The translations under genes were made by a program, and so were the position numbers. Positions 1-64,000 of a stretch of 64,000 nt of DNA are shown piece after piece. A model generated the notes under the pieces. That model saw nothing but the letters and a program-made list of their open reading frames with translations. It was not told the origin of the DNA and did no database searches. The DNA lies in assembly GCA_907163375.1 (NCBI GenBank), contig CAJQUW010016142.1, positions 186,001 through 250,000 on the forward strand, given 5' to 3'. This stretch comes from Prostheceraeus crozeri (Eukaryota > Platyhelminthes > Polycladida > Euryleptidae). Numbering within the stretch: position 1 is the first letter of the stretch; every line of letters begins with the position of its first letter.

Positions 1-1600
1 TAGCCAGTAAGTGAATTATGTTTTGCAAATGAGATATAAAGCAAACATAACTCTCAACAACTAGAGAATATGAATAGAATGCTAATAAATGAGCTATTTT
101 TATCCTTTGAAAAATATGATAGATAAATGTAACAAATATAATGGATGATTGCAAAGAATAGCTTGACATAAACTAAAACAAGGTTTCCTTTGATTTTTTC
201 CATCGGCAATTATACTTTGAGGAAATTCTGTGTTGACTTAAGATTTATCATAATACATTTCCATAATATGGAATGAAAACGATTCCGTTCCAACGGCAAC
301 GTCACAGTGAGGAATTGAAACATTCTGGAAGTGAGTGATTCAAAACGCCAACAGCATTTTTGCCCGCATAAGTTTCCATTTTTACATAATACTTTTCAAC
401 CAACATTTCATGTGCTAAATGCATCAACAAACGTGTTTTATATACGGTGTACAGTCCATAATGTCATTAGCAATATCGTTTTCAAATTATTTGCTCAGAA
501 GTCAATTCATTTAGACAATTTGTTTGACAAAAAACATTCAATGATCAAATTATCCGCTGTTTTCTATTTTTTGAAATTTGAATTTCCCTCGAAAGAAATC
601 GAACTACTTTCTAACATTTCATTTCGAATCTTGTCACTAACATTCAACAAAGTATTTACTTCTTTGAAATTTATGTCGAAATAGTCCACAAATCCTATAA
701 CTAGATGTCCAATAAAACATTACTGCTCACTGAAGATAAACAGACTAGCTTTGAGATGAGCATTTTCATGAAAATCATTTTCCGACTCTTATATTGAGAA
801 ATTTGGACTCTTTACAGCATTTATCCAAGAACAAAAATGGCTACATTGTTTGGTCAAGTCATTTTGATCCGCTCTATTTCATGGCACGAAATATTCTAGA
901 CATCTTCAAACATTTTCAATAACCAGGCTGTAGAAGTTGTACGAACATCTAGCTGAGGATGTTTTTTAGTCGGATTATTTCTAAATGATGACATAGAATG
1001 CAATAGAATAAGGATTATATTTTGGAGAATGAAAATCAAAATCTACCATGATGCAGCTATAAGCCACACTAAGTGTAAGCACAATACACATGCATTACAT
1101 TGTACATTGTTACACATTTGTTATGATATACAATACTAACAGGTATCGCATTGATTTGAGAAGTCGAAATAGAATAAAAACTTATTACTTCAAAGGACTA
1201 GATACAGCATTATTTGCCAAAAGATATCGATGTCAAATTGTTGCACATGCGCGTTCAAAGTACATGATCTGTAGTTCGGAATATTGCCTAATTTTAACAT
1301 ACAAAATAAAGATAACATAAAGAAGCATAGATGTCTCAAGATAAAAAGGGAAAACTTTGTGATTGAAATGATCAACGGTGAAATACATCACTGAATATTT
1401 TTGACATACACGCAATAAAACTATTTGGTCTACGCATGATGGTAGACAGTGGAACACAGGTTTGACATCTTGCTGATCTGACATGCAAATATATTGCCAT
1501 TCGACCTCTTCCGCGAAGCAAAGTTCAAACGAATAATAACGCAGGCCTCATTCTTTGAAATGTGCGTCTACTCTGTGTTTACTCTGAAGTCATTCAGTTA
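1..1600. other. No gene recognised
   Basis: AT-rich DNA. The short open frames here (for example 331-684) have low-complexity, Phe/Lys/Ser-rich translations and match no family I recognise. No splice-bounded coding exon, inverted repeat or tandem repeat stood out. Confidence 0.5.
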
Positions 1601-1603
1601 CTT

Positions 1604-1840
1604 AACCGGCGCTATGTCTTTGTGGTAGAGTGTTCGCCTGCGTCCGGGAGACGTTGGTTCAAACCCTGGTCGGATCAAACGTAAGATTTTTAAAATAGGT
1701 GCACTCTGCATTCTTGCTAAACACTCAGCACAAAAAAGAAAAAGAATGGCAGTGGATAAATGACTCTCGGCCATATGGAAGAAGGGCTCTGTGCCTAATG
1801 TGCTTGCGAGGCTCATTTACTTATTTATTTTATTTTTTCT
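1604..1840 (+). mobile_element. tRNA-derived SINE
   Basis: The head resembles a tRNA gene. An A-box-like stretch (TGTGGTAGAGTG, from 1621) is followed 23 bp later by a good B box, GGTTCAAACCC at 1656-1666. A tRNA-unrelated body follows, ending in an AT-rich tail of CTTATTTATTTTATTTTT type near 1818-1838. The pol III promoter spacing fits a SINE. It is not a functional tRNA because no acceptor stem closes around it. The reverse-strand open frame across it is a shadow. Confidence 0.7.
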
Positions 1841-2100
1841 CGGCAACAGTAGCTCTAAACAAATAGTCTACCTCTTGCTGATATGATTGAAGTGGACCAT
1901 TGTCACTCAAAAATGCAGCAATTTCAAAATGATAAAGCATTTCATCTTTTAAGTTATATTATGGAGGCCTACTATCCTGATTTCTAAATCAACTCGAAAT
2001 CGATCGATTATCATGATCGTTATCTCTCCGAGAATCGAAGATTCTGCAATTATTGAATTCATCTCATCGCAACAGTTATAATTTTCATATTAAATAATAT

Positions 2101-2157
2101 AGTAACTTCATTATTGTCTACCTTTCACTTGATAGGAATCTCACATAGCATTGTATT
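2101..2157 (+). repeat. Dispersed repeat, copy 1 of 2
   Basis: This stretch matches 4779-4835 in the same orientation. The shared core includes TCACTTGATAGGAATCTCAC, and both copies continue into CATAGC..TGTATTA with only a few substitutions. It is probably the edge of an unclassified interspersed repeat. Confidence 0.65.
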
Positions 2158-2730
2158 AGCATTCATGCGGATGGGAACATTTTATTTGATGTAATTTATT
2201 TTTCATTTATCATTTACTTGATGATGGGCAGGCATTTATGAGATATATTTCTGTTTTCAAGACTGATGTCACTAAATTCATATTTGAATTATGCACTTTA
2301 TGCGACTAATTCCATCATTGCAACTTTAGGTCTTTTCGCATTTCAGCTTAAGGCATGCTACTTATAACTTTATTGAGTAGCAACCGAGATTTCTTTCCGA
2401 TTTCCTGACTACATGATGTTAACTTGTAGGAGAACTATCAAAAATACATTTTTAAATCACGCATATTTCAGTTCTTTACAAATCTCAGTGCATGGATAAA
2501 TAATTAATGTAGGCGATACTTCATAATAATCCATAATTAATATTAATTAATAAAATATTTAGTAATTTGCTTAATCTATCGAAAGGTTGTGTAATGTAAA
2601 AATAGTCTTATGTAAGATTTTCAAAACAACTTTTTTCCCTTGTTGAGTATCCAGGACTTGAAGCCTGAAAGGAAGGCATCATATGAAAGATTAAGCCCGA
2701 AAAATCTAACTTCAAAGACGTCATAACCTA

Positions 2731-2813
2731 ATGGGTTAAGTGAAAAAAATGATAGTTGTGAAATATAGGAATGTATTCTAATATTTCACAGCTGTAATGT
2801 TCACTTAACCCAT
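2731..2813. repeat. 83-bp hairpin (mini inverted repeat)
   Basis: The two ends are perfect inverted copies (ATGGGTTAAGTGAA at the left, TTCACTTAACCCAT at the right). A second inner stem follows (GTGAAATAT against ATATTTCAC) around a short AT-rich loop. The size and structure fit a very small MITE-like element. No target duplication is clear. Confidence 0.65.
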
Positions 2814-4778
2814 GTTCGCAGCACTGTAGGTTCTTGCTCACATTTTCTGAGTATGATAAAATAATCAATCCTAAATAAGACTCTACTCGTATCTAGACAT
2901 CAGTTATTATAGCTACATATTCGCTTGCACATACATCATGCACAAGGCTGTATTATCACATGAGAGTAGTCGAGATTGTGTGACTGCTTTTCTAAATTCA
3001 AATTGAACAAGTCACACCTACTATGTCTGCCGTCGGAGTGATTGATTTGCTCAACTGTGTTCTACTTGAAATTTGACCAATTATTTTGCACGTTCTACAC
3101 ATGCTGTATAGCAGTGAAATGACATTCAAAAGAATTCAAATATACATGGATAATATAGGCAATAATTAATATGAGTTGCGTGTTGGTAGAAATGCTGCAT
3201 TGATTTGTCAATCTATGTATGTGCACATACAGAGGGTCCCGACACCAAGCTAGCAGAAACTGCAGCCGTGGTCTGGCTGAGCTTCAGCATAACTGATATA
3301 TTAATCGACAACAGATATTTATACTTACTATGATGTCAAATGTGAGCATTGAGAACATCACTGTGTTGCTTGTCCACAGTCTTTTGCTAAGAATTATTCA
3401 TACAAAAAATGATCAGTGCAACAATCAGTGTGATCAAGTGGACCCTAATGAAATAACATCGTCTAATAACTCTGATTCTTTATGCTGTCATTGAATTTGA
3501 AGTTTTATTCACTCGTACGTAGGCCTACTTTGGCAACTTGCGACATAACTTGGGTGACCCGCTAAATAATTCATTCCGTGGCAGGGTCATGAAATGGATT
3601 TAATTTGAAATTAATTGGTCGTAATTATTTGATTGTTGGTATCAAAAAATTGGGGCAAAACCTATTCAGAATCTTGCAAAGCACAACACTTTTATAATAA
3701 CTCATAAATCTCCATGTTGCTCTACCTAGGTTTCTATGATGTTTCATTCATTTGCTTTACTAAGGAATTTTCACTAAAATTATAATGCAGATATTTCAGT
3801 TTAATTTAATAGAATTAAATAAACTAACAAATTAACTGAAATTAGTTTAAATTTTAAGTCATCAATATTCACTTCCAATTAATAATGTATCAGTTCTACA
3901 GTGGCATTTTATGTTTTTATGTCTACTCACTGCCTAGTTCTCTGCAGTGGCGAATTCTCAGGGTAATTGAGGTAAACAGTGTTTACATTAACAGCAAACA
4001 GTAGCGCTGGCTAAAAAGTAATATCATAGCTGTCGCCACAAATCAACCATTGATTCCATACTTCCATTATATACTTACTTTGAGTAAGACAGAATGTGAT
4101 CTTTCTTCGTTGGAATTAAGTAATTTTGACTGCAATAATCCGATGTTCACCTTTCAATCTTCGATTTGTTTTGGATGAGTCGATGAAATATCTTGATATG
4201 CACTAATCTCAAAAATGTGTGTCACCTTCTAATATAAGCAAATATACACGTATCAAAACCTCCTACCATACTGTAATAAGTGTTTCTAATATGTACCTGC
4301 CGTTTGCCTATTGATTGCAAGTTTAATAGGTTTAGGTGTTGACCTGGGAATAATTGGGAATAATCACCGCTGGTTCTCTGTAAAATGATACTAAGATTTT
4401 GTGCTACATGCAAGGCTGCAGTCATGCATATGTTGCAGTGACATATGAAAGTCGAAAACCCAGTACAAAGAATCTGGCGCATTTAAATGGTGATAATTGT
4501 TTTCTTCAACAATTCATTGATTGCTTGACCGAATTTGATTGCAACTATTTTTGCAACCGTGCTACATGCTGCGGTTTAGAAATTGCACGTCTGCATATTA
4601 TGTCATTATCTGATCCACTCTGCATTCAACATGCATAAGAGCGGCTTGTTGCGGTAGGATCACTTTATGAATGAAATATTCTCTTCCTTCTATTGCGGAA
4701 GACGACGTTCTTTCTGGTCAACCTACACATAAGAGGTTTCTCCGTCAACCTACAACTCTTCGGGAATTCTGACACTAT

Positions 4779-4835
4779 AACTTCATTAGTGTTTACCTTT
4801 CACTTGATAGGAATCTCACATAGCTCTGTATTATG
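4779..4835 (+). repeat. Dispersed repeat, copy 2 of 2
   Basis: Direct copy of 2101-2157. It sits immediately upstream of the GC-rich island at about 4840-5520, so it may mark one end of whatever inserted that island. Confidence 0.65.
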
Positions 4836-5429
4836 TCCTCATTTTGCACACGACTGAAATATCTGATTGACATCGATATCGGAATTAAATGTCTCGCGCA
4901 TCTCGTCAGCCTACATCTTCGCCTCATCCCCGCACCGCTACAGGCACGCCCTAAAGTGCATCTCGCGCCGCCCACGCCATCCGCTGCTGACAGCGGCACC
5001 TGGAATCCAGTAATCTTCCCGTCTCACCTCACCACGATCAGTGATCTCGCTATGATCAGCGGCCAATACCCGGCCGCGAAGGCGTGCGCTTTCCTCGACT
5101 GGCATTGGCCAGCGATCACGTGCAGTGTTACACGCGCTCCAGTCTTTATCCGAACCCCCTTACGCGTCACACCTAGCCTGAGATCGTGTGCGGTCACGCG
5201 ACTGAGTAATGGCGTACATTACCACGACCGTCTGCGTACTGTCCTCACTTACGTCTCAACTGTGGATCCACGTCGTCGCTCCCTTTCGACTACTGTGTTC
5301 GATGATTATCTTCTCTTAACTGGAGTAACAGCGACAATAAACATCCTCCCACGACCCCTCATGTGGCGAGAGGTAGATTTGCGACGGAGAATTGTTGAAT
5401 CGCGGCGAGTGCGTCGAGTGTTAAAGTGA
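4833..5429 (+). other. GC/CpG-rich open frame of unknown origin
   Basis: A 198-codon open frame lies in a block that is clearly richer in G+C and CpG than the surrounding AT-rich DNA. The predicted protein is basic and Arg/Leu/Pro/Thr-rich, with no domain I recognise. Just downstream, from the ATG at about 5457, a short Ser/Gln-rich frame (MRPAQRKISHSSETEAG) runs into a GT. The block could be the 5' UTR and start of a non-LTR retrotransposon, or a CpG-rich first exon and promoter. Coding status is unproven, and the opposite strand is also open at 4793-4999. Confidence 0.3.
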
Positions 5430-5832
5430 TTATTAGTTTCCTTAGTCCACGCGATCATGAGACCGGCTCAGAGAAAAATTAGCCACTCCTCGGAGACAGA
5501 AGCAGGTAGCCAATATTATTGTTACGTTGTTTTTCACTCATGAGTATGACATTCAAAACCAGCATGCAGACAGGAGCGGACTGAGGGCAACACTTAATGT
5601 TTCATTGTATGATGGTATTGTACCTCTCTAGTGATCAGGAGTGTAGCTAGGGGAGGGACTTGCAGCTCCGCCATTGAATTGTGGAATATTGGAAAAGGTG
5701 AAGATTCTCCGTAAATTTCAATCGCCATATAAATTTTGAAATGAATCTCGATCTTATTTGTGATGACAGCTCCAATTCGGAAATTATGGTAGCGTCACTG
5801 CTAGTGTTAATAAAGACTGGATAATAAAGATA

Positions 5833-6090
5833 AGGACCGGTGCCTGGGCGGAACCATCATGGAACCAGAGCTATGGCTTAACCATCATTGGACCGGTGCG
5901 TGGCCCAACTATCATGGAACCGGAGCCTGGCCTAGCCATCAAAGGACCGGAAACTTGCCTAGCCATCAAAGGACCGGGGTTAGGCCTATTCCTTGCGGGA
6001 GCAAGTCTGGCTTAACTACCATGGGAACGGAACTTGGTCTAATAATCATTGGAACGGAGCTAGGTCCAGCCATCATGGGATCGTGGCCTA
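5833..6090 (+). repeat. 27-bp minisatellite, about 9 copies
   Basis: Nine or so imperfect tandem units, each starting GGAACCGGAGC or GGACCGG and ending CCATCAT or CCATCAA. Most units are 27 bp (a few 25-28). Because 27 is a multiple of three the array reads as a 78-codon open frame, which is a by-product and not evidence of a gene. Confidence 0.85.
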
Positions 6091-6094
6091 TCTG

Positions 6095-7685
6095 AATTTG
6101 TAGATTATAAAGTGGACGGGTTAACCCAGACCACCTTGATGTTGTGTATGTTTATGAAAAACTCATTCAATCATGTTGCCCTCAATGTTCTTTAAAGAAG
6201 CAATTTTAAAGTGAATTCCTAGCGCATGGCTCCGAGAAAACTTGTGATACCGGGCCCATCTTGATCACTGATTGTCAAACCAAGCTTCGCCATTCCGTGC
6301 TTGATTCAGCATTTAAGACGTGTGTCCTGTCCGGTTGCAACTTTGATATAGTCAATACCAAATTGCTGAGCAATCAATATCACCGAAAATATGAAAAGTT
6401 TGACTGTTTGAAAACGAATAATTTAAGAATGTCGAAACATGTGCGATCAAAGGAATACGAAATGAGAATGACAACTTCGCATGCATTTTCCGAATCAATA
6501 AACGGTAACTAAAATATTCTCAAATAATGTATCTCTCAAAGATTTTCAATTTCTATATATTCCGAAGACCCTGTCGAGCTCAGGTTCTTATTATAATCGT
6601 GATGTACTCTTCTTAAGTTTCAATAATGAAAAGTAACAAAAAACAATACAAGATCTGTCAATCAAACTTATCGATGCTTCATCTTTGTGGAGCAAAAAGT
6701 CTTGTTCATTATCCACAACGTAGGAAGAGCGCTTCAGTTGAAATGTAATACAGGAAAAGAATATATTCAATTCAATATCAGTGCGCTTAAGACTGAGCAT
6801 AGGTTGGAATTAGTAAATTATTTAATGTTACAAATGAGCAAATATCAGCAAGTTTCGTCACAGAGAAATTCAGCAGAAGACGTGTGAAAATCATTACATT
6901 GTCTGCAATCATTCAACGTTCAATCTTCAGTTACAGCAATCTTCAGTGCATACAACGGGACGGGATTCTTGACATTTCAGTGCTAAAATGATTGCAAAGA
7001 TGTTAATGACTGTGAAGGTCACACTGACAGAATGCAAACATCGCGCACATGAGATCAACAGCGTGAAATTTCGTGTGAATCTCCAGAATGAGTGATTGAG
7101 TATCGCTTTCCGTCGGTTCTCGTACTGAATCCGCATGTTTTTACACAGAACCATTGTCCATTTTGCCAATGTTTTTCGACTTCATATTTCAGTGAACGAT
7201 TAGTTTTAAGTCAGTGATCAATGAGGTCAAATTATAGGTCAATGCAGGATGTCTTAAATTCTTGATTCTCTGCTACACAACGACTAGGACAAATTTAGAA
7301 TGAAATGCAAGAATTAAATGCCGAAAAATTATTCGATCTTGTTTTAGAGCGTGATGAAATCGTTGTTTTGATCATAGTAATATATCGTATAACTCAAGTT
7401 GATTAAAATGAAATAAAACAGCGTAGAATGAGCCATGTGACATGTTAGACAGTTCATTCCCCAACTTACTTCTCCACGCGACTCTGCCGCAAACGCGAGT
7501 CGATTGCCACTTTAATCAGAATCAGATAAACAATTTCTATGCTGTTAAAGGATCATAACAGACATGTACATGGACAGCAATATTACTCCGTGGACGCTTA
7601 TTATCATGACAACAATATATTCCAGTGGTTAACAGTACTTTGCAATTTGTCATTTCTCATTGGAAAAAAACCATTTTGACAAACA
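6095..7685. other. No gene recognised
   Basis: AT-rich DNA. Open frames of 60-83 codons occur on both strands (6261-6512, 6687-6887, 6927-7169), but none shows a domain, splice context or similarity I can name. Confidence 0.5.
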
Positions 7686-8200
7686 GACCTACACTGTAAA
7701 TCGCTGGATGCGAAAATTGCATACAAACATACTCGTATACCAAATTCACATACAACTTGAAACTAAGATTTGATATGAGATTCTCGTATGTTTACAGAGA
7801 TCTGGTATCTTTTTCATACGAAATCTCACTTACATTCGTATTTGATTGGTATGCAGCGATGCGAAACATTCTATCTGTGATTGGCTGTTTTGCGGTGAAA
7901 TACGAGTTCTTGGTATGTTTTATATACCAATGCAAATGTCCCTATGCAAATTCGTCCTCATTCGTATGCCTTTCGTATGTAGAGCTTTAAGTCATCTAGC
8001 AAAAATTATATATATTACATACTACTTTCAAATAACTTCTGTCAGTAATATCAGTCATATACACACTTATGGATAGTGTACTATTTAGAGTATTTGATCT
8101 AGACTCGATTTACTGAGAAATTAATGCCGCATGTCGTTGCTACTTGTCTAATAACATTCACACGGCTCATAATTAGCTCAACTCCATGAACTAAGTTGAT

Positions 8201-9484
8201 AGGGGAGGCTGGGGTGACTTGGCAGTCTTTTCTTCAAATGCCCATCCCGGCCAAAGGACTAAATATTACAGAATTCCTTTAGTGCGGGTTGACGGAGAGG
8301 AGTATTAGGAACATTTTTGCTTCCGATAGTTTTGCCGTAAATTATTGTCTTGTCCTCGAAAAATTCAATTACAAAAAAGTTCTAAAACTGCCAAGTCACC
8401 CCACTATTGGGGTGAGCTGGCAGTATCATAAAACATTAACAAACTTTTGGTATTATACTGATCTAGGCTTGCATTATCATTGCTGCTACAAACACCGCCA
8501 AATTAGTTGCAAAATACAATCTTGGCAATTCATATAAATTGCGAAAATTCATGTTGCAACGAATCAACAAATAAGGGTTGGTTTGACGTACCTAGATGTT
8601 TCTGAGTCATTTTCCAATGCATAGGCTAGGTGTTAAGATGTGAACTTGTATTAAAAGGTGAGTCACTAACACATCACTACCATCAGTTGTCATATGTTGC
8701 AGACTACAAGAGTCAATCAACTACTAAGGACACAAAAAAATGATGCTGCCATGTCACCCCAACCTCAGTAGGCCTACGGTTAAATCCTCAGCTCCGGCTA
8801 GAATCCTTTACACTATCAGGGGTAATGTATTCTGGCCTAATTATAATGTCTTCAACATAGATTTATCTGAAATCTATCACAAGGCGCGGTGGCTCATCGA
8901 ATTACGTATTTTCAAAAGTTACATTTTTGCATTTTAAGTAGGCCAATAGGCCTGATTTTTTGCTCTGAAAAAGTAGAAGTCCGAAGCAATCTTTCTCTAC
9001 AGTATTATCATTTCAGAGCTACTTTAAAAAGTAATAGGGATTTCGATTTGTGAATCATATTATTTGCAATACCAATACTGCCATGTCACCCCAACATGAT
9101 ACTGCCAAGTCACCCCAACCCCAGTAAGGTAAAAAAATCAGCTCAATTACAATGTTAATATGATCTGAATGTTTTTATACTGTAGGAGTTCACGCACCAT
9201 GACCTCAGTAAAATATCTTTAATAATGGTTTATGTCAAATCTATCACAAGACGAGAGTATCCCAAAAGTTGCGTATTTCCGAAAGTTACGATTTTTGCAA
9301 GCAAAATAGTTCTTTGCTCCTAAAAAAGTACAAGTACAAATAATCCGCAGGTATCTTGCTCCAGCATCTATATTTTAGAGCTACTTCAAAATGTATATTT
9401 CGGATTTTTGATTTATGAAGCCTATTAAGTGCAAGACCCCCACTGCCATGTCACCCCAACTGCCAAGTCACCCCAGCTTCCCCT
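8201..9484. mobile_element. TA-flanked inverted-repeat DNA transposon, non-autonomous
   Basis: The termini are near-perfect inverted repeats: GGGGAGGCTGGGGTGACTTG at the left and its complement, with one change in the first 25 bp, at the right. Both are flanked by TA, consistent with Tc1/mariner-, pogo- or PIF-type insertion. The motif CTGCCAAGTCACCCC (or CTGCCATGTCACCCC) recurs inside at about 8388, 8744, 9079, 9102 and 9442, and at 8388-8423 it forms its own palindrome. Two internal blocks, about 8763-9094 and 9117-9459, are diverged tandem copies. No transposase is encoded, so it is a derivative element. Confidence 0.8.
8763..9459 (+). repeat. Two ~340-bp internal tandem copies
   Basis: Blocks 8763-9094 and 9117-9459 share an ordered series of words: ATCTATCACAAG, AAAGTTACATTTTTGCA or similar, TTTGCTC..AAAAAGTA, AGAGCTACTT. 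Each ends in ACTGCCATGTCACCCCAAC. The duplication lies wholly inside the inverted-repeat element, so it arose within that family. Confidence 0.65.
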
Positions 9485-9909
9485 ACACATCATTTCAATA
9501 ATATGATGACTTTCAAGTTATTATGTTGACTTATATATCTCAAACATAGCTATATTTGCTTTCAAGAATTGTAATGTGTTCTTATTACGGATTGATATCA
9601 TGCCTGATTTCAAAATTACATAATGCATAAACGTTGATGGCTGTATACTTATTGATTATTTATGAAATGCCTTAGACTTACCTGTATTAAAATCGAATTC
9701 AGTATCGTAAGCTTGACTTTTAAATGTCATTATCATACTACTTACAAAACAGTAGTAAGTGCCATGCAACCTTAAAGCGATCTTTATTGACAAAAGGCCT
9801 TAAATCATACGAAAAGCATACAAATACATGTAGATGGAAAAATATGCCAAAAATATCTTGGTATGCATCCTTCGTATGTGATTGGTATCGAGCGATTTAC
9901 AGTGTACTT

Positions 9910-11405
9910 TGTGCAAAGCTTGCTTTGAGACAAGAACTTGCAACTGTTGCATGCTGCACTAATTTGATTCCTCTGAAGATCTAGCAACATTGATCTAGAT
10001 CAGTGCCGAAACGAATGGCGAGTTTCCTTCCACTACAGTACTAGCTGAAAAAGCGAAAATTGGATTGTTATGTTCGAAACAATAGAAATGCGACTGCATT
10101 CTCGTCTTGCACTGGTAGGGCCCTTCATGCATATTCACCAAGGCCGGAAGCACACAGAATGGCCCATAAGCCATCGTTCGCAAGGCGTGTCATGATACTT
10201 CATAAGTCATAAGCCATAAATCATAAGTCAGTTTGTCAACATTATTTTGTCATGATAGTTAATACAAGCAGACAGAAGAAGAAAATGCACGTACATGAAA
10301 TTTTTCTCATTTTTGTACGAGTATAAAGGATGACTTATGACACATCCTGTACGTGTACCTTCCGTAATCAAAGGCAGCTTATGGCTGATGGATTAATCTT
10401 ACAGTCGGTTGATTTATAAGTTCAATCAGTTCAATAACATGTGTTTGTTGCACTCGACTTGTGCTCTCATGCACGGTACATGCCCTGAAATATTTGTATT
10501 ATCATGGATAAGATCTTCATTGCACTGTATACAGCAGTAAGACATCGGATTGCAAACTGACCTAGATATCAGATACTAGTGAAGTGGGGAGAAACATCAT
10601 GACTGACTTGCTGCTCCACAATGTGTTGTAGGAGAATTTTCTCTTAAGTTTTAATCTAAGGAATTCATAGGAATTTTGATGCAATCATTCAAACAAGCCA
10701 CAACTTAATAATGAAAAATATAGCAAGCTCAGTCATTAATGCATATCAGAATGTGACTAACTGTGACCTCTCATGATGCATTTGAAAATGTAATTCACAT
10801 TTCCTTTTTGAATTATGAACGTGACATATTGCTCTTTCTTCTTGTTACTTTTCAGTGATGATTTCTTCTTCTTCTGCTGCATCAGCAACCAGCACAATTT
10901 TTGTTTTTAATCAGATACTCTACTAAATATGCCTAAACCAAAGTCAAAATATATTGTATCCGTCAGTAGGCTATCGACAAATGTAGGCAATTGATTCGAA
11001 CGGTATATGCTCCAGATGGTTATGTTCACTTGCTCGGCAGAAAGCAGCATATATGCAACCATAAAACTCCGACATTTCGGGTCCCAACGCAATGCGTTTT
11101 CTGAAAAATGAATATGTTATTGATAGATAGCTGTGAGCCGAGACATTCTAGCCTGTATACAATGTATTCTCTATTTGCTGATCCTCTGAATCAGGGGTAT
11201 TCGGAGCTCGGGACTCAGGGTTTTTTGTGTCGAGGTTCGACGCTCAAAGACTGGTCGCCACTGTCATTCTACTTCAAATTTCTTTCCTTGCGGGGGATTG
11301 GGGATCGTTTATATAAAATAAAATCAAGATTTTCGGTAGCTATTCATATTAGTGAAGTAATCATTATCACATGAATAGTTAAACAACAAGTCGCATCAAC
11401 AATAA
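9910..11405. other. No gene recognised
   Basis: AT-rich. Local simple patterns such as repeated CATAAGTCATAA words near 10200-10230. The open frame 11108-11374 has no recognised domain. Nothing else supportable. Confidence 0.5.
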
Positions 11406-11409
11406 GATG

Positions 11410-11632
11410 GTACGATGGCTCAGTTATTGGTAAAGTTCCCCACTTCGGTACGGAAGTGCAGCAGGTCCATGGTTCGAGTCTGTCCGCCAAGAGAGGCATC
11501 ACCGCTCTCTGTAGAGGTTACCGACCCTAACCGAGTGAAAGTTGCGAGTGTGTGAAGGCTGCCCTACCCCTAACTTGCTAGCATGGCTCTGTGTCTGGGT
11601 TTGACAGGGATAAGTGAAAGAAAAAAAAGTAG
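11410..11632 (+). mobile_element. tRNA-derived SINE
   Basis: A tRNA-like head has an A box (TGGCTCAGTTATTGG, 11416-11430) and a B box (GGTTCGAGTCT, 11471-11481), followed by an unrelated body and an A-rich stretch (GAAAGAAAAAAAAG) at about 11617-11630. The body differs from the SINE at 1604, so these are two families or very diverged copies. The reverse-strand open frames across it are incidental. Confidence 0.7.
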
Positions 11633-12902
11633 TAAGTGGAAATAGTGTTTCACATTCATTTTCATAAATTGTTGCAACACGTGATGTACAACCGTATTTT
11701 CTATAACAAACGCCGCCCCTAGGTAAGTATAATGCATACCCACGTACATTCGAAAAATTAAGCGCCTCAAGTTCTAAGATGGAAATGAAATAGCATATTA
11801 GACAAAGTATAGTATTTGTAAAACAGTAAAAACAGAATTTGATCATTGAGCTTCCAAGTGACTCTCGGTCACTTAAGATGCAAATGAATCAGTTACAGGT
11901 AAATGTCCGCAACGGTTGGCCTGACTCTGTCGTTTACCACCAAACCCTGACCCGAGCATCTCTTCTCTTAATTGTAGCCAAGTAGGAGATAATAAAACTT
12001 TCAAGATTTTGTTATTCTTTATCAAGTAGAACCTAACTATCCTCGATTGCTGAAGGTGTCAATGGTTCGATGTCACTGACTGTGCAAGTATATCAATCTA
12101 CATTGAGAACAGCTTAAATCAAATTCTCAACGAACTTTAGTGAAGCCGCAGCGGATAGCTTGACATTTTCATTCAAAGTCAATCTTGAAACATTTGACTG
12201 AAGTCACTATAACGACGTAAAATGTCAACTGTAAACAAAGCGAATACTTCAACTGAATGTAAATGTTTGATCGGTTTGAGTTGTTTATCTGAACAGTATT
12301 CTGAAATTGAGTTCCAGGCTCCAGTTTCGATCTAAAGGCCAACTTTCATTCGTTTGTACAAACACACATTGATCGTAATAAATAAATGATCCTGATAAAG
12401 TCAGTAAATTTAAAACGATCTTTCAGTTTTTGTCCACTACAGATGTTGAGAGTCGCATTATTCAGTAAAGCATTGATGTTGGTAATACCTTCAGGCTAGA
12501 GTCTAAAATGGAGAGATTTACACCTAATCTTCCGTATAATGTAGTAAAAAAACAGTAGAATACCTCCAAAGCATCCACCAATTGGCCTTGTAAAGAAACA
12601 GCGTTTCACAGAGGCAATCATGGAACTTGTGAATGAACGAGAATAATTCTGTCGCTTTAACTGGGTTGTCACTTTAGAGTGAGTTATTTTATTTTATGAG
12701 TCATTTTATTCTCACTTTGTCGCTGAATATAATTTGTGCACCAATGAATCTTCTAGTATGAGTTCTAGCCACAAAAATCCAGACTGAGCTGCCAATGTGC
12801 TGAAATAGTCTTAAATTCAAGATAAGAGGAGACCATCGATAAATTTTGACATATATATGTTTTTCACGCACTCGGTTAAAGAACAGTAAGTAAGCAAAGA
12901 GA
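11633..12902. other. No gene recognised
   Basis: AT-rich with no credible exon, tandem repeat or inverted repeat that I could see. Confidence 0.5.
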
Positions 12903-12910
12903 AGCGAAAG

Positions 12911-13150
12911 TAGGGTTTACATTCCCGGGATCTCGACCCTATTTGCGAGATTAAAACTCCCGGGATTACGTCTTCGAGATCTCGAGGAATTTCGAGACAT
13001 TTGAAAAATTGGCCTAGAGTTGTGAGTGACATAGTGAGGAAGTCAAGGGCTTTTTTGAAAATTTATCTACATTTTTTCATGTTTTGAGCTTGATAAACAG
13101 CCAAGATGCCATGCTATCCGAGCCAGCTGGTTAGAGATGAATGCATTACA

Positions 13151-13222
<72 letters not shown>

Positions 13223-13736
13223 ATATATATACGTATATATATATGCCATTTCAACAGTTGGAAAGCTGAGTCATTGATTCTGGCTTGGCGACTGGCGAGA
13301 CAGTGTGCTCACAGCACTTCCAAGATATCCGACATTATCATGCACGCACTTTATCTAGGGATTGAACTCAAATTTTCAAAAGTGAAACAACAAAAGAGGA
13401 CATAGGCATGACCTGATTTCTTCATGATAGAGTGTTAGTGTTTCTGAGTGACTGAAGTCGTAAAGTCGTATTGACATTAGCCGTGTGCTCTAGTTTTTGA
13501 TTAGTGTAAGCTTGGATCTTGCAACGGTCGAATGTTATTGTAATTATGTAATGATGTGTTTCGACAAAATTGCAGACGAGATATGCATTTTACAAGCAGG
13601 TAACGTCTTTTGAAATAATCCTTGAAAATTGATGATTTGAAGATTTTATATAAATCTCGATCGAGAACCCCGGATTGCGATTGTCCAGTCTAGAAAATCC
13701 TGGGATTGGGAAAACGGCTCGAGATTGCAAGCCCTA
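12911..13736. mobile_element. hAT-like non-autonomous element (826 bp)
   Basis: The ends are short imperfect inverted repeats: TAGGGTTTACATTCCCGGG at the left, and TAGGGCTTGCAATCTCGAG when the right end is read on the opposite strand (13 of 19 match). They are flanked by AGCGAAAG (12903-12910) and AGCGAGAG (13737-13744), an 8-bp target duplication with one change, which is the hAT hallmark. The interior holds the TA microsatellite and no transposase. Confidence 0.7.
13152..13245. repeat. (TA)n microsatellite
   Basis: An almost pure TA run from about 13152 to 13214 continues as an interrupted run with GTATG and ACGTA to about 13245. The Ile/Tyr-alternating frames on both strands here are artefacts of the repeat. 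It lies inside the hAT-like element. Confidence 0.95.
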
Positions 13737-13744
13737 AGCGAGAG

Positions 13745-15265
13745 GCAAGTACAACTAGGCATACAAGTAAAGACCGATGTCTATCACAATTTCTGAACAC
13801 ATACAACTGCAATGGCAATTAATTGAACCGATCACTGTAGACCGTACGTACGCTCCTAAAGTAAGCTGAAAAAAAATTGCGAATGCAAGTCACTAGGGGA
13901 ATTAAGAACACTAGGGGACCCCGAATGTTAATAAGCTTTTGGAGCAACTTTAGCAGCTTGACATTTTCAATCACCTTTATATTACTTACAAGTGTCGTAA
14001 CTACGTAGCTACTACAGCGCTAGGGATTAATCCGCAGAATTTAGCACCTCCACTCCTATTGTTATGCTGCAACTCCGAACCTCAAAACGCTTGGAGAAGT
14101 AGGAGAGTGCGGTTTACAGTAATAAATTACTTTTATTCAAAGGGAACAAAAATCATCGACGAAAGTGATAGCCGAAATCTGATAACAGTCCACTACAACA
14201 GTTATATGTGAATCACATATTTTACCGCCACAAAGATTAATTATATACCACTAATAATGAATATATCACGAATAATTAATGATATAGTGACTATCGATAG
14301 TCACAAATATTGATGTATTTGAAGCGGGAAGGGAAAGCATTAGCGCGAATCAAAATGACAAAACAAGTCTGAGAACATTTAACCATTGAATTACAGTGTG
14401 CAGTACGGTGAAACTTCATCAAACTACAAAGCGACTTTGAACGTGTGCTGCCATAAACTTGAGGGACTGTAATTCAATCTGCGATTTACGTCCTCAGCGT
14501 GCAATGATGAGCTGACATTTTGTGTGCTTCATGAGAGACATGAGAGGATTTTTTCGAAAAGTGGAACTCCTTGTATATATATATTCGATCATACATGTCA
14601 AATAATCATCAAGTTTAAATGTATTCTGTCAGAAATACAGGAGCAGATGAACAGACAAAGCTTTAATAACTGCTATATGTCAATAAGATCTGTCATCTAT
14701 ATAGATTTTCTGATGATTAAGACAAAACCAGCAGAAGATACTTGAAATTGGCACTATTTTTTTGAAAAAAGTTCGAATATATGTTACATGCAGATGCGTA
14801 AATCTAACCTTGCAAAGAGTTGTGTTGCCGTGTCTCAAAGTATCTGTTCAAAAATCAAGTATTGTCATGCTCCATTCGCGTAATATGTGCACTACCGCAA
14901 CCAGCATGCGTGTGTAAGTAAAGGAGCGTTATTGCCTATAATCCGTGTCTAATTTTAACAACCATCGGCTTCTCTACTGTACGCTGTTTAAAGATTTCCA
15001 AGCATGCGTTAATCATAAGGACCCCGTACTTGGAACTTCATGTTTATGAGCCTCTATTCATCTTCATATCGTCTTTCACTAAGTGAACACAGATTAAGAT
15101 GTTTTAGGATGCATTCTATAGCCTACCATGTATTGAGAGGAGACCTCGCACAGTGTCGAAGTTCACGCAAGTTCTGGTAGGCCTATATGGATATCTCAGT
15201 CTTTGCTTCTAATTTCAAGTTTTCCTTTCCTTGTTCCATGCACGAGCTAGGTGCACTAACAGCCA
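13745..15265. other. No gene recognised; one 18-bp palindrome
   Basis: AT-rich. At 14287-14304 GTGACTATCGATAGTCAC is a perfect palindrome, flanked by more TATAT and ATTAAT symmetry. No coding evidence. Confidence 0.5.
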
Positions 15266-15270
15266 CGGCT

Positions 15271-15372
15271 AAGCTCACAGCCTGCTAGGCTAACAAATCT
15301 GTAACAGTACCACTCACTCATTGAAATTTGCTTGTCCCTAATAATTCACTAACACTGTTTCTGTGCGGTTGC
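15271..15372 (-). mobile_element. Small MITE, copy 1
   Basis: On the reverse strand this matches most of 41512-41622, including the words AACACTGTTTCTGTGCGGT, CTAGGCTAACAAATC and TCATTGAAATTTGC in the same order. The right inverted repeat is intact; the left one has decayed. Confidence 0.7.
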
Positions 15373-16723
15373 ATCAGATGAACGTAAGGAATATAACACA
15401 CATGCTCACTGGTAGCAATGTTGCGCCAAGGCTATTCATTCTTATGATACTCAGTATGGCGACTTCCAGTGGCTGGCAAATTAGGGCTGTGCATAGCCCC
15501 ACCGGTGCACCGGGTATGATAGCCGCATTTCATGCAATTCGCGCAATTCTGTGTTTCACTTGTTGATGCCAAATTTCGATTGCAATATTCTAACTGATTT
15601 TGAAATATTTTGATTTTGCACTATTTTTCTAAGTTTCACGAAATCGAAAAAGTGATGCCAAGATCAGTTACGATCTTCCACAGTGGTTCATAATTATGAA
15701 ATAGTTTTGATGATGCGCCTTCTCGAGATACGAGTGTCCTATTTAGCATTTTCAAACTTAGTATTTCATGTTACAAAAAGTTCTGACATTTTGTCTCACC
15801 GATGACTGCGTGGTTTCAAAGTGCTGGGAGATTTTTTTAGGGAAGACAGGTCGCAGAGTATAAGTGTGTTGCTAAAATGCGACTCAAAAGACTGAAAATC
15901 AATTAACTCCTTCACATAAACGTGCAAGTAATTATTCGGAAACACAGAAATTTTTCATTTTTCTACTTCCGATATGAAATGCGATTCCAATTCAAATTTG
16001 CGGACAGCCATCAGATTTATAGGAGTGTTGCTCTGTTCACATTTTCATGCATATTCAACAACAGATATCACATTTCCTATTGCATATAAAGTCCACTAGC
16101 AGTTTTATGTTGACCAAATTCGGAAGTGTGTTGTCATATGACTGCATCCTGAACCAGGAAGCAGCGAGAAACCATGGCATATGTCGAGTGATTGAGTATA
16201 CAAATTGATTCCACCAACGCCAAACACTACGGAAACATTTGTGGACAATTTGTCTTGAAATTTGTCCGTTTCAATCTTTATTCTAATATTATGGAATTGT
16301 GAAAGTGTTGAAGTTTGATAGATTGTAAGTTTTACATTCAAATGACCTCCAAGTTGGCAATATGTCATCTAGATGACGTAAACAGGTCTATATTTGGACA
16401 GTGGGTTACTGTGATGAATGTTTTAATTTAAACCAAATGAACTCTTGATTCGTGATTCCATCTTCTTGGAACTTTTCTTCAATTGAAGATTTTCCCTATT
16501 CCCACAATGATCGGTCAAACAAGCAGTTTGATCATCCGGTGATAAACCGAAGATAAATAAAAAGTAGGCCTGTAGCGTTCTCGGCTTATCAGTTCCGGTT
16601 CTTGTGTAGGTTTGGATCCTTTATCAGGGAGAATTCAGTCGCATATTGATTTAGCAGCTCCGGTATGTAATAAGTGCCACATTTCGACAAACTTAGATAA
16701 AATTGTATTCATAGAATCGTCAT
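15373..16723. other. No gene recognised
   Basis: AT-rich, with open frames no longer than 87 codons (16105-16368, reverse strand) and no domain or splice context. Confidence 0.5.
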
Positions 16724-17176
16724 AGAATCGTATTCAGAATCACTTCTACTCGTATATTTGATAGAATTCATTCCCAGGGAAAATCTTAGTGTAGAGGGAT
16801 TCTATGGCGCATGTCTATGGCCCTACTTTATAGTTAATAATCTTGCATACTTCAGTTACGGATAGAGGATAGCTACACAATTCACTAGGACATAGCTCGT
16901 GAAATTATTTGATAAATCCCTCGGACTAAAGTCCTCGGGATTCATCAAGCAATTTCCCTCTCTATATAATGGGTAGATGATGGCTATGTGATTCTCTGAG
17001 ATATAGAGAGGGAAATTGTTTGATGAATCCCGAGGACTTCAGCCCGAGGGATATATCAAATAATTTCACGACCTAGTAGGACCATGGATATGAGCGATGG
17101 AATCCCTCTCTACTAGCTACTCTCCACTTTGGGAGTGAATTCTATCAATTATAGAAGGGATTCTGAATACGATTCT
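16724..17176. mobile_element. Fold-back (long inverted repeat) element
   Basis: The left arm (16724-16967) and right arm (17001-17176) are inverted copies around a loop of about 33 bp. Matching landmarks in mirrored order are AGAATCGTATTCAGAATC, GATAGAATTCA, AGAGGGATTC, GTGAAATTATTTGAT, AGTCCTCGGGATTCATCAA and CAATTTCCCTCTCTATAT. The left arm carries roughly 50 bp (about 16832-16886) absent from the right. There is no coding capacity. Confidence 0.8.
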
Positions 17177-17341
17177 ACAACTATGTAATAATCCGGTATA
17201 CGTCATATCCAAGAAAATTGCATAGTCATCCTCTATCCATTACATAATCACTTAATTTGTCTGCTTGATATCAGAGCATGCACTAATGTAAATCATTTAG
17301 TATTATTAAACATTGTCACATTTCTATACGACAAATATAGG

Positions 17342-17440
17342 AATAGTATCCACTTTTAGGGGACATAAATGCATAGATTCCGAGGACACGTTAGTGTCCG
17401 AGGAATTTTGCATTTATGTCCGATAAAAGTGGATATTATT
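17342..17440. repeat. Left-end hairpin of Crypton-like element A
   Basis: Near-perfect 99-bp palindrome: AATAGTATCCACTTTTA at the left against TAAAAGTGGATATTATT at the right, CATAAATGCAT against GCATTTATG, and a centre built from GAGGACACGTTAGTGTCC. It contains the element's subterminal 12-mer in both orientations (17361-17372, 17410-17421). Confidence 0.8.
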
Positions 17441-17898
17441 GGTATTCTAACCCAAAAAAAATTAAATCTATATCAATGCTTTCTATCAATGCTTCATAGT
17501 ACTGATAGTGCTTCATAAATTACTCATACTCATACTCATAGTACATAACTCCTAGATATGTGTACATTATTTTTCTAAATCTTAGTTTGCGCCTAGACAT
17601 CCATAAAGGGATCCTTGACATCCATGTTTATTTAATAAGAAGTCCATGGGTCATTTCATAGTCTTTGAATGATAGCCTCAAGAAGTCTATGACTACAGTT
17701 CCTAGATCTGACAATATTGCAAAGGTTGACTACCTTCAAAATTCAAAAAATCCATGGATGATAGTTTTGTAAACCGTAGCTTGATCACTTTTCTCGAATC
17801 GCTCATACAAGAAGCACGCACGGTAGACAGCAGACTTAACTATACTCAATTTATCAAAAATCAAAGGCAATCAAATCAGTGGTTTAAGCTCAGAAAAC

Positions 17899-19333
17899 TT
17901 GAATTTTCTTGAAATTCTAACAAACGATGACACTAATAATTATGTGTATGATCAGTTTACGGGCTTAACAGATTCGCAGACTGCGGAGATAATTAAGTCG
18001 ACAGCAGATTTTGACGACACTTCTTATCCCGATCTGAGTGATGAAATTATGAGGGAAATTGCAAAAACAGAGGAGGGTGTGAAAAACAAGCGCACAAGTG
18101 ACCAGACGAAGCAGTACGTTAGCAAGTTTAAATCATTTCTTCGTGATGAAAAGCTACCAACAAGCATTGAAGAAATGCCAGTGAAATATCTGTCACAATA
18201 CCTTCGCTTTTGGTACAGTAAATTGTCCCGACAAGACGGGAATTTCTACAGCCCATCTACGCTAATATGTATGCGGGCGGGAATTCACCGTTACTTGAGC
18301 GCAGACATAGGACGACAGGTCAATATTTTGAAAGACGTTGAATTTAATCAAGCAAATAACATGGTAAAAAGTATGATTGCCAAATATCTTAAGTCGACGA
18401 AAACGATCAACAATCAAAACAGTGCGCGAGCAATTGATTCAACTGATTTGTTGAAGCTTGGCGACTATTTTTCAAGAAAAAATCCTCAAGTTTTGCAATA
18501 CGAGGTAATTTTTCTTATCATTTACCACTTTGCCTACCGAGGAAGAGAGTGGATGAGGAATCTCCAAAAGGAATTCTCTTGTCTTCTCAGTGGATAGCGA
18601 CAATCGTGAATTCATTGTGTGTAATAAAACTCTTGAAGAAAAAAATGTGAGATCAACACTCAATAAAAGGAATTACGAGACTATTAAAGACATCGTGATG
18701 TATGCAAAACCAGAGAAGAAAGATGAATGTCCTGTTGAAGCCATCCGACTATATTTGAGCAAGATCCCCAATAATTGCACATGCTTATTCCCGAAGCCGC
18801 TGCAGAAATCAAAAATGGAGAGTGGCGGTTGGGAGAGTAATGCTACATGGTACTCGGATACACAAGTCGTGGGGAAGCATTTGTTGAATGATGCAATGAA
18901 AATCATTTCAAGGGAAGCAAACCTAAACGCAATTTACACCAATCACTGTGTGCGTGCAACAGTCGTTTCGGAGATGTTCTCAAAAGGGTACACAACGGAC
19001 CAGATTCAAACGGTTACTGGTCATAAAAGGAATGATTCGGTGCAGCTCTATATTAAACGTGTAACACCAACAAAGAAAATGAAGGTATCACATGATTTAA
19101 GCAGCAGTATTCACCGATCCGAAACCCAACAAAGGGATATTTGTATTGAGGACAACAGTGGATCGACATCATCCCAGGTTTTTTCAACTCATTATTCTGT
19201 TTCTGAAACAAAGACAACTGTATCAACTATCAAGCGAGTCTGGAACTGTTCGGCGCACGACCTCAATTCTGAGAAAGAATGGGTTTGTGCCAGAATTTTA
19301 TTTGGATTAGAATGGACAGCACTTGTAATATGA
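17899..19333 (+). pseudogene. Crypton-type tyrosine recombinase (DUF3504/KIAA1958-like), frameshifted
   Basis: This would encode a tyrosine recombinase that cuts and rejoins DNA through a covalent phosphotyrosine. Two overlapping frames are needed: 17899-18597 carries the N-terminal SAM-like, DNA-binding part (LSQYLRFWYSKL) and the first catalytic Arg in AYRGREW; about 18590-19333 carries the rest. The second frame shows NHCVRAT (the H-x-x-R pair), VTGHKRNDSV and the nucleophile Tyr in LYIKR. The two frames overlap by a few bases near 18590, so a single small indel explains the break. The joined product is about 475 residues, typical of Crypton recombinases. Apart from the break it is fairly intact, suggesting modest age. 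Confidence 0.8.
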
Positions 19334-19443
19334 GTAATTTCTATGTTTGCACAGTTTGCTTATGTTCTATGTTCTTTCAGATTTTTTGGCATAGTTTTCT
19401 GCCGGACAATAATGCGGTTTTTAATTCAATGCAAATTCATATA

Positions 19444-19493
19444 TCAATCAGCGGACAATAATGCCAACTACGGCATTAGTGTCCACTGATTGA
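19444..19493. repeat. Right-end hairpin of Crypton-like element A
   Basis: A nearly perfect stem pairs TCAATCAGCGGACAATAATG with its complement across a short AACTAC loop. Both arms contain the 12-bp subterminal motif (19453-19464 and 19473-19484). A third copy lies just before it, at 19404-19415. Confidence 0.85.
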
Positions 19494-19536
19494 TGTAGAA
19501 ATCGACAGGAATTTCATCATTTTTGGGTTAGAATAC

Positions 19537-20744
19537 ACGGTAAGTGAAAGCTCAAAAGTAACCTCTTGTATACCATTTATCTCAGAACGTTCTGAGGCCG
19601 ATACTCTCATGCTACACGTACCTACAGTATATATTCACGATTTAGTAGGATTATATTCATTCATTTACCGTTAGGTGTGTGTCCGAACTTCTGGAAAATT
19701 GGAGAAAATGTTGGCTTTCCTTTAGGGATCGCTGACAAAAAGAATTTGGTCGGAATCACTATCATATCCAGTTCAATGAGCAGCCCACTAACAATGATGA
19801 ATTTGACAAATAATGCTCTCATCGTCTGTCTAGCTTATGCAGGTATATGAAAGATTTCCTCTTGAGACGAAATCTCCTTATCAATTGACATCAAGTTCTG
19901 GCATCTCAAATGCAAAGATATTTTGTTATTTTGAGTGCAGCATCTGCGTGTGGATATTTAAATTTCAAATTGATGCAGCTACTGAATGCCGAGAATTGTA
20001 GCAACAGAGTTGCAGAGAATGAACAGAGAATGAATTTTCAATGATTCAGCTTTTATTTTCAGTGATTGTCTTCTTTATTCAAAATTTAGTTAAATGCAGG
20101 TTGTTAATTTAGTCTCCTCAACCGTCGCTGAATTCAAGACAAATTCACTATCAGTGCGTGGGAGTGGGATAAAATATCGCCTACGCATGAGGATAAAGAA
20201 CGACTGCGATGGAAGCTCAGTGATTTTTTCTAGAGGTACATGCAGTGCAAACAAGGTCACATGGATAAATGCGGACTTAGCATCGTAACTGACCTAATTT
20301 CTAATGCTGATCAAACGTTGTAATAGCTAGAAGTCAACATACATACTTTCATGGCAACACAGCATGACATTAATGCATCTAAACACGAACACGACAAGGA
20401 CATCAATTGTTTGTATTTCAACACGACACAACTCGAACACAAATGCTATACTGTATATGAACATAAACACAAACCTCGCATCATATGATGATGTGGGAGA
20501 TTATATTGTTTGTAATATGAGGAAGTCATATGCATAACAAGTTCATCATGCAGCATGGTAGCCAAGAATAAGTACTTTCTCGTAATACAATATCAATTCT
20601 ATTTTTAAGCTTTTACGAAAATATGGTCGCTTAAGCACGAATATTTTTAGTTGGTTAGAAAGATTTTTGAATATTTAGATGCATTAATTAAGGAAAGCTG
20701 AAATTTATTACATTACTGGAAGAATTTAAGCACTTTAAAAATCA
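19537..20744. other. No gene recognised
   Basis: AT-rich. Only short frames (for example 20094-20288) without recognisable features. Confidence 0.5.
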
Positions 20745-20752
20745 CTCATGAC

Positions 20753-21589
20753 TAGGGATCGACCGGGTACCCGGACACCGGTACGGGCACCATTACCCGG
20801 ATTTTTTCCAGGCACGGTTGCGGAGCAAGCACGAACACGGACACAGCATTCGAAACCAAAACGTATGACTAGACTAAATTTATTATTCAATGCAATGTAC
20901 ATGCAGATAGCGGTAATTTACCTTTTCAGATAATGTTTACCTGTTCCTCTTTTCCTTATCAATTTATGTGATACATAAATAAGATAGTTATAATGCTGTA
21001 CTGCCTATTATGATAATGATTTAATAATGATGTAATGCCTATTTATCGACACAAGATAGCAGAGCTAGTTTTTCTTACATAGAAGAATATGAGTGTTAAA
21101 GCTACTTAGAAGTTTGATGAAGCTTTTTCCCGCAAAAATGACCATTATCATTTAACTTAGAGCCAGTTAGAGGCACCTTATTTAAGAAAATCGATCGCTA
21201 ATTAGATAGTTACGTGATCTTAATCAGGAAAGGCCCTGGCGCAAATTGATGATCGAAGGGAGTTACACTAGGTCAATTTAAATTAAAGAAGTTTGTATTA
21301 GCGACTAGAATAAGAAGCGCAACCGAAATTTCGGTAATCCCCAGAAAAATCACAAGACTGATCACAGCATTATTCAAAAACTGATAACGAACAGCCAAAC
21401 ACGGGGTTTATGCTCATGAACTATTCACTTCCAGCAGTAGGTGCTTCAACAAGAAGTGGATACGGATCGGATCTAATGTACAAGTACCCGGGCATGTCAT
21501 GAGCACGGACACGGTCCGGTTAGTAATTCAGACCACTACCCGGTTACGGGCACGGGTGCCGCTACAAAATCAAACACTGTCGATCCTTA
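20753..21589. mobile_element. hAT-like non-autonomous element (837 bp)
   Basis: A perfect 8-bp target duplication, CTCATGAC, lies at 20745-20752 and 21590-21597. The termini are inverted: TAGGGATCGACCGGGTACCC at the left, TAAGGATCGACAGTGTTTG for the right read in reverse. Both subterminal regions are rich in ACCCGG, CGGGCAC and ACGGACAC words in mirrored arrangement. No transposase frame. The exact duplication points to a recent or well-preserved insertion. Confidence 0.85.
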
Positions 21590-21920
21590 CTCATGACCCG
21601 CTACACTGAGTACTAAGTTTATTCATAATTGCTGTTATGCCCACAGAATCTGTGAGCGCTTCGGTTTCCTAGAAAGGAAGGGCTATATGCAACCTTAGTA
21701 TCGAAATGGCACATCACAGAATTAGACATCTTGCTCCTTCTCGAATTGATAATTCGTGTATCGCTTGCTATTGGAAATGGCAAACAATAAGCTATCAGCA
21801 GATGACACCAGAGCCAGTGAGAGATGCGTGCGTGCTGTGATATCACTTCGCACACACCAAAACACAAATCTCTGTCTTGGTTAACATTCGATTGTACGCA
21901 CTATACAGTGATTCTCATGC

Positions 21921-22070
21921 GATGATGAAAATCATCCCAGCAGCCATTTATAATAGAATATAGTGCTTTCTAATTTAAATCATTAATGAAAGTAGTCCTA
22001 ATGAGGACTGATGGCGTTCTCCAATCCGCAAGTGTACAAAGGCAATGCTACTGTAACCACTGGATTAATC
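21921..22070 (+). repeat. Dispersed 150-bp repeat, copy 1 of 2
   Basis: Matches 55506-55659 in direct orientation with scattered substitutions. Shared words include ATGAAAATCATCCCAGCAGC, AGTAGTCCTAAT and GGCGTTCTCCAATCCGCAAG. The internal AGTCCTAATNAGGACT is a small palindrome. Class unknown. Confidence 0.8.
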
Positions 22071-24299
22071 CGTGTGAGAAATGTCGAGGAGAGGATATGA
22101 AACATCAAATGAACTAACTTTCGTACGCCTGCTACTTTTTTATAATGATCGAAAGGGCCAACATTATGTAGAAAACGTGTGAGCAATGATCTGAATTCTT
22201 CGAATCTGAAGGAATTTTGGCTATCGAAGCACTTTGCTGGAACTGACATTAATCCGCAAGCGACGCACGACTTCTTTTCCTATCTCTGTAAGGTATAAGG
22301 AATTCCTTTTTGCCCACTTAATAGGTTCCTCGATGTGCCGGCGATTTCGTATTAATCACACTTCTAATAAACCGAAGTAGATAAACAAAATATTTAATTC
22401 TGTGGTTATGCCTTAATTACAGTACATGCGTAAGCCTACATTTCACTACGAGCCTCAAATTCAATCGAGCTGATTCATCGTATTTCCAAATCTACTGTAT
22501 TTATGATCTTAAATTAAAAAAGTGTTTGAGCTTGTAAAATTTAGTTCATCAAAGACAAGAACAATGATTTTGAAAAAGTGTGAAATGGACTATCATTTCT
22601 TTTAAGATTATAGAACTTGATATTGTACAAAAAGTGTTGATGATATGCTGGTGCATTCGTAGTCAAAACGTGCGATTGACCTGTTGCTTTGATTGCAAAT
22701 TTTTCACCGCAGAAGATAAGGCTTATTCAAGAAAATAATATCCAGATCTACTAGAAGCAATCAGTCGTTAGCAAGAGCCATAGAGAAATACTTCAGTCGG
22801 CCTGATAGATAATTGAGGTCATCTCGAGTATAATATCGCTGGTTTCGACGGCATTCCAAATAAGCAGAGAAGTCTAGATATCTATACTTTGTAAGGTCTC
22901 CTCTAGTAGGATGCAGCGTCGCCAACTGGGGCTACATGTATACTTGATCCATAGAAATCTGATTTTCCGCCTTTGTTTAAGTTGGTAGGCCTAGAATATG
23001 AAAACTTTTTCTTTTTATGGTTATTTTTATACGTGTTCGGTTTCGGTTCGGATAGAAGAATCGGGCTCCTGAACCGGAATCAGAACAAGACATGCCGCCT
23101 ATTCACTTCAATTACTGACTTTAAGCTCCTATCCTGGTTGACGCAAGCAATATCTGCAGCTTCTTGCCTTGTTGTAGCTTGTTTTGTTGGATTGATTTTA
23201 CATCTGAAGAGAAATGAAGATAATAGAGATCATTTAAAAAGTGCAATTACAAAGCACCTGACCATTTTCAACCACTGGAAGCCACCAACGCTTAGGTAGC
23301 GTCTCACAGCAACGCATTTCCATGGGGTAGCATTGTACGGTGTTCTAGTCTGCTCTCATCATGTGAAAGTATTGTCAAATTCCTACTATTTAATCTTCAA
23401 CAATCTATTTCAGGGAACTGCTGACGACTAACAGAATGAAGATTTAATGAAGTTGGGACAGTTGTCTTCCCTAACTTGACTTCTAACTCATAGTCCTCGC
23501 ACGTTTTCAGCCGCGAGCTGATTTTTCATTTCCTTCTTTCTTGTTATCTTATTCCTATTCATCTCTCAATTTTACGATCTTATTTCTTTTACTCTGGCAA
23601 AAATCTTTCATACAGTCTACAAATCACTTCTGACATGTCGAAAATCTGTACTTGATGTCCCTGTCATTGATCGCGTAAATCATCTCAGTCACATAAGCTC
23701 ATTAACATTGAGCCTTCGAACTTTACATAAAATGATACAGGTGAACCATTTTGTCGACTGATTAGTACACAAGATATCCTCATAAATGTTGCCCGTACTC
23801 TGAATCTTCTTTGGATCTAAGTCGGAAGGTTGAGCATCAAAGAAGTCAGTTTTTACTAACGAAGAGGTCGGAGGTATATTTCTGACTGATACACAATTCC
23901 CACAATAATTCTATCGACTGCCGACAGGAGAACTTTATGAGGAGTAATACTGTCTCTTGTTGATGTTTCGACTCTCAAAATAGAACATCTAACATTTCCT
24001 GCTGATCAATCATAATTTTAACCCACCCACGAAAGAGGGCGTAACTCAGTTTTCACGCTAATGAAACACGCCATTTATAGTAACTTAATGAACGAAACTG
24101 AAACAATCACTTCATGAACTTAAGTACTTAGGATAATGTCATCAGCAGAATCAAATTAAGAAAGTAAGCGAATTGCAAATCTTTCATAGAAATGTGTAAA
24201 GTAATTATTACTTGTTGAACTTGATTTTACGCACGAGCGATGAAGGTGGTTTTGGCATAGGCTACGGCACGTAGATGCGAGCAACAAGTATGCATGTCA
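22071..24299. other. No gene recognised
   Basis: AT-rich. The frame 22973-23299 (108 codons, with a hydrophobic stretch LVVACFVGLIL) is the best open frame but lacks exon borders or a family match, so I leave it uncalled. Confidence 0.5.
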
Positions 24300-24436
24300 C
24301 AATTAACAGTAAGAATGAAATGAAATAAAGGATAGTAAATCAAATTGCCATGCTGAAGATGTGCGGCTGGTAAGACTAGAACTTGTGAACCCACGCTATC
24401 TAAATCGATCACTCTACCAACTGAGGTACGACAGTC
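24300..24436 (-). mobile_element. Degenerate tRNA-derived SINE
   Basis: Read on the reverse strand, an A box (TACCTCAGTTGGTAGAG, complement of 24411-24427) is followed by a weaker B box (AGTTCTAGTCT, complement of 24373-24383) and then unrelated AT-rich sequence. The D-arm-like word is good; the rest is decayed. Confidence 0.55.
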
Positions 24437-24750
24437 TACATGCGACCTATGTCAACTGGCAGGATCAAGTCCTCACCATCACTCATCAGTTGTCACAGCA
24501 ATTATAATCAGTGAATAAAATGTTTCGTCACAACTGTGGTCTCCGTGGTACAGTGGTTAAGTGCTCGGCTTCGTATAATAAGTTCTGCTATTCTGATTAC
24601 TTCCATTCCAACATTCACAGTAATGGACTATTGTCTGACTTGCTTAGTGCTTATCACAGCAATATCAAGGCAACTTTGTCACGAACATGAATTTATAAGA
24701 AGATTTTGTTCTTCATTGGTATAAGAGGTGGTTGGGTGATGTTGTCATTG

Positions 24751-25162
24751 TTCGATTTGAGAACACCCAATTCGTTCGATGGATAGGAAACCACATTATT
24801 CGCTAATGCGCTTTTCGGTCCAGCACCGCTGGCCATCTTCAAAGCAATAACATCCATCACATACAAATTTCAAAATGTACGTGTATTTGTGGACATTGGC
24901 CATCTGTATGATGAGATTATTTAATTTGACGCTTCTATATACAGTACTACTCCTTTACACTTCCCTAAATTTCTATTCTTTTATAAATTCCCGCTACCAT
25001 GCCCACTTCTTGGCATACTGTTTTTTTTTTTGATTATTTGACATTTGTATGTGATAAATGTTATTGCTTTGAAACTAGTCAGCGGTGCTGGACCGAAAAG
25101 CGCTTTTATCGAATAATGTAGCTATCGATCCATCGAACGAATTGGGTGTCCTGAAATCGAAG
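24751..25162. mobile_element. Long inverted-repeat (fold-back) element
   Basis: Arms of about 125 bp (24751-24880 and about 25030-25162) are inverted copies. Shared words in mirrored order are ACACCCAATTCGTTCGATGG, ACATTATTCG, GCGCTTTTCGGTCCAGCACC and TTTCAAAGCAATAACAT. The loop is AT-rich with a T run at 25021-25031. No coding capacity, no clear target duplication. Confidence 0.85.
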
Positions 25163-26934
25163 TTTGTTCTTTATCCATTTGTTCATTGCTCTATCAGAGG
25201 ATCACACGAACGTTGCATACAACACTACAAATAGACTGACTGTCTGTTCGCCTAGTTCGTTTTCTGTAATTCCAGTCTCGATCGGCTGTCGAACAAAGCA
25301 TGACCTGATGGTTCCTACCGCTTGCGTAATTGCTAATTGCTATATTTAGAACCGAGCTACTTATAAAAATCCACTTCCTATGTTTACCTGAAGTCACTAG
25401 CATTGCACTGAAATGTCACAGACATTTATAGTGATGTTGTACACCAATGAAAATTGATTTTTGTAACCATGAAATTTGCGTGTCTAAATAATGATAGTCC
25501 TTGCGCGACTTCTGGGTTCCTCGGAGTGGGATAGTGATTCTGCTGCAAAAATTGCTTGTCTGCGATGTCAAAATTGATAACCCTTGCATCCTTGTCTATT
25601 GGCATCTCTTTCTCTCTCTCACTCATTCAGCATCTCATTAGTCTAATTAAGCCCTAAGCCCCTAACATGGCTCATATAGAGTTTAAGTCTAATAATCTCA
25701 TGTTTCAAATCTCTACATTATTAACTGGCAAAAATAACCTAAATTAAATAATAAAATTACTAACTTGTTCACGGTGGTCATTTTAAACTAATATCAAGTA
25801 ACTATTCCAATAATTATTTCGAATAGAGCCAACACACAAGCATTAGAAACACTACATCAGGCGCACATCGGAAAAGCTTCAGACTAAACATTATTTTGTC
25901 CAAAAGTATTTCAAAACAAATCATCTTCATCTTTCATATGACTGAGACACAATCTTGCTTAATTGCCTCTCAGTCCAAATTATCAAAATCTCACTCAGAC
26001 TTTGCCCAAGGCTCAGAATCTTTTGCAGATGCCAAGTCCAGCTGCTATTGAATATTTTCTTAATCATTTGTACAATAAATTTTGATTTGAATTTTCTACC
26101 CATAATTTCCAGACAATTTTGTTTGCTTTCAATCAGAAAGACTGTAAGGGTAATAATTGTATAATGCATCAATCACTACAGGTCATGAAGCTTTCCTTGG
26201 GTATTTCACTGAGAAGATCCTCAGAGCTCGTGTTGGAAAATCTTGCACTGGAGATGACAGGTCATTTCTTTCATTCGCTGCGGTCCATTTCTTCGCAAAT
26301 ATTTACAGCTTGAAGATGTGACATAATTAATATACAACAGAAAATTTGTTTTATGCCACCAAACTTTCCTAAAAAATTTCCTAAAATATTTCTAGCTGTG
26401 CTGACAAGTTGTTGAATGTACTCTTGATAACAAAAAAGGAATTACCAAGATTGATTTGTGCCTGGAATTTAACTCACAAAAATGTCTGGGAAATTAAGAA
26501 TTTTGATTAACTTTTTCAATATATCTATGAAATATTTTTCAGCGCGTATAATTGTCCTCAAATGAGATTATAAATATGAACGACTATTTGGAGATGATCA
26601 AATATTTCAAATGATTAGGAAAAGACAAAATTATTGTGTAAATACTATAAACCATCAAAATTCATTGAATTTTCATAACGCCAGAATTTCCAAGATCGTA
26701 TTCTATGCATGCATGTGGTGCATCTTGGGGATTCTGTTTGTGGATTAATAGATTTATATGCAGGCCACGCATATATGAGTTGTGATTCTTGCACAAATCA
26801 ATCCTATAAATGTCGTTTTTTTCTTCGTAAATAAATTCTCCGCACATTTAAGCAGTATGCCATTGTAAATAGCAATCATAGGTGTTTCGCAACCAAAGTT
26901 GACAAAATTTCAATAATCTCAGGCCTGAGTTAAT
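25163..26934. other. No gene recognised
   Basis: AT-rich. Several 60-80 codon frames on both strands at 25164-26313 overlap one another and show no domain. Confidence 0.5.
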
Positions 26935-27658
26935 AGTCCGGCAGACAGGATGAGTTTCTGCAGGGAACGAGGTCGAAAGTGAGACTTTCACGGAATGATG
27001 CACCTCCCCTGCCTACTACGAATCTACACGTCTGCCGAGTTCTAGTGAGTTCCTCTTCATGTCAGACAAGATCAAAGAAAAATACATGTAAATCCAATGG
27101 GACGCAGATTGCAGTTTTTAGCAAAAATAAAATTTTGTATGTTTTATCTGATTAAACGAAAAGTACTAATCCCAGAGTCACAATTTTTGACATGGAATGT
27201 CTTCAAGTCATTTCCTTTCATTTTTATGCACCCCTGTCTATAAAGCTAAACACATTTAGATTCGGCGAGCCTCTTAATGTCGGCAAACACAAACCTTTTG
27301 AGCAACTTTATCCACATTTAACCACATTATCACATACATTTCCGATTAGATGCATGATAATAGCACATGCACATGGTTGGAAATGATCTGAAGACATACC
27401 ATGCCGATAATTATGCCTCTAGACTTAGTGCATTTCAGTTGACAAGAGAAAACATAGAAAAATTCAATTCTGCCAACAGCTACGTGCATACAATCTGCGT
27501 CCATTAACATGTATTTTTTCTGATTCTATCTGCAAGAAGAGAGTCCAGGTAGAACTCGGCAGACGCGCAGATTCGCAGCAGGCAATGATGTGCATCATTC
27601 TGTGAAAGTCTCACTTTCGGCCTCGTTCTCTGCAGAAACTCGTTCTGGCTGCCGGACT
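26935..27658. mobile_element. Long inverted-repeat element (724 bp)
   Basis: Arms of about 185 bp are inverted copies: 26935-27118 at the left and about 27480-27658 at the right. Mirrored words are AGTCCGGCAG, GAGTTTCTGCAG, AACGAGG, GAAAGTGAGACTTTCAC, GTCTGCCGAGTTCTA and GACGCAGATTG. The GAAAGTGAGACTTTC core is itself palindromic. The interior is AT-rich and non-coding. Confidence 0.85.
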
Positions 27659-30600
27659 GTAAGTGCCCCCATCATCTGCCTAAGATGAAAGATAGCGACT
27701 ATTTCGCTTTGTCAACAGATGGCCCGATGTGTTCGTTGTTAAAGGGAAGGGTTGCTCTTATGTAGCTCCAACACATTTGGTTCAAACATTCTCACGACAG
27801 ATGAGACCAATAGACCGCAACTTCTCACATCTCGGTAATTGCATCGTGAAGAGTTTTCTTATGATTTGATATCATTCTCGCCATGGAAATGGGAATTTTC
27901 AGACTACAATCAACCTTTCCAGTTCATACCGGTTTCCCACAGGATGTCTTCAAAATCCAATAGAGATATTCGGAAATACGTCGAAAGTCTGCAAAATCTA
28001 CTGAATGTGACGATGGATTAGGGCTCGGAAAGTCCATTTCATTTCTCATGGGTATTTAGAACTATATTTTGCTGGTCAGTGAAAATCCAAGTTTCTTTCA
28101 AATCACATTAATCACTCTGATATCGAAATGAAATGGCAGAGTTTTATTCGATGTTTTGTCTCTCAGAGAGATAGCCTTAACTCAATAAAATTGTGTATCA
28201 ATAAATGATTCCGTAAAAATTAGCACGTATGGAAATCATCACTATATCAGCAACACATCTCTGATTACTTTCTTTAAAGGGAGAATCGATTATTATTCAA
28301 TTATTCATTTTTGAGACACTTCCGTTGGAATCTTGATTGCGTTTGAAGTCAAAACTGGAATTAACAATCAATCAGGTACATCCCTGGACAATGCTCTTAT
28401 ATAAAAAGGCATGAATATTTCAGTACCGTAGGGCAGAAGTCAAATCTGAAGCGAAAAGGAGAAAGATGTCATCAGAAACTTGGTTGTAGATCAGATTTGT
28501 TGCATTTGAGTTCTCCAGTAACTGAAGTTTCAATTAAAAGTGTTCATTTTTCTGTCAATCAATCCAACTGATGAGATCAAAACTTCCATGATGACATGCT
28601 TCTTGACAGTACACTGGCAAGCAAAATGGTTCCTATTGAAAGTACGAAAGTGGCCATATCCATAGGTTCGGAGAGTGAGTACATGGGGACCATGTGGTCC
28701 GTATTTAGCAAGGGTCCGTATTACTATGGGATCCATTTCAACCCGCGCCCCATTGTGGGCTGTTGATCTCCCAAACTATCACTTTCATTTCTAAGGTCAT
28801 CCCTAGGCTGAGGTGAAGGTCAAAGGTCAAAAAACGCCATTTTTTAACAAATTCCCAGTAAATCAGTACTTGAAATTGAAAATGACAACAAAGACTGACA
28901 AACCATATATCAATCGAAAGATCTGATCAAGGTGATTGATATGATGATTATAAATCGTTATGAGATTACATCATCATCATACTAGGTGAGGTCAAAGGTC
29001 AAATAATTCAAACTTTCAGTTCAACTCAAATAGTGCACTAAAACCGCACATTTTAGTATTTAGTTTCTGGAGGTGAAGAAACAGCCCATTTGATGAACTT
29101 TTATCGAGACACTGAGGCTAAAAGTAAAATGATTCTGAAAATTTTAATAGCTGTCGATCAGATGCAGAACTAAAAAGTAGAATAATAATAATAAATTATG
29201 TTTGAAATTTGAATTTCAAATTTCAAACAAGCATACATAAGAAGCAGATAGTTTCAAATTCAAAGATTTTGCATTTCTGAATATCTTTATATTGATAGGA
29301 AGAATCCTTTATGTAAGCTCAACTTATTTTATCAAGAATTTATACTGCAATATACATTAGAAGTGAATATATACCGAAATAAGTCAAAAATAATTCAACA
29401 TTCATATTTTAGAAAATATCTCACGCCAAAAGTATCGTGCTAGATTTATTTTCCTTCAGTCAAGAGTTGCACAATACGTAGACAGCAAGCTATTAGAAAT
29501 CTGTTGGTTTAAAAGATATTTAAAAAATTCGTCAGGGGGAAACGCCTCCCCAGTGAGGCGAGGTTAAAGGTTCAAAGGGGTCCATATAGTGACTTATAGG
29601 ATAAAATGATTTAAAGATTTATGGGCCGGTAAATGGCCCTACTATGTTCGCACTACCTTCAGATACCTACCCATACCGTACTAACCCTATTCTTCACTTT
29701 CCACCACTTTACCAAGAGGACAGTTTCTCTTACAATTCCTCGGTCCATGAAGATAATAACTTCTAAGTTTTTTTAAAGATTTTTCCAATTCTTATAATCA
29801 TTTACAAAGAACATGCAATTCATAAAATATGTCCAATAAATTTCCGACTCTTTTGTACTCTTAACACGGACCATGCCTAACAGTGTCTGTGTTACTTAAT
29901 TCATTTGTCAACTAAAATGAGAAAGAATGCCTAAATGGCAATACATGTATACTTTGCAACGCCGTCGAAAGACGGGATAGGGAGCATATGCCCCAGAGGC
30001 GATGGTTGCCCAACGTTAAGAAAGTTGGACATTTTCAACTTAGAAAATGGATCATTTAACCAAAGTGTTTAAATATGGTTTTTACTTTTATTTAACATAG
30101 CCCTTCCATCTGGAAATACTTAATTCAGTCGTAATCTGCTTGCATGCTAATTACTACTCAATCATTTGATTAAATAAGCAAGCATATGGGTAGTATGAAA
30201 TATGTAATATGGGGCATCACCCACGCGTACTTTCATGGTTGCTGCATAATCGGCAAACTACTTTTATAGAATGATTTATTGATTGGTCAGTGTATTGTCT
30301 CCATCTAAGATGTATGTATAGAATGTCATCCAAGCACCGTGTGCAAGATCAAGGTAGCAGTACAATGTACATGTTGGGTAGGTGAATGTGGTGGGAAATA
30401 ATGACCGGCATTGATGATGTGAAACCACATGTTTCAAGATACATGTAGATAGAGATAGATAGTTTAAAAAACTGCATCGATTGTTGAAGGCAAGTCAATG
30501 CAATCGTGTATGCGTTCATTTACTCGTAACAGAGGAAGGAGACTGCTTCAAAACCACTGTTGAAAGCGCATATTCACATGAATTCCCTGTAAAAGCGCTT

Positions 30601-31226
30601 AATGATAAAATACACATTTTACAAATCTCCTAGGGTCTACTGAACGGAAAAATGATCAGAATAAAAATAATTAAAAAAATGATGAAAAGCAAAAAATATA
30701 AATAATATAGATATAATAAATATAAATGAGATGTCAATGTAAACGTCTAATTCAAGGCATGTCATTTGCAGGTCACTGTCTACTAACAGCGAAGCAATAG
30801 GATGCTTACAGGGACCGAAAAATGTATTAAAGATATAAATCGTCGTTGTGTCCTTTAAATGCTCTGAGCCAATGGTATCAAAGTGCGATATACACAGTCA
30901 AAGCCTGCTCAAGGAAGTCGCCATGAATTCGTCACGAAACCACATGTGAATTCTGTAAACTTCAACTATTCAGGGGACGAAACTTCTAACTTTCGAAGTC
31001 TGCGTCCTTTACTTCCGTTGTTAATGCTTCCTGACAACATACGTAACCAGCCACATACAGCGCAGTCAGAAAATGTCCGCCCTGGGCCTGTAGTCGCTAG
31101 TCGCGCATCTGATCCGTTGACATGGCGAACTTTTCCAATGAAAACAATCTTTCGTCAATTGCATTCCTTCTAGTGAGCCTTTTGTAACTGATGTTGACGC
31201 TTGCAAATCTCACATTTTTTCTTCAG
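27659..31226. other. No gene recognised; some repeats
   Basis: Contains one copy of a dispersed repeat (28014-28145) and a 29-nt near-perfect palindrome at 29200-29228 built from TTTGAAATTT. The block 28660-28830, with a CATGGGGACCATG palindrome and GTCAAAGGTCAAA words, may be an unclassified repeat. The frame 30883-31173 is discussed among rejected items. Confidence 0.45.
28014..28145 (+). repeat. Dispersed 130-bp repeat, copy 1 of 2
   Basis: Direct copy of 36857-36992. Shared words are GGAAAGTCCATTTCAT, ATTTAGAACTATATTTTGCT, CAAATCACATTAAT and ACTCTGATATCGAA. A weaker match extends about 70 bp upstream in both copies. Confidence 0.75.
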
Positions 31227-31426
31227 AAACATTGCTTCGGAAATACGGAGATTTGGAGGGCAACCTTTACCTTCTTGAGATTTTGCGTCGAAACAAAAAT
31301 GGATTGGGAGTCAGTCTTTCCGGGAATTCAAATCCAAACTTGATGAGCGTCTTCGTCTGTGGAATTCGGGCAGGCAGCAATGCAGACAGTGATGGACGAC
31401 TCATTATTGGTGATGAACTGTTGGAA
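31227..31426 (+). CDS. MPDZ/PATJ-like multi-PDZ scaffold, exon a (PDZ N-terminal part)
   Basis: MPDZ/PATJ proteins scaffold polarity and tight-junction partners through repeated PDZ domains that bind C-terminal peptides. This exon begins after TTTTTTCTTCAG and ends before GTAAGT; it enters in phase 1 and leaves in phase 0. It encodes KYGDLEGNLY, the carboxylate-binding loop as NGLGVSL, the beta strand MSVFVCGI, then DGRLIIGDELLE. The order and wording (KYGDL, MSVF.GI, DGRL..GDELLE) closely resemble what I recall of a middle PDZ domain of vertebrate MPDZ/PATJ. The next exon completes the domain 20.8 kb downstream. Earlier exons must lie upstream, and I could not find them in this window. Confidence 0.88.
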
Positions 31427-33565
31427 GTAAGTTTTCTTTATCTCACACTCGGGGGGGGGAGGAGTTCAAACAATACTTCTCCTTTTTAAACATAGAAATA
31501 GATTGTTTATCTGAAGTTGACTAGAATGGAAATTCCCTCAAGCACAGCCTGGGGAACTAAGTTGGAACATGAATAAGCAATGAAAAGCTTGCATGTGACT
31601 GATAACCCAATCATCAGTTTTACCGTTCGTCCCATTTCCCATTCCCACAGGATTTTTCAAAATGTATGATTATTTCCCATATTTATTCCCATTAGCCAAA
31701 TACTTATTTGATAACCTTATCTGACAGAAACCCTTATGTAAGTATACAATTCTATCCCACTGAAGGCCTACTGTGTACATGAACAAAAGATCTACATCAT
31801 GTCTTAGCGTTTCCATTGGAATTTACTACCCTTGTGTAGTTGTGTATGTCATTAGATAGCGGAAAGCAAAGGGCTCTACAGATCGCTGAACAATCCATGA
31901 TATCAGAGTACCGTTCTTGTCTGATATCGATTGTCTGGGATCAAAGAGGAGCACATGGGAGGCAAAGTGAAGTTTTCGGTGAGGATGAGATTTTCTATGT
32001 TTTCGAACTTTCTTATATGTTCAAACTACCCTGAAAATCTGCATTTCGAATAGCTGCTTCCTTATCAAAGATCATAGTATGCTTTTTCTGGGTACATGTT
32101 CTCAACTACTTCGGCACAAATAAATTTTGTTGAAATAGTTAAAAATCATATCGATGCATGAATCCAAATATCAACGTGATGGGCCTAATGTAGATAAGTC
32201 CCACAAAAAGTATTCCTACCAATCAATGCAAGTTGACAACATCATGTCTACTTGCAGCTATTACTATTCTAGCATACTGTTCGCGCTACACCAGTTACTA
32301 CTCAATCTGAATGAAAGCAGGTATTTACTCGTACATTAGGACTAAGTACATCATTCGTATTTGAAAATAGACTACAACATCTCCATGCGCGAGGATCAAA
32401 TGCAGAAATTTCAACCTGACATGTTTTCATTCTATCTCACATGTACAGAAAGCACTCACCACGCAGTCTTACTCTTAATAATCATGCTGAGAAATTTGCT
32501 ATCGTTTATCTAACATTTAGCTATTTATTTTTTAATATTAGTAACAAGTGTCAAGTGTGCATTTTGCTGTTCTCTATTACTCAATTCAATGTGATATTGA
32601 CAGCTTAGGTTGCAGCAGTGCGCTGGTTAAGATAAAATAAATTTACTTCAGAAAGAATGACTCATTGTCATCATATCTTGCATCATATTTAATTTTGTAT
32701 AATATCTATGAAAGCGCACAGCAGCTACGAAAATATTATTCAGCTCTACTGGACTCTGTCACATTATTATGGAAATTCCTATATCGGAAACTGTTATTCC
32801 CATCCCATGGGATGGGAATCCCGCTCCAACGGCAAACCTGCCGATCATGCCGTGGTTGACAAGTGTTTCTAGGTGGAAATACGTGCGATTTTATGCCATT
32901 ATTGTGGATTGCAGGAAGCTACATTTCCGCTCTGGAGATTTTATAACCATCGATTTCTATGTTTTTAGATGTTTTCAGACAAAACAATTTGATGTCTTTT
33001 GATTTTCATTAGTTTTATTTTTCACTCCATTTTTGCATTGTGCATTTTCAATCAAGCAGCTTATTAAATGAATCGGCAACTTTAGAGACTGTGTGTGAAA
33101 TAGAGCACCTTTAATGTCGATAACAAGATATTCGCGGTTCACTCTTTCACATGTTCACATCATATTACCTTCATTTCTTTGTAGTATTCTAGGCATCCTC
33201 TCTAGCCAGCCATGGATAGACAGTAGGATTATTATCACCCTTGCCTTAATCTGCTCTCTCTCTCTGTGAATATGACATCAAACGCCTGTCAACAAGTCTG
33301 TATCATTCTCAACAATTACTGGGATCTAAATAAAAGTTCATTTAAATGTGATGCCACATTTTAAAGCCATGTCAAGCCCATATTTAAGAAAGACTTTACA
33401 AATGGCTACAAATGTTTTTTTTAACTCATTATTTGATATTCGACCATATCGATAATGTTCAGATTTAGAACAGATGAATGGAATATTCATCTATTCGTAC
33501 GTCAAGCATATAGACCTACTTCCATCCACCTAGTCAACCTATTGCCAATCTTCGAAACTTCAAAA
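31427..33565. other. Start of the 20.8 kb intron; no gene
   Basis: Intronic DNA after the GTAAGT donor. It holds one copy of a dispersed repeat (31626-31822) and a perfect 24-nt palindrome at 32796-32819 centred on CCCATGGG. No further exon recognised. Confidence 0.5.
31626..31822 (+). repeat. Dispersed ~195-bp repeat, copy 1 of 2
   Basis: Direct, diverged copy of about 37372-37566. Shared words are CCCATTCCCACAGG, TTTCAAAAT, ATTTCCCATA, TTCTATYCCACTGAAGG and ATGTCTTAGC, in the same order and at similar spacing. Confidence 0.7.
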
Positions 33566-33688
33566 GTAATAATATATAGATACAGCCCTGTAGATGAGGG
33601 TGATAATGCAATACAGCCCGAGGGCAGCGCAGCTGCCCAAGGGCTTGCATTATCGCCCGATGTCTACGGGCTGTATCGATATTATTAC
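33566..33688. repeat. Left-end hairpin of Crypton-like element B
   Basis: A long palindrome: GTAATAATAT..GATACAGCCC at the left against GGGCTGTATC..ATATTATTAC at the right, with GATAATGCA against TGCATTATC and a GC-rich centre GGGCAGCGCAGCTGCCC. It corresponds in position to the hairpin of element A although the sequence differs. Confidence 0.8.
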
Positions 33689-33915
33689 CCTCACTGCCAT
33701 ATTGCCCGCAAAAGTCCGTTCTATTTCAATGGACTGCCATATTGCCCGCCAGAATCTGCAATATTGCCCGCTAGATATCATGGCTATTATATGGTATTAT
33801 TAAATTTCTATACCTCACACGTCCATGGTAATTTGAATTCATTCCATTAAATAAGTAAGTACATAGAAGGTAGACGAGAAAGAGAAGAAAGAACAGTTGT
33901 TAATAACGACTTAGA

Positions 33916-35138
33916 ATGCTCCATATCAATAACTTTGAACAAAGTATGATTTCTGGTGCTAGTACAGAAGAGTTACAATTTCTTCAAGATTTGTCCCCAT
34001 TTATTGACCAACAGGATCAATGGAATCAATGGACAGGCCTGAAGAAAGATGATACCAACTTTTTGGACAGTCTATTAACAGATGTTGACTTGGATTTAGA
34101 TGTCAAAATTCCAGAATTTCATGATCTAGACGAAATCACAGTCCAATCGCTTGATGAAATGGAAAAGGACGAAGTTCCGAAATCGACTTCTTCTCAGACA
34201 CTGTTACTCAACTAAATTCAAAGACTATATGAATTCAAAAGGACTTCCAAATACCATCGAAAACATGCCGTTGCGTTATCTTAGTCAGTATCTCAGATTA
34301 TTCTATTCATCGTTAAAGAAAGATGACAACACTTACTATGCTCCAGCCACTCTTCGTTGCATACGAGCAGCTATCAATCGATACCTTACATCAGCCCCGT
34401 GAAATCGACAAATAAATATCATGACAGACAGAGAATTCAAGCCTGCCAACAATATGCTGTCTACAATGGCTAGCAAGTATCTCAAAATCTCCGGCGTCAT
34501 GCAATGATAACAGCTACAAATCATTACCAAAAAAGATCTAGAAGCACTTGGAACATATTTTGACAGATCAAACGCTAAAAAATTCAAGAGGAAGTGTTTT
34601 CAATATTCTTTATCACAAGGGGTATCGTGGGAGAGAATGGATAAGAACGTTAAAAATTTCAAATCTCAAAATTCACACGGACGAGTGCGGAATAGAATAT
34701 GCGGATTTAGAAATACCAGCTTTCTCCAAAAATACAAAGGGCTCGGTTGTTGAAAAAAGCTATTCCAATAACAAGCAAAGCCTCATTTATTCAACACCTC
34801 AACAGAAAAAACGTTGTCCAGTAGAAGCAATCAAATTTTATTTCTCAAAAATCCCTCCCAACGTTGAAGTATTATTTCCTCTCGAAAAGAAACATTTCAA
34901 CTATTCCGACAAATATTGGTACTATCCCAAACAAGTATTGGGTAAGAATACTCTTGGTAGTATGATGAAAACTATTTCCACCAACGCAAACTTATCAAGA
35001 CTTTATACCAATCATTGTGTGAGAGCAACATGCGTCACCCAATTGGCAAATAAAGGATTTTCAATATCCGAAATTCAAGCAGTAACTGGTCATAAAAGAC
35101 AAGACAGTGTTCAGAGGTATATCAAACAAATTGAGTAA
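33916..35138 (+). pseudogene. Crypton-type tyrosine recombinase, decayed
   Basis: Related to the recombinase of element A but clearly another family. Three frames are needed: 33916-34215 (acidic N-terminus), 34151-34402 (RYLSQYLRLFYSSLKKDD, IRAAINRYL) and 34548-35138, with stops between about 34400 and 34550. The last frame has GYRGREWIR (first catalytic Arg), NHCVRAT (H-x-x-R), VTGHKRQDSV and the nucleophile Tyr in RYIKQ. Catalytic residues survive but the frame does not, so it is non-functional. It lies in sense orientation inside the large intron. Confidence 0.8.
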
Positions 35139-36856
35139 AGCAAAAAGCAAGAAATGTCAAACGCCTTGTCTGAAAGTATGTCAATACAAGAACATGAACC
35201 TCAATATTGTGAACAGTCAAAGAGAAATGTTAATATGGTCAAAACGGAACAATCAACGGAACGCATTTTTAGTAACTGTCTGTTTTCTAGTTGCACCATT
35301 AACATTAATAACTGATACAGTGTCATTGTGTAACTTCTTTGAGCGTTATACTCTAATGTTAATATTTACTGAACAGGAATTATGACGGACGTGTCCGAAT
35401 ATTCATGATCCCTTGTCCAGTCGTACATGTATTTTAATCTGATGAATTACAAATTATAAAGCCTGTAATGACTTTTATCTGCAATATTGCCCGATAAATC
35501 ATAGATATCATGTCACAGGGTGGGTAATAATATGCATTGCATATGACTTTTAAGCTTGCAATAGTAATAAATATAGCATTTACGAAAATCGTAAACGTTA
35601 AATTTAAAGGAAGAACATCTAACTTATGAAGGTGCATGTGGTGAGTTTTCATAACGTTACATGATATTTTAAATCAGGCGTATTTGAATCAGCAAAATCT
35701 TCTATCAATCACTACCGGACGAGTATGCGACCAATATATTACATCGTTAGTTCCAGGTCTTTTTTAGTCAACAGTAAAATGAAGTCCGGGGCACAGTGAT
35801 CAGCACCGGTCCCCCACCACCAAAACCCAGTCTAGTATTAAGGACATCGTGAGACTTCCAACTTGATGAGCCGCAGACTGTTAAATTCAGTCGATAAGAG
35901 AAATAGTAGATATTTTGTCCAAATAAGTCCGCTTACTCTGAGTAAAATACATTTTGACCCGCCACAAGAAAAGCAGTTGACAAATCAAAGATTAAAGAAA
36001 AATTATTAATGGGACATCTTCAATTTTTCAGTTGAAGCCACCAGTCTTTTCAGAATATAATGATATGTGTGGTGTCTCACTCAGTCTGATGTTTCAGACG
36101 TGCATATTGAAGAAGAATCTATTACAATATAGATAACAAAAAATCAAAAAATAAGATAGAAAGTTTATTAAACAATCATTGTAAAGCGTTTTCAGGAGAA
36201 TGACGACCCCTGTGAAGCTAAATACCTGTGGCAACGAATATCCATCGCCTTTTTTTCGGGGCAATACAGCAAGTGTTCTTCAGAAGAGTGTCATTTTTAT
36301 TGTTATTTTTTTGCGAGAATTTTTTATTTTCAGGACTCCAGTTTGCACTTTAGCATCTGCGCATGCGATTTACAGATTTTTGATACAAATGAAATCTTTA
36401 AAGTTTTTCACACATCATAATTTTTCATGTAACTTCTACACCACTCTCATCAAAACCAGTGGTGATATCAAATTTCCTTTCTAAACAATTGCATGAAGTA
36501 AACAATTCTCACTCCACAAATGCGATTAACTATCTGGAGATGCACGTTGATGCTAACTTGTGCTAGATAAGTCACAAATCGAATATTTTTTCCATCAGTG
36601 AACTGTTCACTTTAGAGCAGGCTTTCTTGAAACCGCAGAGATGTTCAAGCCAGCAAGGGAGATCAATCCACATTTGCGCACCCTCGTAGCATAAATAGAA
36701 TGCATTGAAATATCAGTTTCTTTATTAAAGCATCGTAATACAATAAAATTTTAAGTTCGCAGTGATATCCCAATAGATTTCTACAAAATTCAATCTAAAT
36801 GTTCGGAAAAATTTCGAGGGTCCAATAATTGAAAATCTGCTCAAGGTGAAAACTTG

Positions 36857-36992
36857 AAATGGATTAGGTTTTGGAAAGTCCATTTCATATCTCATGGGCA
36901 TTTAGAACTATATTTTGCTGGCCGATGAGAATTCTAAATTCCATTTCAAATCACATTAATTACTCTGATATCGAACTGAAATGGCAGACTTC
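36857..36992 (+). repeat. Dispersed 130-bp repeat, copy 2 of 2
   Basis: Direct copy of 28014-28145, roughly 85% identical by eye. Copy 1 of this pair lies upstream of the first visible exon and copy 2 inside the large intron. Confidence 0.75.
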
Positions 36993-37371
36993 TGGTTTGT
37001 TCCTGACGATATAATCTGAAGCAGATTATTTCGCAAGCAAATTTTATTGTTCACGTTTTCTGGTTTAAGATCATCAAAAATTGAAATTTCTCTGTTTTAA
37101 GACAAGACTTTTTGATGCAGATGAAAGTATGAATTTCATTTTAGTACTTTTCATTTCATGTTATCTATCATGCATCCCATTCGACAGCTCAATATTGAAT
37201 TTGCATAATTTCCGATTTGTTTTATTTCTATGAATATCAGCATTAGGCTGAAACCCCGCTTAGTCGTATTGTAGATATCAGGACATCAATGCAATGGCAT
37301 GTTGAATGCTGGGAGGACTAATTAAGTGTTTCATAGATCAGTGGCAGGCTGCTCCCATTCACACGGGATTG

Positions 37372-37566
37372 TAATGGGAAGTCCCATTCCCACAGGCTTT
37401 TCAAAATTGTACGATTACATGTATTTCCCATAATTATACCCCTAAGCCGAATGTTTCTTTGACTAGCTTAGCTGACTCGAAGCCCTTAAGTAAGGGGACA
37501 TTCTATTCCACTGAAGGTGTACTATGTGCATCAATAATATGACTGCATAATGTCTTAGCATCTATT
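37372..37566 (+). repeat. Dispersed ~195-bp repeat, copy 2 of 2
   Basis: Direct, diverged copy of 31626-31822. It starts about 380 bp after the 36857-36992 repeat, while in the other locus the two are 3.5 kb apart, so they are probably separate families. Confidence 0.7.
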
Positions 37567-38100
37567 GAGAACCTTATATTTTAAATCTTGTTTTTCCACA
37601 TTTTCATTCTCTGCTACAACCATGAGAATTGTCTGTTGATTTCTAGTAAAGCTAGTTGCAGCCATTTCTAACAAAAGATTTCATTATTTGACTTGAGATC
37701 TGAGATTTATCTTCGTCATATTTTTTGCTTAGAATGTCATTCATTTGATGGTTTTCAGAAGTATTCATTGACTTTCATTACCTGATTGATAGTGGTGCTG
37801 AAGTCGAATGTTGTCTGAAAAGGTTCAAGAAATGAGCATTGAAACATAAAGTAAGTACATAGTAGGTAGAGTGTCGACTCAAGTATCAGCAAACAGTAAA
37901 AATTTTAATACCAAAAATTCAGCTTTTCGCGTAGATTACGCTCCTACGAACCAAAAAAATATTTAATCAATTTTATAGAAGCCAAAATTTTGCAAATTAT
38001 TCATGTGTTTGGAACGATCTAATCATGTTATATGCAACAATTCATTTCAAAAGCTGAAGTACATGATAACAATTAAATAAGGTACACATAGTAACTAGAC

Positions 38101-38750
38101 TCAAATTAATTTACATTTGAAAAAAGCACCATCATGGTTAACTTGCTTATTCAAAGTGGGGTTGAGTTTTTTTATGTACATGGCTTCCAAAATATTTAGG
38201 TCATAAGTGTTGGGAGCTTGAGATAGAATTTTGAAATTGTCAACTTTACAGCTGCAACTGCAATTTAACCTATGGTCAGAAATGGCGGACATTTTTTCCC
38301 GATGTTCTTTTATTCTTAAGTTTAAGTGTCTTGTAGTTCTAGCTATGTAGGTAGTGCGAGGGTCCACCTCACAAGCGAATTGGTAAATGACATTAGACCT
38401 AAGAACTTTGGGAGTATGATCTTTGTTGGAGAAACCACTTTTTAGTTTATTGCATGTGAAAACCCAACGGATAGGAGATTCTTTATCTATTCTACGGAAT
38501 AGTGATTGTAGTTTCTTTTTAAAATAAACCGATTGAATGCCAAAAAATGGAATTTTGACAGTATGGAGGTATTTGGATTCATCTTTTTCTTTTGGAGCAC
38601 AGAATCTTTTGTCCAGATACTGTTTGACCACTTTTTATATAAAGTACAACGGATATCCGTTGTTTTGAAAAATTTTGGTCAATTTCCCTATTTCATCATG
38701 GAAAGTTAGATCGTTCCTATCATTGTTTTCACCTCCTTTAGCTTAATATT
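38101..38750 (-). pseudogene. Penelope-like element, 3' end with GIY-YIG endonuclease
   Basis: Penelope-like retroelements encode a reverse transcriptase fused to a GIY-YIG nuclease that nicks target DNA. The intact frame 38101-38631 ends with the nuclease part: VIYQFACEV, TTYIARTTRHL with R-x-KEHRE, and a distal LEAMYIKKLNPTLN. Before it is a linker with the usual VFTCNKLKS. The same frame continues upstream past one TAA stop (about 38634) into HDEIGKL and IFQNNGYP, the tail of the reverse transcriptase. The second half of the GIY-YIG signature reads YIA instead of YIG. It is 5'-truncated and inactive. Confidence 0.8.
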
Positions 38751-39251
38751 CATGTGTTTATATACTAGCGTTTTGGTACCTCTATATAAGTAGTATGAAA
38801 ATCATTGGGTATCAATCTGAGTGGAAATTCACTAACAGGTGTCTTAATTCAAAGGAAATTGAGCTGATTGTCAAGGACATTTCATGAACCACATTATAAT
38901 ACAGGTCCTCATGGAAAAATTGAGATCTTATTGCGCTTCCTGGCCGAAATTTCAAATTTTTAATTTAATTTTCATCGGCAAGATTTTGTGATTCACTAAA
39001 TTTATGATTCATTTCTCGAATCCGAGTAATATCGCGAACCGATTTACATCTTTCAAGGATTATTATGATATTGTGATCTTTCAGTGGCACACAGTGTGAC
39101 ATGATCACGCTTAAGAAAATAATCTTAGCATATTATAGTTGTCACCATCGAATTGCTAATTCAATTACCTCTCGAAGGTTGTCATGAGTCCCAACTCGAG
39201 TTCATTTAATGAAATCGAAACTGCATACCATATATATGGTATGAGTCGACA

Positions 39252-39327
39252 GTTTGAGTCGACACTGTACTTACATATACTTACTATATATATAGTAAGT
39301 ATATGTAAGTACATTGTCGACTCAAAC
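39252..39327. repeat. 76-bp near-perfect palindrome
   Basis: The two 38-nt arms are complementary except for one base pair: GTTTGAGTCGAC at the left against GTCGACTCAAAC at the right, then GTACTTACATATACTTAC mirrored around TATATATA. There is no loop. It sits at the junction between two copies of the surrounding repeat, whose ends begin GTCGACTCAA. A second perfect palindrome, ATACCATATATATGGTAT, lies 15 bp to the left. Confidence 0.9.
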
Positions 39328-40290
39328 AAGTATCTGTATACAGTGAATTTTTTATATCAAAAGATTCAGTTTTTTTGCTGAGATTACTTTTCCGTGGTCC
39401 AAAATATTATTTGAGCAGTTTTGAAAAAGTCAAAATTTTGCAAATTTAAATACTACCAAGATGACTCCCCTACATAAGTAGTATGAAACAAGTTGGATAT
39501 CAAAAGGAATAAATATTTGCTAATAAGCATCCTAGCTAAGCGGAAATCAAGCTGATAATCAAGGAAATTTCATGAACCATATTATAATGGAAGTCTTCAT
39601 GAAAAAGTCGCGATGTTATTCGTGCTTTCTTGGCTGAAATTTGAAGTTTTTAATTCAATTTTTACCGGCATGATTTTATGATTCACTAAATTCATGTTTC
39701 ATTTCTTGAATCTGAATAGTGATGTGGACCCATTTGCATCTTTCAAAGTTAACTGAAGTCATTGTCTTTGATTGTGTGATTTTGCACTGCCAGGCGCAGG
39801 TTGCCTGTATGATCACGCTTAAGAAAATACTCTTGAGGTTGAGCATGAAAGTAATGGCAACCTACTTAATTGCTAATTTAGCAAGCATTAAATTTCCTAG
39901 GCTGTCATGACACTGAGAATCTGTAAAATAGCATCATCATTCCTTCTGCATTACAATCATGATCACTCAATTCCGTGGCAATCTCTTCAAAACTGCAAAA
40001 ATTTGCATATCTCACATTTGGTAGCAATTACCAGCTATGTCTTCCTCGAGTTCATTTAATAAAATCGGAAGTGTATACACAATGTGGATTTAATAAATGG
40101 GGAGTTACCACTCTACCTAACATACCTACTCTATGGTTGTCACCATCGAATTGCTTATTCAATAAGCATTACCTCTCCATAGTTGTCATGAGTCTGAACT
40201 CGAGTTCATTTAATGAAATCAAAGGTGTATTCACATTGGGGATTTAATTAATGCTGAGTTGCTACTCTACCTAATATACTTACTCTATGA

Positions 40291-41511
40291 TTGAAACTAT
40301 AAAATAAGATAACATCATCTATTGATCGTGATGCAAGGTGATATCAAGTAGTACTATCTATGGCGAACTACAAATTGCTTTGCAACCTACAGAGACCCTC
40401 TCATATCTCGTCAGAGATAGACTCCAGCTTTTAGTCGATAATTTTATGAAAATATGCATATTATGGAATTCTAGTTTTATTCGGCTTTTATCAGTTTTTT
40501 GTCGGTTTTTACTTGGTTTTCATTACTTACTGGCAAAAGCCAGTTTTAGCCGGCGAAAAACCAACCCTCTTTAGAAAATGCAGCAATTGATATTCATTTT
40601 TTAATTGAATCTTCAAGTTTTGCTTAGACAACTAATTGAGAAAATTATCATCACAATGCATTTAAATTGTCAACATTATGTAAGATGAGTAGATTGTGAC
40701 AAGAACTGTTGTGATTGGCTATCAGGTGGTCGAAAAGGCCCATGACACTTATTATGATAGATTTTCAGTGGTATGTAACACCACGTGATAAATGTATGTA
40801 CGTGTACAGGTAAATCTAAATATATCTAGCGGTTTCACGTGGTATGTTTCATGCGAATTTGTTCTCTGAAAGCTTCTCTGCCCAAACCAACATCACGGAA
40901 TCACCATGTTGTTTTACGAGGGTACAGGTGAACACCGACGGAGCATTCCATGAAGTCAAATCACGATGGTAATAGCAAACCAAACGTGGTGTTCGATTTA
41001 ATTCTGCGAAAATGAAACTTATTTTAGAATTTGCAAATTGAAGTAGTTTTCCGGATATTTAAACTGATTGTTCAGGACTTAATCTCCCTCCAGACGGTAA
41101 AGCAATCCAAGAAATGACAACAAAAAGGTCACATGCCATGCGATAAACAGCAACGAAATTCATTTGCAAACAAATTTTTAAGACATGTTTAGGAATATGT
41201 ACGGAGTTTATCTTTCCCAATGCGATAAACGATCATAATTCGCAGTCAAATAAATGAGATTAAAAGAAGATGAAGTATTCATGAAAATAATTCAAGAAAT
41301 TATAGAGGAATCATGTCTACCGCAGTCAGATTGATGGGCTTTGGTGTGAAAATCTGATAATTCATGAATCGTAAGAATCAGACCTCATGATTTCATTGAA
41401 ACACGGACATGGGTTCGCATTTTCTATGCAAGAATAGCCCAACGGTTGGAGGTCAGTTATAGATGTCAACTAAAATATTTTATTTTGGTTGTGATAGCTA
41501 ATAATCTGGGG
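40291..41511. other. Intron; no gene recognised
   Basis: AT-rich intronic DNA with no repeat or exon I can support. Confidence 0.5.
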
Positions 41512-41622
41512 CTACCGCACAGAAACAGTGTTGGATATAGAGTTGTTAGTGACAATGCAAATTTCAACGGGTGAGTGATACTGTTGTTGATTTGTTAGCC
41601 TAACAGTGTTTCTGTGCGGTCG
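41512..41622 (+). mobile_element. Small MITE, copy 2
   Basis: The termini ACCGCACAGAAACAGTGTT (41514-41532) and AACAGTGTTTCTGTGCGGT (41602-41620) are inverted copies with one mismatch. The whole 110 bp matches 15271-15372 in opposite orientation. Non-coding. Confidence 0.85.
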
Positions 41623-41658
41623 CCTTTTATTAGATCACTTGAACATTTATGTAGCTAG

Positions 41659-42344
41659 CAGTGGCGGATCCAGAGGGAATGTAGGAATGTATCTACTTGA
41701 GAATTGGAACTTTATGGTCATGTGCTCTAGATCTCCTTCGAATTTTCTACATGCTAAACTTATTTCCTTTTCATATGATTATTGAAATTGAAAGCTGCTT
41801 GGGCCTTCCACATCAGTCTACAAACGGTGTTATGCTTCCTATTTTTTGATCATGTGCATGTACAGGAAGTCATCATAAATAGCATCTCAGCACACGCTCA
41901 TTTAGATAACATGTTTATAATAGCTTTTTGAGCCCCAAAGCCAAATCTGCTACACTGCTCCAACTGCCCATGACGTGCAGTGTACGCACGTCATTCACTC
42001 ATAGCTGCAACTCCCCTAATACTGAATTAACAATGGGAACATAATACAGCGACGTGCAGTGCACGTCATGGAATGGGTAGTTGGGGCAGTGTTGCCAGCC
42101 GCTAATCGAATACTTGCGGAAGTGCTCAAGAGGGCAATATCGTAATAAATATATTTGTTCAGCGAAAGATGAAATGAAGGATTCTATACAACATTTCATA
42201 ATGTAGCATTTCATAAACTATTATGTTGTTCTGCTTTTGGTAATACGAAAGTTCTACTGCAAGAAAACTGATATATTGATGTACAACCATAGGCCTACAA
42301 ATATGAACATCACCTCCCACCGGAAATTTCTAGATCCGCCACTG
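41659..42344. mobile_element. hAT-like non-autonomous element (686 bp)
   Basis: The termini CAGTGGCGGATCCAGA and TCTAGATCCGCCACTG are inverted repeats of the classic hAT form. Flanks GTAGCTAG (41651-41658) and GTAACTAG (42345-42352) are an 8-bp target duplication with one change. It encloses another inverted-repeat structure at about 41950-42093 and no transposase. Confidence 0.85.
41950..42093. mobile_element. Nested inverted-repeat element
   Basis: The left arm (CACTGCTCCAACTGCCCATG, GACGTGCAGTG) and right arm (CACTGCACGTC, TGGGTAGTTGGGGCAGTG) mirror each other inside the hAT-like element. It probably inserted later and is about 144 bp. The short arms leave the family open. Confidence 0.6.
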
Positions 42345-42352
42345 GTAACTAG

Positions 42353-43043
42353 TTGATTATTTTTTTTGTTCAGCACTCTCCTCTAAAGTTGTTTACTTTT
42401 CCATATTTTAAAGGTGTTCATAATTTCTATATAGCTTTATTACCTCAGAGTTCAAGCGGGTGTGATTTATTTGAGATTCATATACAAGAATTCTCACACG
42501 CATACAGAATTCGTAATGGGAATATACGATAGACAATAACTGCGTCTGTCTCGCCACCTGTCTCAGAAAAAGCAATCGCTGAAGAATATGGGAGTGAAAT
42601 GGTAAACAGGAGATCGAATCGCTCTCTTATCTTTTGCAGTCTGATTCCGTTTTGATATGAATGACAGATGCTTATCCCTGACTCACAAGTTAGTTGGGCA
42701 ATCATATGAGATCAAATTTCATGTAAGTGATATTGTGAACTTAGGATCAAAGGCAACAACTATGAACCTTATCTCAAACTATATGAATAATTACTTCAAC
42801 TCTCTTTTTGTGAAAGGGCTTGTCCTGTCAGTCTTTCTTCGCTCAGTCCCTCGATCCTTCACTGTAGAGTTATATCTGCTATAGGAACAGACACTCAAGG
42901 GGCAGTCATAGAACTCTGACCTTTCGCTTTGCTTGATAGAATGGAACAGCTGTTTGTTGATTATAAATTTCAGTTGCTCGGTCAGACACCGATCTAGGAA
43001 ATGTTGCTACCTCGCTAGATCTTGAGAAGAATCAAAGGTACTT
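42353..43043. other. Intron; no gene recognised
   Basis: AT-rich, with overlapping short frames on both strands at 42478-42884 and no domain. Confidence 0.5.
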
Positions 43044-43649
43044 ATGGGTCATCTCCCCCCCACGTTTTCAAATTTATCTAAAATCCGTAGAAATGAATCA
43101 ATCATCACAAAACTTCAGAGACACGTATTTTAGTATATTTTCTACCCACATGCAAAAATTTAAATCAATCAAACAAGTGCTTTTTTGCAGTAGAGACGAT
43201 AACATGAGGTGTAGCGATGTCAGCAGCGTAATCTGACTTCACCTGACCTCATCGTCTGAACAAATATCACAACTTCTTTTCTCGACAACTCGTGAAGTGA
43301 TGATGACCAGCCCACATCCTCAACATCAACATTTGTAATTTGAAAAAGGTGTGGCGAGGTAGTTGTCGTGCGAAGATTTCAAATAGCAGTAGATGACACG
43401 AAGACGGAAAGAGAACAATGCACACACGAGTAACAATAATGCTTGGAACAGACAAAGTCAGATTACGCTGCTGACATCGCTACACTTCACGTTATCGTCT
43501 CTGCTGCGAAAAGTACTTGTCCGATTTATCTAAATTTTTTTCATGTGGGTAGAAAATATACTCAAATACGTGTCTCTGAAGTTTTGTGACGATTGATTCA
43601 TTTCTACAGATTTTAGACAAATTTGAAAACGTGGGGGGAGATAACCCAT
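43044..43649. mobile_element. Long inverted-repeat (fold-back) element (606 bp)
   Basis: Arms of roughly 190-200 bp (43044-43240 and about 43450-43649) are inverted copies at roughly 90% identity by eye. Mirrored words are CCCCCACGTTTTCAAATTT, GAAATGAATCAATC, AACTTCAGAGACACGTATTT, ATTTTCTACCCACATG, GAGACGATAAC and TGTCAGCAGCGTAATCTGAC. The loop is short and non-coding. The high arm identity suggests a young insertion or arm homogenisation. Confidence 0.9.
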
Positions 43650-45600
43650 TAAAACCGAATCAACTTTGTGCAACATACCATAGATATATATTGTCAGCAC
43701 TTTCATCAAAATAGCTTTGGATTCATAGAGAAATGACCATGTAGGTTCTTGTCAGTTATTATTATAGTGTCGGAATTCTGTTGGCTTAAAACTTAACTGG
43801 AAATGTTTATGCATGCAGCCGGATAGAACGGAGATATCTGAGTAGGGAGAAGAACGTCAGTCGAAGATTTGTTAGTGGCTAGCTTAAACAGAAAACACAA
43901 ATAACCCAGTGCCTTCATGGTGGTCACTGATCACATTCAGCAACGAGCTAAATCTCAATGAACATTATCAAGTAACGTGCAGCTTTATTGCTGAAAGTTT
44001 TAAGTGCCGTCATCAGAATGCATCGGCCTGACTTCCTACTGGATTTGTTCCTCCTAACAAGGTCAATGCATATTTCGTCACCATTCATTAAGTGACAGTT
44101 ACCGCACCTTCGGTCTCGACGAAGCCTGGAGAACGATGACTGCCTTTTTGCTTAACGGCGTGGCGGAGACGAATTGCACGGTTTCAGCACGTTGTCATAC
44201 ACAATGCATGAATCAACCATTTAGAAAATTGAGTACTGATGGCGCTATAATCTATTCATCTTATCATTACTGTCATTCAATATGAAACAGAATTACCCGA
44301 TTGAGGGCTAAGTTAGCGTTTTTATTGTGTATTCCTTCATGAAATGACGCCATTTCAACTAGAATAAGTGTCACAATAGAACTTTTTGGACAATATCGGT
44401 CATAAAAATTGACAAGAAGACCTCTAGAATAGAAGATGAGCTTCATGTAATACAGAATAGTGGCAGTTTATTTCTGTGATATTGGTAGATACTACGCTAA
44501 TGAAATGGCACAATCTGCTGAATTGCTATCCAATGCGATTCTTTTTCGGAGCATCAGAGAATATCTCGGATGACAAACGCCAGAACAGTAAACATGCAAG
44601 AAAATTGACTCCTTCTCGCTTGAAGAGCAGACTTTTTTTATTAAACCAAACATTTTCGGACACAGTCTTGCTTTGAAAGAAGCTACTCATCTACCGCGCT
44701 TCGTTCGTGGATGTTTGGATATTAGTAAACTTTATATCGACCACTTTGTCTTGTTCATGGCTTTTCTGCTTATATGCCAAATAATCACAAAAATCCGTGT
44801 TTCATGTGCTTCCTTCCCTCGTTTTTGGATTCTGACACAGATAACGGATAGAGCTCTCTCAGAAATGTCATTTACATCCAAGAATACGGCTTTCTATGAT
44901 GTGAGAAATCAATATTTAATAAAGTAGCGAAAAATTCTGAATATTTTCTTTTTTTGTCATCATCATCTAGACTACATTTCAGCGATTGGGAAATTTCACA
45001 ATCTGATACACGAATTAGGTAAAATGCCATCTGAGACAGTAATTCAATACAAATGACTATTCCGCATTTAATTTTGAAGAATAAATCACTTTTCTTTCAG
45101 TTGCAATCTTGACATTCATTACCTTTGAAACTATAAATAACAATCTGCACAGATCATTTAATAATTCAGTTTCTTGGGAAATCAATTGAAACTGCATTAA
45201 TCTCTTGTTTATACTCAAATTGAATTGCTGTCTTTTGTGATAGAAGAAATCATCGCAACATGACGATAGGCAATGACCATGTGAAAGAGAAACTTACAAC
45301 TTAAACTTAAATGAGAATGTAATTCATCAAAGTAACTCACGTCTTATTACAAGCAATTTTATTTCAAATAATGACAACATTTGACACTCAATTTGGCATG
45401 CATTAATTGATTGCAAGCGTAATTGACAATGGTATTAGATGGAGATGTGAAAAGCTGAGTGGCGTCGAGCATGATGGCTTGCGGTTTGGTGCGGCTAATT
45501 TTGCCTCTGATTTGCAGATCACTTGCCTTGAAGTCTCATGTGGTATTCCTTCATTGCTGCCGGTTTGAAACTGCATTAATTAGCGAGATAATACTGCATA
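43650..45600. other. Intron; no gene recognised
   Basis: AT-rich. Frames 44476-44676 and 44673-44927 show nothing recognisable. The part from about 45460 may hold the decayed beginning of the next feature. Confidence 0.45.
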
Positions 45601-45601
45601 G

Positions 45602-46110
45602 CATACACGAGACACTGAAGCTGAACTTCTCCGGGAAGCATGTAAAGAAGTCGTTGTAGAGCCTGAATTAATTCCAGTGGAAGGAGGTTCTTTTATCCAA
45701 TCCGAAAACTGTGAAGGAAGGGCAAAACTTGACATATCAGCAAGGGTATCGTGGGGAAGAATGCAGAAAACATTTTTTGATGTCAGAGTAACAAATCCTA
45801 ATTCAACAACATATCAAAATAAAAGTTGAAATCAAGTGTTCAAACAACACGAGGAAGAAAAGAAAACTAAATACGAAGATCGAATCTTGCAAATTGAAAA
45901 AGTTCATTTGTGCCACTTATCTTCACTACAGCTGGAAGTACCGGACCAATGGCAACTTTTTTACATAAAAGATTGGATCACCTCCTCTCCCAAAAATTTC
46001 ATGAAAACTGCTGTGACATCATGGGCCACATTCGCCGAGAGATAGACTTCTCTCTGATAAAGAGTGTGTTGATATCTCTTAGAGGTTATAGGGGAAACGG
46101 CGTGACTTAA
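45602..46110 (+). pseudogene. Decayed retroelement endonuclease-like domain
   Basis: Three successive frames read as one domain: 45602-45829 (RDTEAELLREACKEVVVEPE, then AKLDISARVSWG and TFFDVRVTNPN, stop at 45827), 45836-45905 (KQHEEEKKTKYEDRILQIEK) and 45910-46110 (PLIFTTAGSTGP, FSLIKSVLISLRGYRG). I recall this arrangement from repeat-derived proteins of many aquatic invertebrates. EP, LDI and FDVRV in this order resemble the restriction-like endonuclease region of R2-type non-LTR retrotransposons (EP..PDI..DV). That assignment is inference. Clearly broken. Confidence 0.5.
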
Positions 46111-46112
46111 CT

Positions 46113-47930
46113 CCGCTATCAGAGAGATCTTTCAATTTGAATCTTAAGTGTTCTCACCATGAGCATGTCTAGGTTTTATAATTCCTTTTTGTTTTAAACT
46201 CTGACTCCTTAACTTAGGCCTATGTAACTTGCACAATCAGCCATTGTTCATTGTTCCAATAAATACACAGTTATCGAAGTAATCCATGAAATGAACATCT
46301 TAGGCATAGAAGATAACTCATCGGCGATATGAAGTTGAAGGTTATGTTAAATATCTATTGTTGAGCGGTTTCAATTCATTTAATGCTAGAATATAAGGCA
46401 ACAAATTAACATAAAATATTTTAGATTTTTAAGTTTTAATTGCATAGGCTAAATATAGAAATATTCAACTATAATTAAGGAGATAATACCGCATGGCATT
46501 CACTACAATGGCGCTTCATCAGTGACTTTTATAACGCAATGCCAACCCATAACTGAAGTGCCAACAGTATATGGTTAGATATCTATCAAATAACGGTTGT
46601 AAATTACCTGCACAATTCAAAATGAGTTTCCATTACAAAATTAATCTAAGATTTAAAAAGATAATTTCTTGCTAAGCATTATCCATCCTGATATCGATGC
46701 TTTTAGACATTGTTCGCAAATGTAGTGAAATTTCAGTGTTCCAGCATTTAGTTATAAATTTAGTTTTTAAAACCTTTTAGTGTTTGTTTCACTTGTTAGC
46801 ATGTTGAATATATTTTGAGTTTCACTTGTTTTGCGAATTTATTTCCTTATACATTTAAACATTTAATACGTGGATAACTAGTTTGAAAGCAATATCTGAC
46901 TAAGAACTATTCACGCGGAAATTGAATTAATGTATTTTAATATTTGAAAGAGAAGTTTACCCTCATCTGGAATTCCTAGAAATCTTCATTATTTATTTCG
47001 GTTTTAGTCAAGACTCTTTTTCTTGCATGCTAGCAGTTAAATTCTTTATTATCGATATATTAAATTAGATTTAGAATTCTTGCATAAAAATTAAAATGGA
47101 ATTCAAATCTCATAACAATTTCTACATACTTTTGTGTTGTTGAAATGGAAAACTTCGTGACAAGAAATTCAGTTTGCCAATTGATAAGATAAAATTGCAT
47201 CACGTTTTTTGATGAGATACAAATTTCAAACTTCTGACGGTTTGATTTCACCTGGAGATAATTCTTATCGAAGAATACAAGATTGTGATGCGATAACTCA
47301 GGTTTGTAGAGAGATTCTGTCAGTAATATCTCTATTATTTCTCGAAGTGGTCTGATTGAATTTTCTAGTGCAGCCGTGGAGGGATGAAGTTATTGGCCTG
47401 ATGAGGTAATGGGCGAGCTCCGTCCGTTACGTTCAGATCGTTGCATTGGAGCGATGGTCTACATGCAGTCAGATATAATGAATTTATCATGATCATTCTT
47501 TTCACCGCATTTTTGACACCTTTACACAGATGCATGATTCTGTACAGCCTAGGAGCCGTCATGACCCCTACCTCTACCTCTGCCTCTCGTCATGACCGTC
47601 ATCAACCTCTACAAAGTCTTTCCATGAAACTCCATTTTCCATGGACAAATTTTCAAAAGTGAAGAGAATATGCGAAAAATTATGATATTCTTCAGCTCTA
47701 TATTCTGCCCGCTAACCGATCTAGAATCTCATGGATGATGCTGATATGACAGATGATAGGCCGTAAATGATCTAGACCATCAGACTCCGGAGTTCTCTAT
47801 AGTGTCTGATATCATGTGGAAATAGTGCAAGCGAAAATGTGTCAATAAAATTCAGCACGCAGTCTTCATGCACGTTTTTGGCAAATCTTGACACGGACAG
47901 TATTTGAGAAGTAGCCAATCCACAAGTCCA
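46113..47930. other. Intron; no gene recognised
   Basis: Very AT-rich up to about 47250, then mixed. No exon, tandem repeat or inverted repeat stood out. Confidence 0.5.
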
Positions 47931-47931
47931 C

Positions 47932-48320
47932 AAGTCTCTATATGATGTTTCTCCCCGCTATATTACCGATCTCATAACCAAGATTTCTGAAGTCCCCAAC
48001 CGTTCCCATCTTCGTTCTTCACGATCCTCTACTCTACTTATCCCAGCTGTTCGCCGTCCTACTCTTGGTGGAAGGTCGTTCTCTTCTTCATCCTCTAGAA
48101 TCTGGAACTCTCTTCCTTCCTCACTCACATCCATCTCTTCCTTACGTTCTTTCAAACCTGCTTTACACAATTACTTGTATACGACTTATGTAGAATGCTA
48201 ACTGTATCCTTCTATTTTTGTAATTTTTGCCTCTACTCTTGATGTATGTACAGTGGCCTTGAAATCTTTTTATGATGTAACGCCACTATAATATTGTTCA
48301 TGGAAATAAATAAATAAATC
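47932..48320 (+). pseudogene. CR1/L2-like LINE, 3' end
   Basis: An open frame without a start runs from 47932 to a TAA at 48199-48201. It reads SLYDVSPRYITDL, LIPAVRRPTLGGRSFSSSSS, RIWNSLPSSLTSISSLRSFK, the recurring C-terminal end of jockey/CR1/L2-type reverse transcriptases (a 'G.RSF...A...WN.LP..L....S...FK' pattern). A 3' UTR of about 100 bp and an AAATAAATAAATAAAT tail at about 48304-48320 follow. It is 5'-truncated, as usual for LINEs, and in sense orientation inside the intron. Confidence 0.75.
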
Positions 48321-48324
48321 CATT

Positions 48325-48658
48325 TGCTATACTGCAACAGAGAGCAGTGAGGCCGCGCTCACTGACGCATATGTGCATTTAAGCGCACAAATTGCTAATT
48401 CGGAAAACAAATGCGAAAAAATATCCGTTTATGTACAGATACTGTCGTGGTTTGAAAACTGCATTCCCTGTTACTTAGGGTTTATTCTGCTAAGACGCAG
48501 CTATTGAACGAAGCAGGATAATATGAATGATAGCAATCATTCAGATATCAACATTTAAATTAACATGACATATAGAAATCTACAATCAGTAGAAATCTGC
48601 ATAGAACATAGTTATTTATCAATAATTTCAGCAACATAGTTATCGAATAACATAACAC
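48325..48658 (-). repeat. Putative 3' LTR of the Gypsy fragment
   Basis: On the reverse strand the pol frame ends at 48679. A purine tract (GCCGGGGAAAG) follows, and then sequence starting TGTTATGTTATTCG at 48658, as expected for a polypurine tract and LTR start. The far end is guessed at 48325-48335 next to the LINE tail. No second LTR was found, so the call rests on position only. Confidence 0.35.
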
Positions 48659-48678
48659 TTTCCCCGGCTGAATAATGT

Positions 48679-50266
48679 TCACCAAGAAGGCACATATCGA
48701 TCAACTGGCTTCTTTTGGCGTGTAGATCGACGTGGACAGGTGCTTCCGTCTTCATTGGTGTTGTTCCGTTCATCATCCTGCTGTTCCCGTTCATCTTCGG
48801 ACTCACATTCAACTTTCAGCACATCCTCATCTGTGTCATCTTCTCGGTCATTTGAAGGGTTGGAAATTTCAGACGTTTCCGTCACATTTGTTTGACGAGG
48901 ATACGGAGCAAGATTTCGAAGAGATACAGTATCTTCGTGACCACTTTTGAAGCGTACATGAGCATAGTTGGGAGTAGCTTCCAACAGTTCAACAACTTCA
49001 ACAGGTGGCTTGTATTTTGTTGAATTTCCATGGCATTTCAGGAGAACTTCTCCCGGCTGGAGCAACCATGAAGGTAAAGCACATCCAGTTGCTGTTCGCC
49101 TTTCAAAGTTAAACATACGCTCGTGTGGAGTAGCATTTGTAGCAGTACAGAGCAGCGATCGAATAATTTGAAGTGCATCATGTAAGACTTGCGGTCAAGC
49201 ATTTAGTGAAACCACACGATCTTCAAGAGCCAAAGTCACCGTTTTCCATATAATACCGTTGTATCTCTCACACTGGGAATCTCCTCTTGGGTTGTAGGGC
49301 GTTGTGCGACTTGAAACAATACCGTGACGTAAGAAAAATTGTTTGACATCCTCAGACATGAAACTTGCCCCACGATCTGAATGAACAAAAGACGATAAGC
49401 CAAAAACTGAAAATAAATCCTTTAAGCACTTTATAACAGTCTGTGCAGAGATATCATGGCACGGGAAAGCAAAGGGGAATCTGGAGTACTCATCAATCAC
49501 TGTCAGTATGTACCGATATGAAGATGCAGCAATTGGTAATGGCCCTTTAAAATCAATTGATAATCTTTGAAAGGGGGCTGTAGAACGTATAAGAGTTCTT
49601 TCTGGATTGAGAAATTGTGGCTTTTGCTTCGCACAAGTCGAGCACTGTGAAATGACCTGTCGAACTTGATCGACTGAGTATGGGAGATTCCTTGAACGAA
49701 TAAAGTGTGACATGCGTTGAACACCTGGATGTATAAGCGCCTGATGCAGGGATTTAATGTCAGACAAACCATGACAAGTCGTAGCAGCACAATGGGCTCG
49801 TGAAAGTACATCAGTAGTAACGTTTTCTTTTCCTGATCTGTACTTGATATCATATGAAAAGGGAAGAAGTTCCATGCACCATCTCATTATTTTGTCATTT
49901 TTGATTTTTGCTTTCAGACTGGTATTAAACATAAAAGATACAGCTCGTTGATCAGTGATGATCGTAAAATGCCTACCGGCAAGGAAATGCTTCCACTTTC
50001 TCACTGATTCAACAATCGCATGCGCCTCTTTTTCCACTGTATGATGATTGCATTCCGTTGACGAAAGTGATCGAGAAAAGAATGCAATAGGACGATCATT
50101 CTGCAGAAGAGTACCAGCAATCGCTTGGTCAGATGCATCTTTTTCGACTACAAATGGCAAATCTGTGTCAGCAATATTAACGACAGATTGGGCGATGTCT
50201 TCTTTCAGAGAAGTAAAAGCTTTCAATGCTTCGGAGGACAGTGGAGGACTGGTGCAGTCAATTGTA
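48679..50266 (-). pseudogene. Gypsy-type retrotransposon pol (RNase H + integrase), 5'-truncated
   Basis: Ty3/Gypsy pol replicates and integrates an LTR retrotransposon. On the reverse strand from 50226: RNase H of the Gypsy kind (VEKDASDQAIAGTLL, HHTVEKEAHAIVES, FTIITDQRAV, DVLSRAHC), an H-H-C-C zinc finger (HQALIHPG to CSTCAKQK), then the integrase core with DFKGPLP, HSDRGASF and CERYNG as the D, D and E motifs. A single in-frame TGA at about 49195 interrupts it; the same frame resumes (RSLLCTATNATPHERMFNFE) and runs through a C-terminal basic/acidic tail (RRSTRQKKPVDRYVPSW) to 48679. Reverse transcriptase, protease and gag are missing, cut off at the ATT microsatellite near 50270. Confidence 0.88.
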
Positions 50267-50270
50267 ATTC

Positions 50271-50306
50271 ATAATAATAATAACAAATAATAATAATAAT
50301 AATAAC
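50271..50306. repeat. (AAT)n microsatellite
   Basis: AATAATAATAACAAATAATAATAATAATAATAACA, marking the abrupt 5' truncation point of the antisense Gypsy fragment. Confidence 0.85.
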
Positions 50307-52231
50307 AGATACCTTTCTCCAAAATGTAAAGTAGATGTACTTGACAGACGTATGCAAATTCATTATAAATAAGAAAGCATTTGCTCCAAATCTGCTTTGT
50401 AGAATCAATTGCCCAGTAGAGCGCAACTAGAATTTATGGGGCAGGGCACGCAAATATTATAACAGGCAAAAGATGGCTGCATGGCTGCATCAAACCACCA
50501 ACACAACATGCAAAAATGCGACATCAGGAGATGTGAAAATTTTATCTTTGACGGAGCTAAATATACGTGTAGATAGCAATGTATTCACACGGCCGATAGA
50601 CTAAAGTAATTGTTTATGAATGATCATTATTCCTAATTTACGATCACAATTATCATCGATGCATCAAACACAGTATGAATGTAAATTCTATATCAATAAT
50701 AGACAATGGAAAGCCTTCTTATTGCATCAAACTACCGAGAGTAATCATTAGAATCTTTTGAATGATCAGCCAGCCCCATAAATTGTTCTGTAGTGAAATT
50801 ATTGTACCCTTTCTATAGAGTTCTGCATGGGACTAAGATCTATAGAACTCCGTCATATTTAGACCGATTTCTTATCGATCTCCTTCCATCAAATATAAAT
50901 TTATCAATATTACTCTCCGCACAGAAGAAAGTCTTTTGTATGTAGAATATTCAATAATCGCCTGTAAAAGGTGTGTTTTTTCTATTGAATTATAGAGTGA
51001 CATTAGAAAATATCATTAGGGATAAACTTAGTACATGTTTTTAATGTTTATTGAAGCAAACACATTGAAAGCAGATTAGGGATAGTGAAAAAAACTCCAG
51101 GGAGAAATCAAGGAAATTATGTACATATGAGTGTTTGCCAATCGGTCATTAGGCAGTGGGCTGCGGACGTAGAATTTTGCCCTTAGCTGATATAAATGGA
51201 TGTAAAAGATTGAGCGCATTAATAGTGGGAAGATAGACACAATGGATCGAAGTCTCATGAGTATAAGATCGCCATAATCAAACCATCCACGTATTTGCCC
51301 AGTCAATCTGTAAACATGTGACGTGTCTGTCCCGTCTGGATATACTTTGCAAGTGATATTTTGCTTGCTCGAAACATCGCATTCTTCACTCAACGGTGGC
51401 TGCCATCACGTGCTACGAGTCATGTGTTGCTAGAGAATATTTGACAGACTTTTTGCCTTGTGTCACAATTTTCTCACCATTAAAAATTTCATCCAATTTT
51501 CTAATTAACTCCAAAGCTATGCGAGATGAAGATTTCAATATGTGCGAGCGTACTTCCAAAAATGTTCTTCAATTTGATAACTCTATGAAAGTTTTGCAAT
51601 TACGAATCAGTGGGGGAAATAAAAAAACAAAATTTACTTAGCACGTTCACTGCATAGATCATTTAGAAAGTTAAATATCTATGCACGCTTATATAATCTT
51701 TAGGGGATCGGTGCCGGCTTGAATCTTTAAATGACTTCTGAATATATTCTAGTCGCTAAAATTTAGCACATCAATATTTAAACCTCACAGTCTTGCATGA
51801 ATAAAATAAATTATTTTCTCTTGATAATGAGTATGCAAATAATTAGCTCTTATAGCAACTTCTTATTTTTCATCATAGCGAGGCTAGTGAAATGATCAAA
51901 TGAGGGAAAAGTTATTAATTTCAGACACAATAAGTATCGATCCAAGTGCTATATGTCTCAGGCCCGGATGCTTGCCCGCTTCCAGCTCTGATGGTGACTG
52001 TATAGGATCTCTAAGTCGTTCTGATGGATTCAGGATATTTCCGATCGACCTCAATTTCAACCCTGCGACCCGTCCTACTTCCAATCCAATCTGACAGATC
52101 TGTGTAAAAGGAGGCTACATAAATACGATAGACTTCACAGCTATTTCGCAACAATCATTCACATGTGAAATCTTTGAAGGCATCTAAAATGCCATGTTTA
52201 TCTTAAATCTTCATTATCTTGTTGCTTGCAG
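50307..52231. other. End of the 20.8 kb intron; no gene recognised
   Basis: AT-rich. The frame 51900-52094 follows a good-looking acceptor (TTAATTTCAG) but has no matching donor or PDZ content. The true acceptor TTGTTGCTTGCAG closes this intron at 52231. Confidence 0.5.
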
Positions 52232-52405
52232 GTGAACGGCCACGTTCTACAAGGCAGGAGTCATCTAAATGCTGCTCCCATCATTGGACAATGTCTTACA
52301 AACAGCGTCAAACTAGTCATTCATCGATCATCAAAAAATCTGAGCAAAATGGCAGTACGACCAACGGGTCAAATGCTAGAGAGAACGTCTCCGATTGTGT
52401 CTGAA
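52232..52405 (+). CDS. MPDZ/PATJ-like multi-PDZ scaffold, exon b (PDZ C-terminal part)
   Basis: A 174-bp, phase 0 to phase 0 exon between TTGTTGCTTGCAG and GTAAGT. It reads VNGHVLQGRSHLNAAPIIG then NSVKLVIHR, the second helix and last strand of a PDZ domain, followed by a linker with KMAVRP. Joined to exon a it gives GDELLE-VNG, a PDZ junction in which an intron is common. The phrase GRSH.NA..II followed by VKL is characteristic of MPDZ/PATJ domains. The helix His that contacts the ligand in class I PDZ domains appears to be the one in GRSH, suggesting class I specificity. Confidence 0.9.
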
Positions 52406-53206
52406 GTAAGTTGATGAAATTCTTTTAGCAGATCCACATTATTAGTTGGTATTGTAAAGAGCGAGCACGGAATTTAAAAAGTAACTTCGTTAATTCGAGT
52501 AAGCAAATTATCAACTAAAATTCTGTCGGCGGAATATTCACTCAATTGCGGTGTTATTCCGTTTCTCAAAAACTCAGTATTCTGCCGGATGAGTATTAGT
52601 TAATGAACACAGCTATAATCGTGCAGTTGCCCCAATGAATGAAGATCACCTTTCAGAGAAAGCCAGAAAAAATCAAGATGAGAAACTCCCCTTTTTGTTC
52701 AATTTATATGCCGATATGATGAAGTAAAAAGTTGAAGTAGTCAAAAAGACAGGCATTCGGCGTCAAGCGCCCTCGACGGCTGATATTCGGGTAGTTATTG
52801 TCGAATTACATGTATGTCAGGTATCCTTTGTCTTTACATCAGATGTAAATATCTTCTTCGAATGTCTTATTCATGACCTTAAAGCATCATCAGATTCAAA
52901 TGTACAGAAAGGTAAATAAGTTACACACTTAATGTCAAAGACCTTAAGTCCTTAAGAGCAGTGCGCGATTGAGAAATCAAAAATTGTCCAGATGCTAGAA
53001 TTCTCAGTGCTGTACATGTCGGATAAGTACTTCGGTCGATGTTAGAGAAAAATCATGAATGATGTAGATGTTATCTAAACATACAGTGCTAAAACGGACG
53101 AAAATTAGCAACTTTCTGAGGAAATAAGAAAAAACTAGTTCTCGTGTTCTCTGGAAATTATTTATCAAGTATCCGAGTATTCATAAATGCAACAGTAACT
53201 CGCAAC
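52406..53206. other. Intron between exons b and c; no gene
   Basis: AT-rich intronic DNA with no supportable feature. Confidence 0.5.
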
Positions 53207-53730
53207 AATGGTAAACTCACCAGAGTCAGTATTTGGTGGGTCCACCGCCATCTTTCAGCAATTTTTCAATCCTTCTCGGCATACTGATTTGCAAGCTTTG
53301 TTAGTGTATCTCGGGGTATTTCGCGAGTCCAAACACGAATAATAGTGCAAGCAACTCACTTTTGCTGCGTGGGTCGGTGCAAATTGACTTTCGTCTTCAA
53401 AATCTGTCACAAATTTTCAACGGGCTTTAAATCTGGGCTGTTTGAAGGCTAAGGGAGAGAGATGATCCCTTTGGCTGCTTTCAAGGCGTTTGTGACCTTT
53501 AATCGATGAGCAGGTCCCGAGTCTTCTTGAAGTATCATAAACCCATTGAAGAAGCGACCTTGATAGATCAAAACACGAGTTATAAAGATCTTCACGCACT
53601 CTTTTGTGTTGACAAAATTTTCACAGAGATGGAGGTAACCAATTTCACATGCACTGAAGCCTGACCATATCATCAGACTGCTTGAATAATTCACAGTTCC
53701 GGACAACTGCATCAAAAAGATATTTCTTCA
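53207..53730 (-). pseudogene. Tc1-like transposase remnant
   Basis: Reverse strand, C-terminal half of a DDE transposase: MIWSGFSACEIG, then EDSGPAHRLK (second catalytic Asp region), SNSPDLKPVENL (third acidic residue region) and a decayed tail ending near KIAERWR. At least four stops interrupt it. No inverted repeats were found. It lies antisense in the 2.3 kb intron. Confidence 0.75.
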
Positions 53731-54669
53731 TGAGAAAACGATTTGTCGTAATAGGAATTTGAGTCAACCAATTAATATTATTGATAATTGAAGTTTTATA
53801 CCATCATTTAATTGAAATTTGTATTGCTATTGATGCCAATTAACTAATTACCATCTGGTAATCAAAATTCAATTAATTTTTTATTAGTCCTGGCAAGATC
53901 ATAAGGACACGTTGATAGAAAGATGATTTGGACTGAATTTTATGCCTGTAAATATATTATGCGTTCAAGTAGATCCTGACTGTAAAGCTGAGGATTGAGC
54001 ATAGCGAAGGTTGACATCTCGATCCTAAAATTAATCACTGATGGAGGCTGTCTATTACCGAATGCACGTCTGTCTATCTTGCGCTTCCGATTGGCGGTTA
54101 AAAATGCTATAAATTGATAAAAATACTCAACCATTGCTAAAATCTCACCAATAGTTAAAAGTCTGTAATAATGGGTTGTATTTTAGTTTAACTCTCAAGG
54201 CTAATGGTTAAAATCTCGTTAACAGTTGCTTATGGTTGAAATGTAGTGGTCAACTGTTCATTTTTCACGGTTAGCTGCCGGTATTACCAGTCGGGAACAC
54301 TTCATAGCATGGAATTGTTGCATTTCAAGTTTCAACAACCATGATTATCAAAGATATGTAATAACCATCAACAGTGTCATCATCATCATCAGCAACCTAT
54401 AATCCTCAGAACCTCTTCACTGAAAGAAGGTGTCCCCCTTCACTTTAACTCATAAGCGCAAAATTCCTCACATTGTAAGAAATTTCATCATCTAATCTCT
54501 TCGAATTCGTTGCAATGAAGAAACTGATGAATGAAATCACTCTTATCTCTGTCCAGCTCATGAATTATTCAGTGTTTATTTTGCTTGCCGTTTATCCACC
54601 ACGACAACAGTTCGTCATTAGTCTCTCCTCCTTTCATGCGTTTGGTTAGACTTTTCCTCTTCCGTGCAG
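53731..54669. other. Intron between exons b and c, remainder
   Basis: AT-rich. GGTTAAAA-type words recur at 54100-54290 without clear periodicity. A short CATCATCATC run occurs near 54380. The acceptor is at 54669. Confidence 0.5.
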
Positions 54670-54867
54670 GAGGAGATGGAACGGTCCAGGATCCAGGCCA
54701 ATGGCAAACTTGATCCTGCAAGACGATACTCAACCCCAGTTGGAGGGCCACTGCAAGAAACGTCAAATCAAAACGACATTCCCAACGGCGACGTTCCAAC
54801 TGGCAGGCGGCCAAGCAAACAGTCCACCCCCGACTATGGAGAGATCTTGGAACTGCAAGTGGAGCGG
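54670..54867 (+). CDS. MPDZ/PATJ-like multi-PDZ scaffold, exon c (inter-PDZ linker)
   Basis: A 198-bp, phase 0 to phase 0 exon between CTCTTCCGTGCAG and GTGAGT. It encodes a charged, low-complexity linker (EEMERSRIQANGK, RRYSTPVGG, GRRPSKQSTPDYG) ending in EILELQVER, the typical first beta strand leading into a PDZ domain. The frame continues directly into exon d. The Ser/Thr-rich basic stretches (RRPSKQSTP) are plausible phosphorylation sites, by inference only. Confidence 0.82.
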
Positions 54868-55505
54868 GTGAGTATTTCTTCATTACTACACTCTCTCTAC
54901 AGCGACCGTGAAATATATTGAAACGGTTACTTAGAGGAAATTCATGATCATTATGATAATTACGAGTGTTATAAAAGAGAGGAAGTGCTAAAGATAATTA
55001 TGATTATAGCATTTGAACTTTTATTGAACAATTGAGGGAATCGCATTTAATGAAAAACAACATTACTGAATCGCGATATTTAACAGCACGTGACTCAATG
55101 TGTCAAATCTACTGAATATGAAGGCTAAGTGAAGTCAGTAAATGGTCATGATAATCATCTGAAGAAGCCTTGCTGTAACTTACAGGCAGCGGACAGTGGG
55201 TCTCAACCTTCGGCAGTCGTACCACTGAGAGTTGAATAGCACCTTCCGGTGTTCTGAGCGTTTTTTCAATAAAAAAGTATTATTTATTATTACTTTACAC
55301 ACATGCTGCAATCTGGCATCACTTGGCCACTTCTGTCAAGTTTTATATCAGAACACATTGAAGTAAAACTACCTTTTTTCCAGAGATTGTTATTTGCAAT
55401 TTAACAGCGATTTTATTTGTGTTTTGCCAACCATTAATTGCGAAGATTTCTATTCCTTTTCCATTTTGTTTTGAGATTTGACAATTCCTTTGTACTTCAT
55501 TCTAC
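54868..55505. other. Intron; possible hAT end
   Basis: At 55195 CAGTGGGTCTCAACCTTC resembles a hAT terminus, but I found no partner end or 8-bp duplication, so it is only a possible solo fragment. Otherwise AT-rich. Confidence 0.3.
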
Positions 55506-55659
55506 AATGATGAAAATCATCCCAGCAGCCATTTGTAACAGAATATAATGCTAACTAATTTAAATTATTAATTGAAGTAGTCCTAATTAGGACTGACGGC
55601 GTTCTCCAATCCGCAAGTGTACAAATGCAATGCTACTTCAACCATCATTGGATTAATCA
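55506..55659 (+). repeat. Dispersed 150-bp repeat, copy 2 of 2
   Basis: Direct copy of 21921-22070, about 85-90% identical by eye. It ends about 150 bp before the P-type element. Confidence 0.8.
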
Positions 55660-55815
55660 GTTTTTAAAAGAACTCAATGGAGCTTATTCGTGGCAACGAA
55701 TTAAAATTGATCAGCTTTGGCCCAATATCTGGTAAAAGTGGAAATCTTAAGATGTGTAGCACTACTCATTCTTGCTGTCAATATACTATACCATAGATTC
55801 CAAACACTGCCGCAT

Positions 55816-55864
55816 CAGGGAACCCTAGTTATCGGCGCTCCGCTTGACCAGGAAGTGACATTCG
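55816..55864 (+). repeat. P-type element, left inverted repeat
   Basis: About 49 bp matching the complement of 59027-59076, with a single C/A difference (GCGCTCCGC against GCGCTACGC). Confidence 0.9.
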
Positions 55865-56095
55865 AAAAATCTCTATGTATCATTCCTACAAGTTGAGTCT
55901 TAGAAAATTCAGTATTACTGTTGATGCTTAACATTTTATTATTCACGGGATCACATTAATTATGTTCTTTTGACAACACTCGCATGACAATAATTATCAG
56001 AACATATTGGAATTTCACTATACCACTGCAATACCAATATACGCATAAACTTTACCAATGCGTGATCAAAGAAGAATTATGCAACATACCAAAAA

Positions 56096-58873
56096 CTAAG
56101 ATGAGTTCACTTGACTGACTGCAAATTTGCGACGCCTGTACGCCAACGAAGCGGATGATTGACTGTCACTCATTTCTGAGGCATAGTTTTTCAAGAATGT
56201 GTTATATGCATGAAAGAGTACTCTGAATGCTAGCTGCTTCAAGTCACAATCACAACCAATCTTGTTGAATGATCGTATTTCGTTGGATGATTCTAGCGTC
56301 ATTTTGCTCAAAATTGCTGTGACAGAACTTCTGTAGAACAGTTCTGACTGTAGCTCAGAGTCATCTCTGATTCTTGCAATTGTCTGATAAGCAGATGAAA
56401 CTAGAGAGACAACAAATGGTGATGGACGTTTCAAGCCTCCTCTGCTTCTTATGTTTATTAAGCGAAGATGAATTTCAGATTCCATAGCTAGGAACTCAGA
56501 GTGAATCAAAAATTCTTTACATGGATGACATTTCAAGCGTTTTCCCAATGATTGAGCGATGTATCCTCCTATGTAGAGAATCATGCTTTTGTCCCATGAT
56601 TCAGAAGATTCGCTCAATGGTAATGATATGATAGATTGAGAGAGCAAGTGCATGGAATCTTCTTCATCACTGAAGTGCTGCAAATCATTCAGTTTAAATC
56701 CGTAGAATTTTAGGAGAGTTGATACCCGAATTTTCTTTTCGGCTTGAAGAACCTGTCGGACAGAAACAAGAAAATTTCCACCGTGAAATTGGCGATATCT
56801 ACCGAATCTACGCTCTATCCAATCATTGACAATCAAGCCGGGAAATACTGTTGTGAAATTGCATTCTTCGATCAAGTATACAATCAGTTCGGTTAGAGTT
56901 TTGCAGCACTGTCTTACAGCTAAGAAAGTTGGCTTTGATAAACCTGGTAGTTTGGAACTTTCCCAGTTGTTGAAAAAATCTGCAAATTGTAGCAAAAGCT
57001 GAATTCTCTTGTCATTTTTCTGGATGGGATTCGCATCAGGAAGCCGCTTATGCTTGCCCTTGGAAGGTGATTTTATATTCCATATAGTCCATATTCTGTT
57101 GATCAGTTTTAAAAATCGAATGAATCCGGCTGATAAATCGTACAACTGTGCCGCAGCAATGGTTGACTCATCAAACACTGACGCTACCAGAGAAACATTT
57201 GTTTTTTCAAGACCGTGTGGCTCTAATACCCGATGATTAAGCTTATATGCGATTCTGGCAGAGAGTCCTGATTCCATTTCAACCAGTGTACGAACATCGG
57301 AAATGTCAGCTGTATGAGTCACTTCTGGATTTTCAAAGTCAGGAAATTCAAACACAATTTTGGTTGTCCAATTATTGTAAATATTTTTGAAGTTATGGAC
57401 TGGGTCAAATATCATAAACAATGGAGCTCCTGAAACTGGATTGATGATCTTGAAATTATTCTTATCAGGACAAAGTGACAAAACGAAGCTGCGATTCACT
57501 GGGCTATTATCCACTACGCAGGCAGTAGTAATCAACTCAGCTGCTTCCAGAAGACGTAGATTTCTCTTTTAGTAACAATTTATGCAAATCACATGTAGTC
57601 AGATTTGTGGTAGGAGCCAAACAAATGACGTCTTGGAAATTATTTCTCAATGATTTAACAAGAAATCCACAAACAGCCCGTGCAAGACCAGGCGTCGATC
57701 CAGTATCTCCATCGCCATATAATCTTCCACCACCAAATTCTACCTTTCTTTTTACGTGAATCTCATCAATGCATAAAATGACGTGTCTTTCTTCAAGCGA
57801 CATTTCAGTAACTTTTGTTTGTAAATATTGAATCATGGTATCATCGTTTGGCGAATCAGAAAAGGATGCTGTCAGTCTCTGTAGATGACGCTTACTCGGT
57901 AGAGTCAAGCAGTTTGTTCCACGCAAAAACTCATATGCACTTGCACTGTGATTATTTAAAAGGAACATCATTGACAGCATTTCGGGGGAATAATTTGGCC
58001 TATTTTTTGTCAACAATTTCAATTGCTCAGTAATAAAAGACATCTTTGTATAGTTCATTTCACATTCTTCCTCTTCAAATTGATCGATCAGTCTCTCACA
58101 GATCAAGATAACGTTTTCAAGTAATGTTTTCGAATATATTTCAGCGGTAGATAGATTTTTCAATAGAGTGAGCAAATTATCAATTTGTGAAAAAAGAGAA
58201 ATCTTTCCTGAAGGGCATATCTCTCTACCAAATGAGTGAAGTTTCGCATCATCGATAGTTGTAAAAAAATGGAGATCATCAGTGATGGTAAGGGATTTAA
58301 CAATTTTCGGTACATCGTGTTCAGTACGAATTACACAAAAAGATAAGGAAGATTTATTCCACACTTTATTGAAATGTTGTAGATGGTTTGGCGCTTCATA
58401 AGTCCTCAAATCTGAATAGGAATGTACAATGTCTTGAGACAAAAATTCGGCGTTCCTCCTTTCCATTTCCTCCAATGTTCTTTTACGTCGATTTTCCATT
58501 AAAGAGGCTGACGATCTTTTTCGTGGTACATTGCGAGACATGTAGGCTGGAGCATTTTTAAAGATGGAAGGAAATGCGGCTTTACTCAATCTTCTGTTGC
58601 ACAACGTTCGAGGTTCAGTTTTTCTCCAGTTGTTGGTATCACATGATGATTCTACAAAATCCTGTTCGTTGAAATGTTCAGAGCAGACTCTAAAGTTGTT
58701 GGCATTACTTCACAAAACTTGGAGGTCCATTTTTCCCACTTTCGAGGTATACATCTTATCCACATTTCTAACAGCTCTTCATCTGATGTTGGAAACTTGT
58801 GCAAAGTCATCTTTGGCGATGTTCCTGATTGATTTTTAGCACTACATTCTGGTACGCAACATTTATTTGGCAT
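56096..58873 (-). pseudogene. P-element/THAP9-like transposase, two frameshifts
   Basis: The product would bind the element ends through a THAP zinc finger and cut with an RNase H-fold core. Reading frames on the reverse strand: 58873-58652 begins MPNKCCVPEC and LHKFPTSDEE..WIRCIP; a one-base shift near 58710 leads to RVCSEHFNEQDF, completing the C2CH THAP finger; the frame then runs to 57537 with CIDEIHVKRK (first catalytic Asp) and a DGDTGSTPGLA stretch. A second shift near 57550-57600 leads into AAELITTACVVDNSPVN (second Asp) and the frame to 56096, with DWIERRFGRYRQ (likely catalytic Glu) and YIGGYIAQSL near the end. Total about 900 residues, as expected. Each break is a small indel and no plausible intron covers it; assembly error is possible. 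Confidence 0.85.
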
Positions 58874-59026
58874 GCCTGCAGTGCACTTTATCAGAAATGT
58901 CTGCTAAAATTTAATTTGTGACAGCTCTGAAAACGGACAACTTGTTCACTGCATTAATAGACATGAAATGATGAAAGTACATAGAAACTTGTAATTTTGT
59001 CAAGACTCAACTTGTAGGCGTGAAAT

Positions 59027-59075
59027 TTCAATGTCACTTCCTGGTCAAGCGTAGCGCCGATAACTAGGGTTCCCT
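59027..59075 (-). repeat. P-type element, right inverted repeat
   Basis: Complement of 55816-55864 with one mismatch; begins at the target duplication 59076-59083. Confidence 0.9.
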
Positions 59076-59083
59076 GGCCGCAT

Positions 59084-62000
59084 ACACGCTCAAAACAGAC
59101 GTCTAATATACTGTACCGACTGCAGATGCTGGTAGTGGAAATAGATCACCATAAGTTAAGGAAATTAAAAATGGATATTGCAAAATTGGAATAGTAGAGG
59201 TAAAACATAGAACTGCAAAGATACTGCTACACCGATTACAAGTGAACTAATGTTACACCATATGTGAGACTACACATGGTAGATAATGGAAAGTGGATAA
59301 TGGAGGTAAACAATATAACTACACTGACACTCTACTACTGAAACATAACAGACTTCTATTATTGTCTGACAATGTAAGCTGACCTGTGATGATGGTCAAT
59401 GGCACAAACGAGACCAAATTGGGAACTACTTAGGGAAGTGATAACGCTCCGTCAGTGTCCTTTCGATGGGTTGCATACGAAAATACTGAAATTTCTTGAA
59501 AATATGTCCATGGATAATACGCAATAAAGTGAATAATCACCTGCTTTATCTGAATGGCAGTTGTTTGCATATAAACTTAATCAATATCTGAGACACAGAG
59601 TCCAGAGAAACAATAAATGTTCGAGACCCTGAAACGTTGCACAAATATAACGATAGTAGAAGCTTTTGCTAAAATGAATAGTTAACAGCAGTCGACTAAA
59701 AATGATATGACGGTGCAATGTGAGTGTAAAAAGCGAAAAATGACTTAATCGTTGTCATTCTCTAGATATTCATCTTCATGCGTTTTGAGAACTATTCCAA
59801 GACACATGAAGTATTCGTTAAACTTGAACCAATATTTCGAATGTGCAAGAGAAATTCGATAAGATACGTCTTGTAATCAGTGTCTTAGAGACGCATTTGT
59901 TGTTTGTGAAACTTTGTCGTCTTAGACATAATGAAAATAAATCTCATCTTTGTAAAACACCTCATTGGTTTATTTTCTCTAATAAATTACAGTTCGAATT
60001 CATCGACCACGTAAGTGTTGTCCACCTTTCATGAATTTTGAAATGCGCTTCCATATTTATCTTCCTGCATGTGCCTACATGCCTAACTGATGTATAATCT
60101 TCAGTTTTAAATAGTTAACCATCTCCGAACGACGGATCGATTGATGATGATGATGATGATGTAATTAGATAGCATTTGCGAACGTTATTATTAAATCAAG
60201 GTGATGATGTTGGAAACTATTTATTCTACCGGTTTCGGATAGGAGTGGAACAGCCGCTCTTATCCTTCAACAGGAATAGAAAGACATACAAAAAAATCAA
60301 ATGGTACAAGCATTAAAATATTTGTAAGATATCAGGATTGTATGCATAGAATCATAGACACAGAAGAGATAGAATAGCGCATAGATTCTTTATGTCAATT
60401 AGTAGCGATACTGGTCACAGAGATAGGAGATTTAGGGTCAAATATAGATGACTGTTGTAAGATGTGCTGCGTATTCAAGCCACCAGAATAATCGGGCATT
60501 AATTGGCTTATGAATTTCATTTCTTTTTCGTTGATTTTCATTTCCTTCGATCTTATCCAATGTAGAGACTTAAGAGTTATGTTCTTGATGACCATGTTCG
60601 AAACAGTGAAGTGACACTACTTTACTTTGAGCATTGTGCTTGATGTCAAAGCAAATACTAAATAATGATGTATCATCATCGGTGTCACTGCTGACCAGGA
60701 TTTATGTAGCCTAAACAAAAAGGACCGTTCGACATTAAATCAAGTTATGCGCTCTTGCTGCAGCACCGGGTTGATGTGAAAACCTAAACCTTCTCTATTC
60801 CATGTGCGCTTTAGGTGGGAGCTACGTCATATTATGGACAGCAAACTCTACACGAAAGTCCCGATAGGAATTCTGCATACCACAAATCCAACGCCTTGCT
60901 CCTCATATCTTCATCATTGCAGGCCTTTAGAGATAGCTGGCTGTATTCCCTTCATGATGAACGGATGACTCTTTAGTAATCGTCTATAATCATTCAATTG
61001 GTAACCATCAAGATCATAACACATGGGCCTAATGTTAGATACTAAATCGAGGATCAATTTGTAAAAATAACATTACTTCAAGTAGATAACTGACTTGAAT
61101 TTCACAAGAATCCCGTGCTAAGTCATTGAGAGTCAAATATCTGGAACATGTCTGATCTTTTATTTGTTCAGGAATGAACATGTTAACCTCCTCAGATTCT
61201 ACCTCCTTATCAAAACTTCGAAGCAACATTGACATTCTTCTCCTGACAAACTAAGAAAGTTATGTAAGAGGTAGAATGTTGAGAAGGTCAAACAAGAAAA
61301 TTGAAAAGCTTTGCTGCATTGATTCGGAAGTAAACGCCAGATTATGCAGCAAAACATAACCATAAAGATATACATAAAAATGTAAAAGATTATCATTAGC
61401 GAATGAGCGCTGTCTAGAGATAGAAAATGTCATTGTGGACGCAGTACTGTTGGTATACGAGGCCGTTAGGGCATTCGCCTCACCTCTTCTAGAAAGCTTT
61501 CTGACTCATTTGAGCTGATCTCTGCGATTATGACATGCATTCATATATTGCAACTTTTCATGCTCATTATTCAAATTATCAGGCAATATGCACAACTACA
61601 GAGCGAAAACACAGACGCATTGAAAGAAATGATCCTAGCATGTCTATTCTGTTTTCCTCAGCATTCATTAATTTTAAACAAACTTGTTTCGATGTTTTAT
61701 CGCTTTAATCAGTTTCGACTTTGAAGAGCAATAAGAGAAGTTTACTGGTCAATAGACTGAGAGAAATCAGCGTGACTTTTGTGAGATGTTATCTTGAGCT
61801 CAGGAGAGATCTTTCGTCGTCGCCTAAAGGACATACGGAGGATCATCGCTTAGCTGCACACAAGAACTCACTTCATTAACTCTCAGGAAACACTCTCTAC
61901 GCGTTGACTATCTCACCAAATGTTAGTTAGGAATTATACGAAGATAAATATATCGATCCAAGCTAGCAGAGAATGTATTTCAGTAAATAGAGTGTATAAG

Positions 62001-62471
62001 TCCAAGATTGCTCAATAGACATTGTGACACAGGCAGAAAGTTGATCGACAATAATTCAATCATTCTCTGATTTTTCTAGAAGATTGATGTACAATTGTTG
62101 CAACTTTCTTCTCTGGCATTTCTTTACATATAGACCATTTAAAATTGACGCTAGGTGATCAGAAATTTCCCATATAGACATGGAAACTCTTACGCTTCTT
62201 CCGCTAGATGAACAATATTCCGCAAAATGCTATTTATCGCGTGCTGTATTAGCCTATAGTTGCGTGCAATTTTAAGTGTTCTGTGTAGGCATAGCTTAGC
62301 TATCACTACGAGCTATCACTACTATTTTATGGAAACTATAGTTAAAATCTTTTGAAGATGAATTGTAGAAGGAATATAGTCATATGAATTTTTGCGACAG
62401 ATGACGGGAATTACATACCTTCAGAAATATGTTGATTGATGAATTTATCGTTTATCAAATCTATTTTCCAG
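59084..62471. other. Intron between exons c and d, right part; no gene
   Basis: AT-rich. Small (GAT)n run at about 60144-60162. A tRNA-like A-box word at about 61453-61480 lacks a B box. The intron closes at CTATTTTCCAG (62471). Confidence 0.5.
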
Positions 62472-62570
62472 GGAGAAACCGGATTTGGTTTTGCAATTAT
62501 GGAAGGTAGCTTTTACGACGAGCCGGGGATTTTCATTAAACACGTCACCCCAGACAGCAACGCAGCCAAG
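62472..62570 (+). CDS. MPDZ/PATJ-like multi-PDZ scaffold, exon d (start of next PDZ)
   Basis: A 99-bp, phase 0 to phase 0 exon between TTTTCCAG and GTGAGA. It reads GETGFGFAIMEG, the carboxylate-binding loop (GFGF instead of the usual GLGF), then PGIFIKHVTPDSNAAK, where a DGRL..GD segment would normally follow in the next exon. It continues EILELQVER of exon c, so the two together form the first half of a PDZ domain. The completing exon is not evident before the window ends. Confidence 0.85.
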
Positions 62571-64000
62571 GTGAGATAGAACATTAAAATTTCCGAAATC
62601 TTTGTTTTAGTATTCAATAATAACAAGCCGAAATTGAACACCAGAACAATGAAGTTAAGGGTTTATTCAGAAATGATTTTAATGTTCTAACGATCTCAAA
62701 CCAATTAAGTGAAATGGGAAATTATCAAGGTTCATCAAAGATTTATAACGGAATTATCAAGGAAGCCCATGGAAATGGAAGAGAGAGAATATATTTATTC
62801 ACGGCATATATGCATGTGAATACAATACATACATGATGAATACAATGCGCATGCAACTTGCATCATGCACACAATTTGCTTAGACACATGGGACGCTTAA
62901 GCGGGAAATATTCGACCTAGCAACTCGATTTCCATGCTGGACAGATGAAGTATAACTAAAAACTACGAAAGCGTATAGACAACAATATCTGCTTTCGTAG
63001 TTAATGCGGAATTTAACTAGCAAGCGACTTCAAAAGCTAATCAGGAAAAAGCTATTTTAGTGGTTCCTGAAGCACTGGTCTACAGTTCCAATGTAGCAGT
63101 CTATTCTGTTTTGTCTACTATCCGCAGTCTGGCTTTCTTGCTATCACTGTCTTTGTATCAGTAGTTTTTCTTGCTGCTATCTTCTGTTCTAACCAAAGTA
63201 AAACACTTTGGTTCTAACAATAAAGTCATCTAGAAATTACTAACCAAGGGCGTTAACCAATTAGCGTAAAGGGCTCTATACCTTAATTAAATTATATTTG
63301 TGGAATCGAAAACTCTGTCAATATATTAACCACCGAAAGATAACAGAGCAAAAGATGTTCTAATTATTTGAGTAAGAGAATTTTGATTTTCCAGCGATGC
63401 TTAACTGATCCTTGAATTGTCACAATAAATTTATTAGCAACAATCAAAAATACCGATGGTTTAGGATCAATTGCGTTTTGATAATACCTGCACAAACCTG
63501 TTCAACGTTGTATTACTAAGTGATCATTTCTTAATATTTACTGATAAGAAATTGCTTATCTTCAGAAGAAGAAACCATCCAGCAAGGTAAATGCAGCTCA
63601 AGTAATTACGTGCATCTTAACATGTTCGCATTTGTGAGTGCTTGCGTACAATTGATTATACTTGACGCTATGCGTATCGGCACAATCATAAAATTGGGCA
63701 TGAATAAAGACATTTTATTGTTAAAGTACGTTCAGTTACCTGCGTTCATGAAATTGTGTGAGTCCTTTATTTATAAATTTCATCAAGTAACTGAATGCTC
63801 GAATGTTAGCTGAAGAAAGCGACATATTTCTGTATTTCGTCTATGTAATTTATGCTTGAGGAGAAATCACACAAATGGAAATAATGAATACTCAAATTTT
63901 GGGTAGCTGAACGTAACTTACTCAACCTAAATTACACTGAGTTTAATGACATCGGACAAGGCCGAGCGGTTGAAACTATAGCATGATTGAAATCACCGCA
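62571..64000. other. Intron to window end; no definite exon
   Basis: AT-rich. Contains a 12-bp-arm hairpin (AACTACGAAAGC at 62961-62972, complement at 62991-63002), a candidate 21-nt microexon (63566-63586, see findings) and a tRNA-like word GGCCGAGCGGTT at about 63961 cut off by the window edge. Confidence 0.45.

Follow-up and report, generated by a model that had tools for sequence, protein, structure and literature searches.

The left hairpin and the inverted pair of two Crypton-like elements, A and B, are parts of a single palindrome. The inverted pair, which the original prediction had taken for a separate motif next to the hairpin, is the severed foot of that hairpin, split from it by the crossover, and the right and left ends form one long palindrome when joined. 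The A right end keeps one foot strand (TTTTTGGGTTAGAAT), the complementary foot stays with the remainder of the hairpin at the left end, and the chromosome supplies a single AAT. It is judged about an even chance (probability roughly 0.5) that these Cryptons have a palindromic attachment site, split near its base by the crossover and used folded in one strand, in the manner of integron attC sites.

Identity and boundaries of elements A and B

The window, i.e., the whole stretch of 64,000 nucleotides that was analysed, contains two multi-copy tyrosine-recombinase transposons whose frames give Crypton-like Pfam domain matches, in agreement with the original prediction. The recombinases of A and B are kin of DUF3504 and QRICH1 (Pfam) and share about 46% identity over the aligned part (BLAST). 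The Pfam matches of their frames are to recombinase domains only, with no DDE transposase or reverse transcriptase, and an element of about 2 kb has little space for the latter. Both window copies are decayed, the A recombinase being split in two frames and the B recombinase broken. The layout is kept between A and B despite their diverged sequence, as had been proposed. The parts are as follows:

17337..19534, + strand: Crypton element A, 2198 bp including the right AAT, with AAT also at 17334-17336; ends from the 21-copy alignment
17337..17445, + strand: A left hairpin, apex C(GTTA)G, GA/GA mismatches beside the apex on the + strand (self-BLAST, folding)
17442..17458, - strand: A inner foot copy, a perfect 17-bp match to the right end in reverse complement
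17899..18597, + strand: A recombinase, N-terminal part, QRICH1-like domain that holds the first catalytic Arg
18590..19333, + strand: A recombinase, C-terminal part, HxxR...H...Y, in a different frame from the N-terminal part
19404..19497, + strand: A subterminal 12-mers GGACAATAATGC and a second, smaller hairpin (19440-19497)
19520..19534, + strand: A right end with its foot strand; crossover at AAT 19532-19534
33574..35531, + strand: Crypton element B, 1958 bp including the right AAT, with AAT also at 33571-33573; ends from the 21-copy alignment
33574..33692, + strand: B left hairpin with inner foot copy, apex C(GCA)G (folding)
33696..33769, + strand: B array of three 12-mers (33696, 33736, 33758)
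34548..35138, + strand: B recombinase, C-terminal part; the upstream part is broken
35520..35531, + strand: B right end, GTGGGTAATAAT; crossover at AAT 35529-35531

The limits first given, 17342-19536 and 33566-35533, enclosed real elements, but the ends shift by a few bases in the alignment of 21 copies each. These copies come from one genome (2.05 Gb, 14,165 contigs), in which the best 40 of 1,136 first-look candidates for A and the best 40 of 138 for B were scored; 20 further copies of each element were taken with flanks of 500-600 bp, so that each profile has 21 rows. The insertions of both elements are dispersed in the genome. Among the A matches listed, 28/41 main rows begin with the first or second query base and 32/41 end at 2191-2195, the remaining rows being partial or interrupted. 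Together with the 21-copy end alignments, these counts place the hairpin and the inverted pair inside the boundary in most copies, as predicted. The refuting condition of the original prediction, homology that stops inside the hairpin, does occur in a minority of A rows, which start inside or beyond it (e.g., query 53 and 89) and some of which are interrupted or truncated copies; single copies of two other families (L058, L066) likewise have no left arm.

In the profiles, the ends of A and B fall at a shared AAT. The left and right ends are AAT-ATAGGAATAG and GGGTTAGAAT in A, and AAT-ATATAGATAC and GGGTAATAAT in B. The end alignments thus put the anticipated crossover site at the AAT adjoining the inverted pair. 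The base before the left AAT is never G in the 21 rows of either element. The first base after the right AAT is A in 13/21 rows of A and in 12/21 rows of B; six bases further on, the right flank has T in 15/21 and 17/21 rows, respectively. One of the 21 A rows (L019) is mis-anchored at this end.

Empty sites, which the original prediction had suggested looking for, were searched among the fetched loci. Five copies with deviating ends (L012, L013, L022 and L024 of A; L054 of B) were left aside, and AL027, whose left end had been misjudged, was dropped from the 37 joined flanks. A paralogous unoccupied site spanning the joint was found for 9/36 usable flanks, the other 27 having no partner among the few loci compared. 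The partners are paralogous repeats, not allelic sites. Each of the nine flanks has at least one partner with a single AAT at the joint; in the partners of BL043 and BL051 two bases beside the AAT differ or are gapped, and some additional partners of BL045, BL048 and BL055 lack the AAT. The single AAT in these sites indicates that an insertion is AAT-element-AAT on one pre-existing AAT, which establishes the insertion point for both A and B. A fold-back repeat adjoins A at window positions 16723-17177, and its relatives host the B insertions L038 and L048 at TAATAAT.

The window also contains Gypsy and P-element frames (Pfam), which suggest an animal genome. The P-element-like frames lie at 55816-59076 between 47-bp inverted repeats; the frame 56096-57535 has no Pfam match and the frame 57537-58604 has weak P-element matches. 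A frame at 38101-38631, amid several direct repeats, has a weak GIY-YIG match below the Pfam cut-off, and a long inverted repeat at 43044-43649 (91% over about 196 bp per arm) is unrelated to the Cryptons. Short repeats had hinted at a third Crypton at 45.7-47.7 kb, where tblastn gives no credible partner, and this candidate was rejected. The Rfam search gave nothing at the gathering threshold, and viral contigs and bacterial and archaeal genomes yielded no confirmed relative of the A/B recombinase.

A palindrome split by the crossover

The left hairpins of both elements are real, as had been claimed. Self-BLAST gives the A left hairpin at 17342-17440 (82%) and the second A hairpin with 79%, and the coding strand folds with -34.7 kcal/mol in A and -44.5 kcal/mol in B. 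The perfect inverted pair of A is longer than first stated, 17 bp, with TTTTTGGGTTAGAATAC at 19520 and its reverse at 17442, and that of B is GGGTAATAATAT (12 bp). Both hairpin and pair sit inside the element. Taken in reverse complement, the right arm of the hairpin continues into the inverted pair, as GGGTTAGAATACC-AATAATATCC in A and GGGTAATAATATC-GATACAGCCC in B. The junctions of right end and left end, GGGTTAGAAT|ATAGGAATAGTATCC in A and GGGTAATAAT|ATATAGATACAGCCC in B, therefore are each one palindrome, whose left strand the crossover cuts near the base. Across families, the right end and the hairpin foot match in inverted orientation over 12-25 bp. By eye, the junction exceeds the inner foot copy by 2-5 bases in families A-G1, which leaves a small unpaired patch in the folded junction just inside the crossover. 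The joined form has two att-like sites in inverted order.

The junction palindrome is displayed directly on the chromosome by the tandem L087, in which two copies, 99.8% identical, lie head to tail. The palindrome spans 198 columns (bp) at their joint versus 144 at the single left end, with a perfect foot match of 25 bp. A search with the A junction pattern, allowing up to two mismatches, gave six matches in the genome and none for the backward control. Four of them (L081, L082, L085, L086) have the right end of an A-type relative ahead of a left end at the AAT; L083 and L084 have no right end there. The head-to-tail junctions seen are all chromosomal. The four matches to the B junction pattern, each with two mismatches, yield no clear junction, three being left ends of known copies and one uncertain.

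Other arrangements of ends were noted in passing. The right end of B copy L050 abuts the left end of J, another A-type family, and in L066 a G1 right end abuts a G2 left end, so that both resemble small arrays. Recombinase pairs in opposite orientation lie close together at G000:C3276:17792-19613, C13617:7289-9212, C2481:2429-5522 and C1418:178264-179978, and are either real inverted dimers or assembly effects. A search for internally deleted A copies with the joined ends as query was set aside, its list being filled by single-end matches. A region of about 590 bp (G000:C9735:375800-376388), judged from positions only, is a candidate for a short non-autonomous element of the A type that has kept its two ends; an A left end comes immediately after it.

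The 12-mers proposed near both ends of A and B do occur there, but only four of the sites named are exact (19404 and 19453 in A, 33758 and 35481 in B), the others having one or two mismatches and 33598 more. The consensus GCAWTATTGYCCG has nine sites with up to one mismatch in the window versus none in each of five first-order simulations; seven are close to the ends of A or B, one is deeper inside A (17708) and one outside both (354). The idea of a shared end motif is not supported as a general one: the core WTATYGNCCG was matched in A, in B and in the C hairpin, but not in D, E, F, G2, H or K, the six further families scanned.

Spread over recombinase families and marks of one strand

A Pfam DUF3504 search of the same genome, from which the best 150 of 3,484 first-look candidates were scored, returned many open frames of 300-500 aa. 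The loci compared comprised five pairs and 14 single loci, then two more groups and two left ends. The proteins fall into clusters A, B, C, D, E, F, G1, G2, H and I, with about 20-65% identity between clusters, and clusters K and M, with 29-30% identity to E. A left hairpin with a matching right end is found in 10/12 clusters (A, B, C, D, E, F, G1, G2, H, K), and the left hairpin is missing in I (L078) and M (L089, L090). The ends of G1 are less certain, because its copies have a G2-like context in common. The 14 single loci, several of which belong to clusters already seen, include nine complete layouts, two with the hairpin only, one with the end match only and two with neither; L058 and L066 are single copies without the left arm, which L057 and L065 have. 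An AT-rich core is common to the ends from C to K. In cluster M the ends are short inverted sequences (CATTGTTACACTC, seen clearly in L089 alone), i.e., a different end architecture in the same genome.

In an alignment of 14 proteins from the copies, Arg229 and Tyr396 are invariant, and the HxxR motif is replaced in some families. The best structural matches of the E recombinase model (14 sequences, mean pLDDT 75, pTM 0.55) are QRICH1, XerH and Cre, with the integron integrase 2a3v lower down; the sequence-profile matches are, in order, QRICH1, XerA and 2a3v. These matches support the enzyme class and not the substrate.

The hairpins differ between their two strands. Thirteen representatives were tallied, one for each of A-F, G1, G2, H, J, K, N and O, of which J, N and O are known from the left end only; the representatives of A and G2 are not those of an earlier comparison. 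Of the 22 two-by-two internal loops, 17 have GA/GA on the coding strand, and none has it on the other. G-T pairs number 20 on the coding strand and one on the other; ten hairpins favour the coding strand, none the other, and C, E and O are tied. The coding strand folds better in 11/13 hairpins and worse in C and O. On the coding strand, 11/13 apices read C(GNA)G or C(GNNA)G, the exceptions being K (TTTA) and O (GNA on the other strand). Such loops form extraordinarily stable DNA mini-hairpins, according to the available text of PMC4686876. The marks were first noticed on A-G1, and the six hairpins that came later (G2, H, J, K, N, O) agree with the apex mark in four cases and with GA/GA in five.

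The stem also covaries. In the A-type set of seven sequences, 93.4% of the cells pair in a structure drawn from one of the seven, and 15/42 pairs change on both sides, a number reached in 0/500 shuffles and compared with at most 4 in slid controls.

Among the fetched loci 100 palindromes were collected, of which 52 match the family library. Most of the other 48 carry neither the GNA or GNNA apex nor GA/GA, which discards the marks as a trait of any palindrome. Ten of the 48, some of them related, have such an apex, and four of these also have GA/GA, in all four on the apex strand. The G-T balance is less specific. In 11 non-library palindromes hand-picked as marked, G-T pairs stand at 15 to 6, and 18 unmarked ones are imbalanced too (e.g., 5:0, 4:0, 4:1), in no fixed direction. 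Consequently only the fixed direction of the G-T pairs counts as evidence, and the odds of the single-strand reading are slightly lowered. Solo palindromes outside the library with a GNA or GNNA apex were seen at L052:194-245, L052:457-574, L058:162-259, L061:291-404 and L062:650-767, several with GA/GA on the apex strand. They are possibly minimal passengers or ends of further families.

Proposed mechanism, alternatives and known systems

The recombinase would excise the element as a circle, whose closure would rebuild one large hairpin from both ends, marked on one strand. At the junction the coding strand would fold into the hairpin, held by the GNA mini-loops and the tandem G-A mismatches. 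The recombinase would then act on the folded strand, with the foot and the next stem segment as its two arms, and exchange one strand with a double-stranded AAT-type target. Replication would resolve the product of this single-strand exchange. A broader proposal is tentative and falls somewhat short of an even chance: that animal Cryptons move via a folded coding strand, in a circle or a replication gap, attC-like, into double-stranded AAT, with the marked solo hairpins as minimal passengers. Counting against the folded strand are the hairpin-less clusters I and M, the apex exceptions K and O, the worse folding of the coding strand in C and O, and L058 and L066. So does the modelled recombinase fold, for which QRICH1, XerH and Cre are closer matches than the integron integrase.

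Ordinary integration of a double-stranded circle is a serious, if rather doubtful, alternative. It takes the site as two-armed around AAT and the palindrome as extra recombinase-binding sites or regulation. By eye, B has inverted arms ACAGGGYKGTA flanking an AAT-containing spacer, the 12-mers recur near both ends of A and B, and the modelled fold resembles Cre and XerH, enzymes of duplex DNA. On the other hand, duplex integration predicts neither the one-strand marks (GA/GA 17 to 0, G-T 20 to 1, GNA apex) nor the compensatory stem changes. The yeast 2-micron circle carries an inverted pair of sites, and the palindrome might similarly serve replication or amplification of the circle, as an inverted site pair or a hairpin origin, and not strand exchange. 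The inverted att-like sites of the joined form, the head-to-head or tail-to-tail copy pairs and the one head-to-tail tandem agree with such a role, which is very unlikely given that inversion between the two sites would merely flip a palindrome and that the split is always at the foot adjoining the crossover. Slightly less probable again is a hairpin that acts as RNA, e.g., in the 5' leader of the recombinase transcript. The marked strand is the coding one and the marks precede the frame, and G-U and tandem G-A pairs are compatible with RNA as well. A leader hairpin, however, has no need of a foot common to the far end of the element, and the apices differ from the GNRA loops usual in RNA hairpins; GNA and GTTA/GTCA belong to the stable DNA set in the available text of PMC4686876.

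The folded-strand reading can be set beside several known systems. The tyrosine-recombinase retrotransposons DIRS and Ngaro regain their full repeat only in circular form and encode a reverse transcriptase, unlike A and B, whose frames have no such domain. The CTX phage attP hairpin is a folded single strand used by tyrosine recombinases, as proposed for the Crypton site; unlike the Cryptons, it belongs to a phage genome, depends on the host XerC/XerD and has the fixed target dif. In a linear integron cassette, one end holds most of the hairpin and the opposite end its foot, a layout that the Crypton ends share. According to the available text of PMC2727003, attC is, like the Crypton site, an imperfect hairpin with two arm segments, an unpaired spacer, strand-distinguishing mismatches and a variable tip. 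The Cryptons differ from integrons in having no platform with attI, a recombinase inside each element, dispersed targets and no attC box consensus. They are therefore not integrons, and the likeness, known from sequence, is one of anatomy and strand marks. The strand-biased circularising elements of Vibrio (PMC9345347, available text) are bacterial tyrosine-recombinase elements that form their circle from one strand, and the word hairpin is absent from that main text as available.

Published animal Cryptons (CryptonA and CryptonI; PMC3212892) resemble A and B, as far as the available text goes, in their single tyrosine-recombinase gene with DUF3504/QRICH1 relatives. They likewise have no reverse transcriptase and a short direct repeat at the insertion, which is AAT in A and B. 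In that text Kojima and Jurka (2011) found no terminal repeats in animal Cryptons, an observation and not a mechanism, and the words hairpin and palindrome are absent from it. In contrast, the ends described here are complementary parts of one palindrome. No earlier account of the split-palindrome layout was found in a search at the level of titles and abstracts, and an earlier description is possible in Repbase or the subscription papers, most of which lay outside its scope.

With no terminal repeats reported, the way in which the ends of animal Cryptons are recognised has so far been unclear. The split palindrome provides a rule by which Crypton ends can be searched for, and a mechanism that can be tested. 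Should the single-strand reading be true, a process seen in bacteria and their phages, hairpin recombination by tyrosine recombinases, would reach a eukaryotic transposon. The finding may also bear on the Crypton-derived genes QRICH1, ZMYM and KCTD1.
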